The notes under the pieces are model-generated. The model ran no database searches. It was given only the letters and a program-made list of their open reading frames with translations, and had not been told where the DNA came from. 25,474 nucleotides of DNA from a virus. The translations under genes and the position numbers were made by a program. Shown here piece after piece: positions 1 to 25,474 of this stretch. Every line of letters begins with the position of its first letter. Positions within the stretch are counted from its first letter, which is position 1. The DNA lies in the IMG/VR virus record IMGVR_UViG_3300042990_000015, positions 1 to 25,474 of that record; one strand, 5' to 3'.

Positions 1-37
1 CAGCGTGCACAGCATCAAGGGGAAAGAAGGAGGTGCC

Positions 38-1000
38 ATGCGCTCGACACGGACGCGCGGCGACATCGTGACCGGTCGGGCGGACTGGTACCGAATCGAG
101 AACAAAGGCGACGACAGCGCGCTTGTCTACATTTATGACGAGATTGGCTACTTCAACATCACGGCGAGCGACTTCGCCAAGGATCTCAACGCGCTGAAGG
201 CGAAGCAGATCACGCTGCACCTGAACTCACCGGGCGGCGAGGTGTTCGACGGCATCGCCATCATGAACGCGTTGCGCAACCACCCGGCTACGATCACCGT
301 GCGCATCGACGGGCTCGCCGCTTCGGTGGCGAGCGTGATCGCCATGGCCGGCGACAAGATCTACATCGCGCCCGAGGCGCAGATGATGATCCACGACGCC
401 AACGGGATGGCGATCGGCAACGCGAAGGACATGCGCACCCTCGCCGCGCTGCTCGACAAGTGCAGCGACACGATCGCGGGCGTGTACGCGGCGCGCGCGG
501 GCGGCGAGGTGGACACCTGGCGCGCGCTCATGCGCGAGGAGTCCTGGTACAACGCGGAGGAAGCCGTCGCCGTGGGCCTGGCCGACGAGATTTTCGACAG
601 CCTGCCCGGCAAGAAGGGCCCCGGCGTGCCGCCGGCCAAGAAGCCGAAGCAGGCGCTTGCCGACGGCGAGCCGGTCGGCGACGCACGCGGGTCATGGGAC
701 CTGAGCGTGTTCCGATACGCGGGCAGGGGGGAAGCTCCCGAGCCGACCGCTGTCGTTATGCCGGACATACCGGCCGCTGCTGAGCCGGATGACTTGCCGG
801 TGCATGCGGTTTGGTCACGCGATCTGGTCACGACACCTGTTGATTGCGCAGCTCATGGCGTAGTTGACCAAACGAATGATGATCCATGGGCTGATATGAC
901 CGGTACGCTGTTGACCAGCGCGCAGGCTGGTGCTAGCACCAAGATCGTTACCTCCGATGTAATCGATGATCTTCTGACTGCCTTTAGGGGGCAACTGTGA
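38..1000 (+). CDS. ClpP-like prohead (head maturation) protease
   Basis: Serine protease of the ClpP/SppA fold, expected to process capsid and scaffold during prohead maturation in HK97-type phages. I chose ATG 38 because GAAGGAGG lies just upstream; an in-frame ATG at 5 has no such site. Residues 62-72 carry the LNSPGGEVFDG strand. GLAASVAS (about 92-99) contains the likely nucleophile Ser96, and MMIHDAN (about 116-122) gives the likely His119. The third triad member is not obvious: the usual Asp region reads REESWYNAEEAV. The ClpP-like core ends near residue 200. A roughly 110-residue, proline- and acid-rich tail follows, longer than a plain ClpP-type protease, and could serve a scaffold role (inference). 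The gene lies directly before the major capsid gene, overlapping it at GTGA, which is the usual order. Confidence 0.9.
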   Translation: MRSTRTRGDIVTGRADWYRIENKGDDSALVYIYDEIGYFNITASDFAKDLNALKAKQITLHLNSPGGEVFDGIAIMNALRNHPATITVRIDGLAASVASVIAMAGDKIYIAPEAQMMIHDANGMAIGNAKDMRTLAALLDKCSDTIAGVYAARAGGEVDTWRALMREESWYNAEEAVAVGLADEIFDSLPGKKGPGVPPAKKPKQALADGEPVGDARGSWDLSVFRYAGRGEAPEPTAVVMPDIPAAAEPDDLPVHAVWSRDLVTTPVDCAAHGVVDQTNDDPWADMTGTLLTSAQAGASTKIVTSDVIDDLLTAFRGQL

Positions 1001-2493
1001 TCGGCAAGATGTCTCCAGGGCAGCGCGCCAAGCTGGCCGCGCTCGGTCTGAACGAGTCCGATATCGGGCGCGTGCTCAACCGCGCCAACCCCGGCACCGT
1101 GGCGCCACAGCGCGTCGAGCTGCCGTCCGGCGTGACCATCCCGCAGAACAGCAACGAGCTGGCCGAGTACGTGGCTGACCCTGAGCGACTGAAGTCGATC
1201 ATGAGTGACCGCAACGTCTTCTACTCGTTCATGGCCAAGTACGGCGAGCAGCAGCAGGGCGAAGGCACCGAGCTGCGCGCGACCATCGCCGAAGAGTCGC
1301 AGCGCGCACTCATCAACTACCTGCGCGAGAACGAGATCGAGGGGATCAAGCGGATCAACCTCGATCCGCAGTCGACCCCGAAGGCGACGATGCGCCTGGC
1401 ACGCCAGGTGATCGCCGGCCACAACCCGGACGCGCCCGGTGCCGAGCTGGACACCGAGTTCGCCAGCTCGGGTGAGTTCTTCCGTGGCGTGCACGCGATG
1501 TCGAAGACATCCGGCGGTGGCGAGGAGCTGCGCGCGAAGATGGCGCGCATCCAGAACGCGTACCAGTCGATCGTGCCGGCCGACGGCGGCTTCCTGATTC
1601 CCGAGGTGCTGCGCGCCCAGCTCCTGCAAACCGCGCTCGAAGAGGCCATCGTCCGGCCGCGCGCGTTCAATGTCCCGATGGAGTCGCTGCGCGTCGCGCT
1701 GCCGACCATCGACGCGACCACCAATGTCGGCTCGATCATGGGCGGCATGGTTGCGTACTGGACCGAAGAGGGCGCCGCGATGACCGAGAGCACGGCGAAG
1801 TTCGGTCAGGTGCAGCTTGAGGCCAAGACGCTGACCGGCTACGCCGAGGTGCCCAACCAGCTCATGGCGGACTCGATCATCTCATTCAGCGCGTTCATCG
1901 AGACGGCGTGGCCGAAGGCCATCGCCTGGTTTGAGGATCTTGCGTTCCTGGTCGGCTCCGGTGCCGGCGAGCCGTTGGGCCTGATCGGTGCGAACAACCT
2001 CGGTGCGATCGCGGTCGCGGCGCAGGCTGGGCAGCAGACGAACACGATCCTGTGGGAAAACATCGTCAACATGTACGCCCGCATGCTGCCTTCCTCGCTC
2101 AACAACGCCGTGTGGATCGCCTCGCCTGACACGTTCCCGGAGCTGGCCACGATGGCGCTCTCGGTCGGCACCGGCGGTAGCGCGGTCTGGCTGGGCAACG
2201 GCGCCGACAAGCCGCCGGTCACCATCCTGGGCCGCCCGGTGATCTTTACCGAGAAGATCAGCCGGCTGGGTACGCGCGGGGACATCGTGTTCGCGGATCT
2301 CTCCTACTACCTGGTGGGCGACCGCCAGGTGATGACCGCCGAGTCCAGCGAGCACTTCCGCTTCAACCAGAACAAGACGGCGTTCCGCATTGTCGAGCGG
2401 GTCGACGGGCGCCCGTGGCTTCAGTCGGCTATCACGCCGAGCAACAGCGGGCCGACGCTCTCCCCGTTCGTGGAGCTGGCGACCCGTCCGTAA
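997..2493 (+). CDS. HK97-fold major capsid protein
   Basis: Main shell protein, 498 aa, starting at GTG 997 in a GTGA overlap with the protease stop and preceded by TAGGGGG. Residues 1 to about 190 form a charged, helix-rich N-terminal region (for example ELRATIAEESQRALINYLRE), which fits a delta-domain scaffold removed by the upstream protease. From about residue 195 the sequence reads as a classic HK97 capsid: GGFLIPEV, then VALPTID, then YWTEEGAAMTES, then TLTGYAEVPNQLMADS, then the AFLVGSGAGEPLGLI block. The C-terminal half has VVDGRP-like and DLSYYLVGDR segments typical of the A-domain. Family assignment is secure. The exact cleavage site cannot be read from the sequence. Confidence 0.95.
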   Translation: MIGKMSPGQRAKLAALGLNESDIGRVLNRANPGTVAPQRVELPSGVTIPQNSNELAEYVADPERLKSIMSDRNVFYSFMAKYGEQQQGEGTELRATIAEESQRALINYLRENEIEGIKRINLDPQSTPKATMRLARQVIAGHNPDAPGAELDTEFASSGEFFRGVHAMSKTSGGGEELRAKMARIQNAYQSIVPADGGFLIPEVLRAQLLQTALEEAIVRPRAFNVPMESLRVALPTIDATTNVGSIMGGMVAYWTEEGAAMTESTAKFGQVQLEAKTLTGYAEVPNQLMADSIISFSAFIETAWPKAIAWFEDLAFLVGSGAGEPLGLIGANNLGAIAVAAQAGQQTNTILWENIVNMYARMLPSSLNNAVWIASPDTFPELATMALSVGTGGSAVWLGNGADKPPVTILGRPVIFTEKISRLGTRGDIVFADLSYYLVGDRQVMTAESSEHFRFNQNKTAFRIVERVDGRPWLQSAITPSNSGPTLSPFVELATRP

Positions 2494-2507
2494 GGCACCA
2501 GCGCACA

Positions 2508-2541
2508 GCTCCGGCGCGCGCTCGCGGATCGGCGCCGGAGC
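2508..2541 (+). terminator. 10-bp perfect hairpin after the capsid gene
   Basis: GCTCCGGCGC (2508-2517) and GCGCCGGAGC (2532-2541) are perfect complements with a 14-nt loop, 15 nt past the capsid stop. No U-tract follows. It may be an intrinsic attenuator of the high-GC type or an RNA 3' stabiliser that keeps capsid mRNA abundant. Confidence 0.55.
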
Positions 2542-2595
2542 ACTCCGCAAGCAACCGGGCAGACATCGAGCTGACCCGTCATAGAGGAGAAGTCC

Positions 2596-3120
2596 ATGGA
2601 TGCGATCGGACGCTTGTTCGACGTTTCGGCCGGCACCGTCAACGTCGACATGAACACCGCCGGTGCGACCGGCAAGCGGGTGTCGCTGCGCAACGCGACC
2701 GGCTGCACCATTCTCGTCGTGGCGGGCGCTGCCGCGTCCGGCACCGAGTCGCTGGTGTTCACGCTCAAGCAGCACACGGCGAGCACCGGCGGCACGACCA
2801 GCAACCTGGCCGCCGTCACGAAGTTCTTCATCAAGGGCGCCACGTCGCTGCTCGGTACCGAGACCTGGAAGACCGTCACGCAGGCGGTCAGCCAGACGGT
2901 CACCGTTACCGACACCGCCGGTGGGCTGGTCGCCGTCGCGCAGTCGCAGGCGCTGATCGCCATCGAGGTCGATGCGGCACAGCTCGCGGACGGGTGCGCG
3001 TACATCTCGCTCGACACCGCCGACCCCGGCGCGGTCGCGCGCATCGTCTCCGTGATCTACATCCTGCACGATCTCAACATCAAGCGCGCGCCCAGCTCGC
3101 TGGTCGCTTCGCTGTCCTGA
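2596..3120 (+). CDS. Virion-type protein of unknown function, after capsid
   Basis: 174 aa, ATG 2596 with AGAGGAGA upstream. The composition is Thr/Val/Ala-rich with alternating hydrophobic residues, which predicts a beta-rich fold. No signal peptide or membrane segment is visible. Its place right after the capsid gene and its character suggest a capsid decoration or stabilising protein, but I do not recognise a defined family. The last 30 residues (ARIVSVIYILHDLNIKRAP) could form an edge strand plus a basic tail. The reading frame has strong GC3 bias, so coding status is secure. The function is inference from position. Confidence 0.75.
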   Translation: MDAIGRLFDVSAGTVNVDMNTAGATGKRVSLRNATGCTILVVAGAAASGTESLVFTLKQHTASTGGTTSNLAAVTKFFIKGATSLLGTETWKTVTQAVSQTVTVTDTAGGLVAVAQSQALIAIEVDAAQLADGCAYISLDTADPGAVARIVSVIYILHDLNIKRAPSSLVASLS

Positions 3121-3149
3121 TGGGCGGCGACTGAGTTTCGGGAGGCATC

Positions 3150-3380
3150 ATGCACCGCGTCAGCTACGTCGGCACGCCAGCCTGCGAGCACTGCGGCAGC
3201 GTCGCGTGCAGCGTGCGCCAGGCGGCCGACGTACGGGCGCGGTGCATGCATGTCCCCGCGCTGGCCAACGTGCACGCGGCGGTGCTGGTGGCGACCAGCG
3301 TGACTGCTCCCGAACAGGACGCCGGGCTCGACATCCTCGCGCCGCCGCCGGTCAAGCGCGCATACAAGCGGAAGGGGTAG
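3150..3380 (+). CDS. Small Cys-containing protein
   Basis: 76 aa, ATG 3150 preceded by CGGGAGG. The N-terminus has C-x2-C (ACEHC, about residues 12-15) followed by Cys residues near 20 and 32, so a small metal-binding knuckle is possible. The C-terminus ends in the basic stretch VKRAYKRKG. I do not recognise the family. Its TAG stop is part of the GGGGTAGGC junction that leads into the next start codon, which indicates translational coupling. Confidence 0.6.
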   Translation: MHRVSYVGTPACEHCGSVACSVRQAADVRARCMHVPALANVHAAVLVATSVTAPEQDAGLDILAPPPVKRAYKRKG

Positions 3381-3385
3381 GCACC

Positions 3386-3541
3386 ATGCATCTTGCACAG
3401 GCACTGTTCTACCTGCTCGGCATCGCGCTGATCTTCATCGCAGCGTTTCCGATCCCGGTGCGCGTGTCGCTGGCGCTGCTCGGCGCCGCGTCGGCGCTGT
3501 TGGCCTACGCCCTGCCGGCGATCGTCGGGGCTGGGGGGTAA
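3386..3541 (+). CDS. 51-aa two-helix membrane protein
   Basis: ATG 3386, 5 nt after the TAG stop of the upstream gene, with AAGGGG as ribosome site. The protein is almost entirely hydrophobic: residues about 5-22 (ALFYLLGIALIFIAAFPI) and about 27-48 (SLALLGAASALLAYALPAIV) form two likely membrane spans joined by a PVRV turn. Tiny membrane proteins inside a head module have no assigned function. It might be a moron or an accessory holin-type protein (speculative). The frame keeps high GC3. Confidence 0.6.
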   Translation: MHLAQALFYLLGIALIFIAAFPIPVRVSLALLGAASALLAYALPAIVGAGG

Positions 3542-3548
3542 GCTCGTC

Positions 3549-3659
3549 GTGAACGCGTCCTACTGGTCTGTAGCTGTTCCGATGACAGCGCTTCGTCTCT
3601 CGCCTAGCGGCGAGGCACCTGCGATCTCGTCGGCAGTGCGCCAGCCGGGGCGCGTTCAC
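3549..3659 (+). ncRNA. Candidate structured RNA in the head module
   Basis: The 174 bp between 3541 and 3716 have no convincing gene but can fold as one domain. Outer stem: 3549-3561 (GTGAACGCGTCCT) pairs with 3647-3659 (GGGGCGCGTTCAC), 13 bp with two G-U pairs. After a small internal loop it continues as CTGG 3563-3566 with CCAG 3641-3644. Inside are three hairpins: GCTGT/ACAGC (3573-3589, 7-nt loop), CTCGCC/GGCGAG (3599-3614, TAGC loop) and CTGCGA/TCGGCAG (3619-3636, one bulge). TTTT follows at 3661-3664. A 40-codon GTG frame (3549-3671) overlaps it, but only about two thirds of its third positions are G/C, lower than neighbouring genes. Function unknown. Confidence 0.45.
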
Positions 3660-3715
3660 CTTTTGCACTGAACCTGCTGAAGTCCACTGAAGCTCGATCG
3701 AATAGAGGATCTTTA

Positions 3716-4180
3716 ATGAGTAGTCAGATCAAGGGTCCGGCGATCCTGCTCGACAAGGTGGGCTACAGCGTCTCGCGCGCGACCGCCACCCTCCCGCAGA
3801 CGACCACCGGCGCGCTGTTCACGATTGCGGGCGGCCGCGTCGTGCTGACCGGCATCGTCGGCGAAGTGACGACGATCATCCAGAACCAGGCCAACAACAC
3901 CAAGCTTGTCGCCACCCCCACGGTCGGCACGGCGGTCGACATCTGCGCGGTACTCGACATCGCGAACAAGGAGGTGGGCTGCCTCTTCGGCGTTACCGGC
4001 ACCTTCGCAACCGCGATGGTCGGCGCGAACGCCGGTGCGACGGTCTTTCCCACGGCGACCGGCATCGTGCTGGCGACCGGCACGCTGCGGCTGTCCTGCG
4101 CGGCCAGCAATACCGGCTCGGTGAAGTGGATCGTGACCTACATCCCGCTCGACGTGGGCGCCACGATGGTGGCCGCGTGA
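3716..4180 (+). CDS. Virion-type beta-rich protein, unknown function
   Basis: 154 aa, ATG 3716 with AGAGGATC upstream. The sequence is rich in Thr, Val, Ala and Gly with alternating hydrophobics (GRVVLTGIVGEVTTIIQ, KWIVTYIPLDVGATMVAA), which predicts an all-beta virion protein, perhaps a decoration or trimeric surface protein. It resembles the 5052 gene product in style, though not in a way I can align confidently. No catalytic motif is seen. It overlaps the next gene at GTGA (4177-4180). Coding status is strong. The role is inferred from location in the head module. Confidence 0.75.
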   Translation: MSSQIKGPAILLDKVGYSVSRATATLPQTTTGALFTIAGGRVVLTGIVGEVTTIIQNQANNTKLVATPTVGTAVDICAVLDIANKEVGCLFGVTGTFATAMVGANAGATVFPTATGIVLATGTLRLSCAASNTGSVKWIVTYIPLDVGATMVAA

Positions 4181-4536
4181 GCGACGCGGAGGCGCGCTCG
4201 GTCGCGCGCGATGGCACCGTGCTGGGTGGCTACAACCTGTATCCACAGCACGGCGCACAGTCTGTGGATAACGTCGTTGCCAAGCCGTCGCTCTGTCGGA
4301 TGGTCATCTACCGGGGCAAACAGGGTCGGCTCGCGCCGCGCGCCGCTGTCGTCATCGGTACGCAGGACTCGATCATGCCGGAGGGCATCGCCTCGGGCGA
4401 GGTACCCGCGCTGTCCTCCGATCGGCACGTACATCTGTTCGTGTTCACACCTGGCGAGGCTGGGCACTTCACTGAGTACGATGTCGCGCCGGGCGACGGT
4501 CCGGGCGAGTGGTCCTGGCCACCAAGATCAGCATAG
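4177..4536 (+). CDS. Small head-module protein, unknown
   Basis: 119 aa. GTG 4177 overlaps the upstream stop (GTGA) and is preferred over the upstream in-frame ATG 4126, which would intrude into the previous gene. The middle of the protein has VIYRGKQGRLAPRAAVVIGTQDSI and HVHLFVFTPGEAGHFTEYDVAPG, which predict a compact beta-rich domain, possibly cupin- or jelly-roll-like, though this is only an impression. No membrane segment is present. The family is not recognised. It is probably a virion or assembly accessory given its coupling to neighbours on both sides. Confidence 0.7.
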   Translation: MSDAEARSVARDGTVLGGYNLYPQHGAQSVDNVVAKPSLCRMVIYRGKQGRLAPRAAVVIGTQDSIMPEGIASGEVPALSSDRHVHLFVFTPGEAGHFTEYDVAPGDGPGEWSWPPRSA

Positions 4537-4545
4537 GGAGAGAGC

Positions 4546-5055
4546 ATGCCCAAGATCAGCAAGGGTGAGGGCGCGACCGACGTGCTCAACCCGGTCGAGC
4601 GCGCAGGCACCTACGAAGCTCCGGAGCGCGAAGCCGGCGAGCCGTATGACACCTACGCCGAGCGCACCGAGAAGGCGTACGACGATTACCGCGTGCGTGA
4701 GGACCGCGCGGCGCTCAAGCGCGCCGAGCGCGACGAGAAGCAGGCGGCCGACGATCGCACGGACGCCGAAGCGGACAGGGCGGTGGCAACATCAGCTGGG
4801 AACAGCTCATTCAAATCGGAGAGCAGCAGCGACAAAACGAGCGAGACGAAGACGAGCGACGTGAACGACCCTTCGTCTGCCCAAACGACAGCCAAATCCT
4901 CGAAGTCGGATCAAATGGACAGCTCCACTGTCCCTTCGACGGTTGGACACAAGACTGACGACAGCAGCACCGATGGCACCTCCCCTTCAAAGTCCACCTC
5001 TACCAGCACCAGCTCGACCAGCAAGAGCGACAGCAAGACGACGGCGAAGAAGTGA
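4546..5055 (+). CDS. Charged protein with Ser/Thr/Lys low-complexity tail
   Basis: 169 aa, ATG 4546 with GGGAGAGAG upstream. Residues 1 to about 82 are highly charged (YAERTEKAYDDYRVREDRAA), probably helical or coiled coil. Residues about 84-169 are almost only Ser, Thr, Lys, Asp and Gln, and end in repeated STSTSSTSKS-type blocks, so they should be intrinsically disordered. The DNA for the tail (about 4790-5050) is visibly poorer in G+C than its neighbours because of AAA, ACA and TCA codons. No enzyme motif is seen. It may be a flexible virion tether or scaffold (inference). It overlaps the next gene at GTGA. Confidence 0.75.
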   Translation: MPKISKGEGATDVLNPVERAGTYEAPEREAGEPYDTYAERTEKAYDDYRVREDRAALKRAERDEKQAADDRTDAEADRAVATSAGNSSFKSESSSDKTSETKTSDVNDPSSAQTTAKSSKSDQMDSSTVPSTVGHKTDDSSTDGTSPSKSTSTSTSSTSKSDSKTTAKK

Positions 5056-5432
5056 GCGCGTCCGCGCAGCGCGTGCGCTCGGCCACCGTGTTCGCCAGCG
5101 TTGCGCGGACCGTCACATCATCGGTCGACACGCCCACCAACGGCGCGGCCGGCGTGCAGATCGTGATCGATACGACGGCTGTGTCGGGCGCCAGCTCGAC
5201 CACGCCCACGGTGTCCGGGCTTGATCCCGTGTCGGGCAAGTACTACCCACTGCTGGTCGGCGCCGCGATCGTGGCCACCGGTACGGTCGTGCTGACCATC
5301 TTCCCGGGGGCAGTGGTGACGGCGAACGTGAGCGCGAACAACTTTTTGCCGGCAACATTCCGCGTGACAATGACACACGGCACCGCTGATACGACCACCT
5401 ACAGCGTGGCCGCGCAGCTCCTGACAGCGTGA
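5052..5432 (+). CDS. Virion-type protein, possible decoration
   Basis: 126 aa, GTG 5052 in a GTGA overlap with the upstream stop. After a basic start (SAQRVRSATVFASVART) the protein is a Thr/Val/Ala-rich beta-type sequence (IVIDTTAVSGASSTTPTVSGLDP, YYPLLVGAAIVATGTVVLTIFPG, FRVTMTHGTADTTTYSVAAQLL). The pattern resembles small surface or decoration proteins of phage heads, but a specific family is not recognised. It is the last gene before a 364-bp gap without convincing coding sequence, so it may end a transcriptional or translational block. Confidence 0.7.
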   Translation: MSASAQRVRSATVFASVARTVTSSVDTPTNGAAGVQIVIDTTAVSGASSTTPTVSGLDPVSGKYYPLLVGAAIVATGTVVLTIFPGAVVTANVSANNFLPATFRVTMTHGTADTTTYSVAAQLLTA

Positions 5433-5593
5433 CGGGTAGCCTGCTACTCTCGTGCTCGCGTGATTGAGGGTATGTTCCGTCGCGGTCCGAGACGCGTGAC
5501 GATGAGACAGCGCAGGGGCGCCAACTCCCCTGCGCTGTCGCCGTCTCTGCGGATGATCCGCCGCGACCGGCGCAGGGGGTACGCTCAGCGCAA
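5433..5593 (+). other. Non-coding stem-loop leader
   Basis: First part of a gene-free gap (5433-5796). Strong inverted repeats: CGTCGCG near 5478-5484 with CGCG..ACG near 5493-5501 (2-nt bulge), the long 5506-5539 hairpin (listed separately), and GCGGA/TCCGC (5549-5561). An 87-codon GTG frame (5460-5723) crosses the gap, but it is Arg-rich, has no ribosome site, and runs through the stems, so I do not call it. Confidence 0.5.
5506..5539 (+). terminator. 13-bp perfect hairpin
   Basis: GACAGCGCAGGGG (5506-5518) pairs perfectly with CCCCTGCGCTGTC (5527-5539) across an 8-nt loop, about 75 nt after the last head-module gene of the block. No U-tract follows. It could be a high-GC terminator or RNA processing element. 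The left-arm core CGCAGGG recurs at about 5571 and 5632, so the right arm has alternative partners. Confidence 0.55.
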
Positions 5594-5710
5594 GCGTGTG
5601 CAGTGTGCCGGCTTAGGTGGCGCCTTACCAGCGCAGGGAGGATTAGCCGGCAGGCTTCGGGATGCCTTGCCCCCGCAAGGGGGAGCGGTTCGTATCCGCC
5701 ACGCGCACGC
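5594..5710 (+). ncRNA. Candidate multi-helix RNA with T-arm-like hairpin
   Basis: The outer stem 5594-5605 pairs with 5700-5710 (GCGTGTGC with GCGCACGC, then GTG with CAC; one bulge, one G-U). Flush inside it, TGCCGGCT (5606-5613) pairs perfectly with AGCCGGCA (5645-5652). Then come GGC/GCC (5653-5666), CCCCC-GCAA-GGGGG (5670-5683, GNRA loop) and GCGG-TTCGTAT-CCGC (5685-5699). The last hairpin abuts the outer stem and resembles a tRNA T-arm next to an acceptor stem. At 117 nt it is too long for a tRNA, and no anticodon arm is recognisable. The nested, abutting helices support a real RNA domain. The function is unknown. Confidence 0.45.
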
Positions 5711-5796
5711 GATCAACAACTGAACATGTCCCCCGCTCGCGCGGCGCTCGCGCTGCTCGACCGGCCAAGAAAGCAAGGGCACAGGGGTAGAACGAC

Positions 5797-6852
5797 ATGG
5801 GTGTCTGGTACACCACGCTGGAGTCTGTCCGGCGCAGCCTGGACTATCAGGAGACGGCACGGAACAACGTGCTGGTCGAAGAGTGCCTGGAGACCGGTTC
5901 GCGCAACACGGAGAGCACCCTGCACCGTCGCTTCTACCCTGAGGTGGCCACCCGCTACTTCGACTGGCCGAGCGTCCAGTACATTGGCACACCCAGCTAC
6001 CGGCTGTGGCTGGGTGCCAACGAGTTGATCTCTCTTACCACCCTCGCCAATGGCGGGCTGACCATCTCGCCGGCCAACTACAACCTGCGCAACAGCGTCG
6101 GACGCGAGGAACCCCCGTATACGTTCATCGAGCTGAACCAGGCGCTTGGCTCGGTGTTCACGACAACAGCAGGTACCGCACAGCGCGCGCTCGGGCTGAC
6201 CGGCGTTTGGGGCTATGACCTCAACGAGACGCCGGCAGGTGCTGCCGCCGAGGCGATGGACGCCAGTGAGACCGGCTTCGACGTGACCAACAGCGCGGCG
6301 CTGGGCACCGGCTCGCTACTGCGCGTCGACAGCGAGCGCATGCTGGTCACGTCGCGGGACATGCTGACCACCGGCCAGTCCCTGATCGGCACCGTGGCCG
6401 CGACCAACGCCGCGCAGACCCTCGCCGTGACCGATGGCACCCTCTACTTCGTCGGCGAAACCCTTCTCTTGGACGCCGAGCGCATGATCGTTACGGACAT
6501 CTCGGCCAACAACCTGATCGTCAAGCGCGCCATCGACGGCACCGTGCTGGCCGCGCACACCAACAGCGTGATTTTCGCGCCACGCCGGCTCAACGTCACG
6601 CGCGGCGCGCTCGGCACCACAGCGGCGACGCACCTCACTGCGGCCTCGTTGGTCCGCCACGCCTACCCCGGGCCGGTCGCGTCGCTGAGTCTGGCCTACA
6701 CGATCGACGAGCTCCAGCAGCGCTCCAGCGGCTTCGCGCGCACCGTGGGCGAAGGCGAGAACGCGCGCGAGGCGACCGGGCGCGGGCTGGCCAAGCTCAA
6801 GCGTGAGGCGATCGAGTCGCATGGCCGCCAGGCCAGAAATCGGGCGGTCTGA
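5797..6852 (+). CDS. Head-tail adaptor with repeated beta-module insertion
   Basis: 351 aa, ATG 5797 with AGGGG upstream. Residues 1 to about 140 look like a gp6-type connector or adaptor (VRRSLDYQETARNNVLVEECLETGSRNTESTLHRRFYP, then WLGANELISLTTLANGG). Residues about 142-290 hold an inserted region with recurring units: GSLLRVDSERMLVTSR, ETLLLDAERMIVTDI followed by LIVKRAIDGTVLAAHT, and LNVTRGALGTTAATHLTAASLVRHAYPG. The C-terminus is helical (SLSLAYTIDELQQRSSGFARTVGEGENARE). The position between capsid genes and the gp10-like neck gene fits a head-completion protein. The repeats probably project from the neck (inference). Confidence 0.75.
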   Translation: MGVWYTTLESVRRSLDYQETARNNVLVEECLETGSRNTESTLHRRFYPEVATRYFDWPSVQYIGTPSYRLWLGANELISLTTLANGGLTISPANYNLRNSVGREEPPYTFIELNQALGSVFTTTAGTAQRALGLTGVWGYDLNETPAGAAAEAMDASETGFDVTNSAALGTGSLLRVDSERMLVTSRDMLTTGQSLIGTVAATNAAQTLAVTDGTLYFVGETLLLDAERMIVTDISANNLIVKRAIDGTVLAAHTNSVIFAPRRLNVTRGALGTTAATHLTAASLVRHAYPGPVASLSLAYTIDELQQRSSGFARTVGEGENAREATGRGLAKLKREAIESHGRQARNRAV

Positions 6853-6971
6853 TGAAGCTGAAGCGGGGACATGTGGTCACGATGGCCTGGGTGCTCGGTG
6901 GGCTGTTCGTGGTGGGTGGGCTGGCTGGTGCCGCATTCGTGGTCGTACGCGAGTGGCGGTGGCCACGGTGA
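6852..6971 (+). CDS. 39-aa single-span membrane protein
   Basis: ATG 6852 overlaps the upstream TGA (TGATG). The peptide starts with basic MKLKRGH, has one hydrophobic span (residues about 10-32, VTMAWVLGGLFVVGGLAGAA onward), and ends REWRWPR, giving positive flanks on both sides. Its TGA overlaps the GTG of the next gene, so it sits in an unbroken coupled chain, which supports translation despite its size. Function unknown. Small membrane proteins recur in this phage's structural operon. Confidence 0.55.
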   Translation: MKLKRGHVVTMAWVLGGLFVVGGLAGAAFVVVREWRWPR

Positions 6972-7357
6972 CCAGCATTGACGTTCACTACAGCGGGCCG
7001 ATGTTCGACGGCCGCGCCGCGCATGAGGTGACAGCCTTTCTCGGCGCGGCCACCCGCGAGGTGGCCAAAGTCGGGCAGGACGATGTTGGTATCCAACTCA
7101 TCAAGGTGATCCGCCATCCGACCGGCTACTACGAGTCGCACATCGCCATCGCCCAGGCGGCGCCCACCATCTGGCGCGTGCATGACTCCGGCGTGATCTA
7201 CGGCCCCTGGTTGGAGGGGGTCGGCTCGCGGAACTTCCCGGTGACCCGCTTCAAGGGGTACTTCACCTTTCGCAAGGTGGCGATCACGCTGCGACTCAAG
7301 GCAGGCAGGATCGCCAGCAGCGTGCTTCCCCCCTACATCCGAAGGATGAACGGATGA
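6968..7357 (+). CDS. HK97 gp10-like neck/tail-connection protein
   Basis: 129 aa from GTG 6968 (GTGA overlap); GTG 6959 is a possible alternative three codons upstream. Key segments: VTAFLGAATREVAKVGQDDVGIQLIKVIRHPTGYYESHI, then YGPWLEGVGSRNFPVTRFKGYFTFRKV, which match the usual layout of HK97 gp10-like minor head-tail proteins (a helix followed by a YGPWLE...SR...FKGY block). The protein should help join tail to head completion proteins. The neighbouring adaptor and tail terminator support this. No deletions are seen and the length is near the family norm. Confidence 0.75.
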   Translation: MTSIDVHYSGPMFDGRAAHEVTAFLGAATREVAKVGQDDVGIQLIKVIRHPTGYYESHIAIAQAAPTIWRVHDSGVIYGPWLEGVGSRNFPVTRFKGYFTFRKVAITLRLKAGRIASSVLPPYIRRMNG

Positions 7358-7599
7358 GCATCTGTGAGCAGTGCGCCGCAGGCGCGGACGTGTCCGGCGC
7401 GCTGCCGCCAGACCTGCGGAGCGCGCCGGACATGCGCGAGATCGTGCGCGTGTTTCACGAGGGCTGCCCCGGTGGCACGTGGTGCGACTGTCAGCACAAG
7501 GGCACCGGTTGGCGCGGTCCGCTCGCGCGTGAGCAGGACGCGCCCATGAATGTCGGCGTCGTCCGCGAGCCAACTAACCCGGACTGGGGTGCCGCATGA
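7354..7599 (+). CDS. Small Cys-rich protein in the neck module
   Basis: 81 aa, ATG 7354 overlapping the upstream TGA (ATGA). Cysteines at about 4 and 7 (ICEQCA) and a later C-P-G-G-T-W-C-D-C cluster (about residues 38-45) could bind zinc or form disulfides. The C-terminal half (REPTNPDWGAA) is polar. The family is not recognised. The tight overlap with the neck gene before and the tail terminator gene after suggests co-translation with them. It may be an assembly accessory. Confidence 0.65.
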   Translation: MSICEQCAAGADVSGALPPDLRSAPDMREIVRVFHEGCPGGTWCDCQHKGTGWRGPLAREQDAPMNVGVVREPTNPDWGAA

Positions 7600-8048
7600 C
7601 CGGCATCCCGGATCTGCTGACGGCGCTGATGGACCACGCCCAGACGCTCGGGCGCTTCGACCGGGTGAACGGTCACGAGCCCAAGAATGCGCCCGGCAGC
7701 GGCCTGTCTCTGGCGTTCTTCCTGGTGGGGATACGCCCAGCGCCCAGCGGCCTGGCTGCTACGTCGGTCTGGGTCACCTGGGGTGCGCGGGTGTACGTGC
7801 CGTTCCTGCGCGAGCCGCAGGACGGCATCGATCCCGCCCTGCTCGCCGCCGTCACCGACCTGATGACCGAGTACTCCACCGACTTCACGCTCGGCGGGCT
7901 GCTGCGCGAGATCGACCTGCTCGGCGCGTCCGGCGGCGATCCGCTCTCGGCGCGCGCGGGCTACATCGAGCAGGACAAGACCATGTACCGCGTCGCCGAC
8001 GTGACCATTCCAATGCTGGTCAACGACGCGTTCACGCAGGGGCCCTGA
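7596..8048 (+). CDS. Tail terminator-like protein
   Basis: 150 aa, ATG 7596 in an ATGA overlap. Helical start (IPDLLTALMDHAQTLGRFDRVNGHEPKNAPGSGLSLAFFL) followed by a beta sheet (ATSVWVTWGARVYVPF) and a long helix (DPALLAAVTDLMTEYSTDF), then GGLLREIDLLGASG and a final strand. This order fits tail terminator (gpU-like) proteins, which cap the tail tube before head joining. The position between the gp10-like gene and the tail tube genes agrees. Family assignment is by architecture, not by a diagnostic motif. Confidence 0.65.
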   Translation: MTGIPDLLTALMDHAQTLGRFDRVNGHEPKNAPGSGLSLAFFLVGIRPAPSGLAATSVWVTWGARVYVPFLREPQDGIDPALLAAVTDLMTEYSTDFTLGGLLREIDLLGASGGDPLSARAGYIEQDKTMYRVADVTIPMLVNDAFTQGP

Positions 8049-8275
8049 TGCGCGCCAAGCTGCGCGCGTTCGCGCTCTCCGGTCGGGTGCACATGGTTTG
8101 GTATGCCTTCTGGGCCATTGTCTGGTTTGTGCTCTATGCACCCGGTATGACCATCTGGTCAACATCGATCGCGTTCCTGATGTTCGTCTCCCTACAGACC
8201 GCGCTCAACGGCGCGCTCCAGGGGTTCACAAGCTCACTCGGCGCCCGCAAAGCTGACCCGGAGGATGATCTGTAA
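8048..8275 (+). CDS. 75-aa two-span membrane protein
   Basis: ATG 8048 overlaps the upstream TGA (TGATG). It starts basic (MRAKLRAFALSGRVH) and then has two spans, about 16-35 (MVWYAFWAIVWFVLYAPG) and about 38-58 (TIWSTSIAFLMFVSLQTALNG). The tail is polar and ends in EDDL. The TAA stop overlaps the next ATG (TAATG). A membrane protein between tail terminator and tail tube genes is odd. It might be a moron or a superinfection or envelope-interacting protein (unproven). Confidence 0.65.
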   Translation: MRAKLRAFALSGRVHMVWYAFWAIVWFVLYAPGMTIWSTSIAFLMFVSLQTALNGALQGFTSSLGARKADPEDDL

Positions 8276-9024
8276 TGGCCAAGCAGGGCGGCATGGGTGA
8301 CCGGCTCTTCATTCAGGGCTTCGACTACTCCGGCGACGTTCAGGCGCTGGGTCGCCTCGGCGGTGGCCCTGCCCCGTGGGACACCACAGACATCACGCAG
8401 TCAGGCATCTCGCGGCTCGGGCTGGTGAAAGACGCCGGTATCGACATGGTGACCTATTTTGACGACGCCGTTGGCAAGTCCCATCCCAACCTGAAGCTGT
8501 TGCCCTATACCGATGTGCACATGATGTACTGCCGGGGCACCACGCTGGGCAACGCGTCCGCGTGCATGATCGGCAAGCAGCTCAACTACGACGGCACGCG
8601 CGGCGCTGACGGGTCGTTCACCTTCGCGGTGCAGTCCACCAACAGCGCGGGCTACCCGCTGGAGTGGGGTCGGCTCCTGACCGCCGGGCGCCGGGTGGAC
8701 GGCAGCGCCGGTAACGGCACCTCGGTGGACCTCGGCGCCGCGAGCCCCGGCGCGTTCGGGTTGCAGATGTACGTGCAGCTTTTCGCGTTCACCGGCACCA
8801 GCGTGACGATCAAGATTCAAGAGTCCAGCGACAACGCCGTGGGCGACCCGTTCGCCGATGTCGTGGGCGCCACGACCGCCGCGCTGACCGCCGTGGGTGC
8901 TGTGCGCATCGCCACCGGTGCGATCAACGTCGAGAGGTACCTGCGGGTAACGACCACAGGTACCTTCTCGAATGCCGACTTCGCTGTGATGGCGACCCGC
9001 AACGACACCGCGATTGACTACTGA
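8275..9024 (+). CDS. Virion/tail-module protein, unknown
   Basis: 249 aa, ATG 8275 sharing its first base with the upstream TAA. N-terminal GDRLFIQGFDYSGDVQALGRLGGG and TDITQSGISRLGLVKDAGIDMVTYFD resemble tail tube or baseplate proteins that start with a beta hairpin. The C-terminal half (VDLGAASPGAFGLQMYVQLFAFTGTSVTIKIQESSDN, RYLRVTTTGTFSNADFAVMATRN) looks like a galactose-binding-type beta sandwich. It could be a tail tube protein with an extra surface domain. The gene at 10520 is a better major tail candidate. The stop region overlaps the 3' end of the opposite-strand gene by 7 bp. Confidence 0.65.
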   Translation: MAKQGGMGDRLFIQGFDYSGDVQALGRLGGGPAPWDTTDITQSGISRLGLVKDAGIDMVTYFDDAVGKSHPNLKLLPYTDVHMMYCRGTTLGNASACMIGKQLNYDGTRGADGSFTFAVQSTNSAGYPLEWGRLLTAGRRVDGSAGNGTSVDLGAASPGAFGLQMYVQLFAFTGTSVTIKIQESSDNAVGDPFADVVGATTAALTAVGAVRIATGAINVERYLRVTTTGTFSNADFAVMATRNDTAIDY

Positions 9025-9908
9025 TGAATGCCGTCACGCTCGACAGCGGCGCGCTGCCAGTCGACAAGCTCGCGCGCGGCGTCTTCGATCAGCGCATCGC
9101 TGTGCGCGTACTCGACCAGCTCGGGCAGGTTCAGGTTGGCCACCTGTGCGCCGCGTGCGGTCAGGTACTGCTTGGCGTAGCCGTTGAACCAGCGGACCGG
9201 GGAGAGCAGGCCACGCTGCACCAGCGCCGCGCTGGTGGTGGTCGGGATGGCGTGCGCACTGACGATGCCCCACTCGCCGGCCACCATGTGCAGCGCGTCG
9301 GCCATCACGTTGGTGATGGCGCGCGTCGCGCGCGTCGTACGTCGGTCGCAGTCACCAACGTGACCGGTCGACTCGGTGCAGTTCCCGTAGGGCCAGCCGG
9401 CCAGCTCCTTGCCGCACGGCTCAACGAACTTGTCAGCCGGCGTGGCAGGGGTCGGCTCGGGCGCGGCGGTGCGCGCCTTGTCCAGCTCGACCAGGAACTT
9501 GTATCCGGCGTCCGTGATGGCAACGAAGCGGCGCGCGCTACTGGCGGTGGCGCCGGATGCGGTGTAGGGCTGCGTCACGTAGCCGTGCGCGACCAGCGCG
9601 TCAGCGGTGCGAGCGTTGGTGGTCAGGTAGTCAGCATTCCCAGCGTCGGCGGACGCGCGCGCGCCGAGCAGCGTGTTGATCTGGCGATCGGTGAGCTTGC
9701 CCAGCTTCGTCGCCTTGCGCGGCGCGGCGGCAGCCTTCGGCTTGTCATTAGCGGAGGGAGTCGGCTCGGCGGGAGTGGCAGCGGTCAGAGTGTCGAGCTT
9801 GGCAACGGCTTCGAGCACCAGGCCAGCGGCACCGGGCAGGCGGTAGGTGGTCTGAAGGTCCTCGGCCAGTTCGAGAAGGCGGGCGGTCAGGACGCTCGTG
9901 TCGCTCAT
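9018..9908 (-). CDS. Inverted gene with two winged-helix-like repeats
   Basis: 296 aa on the strand opposite to all surrounding late genes. The start is ATG 9908 with AAGGAG upstream; a longer frame to 9974 crosses the promoter and is rejected. After an Ala/Pro/Lys-rich linker, two similar domains appear: LTDRQINTLLGAR...ADALVAHGYVTQP...RRFVAITDAGYKFL and ITNVMADALHMVAG...AALVQRGLLSPV...QYLTARGAQV, each with the helix-wing layout of MarR-like winged helices. Between them lies a Cys cluster (EPCGKEL, GNCTES, GDCDRR). A DNA-binding moron regulator is likely; DNA binding is inference. It has its own operator-promoter at 9946-9980 and converges on the 8275 gene. Confidence 0.8.
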   Translation of the reverse strand: MSDTSVLTARLLELAEDLQTTYRLPGAAGLVLEAVAKLDTLTAATPAEPTPSANDKPKAAAAPRKATKLGKLTDRQINTLLGARASADAGNADYLTTNARTADALVAHGYVTQPYTASGATASSARRFVAITDAGYKFLVELDKARTAAPEPTPATPADKFVEPCGKELAGWPYGNCTESTGHVGDCDRRTTRATRAITNVMADALHMVAGEWGIVSAHAIPTTTSAALVQRGLLSPVRWFNGYAKQYLTARGAQVANLNLPELVEYAHSDALIEDAARELVDWQRAAVERDGIHQ

Positions 9909-9945
9909 GGTGGGCTCCTTGGGTCTGCGGGATGGGCGAGTCTTC

Positions 9946-9980
9946 ACAGTAACACGTTCCTTTTGACGAGTCAAAAGGAA
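9946..9980 (-). promoter_or_regulatory. Leftward promoter overlapped by palindromic operator
   Basis: Minus-strand -35 TTGACT (9969-9974), 17-bp spacer, -10 TACTGT (9946-9951), about 38 bp before ATG 9908. The -35 lies within an 11-bp-arm palindrome, 9957-9967 and 9970-9980 (TTCCTTTTGAC and GTCAAAAGGAA). Similar sites occur at 21794 and 23429-23476. Repressor control is the likely meaning. Confidence 0.75.
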
Positions 9981-10000
9981 TCACTGACGGAGGTGTACCG

Positions 10001-10462
10001 ATGTTCATAGATCACCAACCCTTCCGCTTCACGCCGGCACTGCCGGTCGAGCGGATGAAGACGTACGAGCTGGACGCGCCGCCGGCCACGCACTTCCGCG
10101 CGGCGCCGTGCGAGCACCCTGACGTGACCTGCCAGGCGCACGCGCACGGCTGGTCGACCACGGTGGACATCACGACCGAGCTGGGCCAGCAGCAGGCCAA
10201 CTACATCCGCTCGATGTCTGGTCGGCGCTACGTCGAGGTGCGCGCGGAGGGTGGGCTTACAACCTTCACCTTCGAACCCGGTCAGCGCTGCTTCCGCTCG
10301 GCCGAGCACCGCATCCCGCTGGAGCGCGAGCCCGCGTACCGCGTGCTATATGGCGATTGGCGAGGTAGCGAACTGGCGCGCACGCACGCGCGCGCGGCGG
10401 ACTGGGTGGAGGACTTCGCCGAGCACCAGGACGGCATCAAGACGGCGCGCGAGCGCGGGTAG
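10001..10462 (+). CDS. Conserved-looking tail-module protein, unknown
   Basis: 153 aa, ATG 10001 with GGAGG eight bases upstream, the first rightward gene after the inverted gene. The N-terminal part is rich in His, Cys and Pro (APCEHPDVTCQAHAHGW), a possible metal site. The middle reads QQANYIRSMSGRRYVEVRAEGGLTTFTFEPGQRCFRSAEHRIPLEREPAYRVLYGDWRG, and the end is helical (ADWVEDFAEHQDGIKTARERG). I have the impression this occurs in actinophage tail modules next to the major tail gene, but I cannot name a function. It may be an assembly or connector factor. Confidence 0.7.
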   Translation: MFIDHQPFRFTPALPVERMKTYELDAPPATHFRAAPCEHPDVTCQAHAHGWSTTVDITTELGQQQANYIRSMSGRRYVEVRAEGGLTTFTFEPGQRCFRSAEHRIPLEREPAYRVLYGDWRGSELARTHARAADWVEDFAEHQDGIKTARERG

Positions 10463-10519
10463 CAAGATCATTTCGCTCGAGCGTTTCGCCGGCGAGCAGG
10501 AAGACAAAAGGAGACAGAG

Positions 10520-10927
10520 ATGGCCAAAGAGTCAGGTATCGGCTGGACCACGCTCAGCGTCGACAATTCGGCGGGCGTAGCGAAGGTCATCAAGAACGAC
10601 GTGACCAACTTCCAGTTCGGCACGCCGCGCGGTGTGCAGGATGTGACAGGCGTCGACAAGTCAGCGATGGAGCGCCTGCTTCTGCTGGCTGACTTCTCGG
10701 TGTCGCTGACCGGCGTGTTCAACGACGCGACCGACTTCTCACACGACGTGTTCAAGACCGTTCCCAGCACCAGCGTCAACCGCACGGTCGCGCTGAGCGT
10801 GTCCGGCCAGACGATCAACAACGAGTGCCTGTTCACGGACTACTCGTTCACGCGCGCGCAGGATGGCTCGCTGGTCTGGCAGGCGCCCGGCGTGCTGGCT
10901 GACGGCACCGTGCCCACCTGGAGCTGA
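10520..10927 (+). CDS. Major tail (tube) protein
   Basis: 135 aa, ATG 10520 with AAAGGAGA upstream. MAKESGIGWTTLSVDNSAG, VTNFQFGTPRGVQDVTGVDKSAMERLLLLADFSVSLTGVFND, HDVFKTVPSTSVNRTVALSVSG and the end WQAPGVLADGTVPTWS form the pattern I associate with compact actinophage major tail proteins. It should polymerise into the tail tube around the tape measure protein. It sits directly before the tail-assembly chaperone and tape measure genes, the classic order. Recognition is from memory of the family pattern, with no database check. Confidence 0.75.
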   Translation: MAKESGIGWTTLSVDNSAGVAKVIKNDVTNFQFGTPRGVQDVTGVDKSAMERLLLLADFSVSLTGVFNDATDFSHDVFKTVPSTSVNRTVALSVSGQTINNECLFTDYSFTRAQDGSLVWQAPGVLADGTVPTWS

Positions 10928-10991
10928 CCGGCGCTGTAACTACACGCCGGTAATTACAAGATCAGAATTACATCGACGGAGGGTAGTCGGA

Positions 10992-11450
10992 ATGGGATAC
11001 AAGCGCAAAGCGCCAACCTACCTGCTGGTGTTCAGCGACGAGGAGATGGACGGCCTGGTGGTGCGCTGCCGGGCGATGGCGATCGCCGAAGTGGGCGGCT
11101 ACCGCACGCCCGAGGAGGTCGATGCGATGACGTACAAGGACATTCTCGACCTGAACGTGCAGCGACTGGCCGGCGAGCCGACCGACGAGCATCCCTATCC
11201 GCCGGCCATCATCGACTGGAATCTTGAAGACGACGATGGCTACCTCCTGCCGATCGAGCCGGAGTCGCTGCGCAAGCAAGACCCCAAGTTCGTGATGTCG
11301 ATCGCGCGCGCCTGGGGAGAGGCGGTGCTCGGGATCAAGATCCCTTTGGCCGAGCGCTCGACCTCTGGCGACGGATTCCCGGAGGAGTCACTGGCGATGG
11401 AACCGCTGTCGCCAAGCCCGACGAACTCGAACGGGCTGAGCGAGTCCTAG
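10992..11450 (+). CDS. Tail assembly chaperone (gpG-like)
   Basis: 152 aa, ATG 10992 with GGAGGG nearby. The N-terminus is MGYKRKAPTYLLVFSDEEMDGLVVRCRAMAIAEVGGY, followed by an acidic middle. Position right before the tape measure gene and the conserved slippery site near its 3' end identify it as the short (G) form of the siphovirus tail chaperone pair, which keeps the tape measure protein soluble during assembly. The zero-frame tail (SPSPTNSNGLSES) is low in information, as expected when most coding content lies in the shifted frame. Confidence 0.85.
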   Translation: MGYKRKAPTYLLVFSDEEMDGLVVRCRAMAIAEVGGYRTPEEVDAMTYKDILDLNVQRLAGEPTDEHPYPPAIIDWNLEDDDGYLLPIEPESLRKQDPKFVMSIARAWGEAVLGIKIPLAERSTSGDGFPEESLAMEPLSPSPTNSNGLSES

Positions 11451-11575
11451 AACTGTGTGACCGGTTCAAGAAGCTACCCAGTGAGGTGCTGGCCGAGAGC
11501 GCCGAGCTGTTGCGCCTGCTGGAGATCACCAGACGCGGCGGAACGTACGACAGACACGAGAGCGGAAGGGGGTAG
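10992..11575 (+). CDS. Tail assembly chaperone -1 frameshift product (gpGT-like)
   Basis: A canonical XXXYYYZ slippery heptamer CCCTTTG lies at 11342-11348, read in the zero frame as C-CCT-TTG. Slipping back one base joins residues 1-119 to 75 more codons ending at TAG 11573-11575. The shifted frame encodes a sensible helical extension: LERAERVLELCDRFKKLPSEV and LAESAELLRLLEITRRGG. The total is about 194 aa. This copies the G/GT arrangement known from lambda. The TAG ends in the GGGGGTAGGC junction, 5 nt before the tape measure ATG. Downstream RNA stimulators were not modelled. Confidence 0.85.
11342..11348 (+). promoter_or_regulatory. -1 programmed frameshift slippery site
   Basis: CCCTTTG in the correct register (C-CCT-TTG). 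The -1 frame stays open from here to 11575, while the zero frame stops at 11450. Confidence 0.85.
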
Positions 11576-11580
11576 GCGCG

Positions 11581-13674
11581 ATGGCCGGCAATGAAGTTGT
11601 GATCGTCGTCAGCGGTACTGACCACACCAAGCCGGCTTTCGATGGCGCCAGCAAAGGCGTCAAGGGCTTCGTTGACGAGGCCAAGCGCGCCAACCCTGAA
11701 TTGCGCAAGCTTGATGACGAGATCAAGCGCGCCGCCGACTCGGTGATGAGTCTCGGCAAGGCGATGCGCGACGGTCGCCAGGTCATGACGGTGTACGGCA
11801 AGGACGGCAAGGCGGCAATCCTCGACGTCAACACCGCGCTTGTCGCACAGCGCAAAGAGATGACCGAACTCATCAAGCAGCGTAAAGAGCTGGCCACGGT
11901 GGTCGAGCGCGAGGCGAAGCAGCAGGCGTCGCGGCTCGGACTGGGCGACGGCAAGGACACCAAGCGTCGCGGCGGCATTCTCGGGCTGTTCGCCGACGCC
12001 GCGCCCGCTGCCGCGAAGGCGGGCGCCGACGCGGCCAGCACGTTCTCAAGCGCATTCCAGTCCGGCATCATGAGTGCGTTCAAGAGCCTGCCCCCTGAGG
12101 CGCAGGGCGCCATTGTCGCCTCACTGGTAGGCGTGGCCACCATCGCCGGTCCGTTCATCGCTACGGCGCTTTCAGGTGCCATTCTCGCCGCGCTCGGTGG
12201 GGGTGTGCTCGCGGCCGGCATCGCGCTGGCGTTCAATACGCCAGCGGTCAGCTCGGCGTTCAGTGGTGTTGGCGACAAGATGTTGCAGTCACTGACGAAG
12301 GCCAGCACGCAGTTTGCCGGACCGCTGGTGCAGGCGGCGCACACCTTCGGCGATGCGTTCGCCGACATCATGCCCTCGATCGAGTCGATGTTCGGCACCA
12401 TGGCCGGCACGGTGGGACCGCTCGCCAAGGGTCTTGCCGACATGGCGCGCGAGAGCATGCCTGGCATTCAGAAGGCGGTCGAAGCCGCCGCGCCCATGTT
12501 CGTGATGATCGGCAACGAGCTGCCGCGCATCGGCGCCGCCATGTCGAGCTTCTTCGCCGACGTGGCCAGCGCGGGCCCCGGTGCTACCGCCATGTTCGAG
12601 GGCATCTTCCACGCGATTGAGGGCTCGGTCATCGTCGCCGGCAAGTTCCTGGCGCTCATGGGCGGCATCGTCGGCGGCGCGATGGTGGTCGAGAAAAGCA
12701 TCTCGAACTGGATGTCGGGCGGCAGCTTCGACGCCACGACCGAGGAGCTGGGCCACCTTGAGGGCAAGTTCCTCGACGTGGCCAGCGCGGCGCACGAAGC
12801 CGAAGGCGGCGCGGAGGGTCTGGCCAACGGGCTGGACGAGCTGTTCAACACGACGATGGATGCCGACGAGGCGGCTACCGCCTGGCTTCAGAGTCTGGAT
12901 GACTTGAAGAAGGCGCTCCAGGACGGCAAGAAAACGCTTGACCAGCACACGCAGGCTGGTCGAGACAACGTGGAAGCGCTGCGCGACTCGGTGCGCGCGG
13001 CGCAGGCTGTCTATGAAGCGGACGTCGCGCTGCACGGTGTGACCGAGGCCAACACGTCGGCCTTCAACGCGCAGATCGACCAGATCATTGCGACCGCGCG
13101 CGCCGCCGGCTTGAATGAGGCGGCGGTCCGCGCGCTGGTCGAGCAGTACAAGAAGGTGCCGGGCAACCTCGCTACGAACATCGTGCTCAACGGCGGTGGC
13201 CCTGTCTCGTCGGCGCTCCAGGGCATCACCAACCTGATGAACAGCCTGAACGGCCGGACCGCCGTGACGCATGTCGTCACCAACTACTCGGTCACGGGCA
13301 ACCGCACAGCCGGTCCGGTGATGGGCGGCTTCAACGCGCACGGCGGGATCATCGGCGCCGATGTTGGTTCGGTCATGGCCAGCACGATCCATACCGCCGC
13401 GACCGGCGGCCAGCGCGGCGGCATGACCTGGGTGGGCGAGGGTGGGCCCGAGCTGGTGCGCCTACCCTCCGGCAGCAGCGTGTACAGCGCCGGTCAGTCG
13501 CAGGCGATGGCGCAGCGCGGCGAGGTGGGCGGCAGCGCCGGGCAGCACGTAATCATCGAGTTCAAGAGCAACGGCAGCGCCTTCGAAGACGCCATGCTCG
13601 GCGTCATCCAGAAGGCCATCCGCATCCGTGGCGGCAACGTCCAGGTTGTACTCGGCAACGGGCGGTCGGAGTGA
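11581..13674 (+). CDS. Tape measure protein
   Basis: 697 aa, ATG 11581 after GGAAGGGGG. It sets tail length and helps DNA entry. The N-terminus is a long helical region (VKGFVDEAKRANPELRKLDDEIKRAADSVMSLGKAMRDG). A hydrophobic block at residues about 176-218 (GAIVASLVGVATIAGPFIAT, then SGAILAALGGGVLAAGIALAF) could insert in the host membrane. Coiled coils follow at about 440-500. The C-terminus has the usual GGIIGADVGS...GGMTWVGEGGPELVRLPSGSSVYSAGQS segment. At roughly 1.5 angstrom per residue, 697 aa implies a tail near 100 nm (inference). Overlap with the next gene is GTGA. Confidence 0.93.
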   Translation: MAGNEVVIVVSGTDHTKPAFDGASKGVKGFVDEAKRANPELRKLDDEIKRAADSVMSLGKAMRDGRQVMTVYGKDGKAAILDVNTALVAQRKEMTELIKQRKELATVVEREAKQQASRLGLGDGKDTKRRGGILGLFADAAPAAAKAGADAASTFSSAFQSGIMSAFKSLPPEAQGAIVASLVGVATIAGPFIATALSGAILAALGGGVLAAGIALAFNTPAVSSAFSGVGDKMLQSLTKASTQFAGPLVQAAHTFGDAFADIMPSIESMFGTMAGTVGPLAKGLADMARESMPGIQKAVEAAAPMFVMIGNELPRIGAAMSSFFADVASAGPGATAMFEGIFHAIEGSVIVAGKFLALMGGIVGGAMVVEKSISNWMSGGSFDATTEELGHLEGKFLDVASAAHEAEGGAEGLANGLDELFNTTMDADEAATAWLQSLDDLKKALQDGKKTLDQHTQAGRDNVEALRDSVRAAQAVYEADVALHGVTEANTSAFNAQIDQIIATARAAGLNEAAVRALVEQYKKVPGNLATNIVLNGGGPVSSALQGITNLMNSLNGRTAVTHVVTNYSVTGNRTAGPVMGGFNAHGGIIGADVGSVMASTIHTAATGGQRGGMTWVGEGGPELVRLPSGSSVYSAGQSQAMAQRGEVGGSAGQHVIIEFKSNGSAFEDAMLGVIQKAIRIRGGNVQVVLGNGRSE

Positions 13675-16600
13675 GCTTTCCGGACACCATTCTCGACATC
13701 TCGGTTGATCTGCTGCTGGGCGGCAGCTGGACGGCGTTGCCGTCGAAGGTCTACGCGCGCGACTCGATCCGGATCACGCGCACCCGCAGTAGTGAGGACT
13801 CGACGCGACCGGACGCGGCGCGCGCACAGCTCACCTTCAACGATCGAGATGGGCGCTTCAGCCCCAACAACCCGTCCGGCATCTACTACGGGCTGATCGG
13901 CAAGAACACCCCGCTGCGCATCTCGGCGGGGCTGGGGGGTACGCCCACGTACCGCGCGGTGTCCACCGGAAGCTGGACGGCCGGCACGGCGTCGGTCGCG
14001 GTGACCAAGCCACTGGCGACCGCGCAGGGCGATGCGCTGATCGCGTTCGCCAGCGCCGACACGCTCGGCACCGATCACACCATCGGCATCACGGTAGGCA
14101 CCACGGCGGGTACGCACTGGAAGCCACTCAAGAGCGCCGACGCCAGCGGGTATCACTACTGCTGGTACAAGATCGCAGGCAGCGCCGAGCCGGCAAGCTG
14201 GACCTTCACGAACAACGGCTCGAACAACGGCACCGTCACCATCGTCGCGGTATCCGGCACGCTCGGCTTCGGTGATGTACAGGTGGCCACCAGCGCGCTT
14301 GCCACGACCAGCGCGCCTACCCCCTCCGCGACACCGTTGGGCGTCAACGACGTCGAGATCAGGTATACCGCCAGCGCGGCCAACGTGACCTATACCCCGC
14401 CGGGCGGATACACCGAGCGCGCCGACTTCAAAGCCGGCACAGCGGTGAGCGCGTCGCTGGCGACGCTCACGCTGGCCAGCATGGCGGCGACCGGCGTGCA
14501 GACCTTCACGGCGAGCGGCGCCGTCGCGGCCAACAGTGGCTTCACGATCACGGTGTCGTCGCGCTCGGCGCGCTTCAACGGCGAGGTGCCAGGCTGGCCA
14601 GCTAACTGGACCCACAAAAACGAGGACATCTGGGTCAGCATCGAGGCAGCGGGTACGTCGCACCGGCTGAGCGGGTCAGGTCAGAACGTCTTCGACTCGC
14701 CGGCTACCAACAGCATCAAGACCGACATCGCCAACGGGCTGCCCATCCTGGCCGCGTGGCCGATGGAGGATGGCGACGGCGCGACCAGCTTCGGCAACCT
14801 GGTGCCGGGCGGGCAGGCCATGACGTATACCGGCAGCCCGAGTCTGGCCACCGACAGCTCCGTGCCGGGCTCGAAGCCGCTGCCCACCTTCAGCAACGGT
14901 GACTACATCCGCTGGCAGGTGCCCAGCTACACCAACACGGGCGAGTGGCAAGTCGCGTTCATCCATCGCACGCCGGCCGCGCCCACGGCGACGGCCGAGC
15001 TGATGAGCTGGTACGTCGGCAACGACCGGTGGGCGCTCAACCTCACGACCGGCGGCAACCTGACCCTGCGCGCGTACAACAGCGCCAGCACCGAGCTGCT
15101 GGGCGACGGCGGCGACGGCATCACCGCACTCTACGGCGAGCCGGTGCTGTACAACATCCTGGCGCGTCAGGTGGGCGGCAACTTCCAGTGGGACTGGCAG
15201 GCCACGGCGGTGGGTGAGCACAACGTCGTAGGCGCCAGCTCGGGCAGCACGCTTGCCGGCACGCTGGGCAAGGTGCGCTACGGCTTCCTCAACATGGGCA
15301 CGCAGTTCGCTTCGCCGGTGCTGGTGGGTCAGCTCTACGTCTCGGCGGACTGGGACCACGCGGCGGACATCCAGGCCGCGCTCGGCTACCTCGGTGAGAC
15401 GGCGGTCGCGCGCCTGACCCGCCTGTCGCAGCTCGCCAGCGTCAGCTTCGACGCGTCGTTCGCGCGTACGACCAGCGAGCTGGTCGGCACGCAACGGGTA
15501 GCCAAGTTCATCGACCTGGTGCAGGACGCGACCGACGCTGACGGCGGCCTGCTCTACGAACCCCGCTACCGCACCGGCTTCTGGTACGCGCCCGCCGGCT
15601 CGCTGTACACGCGCCAGCCCACCCTTGACCTGACCTACACAGGGTCCAGCGGCGAGATTGGCTGGCCGATCATCCCGGACGACAGCGATACGCTGCTGGT
15701 CAATGACTCGACCGTCACGCGTCGCGGCGGTGGCTTCCGGCGCGTCACGCTCGACACGGGCCCGCTTGGCACCCTCAGTCCACCATCCGGCGCAGGTCGC
15801 TATCCGGACACCGCGACGCTGAACCTCTACACCGACGAGCAGGCCACCTACGCGGCCGGCTGGCGGGTGGCGCTGGGCACCTACCTGGACCCCGGCGGCT
15901 ATACGCAGGTGCGCTGGCCACTCATCCACCTGAGCTTGGCCAACATGGCGCGCTGGGGACTGACGGGCCTGCTGGCGCAGGCGGTTGATCTCGACATTGC
16001 CGACCGGGTGACCATCGACGCGATGCCCACGACGCAGACCAGCCCCAATGACGTGTCCAATCTGGTCGCCGGCTTGACCGAGGAGTTGAGTAACAAGACC
16101 TGGGACATCCACATCAACGGGCGACCGGAGGGCCCGTGGCGGGTAGGCGTGCTGGGCGACACCATTCTCGGGCGGCCGGACTCGCAAGATTCTTTCCTGT
16201 TGAATGCGTATACATCCGGCGATACCAGCATGAAAATCGCCAATACCGGCATTCAGGGTGCGCCGACCCTCTGGTCGACCAGCGACACGCCCTATGACCT
16301 GCTGGCCAACGGCGAGCGGATGACCGCCACGGCGATGGCCAGCAACGCCATCAGCTTCGTGAGCGTGGGCGCCGCGACGCACGCGGACAACGCCAGCGTG
16401 ATACCAGGCACGCCGGCCGGCATCGTGAAGGGTGATCTCCTGCTCCTGCTGGCCGCCATCCGCAACACCGCGACCGGCTTCGTGAACAGCATCCTGTCGC
16501 CCGGCGGGTACACGCTGCTGCACAACATGGGCGACCACTTCCGGCTGTACGGCAAGATCTGGGACGGGGTGGAGGGTATGCCCACGGTCGGCTTCGTGGG

Positions 16601-17090
16601 CGGCGCGGCCGGCGACACCACCTCGGCGCAGATGGCAGCGCTGCGCAACGCCCAGTGCCGCGTGATCGCCGGCAGTACCAGCACCAACGGCAGCGCGCAG
16701 AACATCGCCTACCCGGCCACCTCGCCGCAGCCCAGCACCGGCGACCAGCTCCGCAATAACTGCATCGGCTTGATCCTGGGCTGGAAGCAGGACGACTACA
16801 CCAGCGTTGCCACCATCGCGGGCGCGACCGAGATTGCCGAGGCGAGCACGCTGACCGGTAACGATCAGTCGCTCACCTGGGACTACGTGATCCAGACGAC
16901 GGCGGCCGCGATCGCGGCGGGCTCGTTCGTGGTGACCGGCGGCGCCGCCGCAGTGAGCAAGGGCGCTGTCGTCTTCATTGACGGCAGCGTGCAGACGGTC
17001 ACACTGACCAGAGCGGTGAACGGCGTAAGCAAGGCTCAGACGCAGGGCACACAGGTGCGACTGCATACGCCGATGCGCCTGGGTAGGTAG
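13671..17090 (+). CDS. Large minor tail / tail-tip protein with sugar-binding-type domains
   Basis: 1139 aa, GTG 13671 (GTGA overlap). The N-terminus (VDLLLGGSWTALPSKVY, then RAQLTFNDRDGRFSPNNPSGIYY) resembles actinophage distal tail or hub proteins. Residues about 107-297 form a beta-sandwich insertion. Residues about 355-575 look like a LamG/concanavalin-type domain (AWPMEDGDGATSFGNLV, then WQVAFIHRTP and QLYVSADWDHAADIQAALGY). A hub-like part follows (about 580-870). A second sandwich of the same style lies at about 897-1107 (GIVKGDLLLLLAAIRNT...AGDTTSAQMAALRN). The protein probably contacts host surface glycans (inference). It is the longest protein after the tape measure gene, as expected for the tail tip. 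Confidence 0.85.
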   Translation: MSFPDTILDISVDLLLGGSWTALPSKVYARDSIRITRTRSSEDSTRPDAARAQLTFNDRDGRFSPNNPSGIYYGLIGKNTPLRISAGLGGTPTYRAVSTGSWTAGTASVAVTKPLATAQGDALIAFASADTLGTDHTIGITVGTTAGTHWKPLKSADASGYHYCWYKIAGSAEPASWTFTNNGSNNGTVTIVAVSGTLGFGDVQVATSALATTSAPTPSATPLGVNDVEIRYTASAANVTYTPPGGYTERADFKAGTAVSASLATLTLASMAATGVQTFTASGAVAANSGFTITVSSRSARFNGEVPGWPANWTHKNEDIWVSIEAAGTSHRLSGSGQNVFDSPATNSIKTDIANGLPILAAWPMEDGDGATSFGNLVPGGQAMTYTGSPSLATDSSVPGSKPLPTFSNGDYIRWQVPSYTNTGEWQVAFIHRTPAAPTATAELMSWYVGNDRWALNLTTGGNLTLRAYNSASTELLGDGGDGITALYGEPVLYNILARQVGGNFQWDWQATAVGEHNVVGASSGSTLAGTLGKVRYGFLNMGTQFASPVLVGQLYVSADWDHAADIQAALGYLGETAVARLTRLSQLASVSFDASFARTTSELVGTQRVAKFIDLVQDATDADGGLLYEPRYRTGFWYAPAGSLYTRQPTLDLTYTGSSGEIGWPIIPDDSDTLLVNDSTVTRRGGGFRRVTLDTGPLGTLSPPSGAGRYPDTATLNLYTDEQATYAAGWRVALGTYLDPGGYTQVRWPLIHLSLANMARWGLTGLLAQAVDLDIADRVTIDAMPTTQTSPNDVSNLVAGLTEELSNKTWDIHINGRPEGPWRVGVLGDTILGRPDSQDSFLLNAYTSGDTSMKIANTGIQGAPTLWSTSDTPYDLLANGERMTATAMASNAISFVSVGAATHADNASVIPGTPAGIVKGDLLLLLAAIRNTATGFVNSILSPGGYTLLHNMGDHFRLYGKIWDGVEGMPTVGFVGGAAGDTTSAQMAALRNAQCRVIAGSTSTNGSAQNIAYPATSPQPSTGDQLRNNCIGLILGWKQDDYTSVATIAGATEIAEASTLTGNDQSLTWDYVIQTTAAAIAAGSFVVTGGAAAVSKGAVVFIDGSVQTVTLTRAVNGVSKAQTQGTQVRLHTPMRLGR

Positions 17091-17119
17091 CGCGTCGATG
17101 ACCAGGCAGGGGTAGGCAC

Positions 17120-17644
17120 ATGGCTGCGATGACAGCGAATTTCACCGCTGGTGGGGTGCTGCTGGCCAGCGCGCTGACCGACGCGCTGAACGTGCACAAG
17201 CCGCTGTATATCCAGAAGACAGCGGATGAGTCGGTCATCTCGACCACGGTGTTGCACGATGATGCTGAGCTGGTATTGACCCTGGAAGCAAATGTCACAT
17301 ACGAGCTTCAATGCCACATCCTGGTCGATAGCAACACAACGGCCGACTTCAACTCCAGCTTCAGCGGTCCGGCCGGCTACACCTCGGTCTGGATGACCGA
17401 CGGTCTGGCGACATCCGTCGCCGGCCAGGAGGGCATCATCTCGCGCCAGTCGCGGGTGCAGGGTGACTCATGGCCTACCGGTGGTTCGGGCGCGAGCACG
17501 TACGGCGTGCACCGGCCATGCGGGTACGTGACGACAGCGGGGACAGCTGGAGCGTTCCGCTTCAGGTGGGCACAGAACACATCGACAGCCGTGAACACAT
17601 TCGTGCGCGCGGGATCGTGGATGATGCTACGGAGGGTGGTATGA
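17120..17644 (+). CDS. Minor tail / tail-fibre-type protein
   Basis: 174 aa, ATG 17120 after CAGGGGTAGGC. LNVHKPLYIQKTADESVISTTVLHDDAELVLTLEANVTYELQCHILVDS is the pattern seen in small actinophage tail proteins of this position. The rest is beta-rich and ends FRFRWAQNTSTAVNTFVRAGSWMMLRRV, typical of trimeric fibre-tip domains. It probably assembles near the tip or as a host-binding accessory. The function is assigned from family resemblance and location between tip protein and endolysin. Confidence 0.7.
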   Translation: MAAMTANFTAGGVLLASALTDALNVHKPLYIQKTADESVISTTVLHDDAELVLTLEANVTYELQCHILVDSNTTADFNSSFSGPAGYTSVWMTDGLATSVAGQEGIISRQSRVQGDSWPTGGSGASTYGVHRPCGYVTTAGTAGAFRFRWAQNTSTAVNTFVRAGSWMMLRRVV

Positions 17645-17847
17645 GCCAAGAAGAGCACAACCCGTACCGAGAGGTACACCACGGACAGCCTGACGCTGAC
17701 GAGCTGCTGACTGAGGAAGCCCACGGCGAGCTGGTGCTGCGCGCGCCATCGCCGCGCCTGTGGTCCGAAGGTGGCCGCGCCGATGGCTTCCCGTACGAGC
17801 ATGAGCGCGACGACGGCGGCGACGCCGGATCGAGCGGCACGCCATGA
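17641..17847 (+). CDS. 68-aa acidic hydrophilic protein
   Basis: ATG 17641 overlaps the TGA of the tail gene (ATGA), and its own TGA overlaps the endolysin ATG (ATGA). The peptide is polar and acidic (EVHHGQPDADELLTEEAHGELV, HERDDGGDAGSSG) with no membrane span. I do not recognise it. Full coupling on both sides suggests it is translated with the tail fibre and endolysin genes. Confidence 0.6.
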   Translation: MSQEEHNPYREVHHGQPDADELLTEEAHGELVLRAPSPRLWSEGGRADGFPYEHERDDGGDAGSSGTP

Positions 17848-18689
17848 CCGTCTGTACGCCGTGGCGCGTGGCGGACAGCCTGAACAAGCTGCTGACCCAG
17901 ATCAACACGGGCGCTCCGAACCGTGGCAAGGGCTCGGACGGCTCGATCGGGGACAGCGCGCACCAGCTCGAAGGCGCCTGCGGCAGCGAGCACAACTCCT
18001 GCTGCATCAAGGTCAACGGCGTGTGGATCATTCGCGCGCGGGACTTCACGCATGATCCGGCGCACGGCGCCGACATGGGCAAGATCAGCGAGGATCTGCG
18101 CAAAGGCAGAGATCCGCGTACCCGCTACATCATCTTCAACCGGCGGATCACCGGGCCGAACCACAATTGGAACTGGGACGCCTACTCGGGCGACTCGCCG
18201 CACACCGAGCACATGCACGTATCGACCTGGAATGACCAGGCGCGCTTCGACAACACGGCAGCCTGGCCGGTCTTCCAGGGCAGCACATCGACCGGAGGAG
18301 GGTCAGACATGGCCACGCTTGATGAGATCCTGGCACGAGTGATCGAGCTGGAAGAGGGCTACGTTGTACCGCGCAACGCAGCCATCTACTGGGCGCGCGC
18401 AGCGGTGGAGGGTACGGCCACCGGACCGGGCGCCGGGCCCGGTAACAAGCAGCTCGGGCTGAAGCTCGACGCGATCGCGGCACAGCTCGGCATCGCGCAG
18501 GCTGATCTCGATGACATCCAGGCGCACGCCGGCAGCGTCACGCTGTCGCCGGCTGACCTGGCGAGCCTGCGTTCGGGCATCGTGGCTGATCTGTCAGCGG
18601 CGGGCCTGGGGACCACGGCGGCAATCGAAGAGATCGTGGATCGCCAGCTCGACCAGTTCGGTCGCGGCGGCGCTGACGCTGGCGTGTAG
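17844..18689 (+). CDS. Endolysin, M15-like peptidase with C-terminal helical region
   Basis: 281 aa, ATG 17844 (ATGA overlap). The N-terminal 1-150 residues fit a zinc D,D- or L,D-peptidase of the M15 group. Candidate ligands are His50 (SEHNS), Asp67 (IIRARDFTHDP) and His125 (HTEHMHVS), though the spacing is not the textbook SxHxxGxAxD. It would cut peptidoglycan peptide bonds at lysis. Residues 156-281 (MATLDEILARVIELEEGY onward) are helical and lack the peptidase motif, perhaps wall binding or oligomerisation. An internal ATG at 18309 has an excellent ribosome site, so two products may form. Confidence 0.8.
   Translation: MTVCTPWRVADSLNKLLTQINTGAPNRGKGSDGSIGDSAHQLEGACGSEHNSCCIKVNGVWIIRARDFTHDPAHGADMGKISEDLRKGRDPRTRYIIFNRRITGPNHNWNWDAYSGDSPHTEHMHVSTWNDQARFDNTAAWPVFQGSTSTGGGSDMATLDEILARVIELEEGYVVPRNAAIYWARAAVEGTATGPGAGPGNKQLGLKLDAIAAQLGIAQADLDDIQAHAGSVTLSPADLASLRSGIVADLSAAGLGTTAAIEEIVDRQLDQFGRGGADAGV
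18294..18311 (+). promoter_or_regulatory. Internal ribosome site and ATG inside endolysin
   Basis: GGAGGAGGG (18294-18302) lies 6 nt before the in-frame ATG 18309 (residue 156). It is better than the site of the main start. A separate 126-aa C-terminal polypeptide is likely. Confidence 0.55.
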
Positions 18690-18732
18690 CCTGCGCGCGA
18701 TCATGTAGCTGTCGACAGACGGGAGGCCAGCG

Positions 18733-19062
18733 GTGGACTTCTTCAGTGCTGGCCTCCTCGGCGTGCTCGGCAACGTGTCCGGTTGGGTGGTCGCCTTCGT
18801 GGTGCTGATCGGCTTCGTGCGCGCCATCCTGAAAGATCAGGTGGTCACCAGGGGTCGGCTCGATGACGCGCTTGAAGAGATCAAGACCTACCGCGATGTG
18901 CAGCGCCAGCAGGCTGCCGCGCTCGACCGGATCGCAGACTCCATGCACACCGTCGAGCAATTCATCAACGCGCTGCCCAGCCCCCGTAGCGCTGCCGAAC
19001 GTGCTGACCGGTACGACAATCGGCAGGTAGCCCGTGAGCGGTCGGGCAGGGATGGACGCTGA
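18733..19062 (+). CDS. Membrane-anchored coiled-coil protein (lysis cassette)
   Basis: 109 aa, GTG 18733 with GGGAGG upstream. One or two N-terminal spans (residues about 6-32, LLGVLGNVSGWVVAFVVLIG) are followed by a helical cytoplasmic part (RGRLDDALEEIKTYRDVQRQQAAALDRIADSMHTVEQF). This layout is common in actinophage lysis modules, where it is annotated as holin-like or spanin-like accessory. A specific role is not assignable. Confidence 0.7.
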   Translation: MDFFSAGLLGVLGNVSGWVVAFVVLIGFVRAILKDQVVTRGRLDDALEEIKTYRDVQRQQAAALDRIADSMHTVEQFINALPSPRSAAERADRYDNRQVARERSGRDGR

Positions 19063-19255
19063 TGTCATGAGGTGGCCCTGGTCAAAGAAGACTGTGCCTA
19101 CCCCCTCCGTGGAAGCGTTGCGCGCCAAAGAGGAGTCGACCGTCAACCTCGAAAAACTCAGCCGTACGGCCGAAAACCTCGACCTTGCGAAGCGCCGGAA
19201 TCACTTCGGCGATGCCATGCTTGAGCTATTCAGAGGAGTGATACGTGATGGATGA
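19052..19255 (+). CDS. Small DUF7620-like protein
   Basis: 67 aa from ATG 19052 (GGGCAGGG upstream); ATG 19067 (MRWPWSKK) is an equally natural start. It overlaps the upstream gene's 3' end. The sequence is a basic start followed by one long helix, VEALRAKEESTVNLEKLSRTAENLDLAKRRNHFGDAMLELFRG. The RNHF..A...LF ending resembles the DUF7620 group found beside actinophage holin genes (from memory). Function unknown. It may bind a membrane partner encoded next to it. Confidence 0.65.
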   Translation: MDADVMRWPWSKKTVPTPSVEALRAKEESTVNLEKLSRTAENLDLAKRRNHFGDAMLELFRGVIRDG

Positions 19256-19583
19256 CCAGCTCAGCGCCAGGATCATGCTGATTGCGATCCATGGCGTGCT
19301 GGTTTTCGATCTCGCGTTCATCGTCATCATGCATGGCTGGATTCCGTGGCGCCGCAACGCGTGGGGACGCCACGTCATGGCGTTCAGCTACGCGCTCGCG
19401 CTGCCGATCGTGCTCGGGCTGGCGCGGCTCTGGTTCGGCGACTACCCGTACCGCTGGCAGGTGCTCGCCGTGTCCTACGTCGCGCTCATGCTGGCGATGG
19501 GTCATCAGGTCTGGCTGGTCGTCAACGAGCGCTTCATCCGCCCGCGCAGAGTCGCGCGCATGTTCGACCGTAGCAACCCGTAG
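19245..19583 (+). CDS. Three-span membrane protein (lysis cassette)
   Basis: 112 aa, GTG 19245 with AGAGGAG 7 nt upstream; ATG 19248 is the next codon and also possible. Predicted spans: about 10-30 (IMLIAIHGVLVFDLAFIVIM), 44-62 (VMAFSYALALPIVLGLARLW) and 69-92 (YRWQVLAVSYVALMLAMGHQ). Basic flanks (PWRRNAWGRH, RFIRPRRVARMF) suggest orientation. It is adjacent to the holin-type gene and likely modulates lysis, for example as a second holin or antiholin (inference). Confidence 0.7.
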   Translation: MMDDQLSARIMLIAIHGVLVFDLAFIVIMHGWIPWRRNAWGRHVMAFSYALALPIVLGLARLWFGDYPYRWQVLAVSYVALMLAMGHQVWLVVNERFIRPRRVARMFDRSNP

Positions 19584-19591
19584 GAGGCATC

Positions 19592-19852
19592 ATGCCCCGT
19601 CCGCGTCCCGTCCTGATCTATGGCGCCGTCATCGCCGCGCTCGAAACCCTGCTCGGCATAGCTGACCTTGGCGACATGCTGCCCGAGAAGGTGATCGACT
19701 GGCTGCGCATCGTGGTCGTGGTGCTGGTCGCCATCGGCGGTGCGTTCGGCGTACAGTCGCGCGTCACGCCGCTGAGCGCGCCGCAGGACGCCTCCGGTAC
19801 GCCGCTGGTGCCGGAGGACAGCATTCCGGTCAGGCTGCCCCCACGTACATGA
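19592..19852 (+). CDS. Holin
   Basis: 86 aa, ATG 19592 with AGGAGG upstream. MPRPRPVLIYGAVIAALETLLGIADLGDMLPEKV, then WLRIVVVVLVAIGGAFGV, gives two membrane spans (about 7-27 and 37-57) followed by a polar, Pro-rich C-terminus. The PRPVLIYG start and the DLGDMLPEK turn match the small two-span actinophage holins I know. It would permeabilise the membrane at lysis. It overlaps the next gene by ATGA. Confidence 0.75.
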   Translation: MPRPRPVLIYGAVIAALETLLGIADLGDMLPEKVIDWLRIVVVVLVAIGGAFGVQSRVTPLSAPQDASGTPLVPEDSIPVRLPPRT

Positions 19853-20205
19853 ATGAGGCACGCGGGGAAACTACCGGCGAAGCGTACGACCGGGGACACA
19901 CGGCGGGTGGGGTCGATGCCCAGCTCGCCGAGCATAGCCAGCACCTAGCCAAGATCAACGGCTCGATCGAGCGCTTTGCCGGCGAGGTGCACGGGCTGCG
20001 TCTGGATATCCAGGGACTCAAGGATGAGGTGAAGGCCAACGCGCGCGCCGTGCCGTTGGTCGCGGCGGCGCTCAAGGATGCCGACGAAGCGCGCCGGGCG
20101 GCCGGAGAAAGCTCCTGGTCGCCATGGGCGAAAATCTTCGCGGCGATCGGTGGCCTGGCTGCCTTCGTTGGTGTCGTCACGTTCCTGGTGAGCAAGGTGG
20201 GGTAG
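19849..20205 (+). CDS. Coiled-coil protein with C-terminal anchor (XhlA-like layout)
   Basis: 118 aa, ATG 19849 in an ATGA overlap. Residues about 20-75 form a coiled coil (AQLAEHSQHLAKINGSIERFAGEVHGLRLDIQGLKDEVKANA), and residues about 95-116 (IFAAIGGLAAFVGVVTFLVS) a single C-terminal span. This layout, a helix followed by a membrane anchor, is that of XhlA-type or accessory holin proteins. It probably works with the holin encoded just upstream. The TAG stop lies in GGGGTAGGC. Confidence 0.65.
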   Translation: MNEARGETTGEAYDRGHTAGGVDAQLAEHSQHLAKINGSIERFAGEVHGLRLDIQGLKDEVKANARAVPLVAAALKDADEARRAAGESSWSPWAKIFAAIGGLAAFVGVVTFLVSKVG

Positions 20206-20221
20206 GCGTAAGCTCAGCGCC

Positions 20222-20620
20222 ATGCCTCAGCAGCATGAATACGGTGATCGACACGTGCAGCGCATCGAGCACGATATCTCTCCGGCGTTGCGTTCGGCGA
20301 TGGCTGATCTAGGCTCCGAGGTACATCGACACAGCGAACGACTGGAGAGGTTAATCATGTCCGCACGAGACGAACTGCTCGCCAAGGTCAACGAGTTGGC
20401 GACCGCCCAGCAGGAGAACAGCGCCACCCTCACCGAGCTGGTCAAGGACCAGGATCGCGTGCTCGCGCAGCTTGCCGAGCTGGTCGCCAGCGGCGACCTG
20501 AGCGGCGTGGCCGAGCTGGTCGCGCGGGTCCAGGAGGGCAACGCCCAGCAGCTCGCCACCCTTCAGGCCGCCGACGCGGCGCTTGAGGCAGCCGTTCCCG
20601 AGCCGACCCCCGAGCCGTAA
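20222..20620 (+). CDS. Coiled-coil protein, last late gene
   Basis: 132 aa from ATG 20222. An internal in-frame ATG at 20357 has a better site (GGAGAGG) and would give 87 aa (MSARDELLAKVNELATAQQEN onward). Both parts are heptad-like: VNELATAQQENSATLTELVKDQDRVLAQLAELV. The C-terminus is EAAVPEPTPEP. Such coiled coils occur at the end of late operons in actinophages, with no proven role. I list the longer form because the frame stays open and helical throughout. Confidence 0.6.
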   Translation: MPQQHEYGDRHVQRIEHDISPALRSAMADLGSEVHRHSERLERLIMSARDELLAKVNELATAQQENSATLTELVKDQDRVLAQLAELVASGDLSGVAELVARVQEGNAQQLATLQAADAALEAAVPEPTPEP

Positions 20621-20674
20621 ACTTCCCCAAAAGGGATAGTCCCCGCGCTTCGCATGAGGGTGAGCACGGAGACA

Positions 20675-20721
20675 CGAAGCAGCCCAGCTCGCATCTTCAG
20701 TGCGCGAGCTGGGCTGCTTCG
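20675..20721. terminator. Bidirectional terminator between convergent operons
   Basis: An 18-bp perfect stem, 20675-20692 with 20704-20721, has an 11-nt loop. It sits between the late operon end (20620) and the leftward operon end (20763). There is no U-run on either side, as is common in high-GC genomes. A second hairpin follows (ACCGGC 20749-20754 with GCCGGT 20769-20774), reaching into the stop of the 20763 gene. Confidence 0.85.
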
Positions 20722-20762
20722 ATCGGTACCGCCTCCCGAGCGTCACCTACCGGCAGGCTACC

Positions 20763-21641
20763 TCAGTAGCCGGTCGGCGCGTTCACGTACTGCTGTGTGC
20801 CTGCCGGCTGCTGGCCAGCGATCTGCTGGCGCTGCTCCGGCGTCAGGTTCGCCCACACGCTCGCGTCCCACCCCGGGGGAGGGGTAAGCACGGGTGGCTG
20901 GCCCTGAGTGCCCTGCTGCGCCTGCTGTGCGGGCGCTGGGGGCACGAACACGGGTGCCTGGTTACTCGCGTACGTCTGCGCCTGCGGCGCCTGCGGATAC
21001 TGCTGGGCGTACGCGGGCGGGTAGCCGGTGTTCGGCACCTGCCCTTGACTCTGGGTGTTGAGAAGCTGGGGCTCCGGGTTGCGGAACTGCCCAGCCCTGA
21101 ACGCATTCCAGAGCTGGTGCGCGGCGCGGCGGCGCTGCTCGCCGTCCGGCCGGTCTTCCTTGTTGATGGTGCGGTGCGTCTTGGCGATCAGGAACGGCTT
21201 GTTACCGAGCGTTCCCTGCTCGACCACGCCCACGACCAGGCCGCCGATGTTGTCCCGACAGACCTCAACGAAGGCGTCGTTGCCGACGAACACGTTGGTG
21301 AACAGCGCGGGCGTCTCGCTGACGTGCGTGTGCGGGCGCGGGTTGCCACGCTCTTCCGAGTCGCCGTACCTGATCGGTCCGCCGTCAACGACGAAGAGAT
21401 CGAACGTCGCGTTGGGGCGGCGCTGGCCTTCGAACATCGCATTCTCATCCACCCGGATGGGCTTGATGATGACGGTCCGCCCGACCAGGTTGCGCGGCTT
21501 CGGCGAGACGCCGCCACCTCCGCGCGGGTCGCTGAACGGGTCGGCGTTCGGGTCGTCGCTCGGCGGGAAGCCGGGCAGCGGCGCCTGTGGCTGGCCCTGC
21601 GTACCGTAGGGCTGCTGGTACTGGTGCTGTGGCTGTGACAT
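20763..21641 (-). CDS. Early protein with OB-like core and Gln/Pro-rich tail
   Basis: 292 aa, ATG 21641, site AGGAAGAGAG. After a Gln/Pro-rich start, residues about 50-170 form a beta-rich core: LVGRTVIIKPIRVDENAMFEGQRRPNATFDLFVVDGG, then ALFTNVFVGNDAFVEVCRDNIGGLVVGVVEQGTLGNKPFLIAKTHRT. The pattern fits an OB-fold or nucleic-acid-binding protein seen in actinophage early regions. I cannot prove ssDNA binding. The C-terminal 100 residues are Pro/Gln/Ala/Tyr-rich and probably disordered, as in many SSB tails, though the usual acidic tip is missing. It is the last gene of the leftward operon. Confidence 0.75.
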   Translation of the reverse strand: MSQPQHQYQQPYGTQGQPQAPLPGFPPSDDPNADPFSDPRGGGGVSPKPRNLVGRTVIIKPIRVDENAMFEGQRRPNATFDLFVVDGGPIRYGDSEERGNPRPHTHVSETPALFTNVFVGNDAFVEVCRDNIGGLVVGVVEQGTLGNKPFLIAKTHRTINKEDRPDGEQRRRAAHQLWNAFRAGQFRNPEPQLLNTQSQGQVPNTGYPPAYAQQYPQAPQAQTYASNQAPVFVPPAPAQQAQQGTQGQPPVLTPPPGWDASVWANLTPEQRQQIAGQQPAGTQQYVNAPTGY

Positions 21642-21705
21642 GTGCTGCTCTCTTCCTGTCCGCCCTGCCCATCGGCACGTTGCCTGTGTGGTGTCTGAGC
21701 GGATC

Positions 21706-21782
21706 GTGCTCCATCCGGAATCGAATCCGGTCCCGCCATCGCGGCGCCGCTGGGCGTCTGGTGGGGCAAACCTGCTGGAGCA
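21706..21782 (-). tRNA. tRNA-like cloverleaf D (non-canonical)
   Basis: Minus-strand acceptor TGCTCCA/TGGAGCA is a perfect 7-bp stem (plus 21776-21782 and 21707-21713), 76 nt apart. Between them: GGT/ACC D-like arm; CGCC-CAGC-GGCG in the anticodon position (4-nt loop); CCGC-GATG-GCGG variable arm; T-arm CCGGA-TTCGAT-TCCGG with a 6-nt loop. There is no readable anticodon, no U33, and no encoded CCA. It is either a decayed tRNA or a non-decoding tRNA mimic. Confidence 0.4.
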
Positions 21783-21793
21783 ACCTCACTGTA

Positions 21794-21807
21794 CTTGACG
21801 CGTCAAG
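21794..21807 (-). promoter_or_regulatory. Palindromic operator, candidate -35
   Basis: CTTGAC (21794-21799), GC, GTCAAG (21802-21807), a perfect 6-bp-arm palindrome. The minus-strand TTGACG could be a -35 for the 20763-21641 gene, but the element 17 bp downstream (TTGCTC) is a weak -10. The site overlaps the stop of the 21803 gene. Confidence 0.6.
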
Positions 21808-22054
21808 AGCGTGGCCCTAGCTGGTGCTTCACGCGCCGAAGCTGGCGAGGGGTAAGCCCGAGCAGGCCACCTGTGCCAGTGCGCGGCGCTTCGGTCAGGC
21901 CGTTCTGTCGCCGGTAGTTCGCAACGCGGCGCTCGATCTCCATCGGCGGGGTGTCCTGGCACCTGCCTTCCTTGCGCGCCGTGCGCCTGCTCTCGGCGCG
22001 ATGCCATGCGATCCGCATCGCGCCCGGCATCCGGTTACGCGTCGCTGTCGGCAT
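21803..22054 (-). CDS. Small basic early protein
   Basis: 83 aa, ATG 22054 with a very strong GGGAGGGGAGAG site. Strongly basic (MRIAWHRAESRRTARKEGRCQD). The end is RRVANYRRQNGLTEAPRTGTGGLLGLTPRQLRRVKHQLG, which resembles small actinophage early proteins with a terminal LTPRQ.RR helix, possibly nucleic-acid binding. No defined domain. It overlaps the upstream gene by 20 bp and so is probably co-translated with it. Confidence 0.65.
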   Translation of the reverse strand: MPTATRNRMPGAMRIAWHRAESRRTARKEGRCQDTPPMEIERRVANYRRQNGLTEAPRTGTGGLLGLTPRQLRRVKHQLGPRS

Positions 22055-22196
22055 ACGCTCTCCCCTCCCGTACCGCTTCGCGGATCGCGCGCAGCTTGGC
22101 GTACAACTCCGCGCGTCCCTCCATCTCGCCGTACTCCACGATCAACGTCCCAACCGCGTCGATCAGCAGGCTCAGCTCCTTTTCCGTGAACAACAT
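22035..22196 (-). CDS. 53-aa helical protein
   Basis: I start it at ATG 22196 (MLFTEKELSLLIDAVGTLIV) with GGAGG four nt upstream. A longer frame to 22229 would start inside a tRNA-like T-arm/acceptor and is rejected. The peptide is one amphipathic helix pair (FTEKELSLLIDAVGTLIVEY, then AELYAKLRAIREAVREG). Family not recognised. It may be a small regulator. Confidence 0.6.
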   Translation of the reverse strand: MLFTEKELSLLIDAVGTLIVEYGEMEGRAELYAKLRAIREAVREGRAYADSDA

Positions 22197-22222
22197 CCAT
22201 CCTCCGTCTCGGTCGTGCTTCG

Positions 22223-22319
22223 CGTCCATCCGGGGACTCGAACCCCGGGCCTGGCTCCCTAGCGCACCTCCCGCCGGAGGGGCATCGTTCGCCTGTGCTA
22301 CCGCTTACACCAATGGGTG
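22223..22319 (-). tRNA. tRNA-like element C (poor acceptor, odd anticodon)
   Basis: D-arm GTGT-AAGCGGTA-GCAC preceded by TTG is tRNA-like, and T-arm CGGGG-TTCGAGT-CCCCG (22231-22247) is canonical. The anticodon position allows only GGC-GAACGAT-GCC (three pairs, no U33), and a CCTCC-GGCG-GGAGG hairpin follows as a variable arm. Acceptor pairing CACCCAT/GATGGAC is poor. Either a decayed tRNA or a tRNA mimic. Confidence 0.45.
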
Positions 22320-22360
22320 GATGCCCGCGCTTGGATGCGACTCCCGCATGCGTACTTCCG

Positions 22361-22432
22361 TGCCACTGCGAGGATTCGAACCCCGCGTCCTGCCCCGGGT
22401 GGGGCATGTCCGTGCCATCCGGACCGAGTGGC
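22361..22432 (-). tRNA. tRNA-like element B, 72 nt
   Basis: Acceptor GCCACTC/CAGTGGC pairs 6 of 7; D-arm TCCG-GATGGCA-CGGA (or GTCC/GGAC); T-arm CGGGG-TTCGAAT-CCTCG; discriminator A, no encoded CCA. The total of 72 nt is normal for a tRNA. The anticodon arm, however, folds best as TGCCCC-ACCC-GGGGCA. In the canonical register only two of five pairs form, and position 33 is not U, so no anticodon can be assigned. Confidence 0.5.
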
Positions 22433-22507
22433 GGCGCGCTCCACACGCGCCAGGCTTGCACTTCACCATCGGGAGGTGGAGACACCCTCCGGCTGTACCT
22501 TGCCCGT

Positions 22508-22598
22508 TGGTGCCGGGGGCTCGATCCCCCGGTCGTCCGCCTAATCCAGTCCCGTCACCTGTTGTCAGGTGCTCGCCGTGACCGTTCACGGATCACCA
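22508..22598 (-). tRNA. tRNA-like cloverleaf A, 91 nt
   Basis: Acceptor TGGTG/CACCA (plus 22594-22598 with 22508-22512), a 2-nt linker, hairpin CCGTGA-ACGG-TCACGG in the D position, hairpin CACCTG-ACAA-CAGGTG in the anticodon position, a 23-nt variable region, then CCGGGGG-ATCGAG-CCCCCGG abutting the acceptor as a T-arm. The layout is tRNA-like with a long variable region, but the anticodon loop is 4 nt (6 if one pair opens). A further hairpin GGCGCG/CGCGCC (22433-22451) sits between A and B. Confidence 0.4.
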
Positions 22599-22605
22599 TC
22601 TTGTG

Positions 22606-22797
22606 CTACCGGCCGCTACCCTCGCCGGCTTCGCCCGCGCCGAGCTGCTGTTGCTCGGTACGACCAGTCGTGATGCGGTAACCGCTCTTGTCGCCGGTCA
22701 CCGTCGCCTCGCGACCTCTGGTTGGGTCGTCCGCCCGGTGCTTGCCGTGGTAAGCACCGCTGTCGCCGGTCTTTCCGCTGTCGTGCTTGTCGCTCAT
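22606..22797 (-). CDS. 63-aa hydrophilic protein
   Basis: ATG 22797 with AAGGAG that overlaps the end of the upstream gene. It is very polar (MSDKHDSGKTGDSGAYHGKHRADD), with a short strand-like TVTGDKSGYRITTGRTEQQQ and a Gly-rich end. It is probably disordered. No family recognised. It is kept because the ribosome site and close packing support translation. Confidence 0.55.
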   Translation of the reverse strand: MSDKHDSGKTGDSGAYHGKHRADDPTRGREATVTGDKSGYRITTGRTEQQQLGAGEAGEGSGR

Positions 22798-22806
22798 GTG
22801 CGCTCC

Positions 22807-23400
22807 TTACAGATCCTCGGTGGCAATCAGGTCTTCCAGTCGGTACCAGTCATCGATCAGCCGGCCGGACACGTACGCCCGCTTGCCGTCTTCGCTGATC
22901 TCCGAGATGACACCCGCGTCGCCGCCTTCGCCGTTGTCGTCAACGTCGGGAGCGGTGAACACGTCTTCCAGGGTGAGGCTCGCGCGCTGTGCCTGCTCCA
23001 GCGTCATGCCCTTGGGCATCGCTTCCAGCGTGAAGAGGTAGAACTTGAAGCCGGGTGCCTTCTGGTTCAGGTACGCGACGCTGGTGTGCTCCTTTTCGTC
23101 TGCTGTCACGTACTCGGCGCGGACGTACAGGCTGCCGTAGATCTCATCCACCAGCACATCGGAGGTGACGCGGATCGTGGTGCCGGGAGCAGAGCGGAAG
23201 CGAAGGACGGTCCCCGGCGCGACCGGACCGGCGTTGAGTACCGCTTGCTCCTTGGCGATCCGCTCGGCTTCCCAGACGGCGCGCACGGCGGCCAGCAGCT
23301 CGACGCCGGTCATCTTGCTGCGGCCAGGAAGCTTGTACTCCTTGGCGTAGGTGCGCAGCTCGGTGATCCCGTATCCCTCGAACAGCTTCCGCGCGGCCAT
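22807..23400 (-). CDS. SAP-like-domain early protein
   Basis: 197 aa. ATG 23400 has AAGGAG; a longer frame to 23469 crosses the operator and is rejected. Residues about 10-45 (YGITELRTYAKEYKLPGRSKMTGVELLAAVRAVWEAER) match a SAP or Rho-N-type helix-turn-helix used for DNA or RNA binding. Residues about 65-110 are a small beta domain (TVLRFRSAPGTTIRVTSDVLV, then YGSLYVRAEYVT). The rest is acidic. It is the first gene after the strong operator-promoter at 23429-23476, so it is probably an early or immediate-early protein. Function unknown. Confidence 0.75.
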   Translation of the reverse strand: MAARKLFEGYGITELRTYAKEYKLPGRSKMTGVELLAAVRAVWEAERIAKEQAVLNAGPVAPGTVLRFRSAPGTTIRVTSDVLVDEIYGSLYVRAEYVTADEKEHTSVAYLNQKAPGFKFYLFTLEAMPKGMTLEQAQRASLTLEDVFTAPDVDDNGEGGDAGVISEISEDGKRAYVSGRLIDDWYRLEDLIATEDL

Positions 23401-23428
23401 CTCGATCTCCTTGGTTCTGAGGAACTTG

Positions 23429-23476
23429 CTTGAGATGTCAAGGTAGCACGATTCCTCTTGACGTGTCAAAAGGAAT
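23429..23476 (-). promoter_or_regulatory. Leftward promoter with tandem operators
   Basis: The main palindrome has arms ATTCCTCTTGAC (23451-23462) and GTCAAAAGGAAT (23465-23476), 12 bp with one mismatch. A weaker copy, CTTGAG/GTCAAG, is at 23429-23442, centre 28 bp away. Minus-strand -35 TTGACA (23464-23469), 18-bp spacer, -10 TACCTT (23440-23445). Two sites on one promoter suggest cooperative repression. Confidence 0.75.
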
Positions 23477-23484
23477 CTTCAGCG

Positions 23485-23724
23485 TCAGTCCTCCCCCATG
23501 CGACGCACGCGCGTCCTGCGCGTTGACGGATCGGTCATTGTCCGTTCGATCTGCGCCATGAGCACGGGGTTCGCCAGGATGCGAGCCTCGGTCTCCGTCA
23601 TCACCACAGCGGGAATCAGAACGATCGTGCCGTCGGACTCCTCGGTGGCGAAATACCGGCGATGCTCAGGGCGACCGAGCCGCCCGAGCGACACCCTTCG
23701 CCTGTCGTCCAGCTCTATCAGCAT
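23485..23724 (-). CDS. Small AbrB/antitoxin-like protein
   Basis: 79 aa; start ATG 23724 (GGGGGAG upstream), sharing a base with the upstream TGA. MLIELDDRRRVSLGRLGRPEHRRYFATEESDGTIVLIPAVVMTETEARILANPVLMAQIERT has the layout of AbrB-like swapped-hairpin antitoxins: a short LDDRRRVSLG strand-turn, then DGTIVLIPA, then a helix. No toxin gene is adjacent. It is probably a small DNA-binding regulator, perhaps controlling the early operon. Confidence 0.65.
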   Translation of the reverse strand: MLIELDDRRRVSLGRLGRPEHRRYFATEESDGTIVLIPAVVMTETEARILANPVLMAQIERTMTDPSTRRTRVRRMGED

Positions 23725-23966
23725 CAGCGCTCCCCCTGCATGTGCGAAGCACGTACGTTCATCGGTCCGGAGTGGCGGTACCAGGACATGGCGGCGCCCA
23801 TAGCGCGCACGTGTGCCCATCTGTCGGCGCGTCTGTTCCGATACGTCTCGTTGATCGCGTCGCGCAGCTCGATCGGTAGCAGGCGCCAACAGGTGGTGCA
23901 GGCAAAGAGATGGTTGGCAACCCCGCTACGCTTGCAGCCCGGGCAGGCATGCGTACGCATGTCCAT
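23724..23966 (-). CDS. Small zinc-ribbon protein
   Basis: 80 aa, ATG 23966 (an alternative is Met3). Cys pairs CPGC (about 8-11) and CTTC (about 23-26) form a C-x2-C...C-x2-C zinc knuckle. The helical part (LPIELRDAINETYRNRRADRWAHVRAMGAAMSWYR) resembles small actinophage early proteins. It shares its last base with the next start codon (TGATG). Likely binds nucleic acid or protein. Role unknown. Confidence 0.7.
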   Translation of the reverse strand: MDMRTHACPGCKRSGVANHLFACTTCWRLLPIELRDAINETYRNRRADRWAHVRAMGAAMSWYRHSGPMNVRASHMQGER

Positions 23967-23971
23967 AGCGC

Positions 23972-24640
23972 CTACCCCTGCTGTCCTGGGTACCAGAAGC
24001 CGGGATCGTCGTAGGCTGTGTCAAGATCCACCTTCGCACCGGCAACGGTCTGGTTGTTCAGCGTCTGGCGCATGCTCGCGCGCGTGTCCCACTCGACCAC
24101 GCCGGCGGCATTCTTCGACCACGCCGCAGTCTGCCAGGCGTAGCGGAACCCGTTGTCCAGTGCCCAGCCAACGATCCACTTGGCGCCGTACGGGCCACAC
24201 GCGTCAGCGTCGAACTCGGTACGGATGCCTTCGAGGTAGGCGCGCGCTGCGGCGTTGTTGTGCTCGTTGCCTGGCAGCGGTCGCGGGTCGAAGTCGACGG
24301 CGAAATAGATGGGCTTCCATGACGGCATACCTACCTGCAAGCCTTGGAAGCGCGCCGCGCGCGCGTGGTAGGCGCCCAGCTTGTACGGGTCGGCTGCGTT
24401 GGGCACATCGGCGGCCCTGTTTTCCCACACGGTCACGACATCGATGCCGTGCCAGGCGTACAGCTCGGCCTCCGCGCGGGTGAGATTCTTCGTCACGCCG
24501 CTCGCGTCCGTGCGCAGGTCCCACGACACGTAGCGCACCACGAACGACTTGTCGGCTTCGCGCAGCGCAATGGGGTCGGGTCGACCCCATGAGCAGTCAA
24601 CGCCGTAACGGATGGACTTGGCAGGGGTAGGCGCGGTCAT
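23972..24640 (-). CDS. DUF1906 (glycoside-hydrolase-like) lysin
   Basis: 222 aa, ATG 24640 with GAAGGGA upstream. A TIM-barrel-like pattern of the DUF1906/Rv2525c group (GH25-like): RYGVDCSW (Asp15), VVRYVSWD, HGIDVVTVWEN (Glu73), PIYFAVDFDP (Asp116/118), GPYGAKWIVGWA, SMRQTLNN and VDLDTAYDDP. It may cleave or bind peptidoglycan; activity of the family is not well established. No signal peptide. Unusual site: it lies in the early leftward operon rather than the lysis cassette, and it is flanked by a 14-bp perfect inverted repeat (23968-23981 and 24621-24634). Confidence 0.8.
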   Translation of the reverse strand: MTAPTPAKSIRYGVDCSWGRPDPIALREADKSFVVRYVSWDLRTDASGVTKNLTRAEAELYAWHGIDVVTVWENRAADVPNAADPYKLGAYHARAARFQGLQVGMPSWKPIYFAVDFDPRPLPGNEHNNAAARAYLEGIRTEFDADACGPYGAKWIVGWALDNGFRYAWQTAAWSKNAAGVVEWDTRASMRQTLNNQTVAGAKVDLDTAYDDPGFWYPGQQG

Positions 24641-24801
24641 CGTCTGTTCCCTTCGAGAAGGATCATCAGCAGGTGATAGAGCAGCCAACCACCGGTCACG
24701 CCCACGACAGCCAGCACCAGGAACCAGACCAGGCCCCACATGCGCTCAGGTCGCGCGGCGCGCTCGGCGTAGCCCTCGTCAATCTCCAGGTTGTCATTCA
24801 T
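24637..24801 (-). CDS. 54-aa single-span membrane protein
   Basis: ATG 24801 overlaps the upstream stop region by 8 bp, and TGA 24637-24639 overlaps the DUF1906 start (ATGA). MNDNLEIDEGYAERAARPER is polar, followed by one span (about 22-49, WGLVWFLVLAVVGVTGGWLL, then YHLLMILL). It may help target or accompany the following lysin. No family known. Confidence 0.6.
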   Translation of the reverse strand: MNDNLEIDEGYAERAARPERMWGLVWFLVLAVVGVTGGWLLYHLLMILLEGNRR

Positions 24802-24994
24802 CGCTGAATACTCCCGTCATCAGGTAGCGCTCCCAGCGCAGGGCCAACGACTCAAGGCCATCGGTCGAATGTGTGCCGGGCGTAGCAGCGATCTCAGCCC
24901 AACGGATCGCGGCGTCCAGCGCCGCAGTGCGCGCGGACAGTTGAGACATGCTCGGCGGGTACACCGGCACATCGATGGTGATCTCTGTCGGCAT
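24794..24994 (-). CDS. 66-aa early protein, unknown
   Basis: ATG 24994 is preferred over a longer GTG start at 25048, which would run into the upstream nuclease gene. AGAAGGAC lies upstream. MPTEITIDVPVYPPSMSQLS is followed by helices ARTAALDAAIRWAEIAATPG and DGLESLALRWERYLMTG. Family not recognised. It overlaps the next gene by 8 bp (ATGAATGA). Confidence 0.6.
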   Translation of the reverse strand: MPTEITIDVPVYPPSMSQLSARTAALDAAIRWAEIAATPGTHSTDGLESLALRWERYLMTGVFSDE

Positions 24995-24998
24995 CGCG

Positions 24999-25474
24999 TC
25001 ACGCGTCCTTCTGGGCGGGACACGCGTGCTTGACCGGGCAGGCGGCACAGAACGTGCTCACGCGCGGCGCGTAGATGCCGGCACGCTCCGCTCTGTCCAT
25101 CGTGGTCACCCGGTATGCCACCTCATCCCACGTGTGCAGGGCGAGCAGGTCAGTGTGCCGGGCCACCTTCACCGCATCGGTCTTGGCGTCGCCACGTACG
25201 TCGATGAAGGCGCCGTTGATCTTGCTGCGCACGTTGACGACAGACGACACCAGCGCCCACGCGTACACGCCGAGCTGGAAGCTGTCAGGGTCCATCCGGC
25301 CGGACTTGAGATCAACGATCTCGATCGAGCCATCGGGCAGAAGCCACGCCTGGTCGATGAAGCCCTTGACCTGAACGCCACCAACGTTGATGTTGTACTC
25401 CCACTCCAGCACCGGCACGCCGTCGAGCACCAACAGCTTCGGCTCATGCTCGCTGTATACCTGTGCGTGTCGCA
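24999..25474 (-). CDS. Cas4/RecB-like PD-(D/E)XK nuclease, 5' end outside window
   Basis: 158 codons are visible and the frame is open to the window edge, so the N-terminus is missing. Motifs: VKGFIDQAW (Asp), IEIVDLKSGR (the D-x-K core), FQLGVYAWAL (QxxxY), and a C-terminal C-x2-C-x5-C cluster (FCAACPVKHACP) that with an upstream Cys could hold a 4Fe-4S cluster, as in Cas4/AddB-type exonucleases. Probably a phage recombination or DNA-processing exonuclease. No CRISPR array or other cas gene is present, so a Cas4 role in spacer acquisition is not supported here. Confidence 0.85.
   Translation of the reverse strand, partial: RHAQVYSEHEPKLLVLDGVPVLEWEYNINVGGVQVKGFIDQAWLLPDGSIEIVDLKSGRMDPDSFQLGVYAWALVSSVVNVRSKINGAFIDVRGDAKTDAVKVARHTDLLALHTWDEVAYRVTTMDRAERAGIYAPRVSTFCAACPVKHACPAQKDA

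What the first reader, a model, noticed from the sequence alone, without database searches (positions are those of the whole stretch)
21706..22598. Cluster of tRNA-like cloverleaves with collapsed anticodon arms
Four minus-strand elements (A 22508-22598, B 22361-22432, C 22223-22319, D 21706-21782) keep tRNA-like T-arms or acceptor stems (canonical TTCGAGT and TTCGAAT loops in C and B; a perfect 7-bp acceptor in D). Where the anticodon arm should be, the best fold is a tight hairpin with a 4-nt loop: ACAA, ACCC, GGCG, CAGC. Position 33 is never U. Ordinary decay would not be expected to give the same kind of change in all four. A class of non-decoding tRNA mimics, for example decoys for host tRNA-cleaving defence nucleases or for tRNA-processing enzymes, is a testable idea. 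Caution: GC-rich DNA forms hairpins easily, and some arms are weak.
Basis: partly seen in the sequence, partly recalled or inferred. Interest (0 to 1): 0.8.

Follow-up and report, generated by a model that had tools for sequence, protein, structure and literature searches.

The report
tRNA-elbow leader RNAs in actinophages
The odd tRNA-shaped sequences in this phage fragment cannot decode codons; they most likely belong to an unannotated family of miniature tRNA-like RNAs that many phages of Actinobacteria place just upstream of their early genes, probably to be read by a host tRNA-handling enzyme such as RNase P.

Summary
B is a clean cloverleaf with a 6-bp/4-nt hairpin where the anticodon arm belongs (0/200 shuffles match it). 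C has a perfect T-arm and a tRNA-like D-arm, but a homologue shows that its tetraloop hairpin lies in the variable region. A and D have defective T-loops and are weaker. ARAGORN and Rfam call no tRNA. Following C's T-arm led to a larger finding. Likavirus, Yosifvirus, Konstantinevirus and several Gordonia, Mycobacterium and Corynebacterium phages, plus two capsid relatives of this phage, carry up to ten copies per genome of a ~40-nt element: 5-7-bp acceptor-like stem, D-loop-like GG strand, perfect T-arm, then 3' AC. I collected 154 distinct sequences. They covary strongly, including three tertiary pairs that were not selected for. In four genomes, 31 of 33 are wholly intergenic, 33 of 33 are co-directional, and most end ~35-50 nt before a start codon. 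A Likavirus-type pattern is absent from 84,980 cellular genomes. A capsid relative carries both a mini element and a B-like cloverleaf with a 4-nt loop. Best reading: non-decoding tRNA-elbow leader RNAs, most likely RNase P sites or 5'-end structures of early mRNAs. Decoy function is not supported. The mechanism is inferred, not shown.

The parts
22362..22432 (-). Element B: cloverleaf. P1 GCCACT 22427-22432 / AGTGGC 22362-22367; D-arm 22408-22424 (loop GATGGCA); anticodon-position hairpin TGCCCC-ACCC-GGGGCA 22391-22406; T-arm 22368-22386 (TTCGAAT); 3' flank ACG 22359-22361
   Evidence: best R2 hit in the whole window, 22.1 bits
22223..22325 (-). Element C: T-arm 22230-22248 (TTCGAGT); D-arm GTGTAAGCGGTAGCAC 22295-22310; GGC-GAACGAT-GCC 22281-22293; tetraloop hairpin CCTCC-GGCG-GGAGG 22267-22280 in the variable region; weak acceptor
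   Evidence: homologue L036:9946-10056; best R1 hit in the window, 23.7 bits, T-arm only; matches leader elements of Streptomyces phages
22505..22598 (-). Element A: begins 7 nt after the upstream stop codon; hairpin 22513-22532 resembling a T-arm with loop ATCGAG; P1 either TGGTG 22594-22598 / CACCA 22508-22512 or GGTG 22556-22559 / CACC 22509-22512; 3' flank AC
   Evidence: second-best R1 hit in the window, 19.3 bits; 87% identity over 30 nt to a mini element in L056; z -3.3; T-loop defective
21706..21782 (-). Element D: P1 TGCTCCA 21776-21782 / TGGAGCA 21708-21714; GCA-GGTT-TGC 21766-21775; CGCC-CAGC-GGCG 21745-21756; T-arm-like CCGGA-TTCGAT-TCCGG 21716-21731 with 6-nt loop; 3' flank ACG if P1 is taken as 6 bp
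   Evidence: weak by model (10.8 bits); D-like structures in 5/200 shuffles
20763..21641 (-). 292-aa gene whose leader holds D (start codon ~66 nt after D)
   Evidence: no Pfam hit
22035..22196 (-). 53-aa gene with GGAGG before ATG; start ~29-33 nt after C; its leader holds C
   Evidence: sequence inspection
22606..22797 (-). 63-aa gene upstream of A; stop codon 7 nt before A

Best explanation
The cluster consists of non-decoding tRNA-elbow RNAs, larger relatives of a widespread, unannotated family of ~40-nt leader elements in phages of Actinobacteria. Each element keeps the half of a tRNA that tRNA-processing enzymes read: acceptor-like stem stacked on the T-stem (11-12 bp in the mini elements), T-loop, D-loop-like GG strand, and 3' R73-C74. 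The D-stem and anticodon arm are absent or replaced by any short hairpin, which is why the anticodon arm looks collapsed. The elements act in cis in early polycistronic mRNA. Most likely host RNase P (perhaps with RNase Z) recognises them and cuts at the first G of the acceptor stem, so that a message, whether started at its own promoter or read through from upstream, begins with the same compact RNA. Shown: structure, covariation, position, phage restriction for the pattern tested. Inferred: RNase P, the cleavage, and the benefit (separating or stabilising early messages).
For: 26 aligned elements: 338/338 cells paired, 9 pairs changed on both sides. Selection without any pairing: 138 of 505 windows form all 11 pairs, bimodal against background, and three tertiary pairs are Watson-Crick in 95% against 26-34% background. 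A second model shows the same. 154 distinct elements; P1+T-stem is 11 bp in 130 and 12 bp in 24. G1-C72 in 141/147, purine 73 in 142/147, C74 in 140/147. 33 elements in four genomes: 31 wholly intergenic, 33 co-directional, most ending 33-57 nt before the next start; 0.01 expected per shuffled genome. Konstantine: seven, 45-52 nt before starts. Promoter-like -10 ends 2-14 nt before P1 in 13/24, background 0.9%. 48 viral stretches but 0 in 84,980 genomes; 143 phage records. Link to the window: L103/L109 (capsid 49.5%) has a mini element and a 4-nt-loop cloverleaf 42 nt before a start; Dagobah (capsid 46%) has two; B tops R2, C and A top R1 in the window. RNase P cleaves acceptor/T-stem-loop hairpins, reads 3' RCC (PMC11143913) and measures a fixed distance from the elbow (PMC4919913).
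Against: No RNA data. Window elements score low with the mini-element models (10.8-23.7 bits; chance hits in the same window reach 16). C's homologue in L036 appears to stand alone rather than in a leader. A, B and C lie in one gap, unlike the one-per-gap rule. T-loops of A and D are defective. No full CCA follows the acceptor (ACT or ACG), so pairing with RNase P RNA would be partial. Many capsid relatives (G001-G004, G006-G013) show no element, though they are fragments.
Confidence: 0.5

Rival explanations
1. Same family of cis-acting leader RNAs, but not an RNase P site: the compact tRNA-like structure protects mRNA 5' ends, blocks Rho in untranslated gaps, binds RNA polymerase like the put sites of HK022, or tunes translation.
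For: Position relative to start codons and promoter-like -10 sites; no T-run follows the elements, so they are not intrinsic terminators (sequence inspection).
Against: Does not explain why a tRNA elbow in particular (T-loop, GG, G1-C72, R73-C74, 11-12 bp stack) is conserved.
Confidence: 0.25
2. A decaying cluster of former phage tRNA genes: B and C were tRNAs that lost their anticodon arms, A and D are further gone.
For: C has a tRNA-like D-arm; A and D have defective T-loops; phages do carry tRNA arrays, and G030 has both real tRNAs and mini elements.
Against: B is fully paired outside the anticodon loop; C and its homologue changed three T-stem pairs with compensation (sequence comparison); a 4-nt-loop cloverleaf recurs in L103 at the leader position.
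Confidence: 0.15
3. Trans-acting decoys or mimics for tRNA-cleaving defence nucleases or tRNA-processing enzymes.
For: Non-decoding cloverleaves; an excised ~40-nt RNA could act in trans.
Against: Fixed position before start codons, co-direction with the gene, usually one per gap; most lack an anticodon arm, the target of many tRNA nucleases (general knowledge).
Confidence: 0.06
4. Chance hairpins in GC-rich DNA, at least for A and D.
For: D-like structures in 5 of 200 shuffles; low model scores for D.
Against: B unmatched in 200 shuffles; C and A rank first and second with R1, B first with R2 among all 25 kb; A is 87% identical to a mini element over 30 nt.
Confidence: 0.04

Closest known systems
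RNase P model substrates (acceptor stem + T-stem-loop hairpins) and non-tRNA RNase P substrates (PMC11143913, PMC4919913)
   Same: Acceptor/T-stem stack near 12 bp, T-loop, G1-C72, 3' R-C
   Different: The best-known model substrates are artificial; here a natural, repeated, phage-encoded series in mRNA leaders; cleavage untested; no complete CCA
mascRNA-menRNA (Rfam RF01684)
   Same: Small cloverleaf-like non-decoding RNA; best Rfam match (20.0-20.7 bits for B and C, 26.9 for a Caliburn element)
   Different: Far below the gathering score of 42.5; animal nuclear RNA; no evident homology
tmRNA tRNA-like domain
   Same: Acceptor + T-arm with reduced D-arm and no anticodon arm (general knowledge)
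   Different: No tag reading frame or tmRNA pseudoknots; ARAGORN calls none
tRNA-like structures at the 3' ends of plant RNA viruses
   Same: Viral non-decoding tRNA mimics (general knowledge)
   Different: Those are 3'-terminal in RNA genomes; these are internal leader elements of DNA phages
Phage tRNA genes
   Same: Cloverleaf in B and C; T-arm consensus
   Different: No U33 or 7-nt anticodon loop in B; not called by ARAGORN or RF00005
Stoperators (cluster A mycobacteriophages)
   Same: Repeated intergenic elements oriented with transcription (PMC3029335)
   Different: 13-bp repressor-binding DNA sites, not covarying RNA

Membership tests
Decoding tRNA | Called by ARAGORN or the RF00005 covariance model | tested here: not met
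Decoding tRNA | 7-nt anticodon loop with U33 | tested here: not met
   B has a 4-nt (or 6-nt) loop; C in its homologous register has GAACGAT without U33
mascRNA-menRNA RF01684 | Score above gathering threshold 42.5 | tested here: not met
   20.7 and 20.0 bits; 26.9 bits for the Caliburn element
tmRNA | Tag reading frame and tmRNA architecture | tested here: not met
   ARAGORN finds no tmRNA in the window
Actinophage tRNA-elbow leader element (family described here) | T-arm with 7-nt loop TTCRANN, stem >=5 bp | tested here: inconclusive
   Met by B and C; A and D have defective loops
Actinophage tRNA-elbow leader element (family described here) | Acceptor-like stem >=5 bp stacked on the T-stem, then R-C | tested here: inconclusive
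   Met by B (6 bp, ACG); D 7 bp with a 1-nt spacer; A 5 bp with a 6-nt T-loop; C weak
Actinophage tRNA-elbow leader element (family described here) | D-like strand or hairpin with GG | tested here: met
   GATGGCA (B), AAGCGGTAGC (C), ACGG (A), GGTT (D) (sequence inspection)
Actinophage tRNA-elbow leader element (family described here) | Intergenic, co-directional, before an early-gene start codon | tested here: inconclusive
   C ~30 nt and D ~66 nt before starts, A 7 nt after a stop; A, B and C share one gap and B has no gene of its own
Actinophage tRNA-elbow leader element (family described here) | Clear hit of family models R1 or R2 | tested here: inconclusive
   B 22.1 (R2), C 23.7 (R1), A 19.3 (R1), D 10.8 bits (R2); chance hits reach 16
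RNase P substrate | Cleavage 5' of the acceptor stem | not testable with these tools
   Needs an in vitro assay or 5'-end mapping
RNase P substrate | Acceptor + T-stem stack near 12 bp, R73-C74 | tested here: met
   B is 6+6 bp followed by AC; family 11-12 bp, R73/C74 95-97%

The most novel reading that the evidence does not exclude
Phages of Actinobacteria encode a distinct RNA family: serial miniature tRNA elbows (acceptor stem, D-loop strand and T-arm with a 2-bp pseudoknot into the T-loop) that recruit the host's RNase P to cut early polycistronic mRNAs into messages with identical tRNA-like 5' ends, a viral counterpart of mitochondrial tRNA punctuation. Full-size cloverleaves with dummy anticodon hairpins, as in this window, are elaborated members.
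Probability: 0.4. Interest if true: 0.9.

Novelty: new variant of a known kind. Interest (0 to 1): 0.8.

Why it matters
Well over a hundred sequenced phages, many of them widely used reference genomes, carry a strongly covarying RNA element that has no Rfam model, no annotation in the records inspected and no paper that I could find. It makes three questions testable in ordinary laboratory strains: how actinophage early mRNAs are processed, how little of a tRNA is enough for tRNA enzymes in a natural transcript, and whether phages use RNase P for mRNA maturation. It also gives a practical annotation rule.

Tried and rejected
Normal tRNAs in another register: none called by ARAGORN or RF00005. 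Close relatives by neighbouring proteins: the 292-aa and 220-aa genes have no relatives found. Exact-pattern search for B's anticodon-position hairpin in viral contigs: nothing. C-type pattern in genomes: nothing; in viral contigs only the L036 contig. Plasmids: one short Nocardia match. Host-genome copies of the Likavirus pattern: none. attP-type 3' tRNA halves: rejected because the elements occur in series with different stems and, in Caliburn, more than 5 kb from the integrase gene. Intrinsic terminators: no T-run. Capsid relatives G001-G004 and G006-G013 gave no element with R2. A joint alignment of both element types put P1 in two registers, so a separate model was made for the 6-bp type. 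ORF reading of the A-C gap: a 54-codon ORF runs through B; I judged it unremarkable by eye, did not test it, and it is not excluded.

Full report
WHAT IS IN THE WINDOW. The window is a 25,474-bp viral contig with a tailed-phage head and tail module. Its major capsid protein is 46% identical to that of Streptomyces phage Dagobah. The four sequences lie on the minus strand among small minus-strand genes. ARAGORN finds no tRNA; Rfam has no gathering hit and no RF00005 hit at E<=10. The nearest Rfam model is mascRNA-menRNA, 20.7 bits for C and 20.0 for B against a threshold of 42.5. B is a textbook cloverleaf except that a 6-bp stem with an ACCC loop stands where the anticodon arm belongs; no shuffle matched its three-arm score (0/200). 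C has a perfect T-arm and a tRNA-like D-arm. D has a 7-bp acceptor and a GG-looped D hairpin, but a 6-nt T-loop. A has a T-arm-like hairpin that lacks U54.

CORRECTION TO THE READING OF C. Contig IMGVR_UViG_2639762615 (L036), whose capsid is a relative of the window's (44%), holds a homologue at 9946-10056. It has an 8-bp acceptor, the same D-arm, the same GCGAAC stretch and a T-arm whose sequence differs but still pairs. In that register C's third arm is GGC-GAACGAT-GCC, a 7-nt loop without U33, and the GGCG tetraloop hairpin belongs to the variable region. So the claim that all four share one collapsed anticodon arm does not hold.

THE LARGER FAMILY. A distant search with A-C hit 62 Streptomyces phage records, in the rows inspected in unannotated gaps and at C's 3' half. 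Reading three of these genomes showed 7-10 copies each of a ~40-nt element, all on the strand of the early genes. Consensus: GGGTG-ACCGGCAGACA-CCNGGG-TTCGAGT-CCCNGG-CACCC-ACT. That is a 5-bp acceptor-like stem P1, an 11-nt strand resembling a tRNA D-loop (A14-N15-Y-G18-G19-C-A21-N48), a 6-bp T-stem, a canonical T-loop, P1', and A73-C74. On 26 sequences all 338 pair cells are standard, with 9 pairs changed on both sides. P1 and T-stem pairing was used to select those sequences, so the test was repeated with selection on GG and TTCRA spacing alone: 505 windows fall into a background centred on 4 of 11 pairs and a peak of 138 with all 11. Three further contacts that were never selected for are Watson-Crick in 95% of 147 elements against 26-34% in background: N15-N48, and two pairs between the strand before the T-stem and the last two T-loop bases (a small pseudoknot). 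The first two of these contacts show all four Watson-Crick types.

BREADTH. A pattern for the element hits 48 stretches of viral contigs, many with series, and none of 84,980 bacterial and archaeal genomes. One Caliburn element alone matches 143 phage records and 665 places in Streptomyces, Mycobacterium and Gordonia phages. A second type with strand GATGGTCG and mostly 6-bp P1 was found, from the L103 element, in Dagobah and in Mycobacterium, Gordonia, Corynebacterium and Arthrobacter phages; it covaries too, and its model R2 also detects the first type. Rfam has no family at threshold for either.

POSITION. Of 33 elements in Caliburn, Sujidade, Yosif and Aleemily, 31 are wholly intergenic, all 33 are co-directional with the next gene, and most end 33-57 nt before its start codon. 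They occupy 31 of 43 gaps of at least 60 nt in the early arms (10/12, 7/9, 8/10, 6/12) and none of 10 such gaps elsewhere in Caliburn. Seven in Konstantine lie 45-52 nt before starts. In 13 of 24 Likavirus-type elements a TGTGNNANNNT promoter-like -10 ends 2-14 nt before P1 (background 0.9%); most of the others follow a stop codon closely. The base before P1 is A in 129 of 147. The element therefore marks or forms the 5' end of the message.

LINK BACK TO THE WINDOW. Contig G028 (L103/L109) has a capsid 49.5% and a protease 45.6% identical to the window's. It carries a mini element and, 42 nt before a GTG start, a 65-nt cloverleaf: 6-bp P1, D hairpin with GGTTGG, 7-bp hairpin with 4-nt loop in the anticodon position, T-arm, ACT (z -4.4). 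This independently reproduces the architecture of B. Arthrobacter phage Reedo has a 73-nt tRNA-sized element 37 nt before DNA polymerase I. Dagobah has two mini elements. Models trained without the window put C (23.7 bits) and A (19.3) first with R1 and B (22.1) first with R2 among all 25 kb, but chance hits in the window reach 16 bits. Membership is therefore probable for B and C, possible for A, weak for D.

MECHANISM. Shown: a conserved tRNA-elbow structure in early leaders, phage-restricted for the pattern tested. RNase P is the best candidate because it cleaves hairpins made only of acceptor stem, T-stem and T-loop, pairs with the 3' RCC, and measures a fixed distance from the elbow (PMC11143913; PMC4919913); the elements keep an 11-12-bp stack, G1-C72, R73 and C74. 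RNase P cleavage would give read-through messages the same 5' end that promoter-born messages have. It has not been tested, and roles in mRNA protection, antitermination or translation remain open. A decoy role in trans is disfavoured by the fixed cis position.

NOVELTY. Ten full-text searches found no description; most subscription papers are not held, so this is not proof. tRNA-like structures as such are known, hence 'new variant of a known kind'.

Noticed in passing
L051:41674-41756 (-) and L052:41867-41958 (-): Two Likavirus/Yosifvirus gaps without a standard element hold a similar one with T-loop TGCAAGN instead of TTCGAGN, keeping U54 and A58, followed by ACT; possibly a third subtype.
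   Followed up: no
L036:9946-10056: Homologue of element C in another contig, apparently standing alone rather than in a leader: 8-bp acceptor, long variable region, non-decoding third arm. May be a separate tRNA-like gene type.
   Followed up: partly
L055:6409-6496: ARAGORN calls a tRNA with a 4-base anticodon (gtgc) in a contig that also carries mini elements.
   Followed up: no
L134:5774-6044 and L129:2984-3142: Near-identical elements in tandem (three in Gordonia phage Trine overlapping an annotated CDS, two in one gap of MakoManhole), unlike the one-per-gap rule.
   Followed up: no
Halorubrum tailed viruses (H154-H158): 20-nt exact matches to the T-arm half of a mini element in unannotated DNA of archaeal viruses; could be unannotated tRNAs or a similar element.
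   Followed up: no
L122 (contig G030): A 100-kb viral contig with an array of more than 15 normal-looking phage tRNAs also carries mini elements, so both coexist.
   Followed up: partly
window 22807-23469 (-): 220-aa protein upstream of the cluster with a sub-threshold Rho_N match (E 0.0045).
   Followed up: no
L109:8200-8380 (-): Downstream of the mini element in the capsid relative G028, variants of ATGTGGGCTGAGCCCTGG are repeated three times before the next gene.
   Followed up: no
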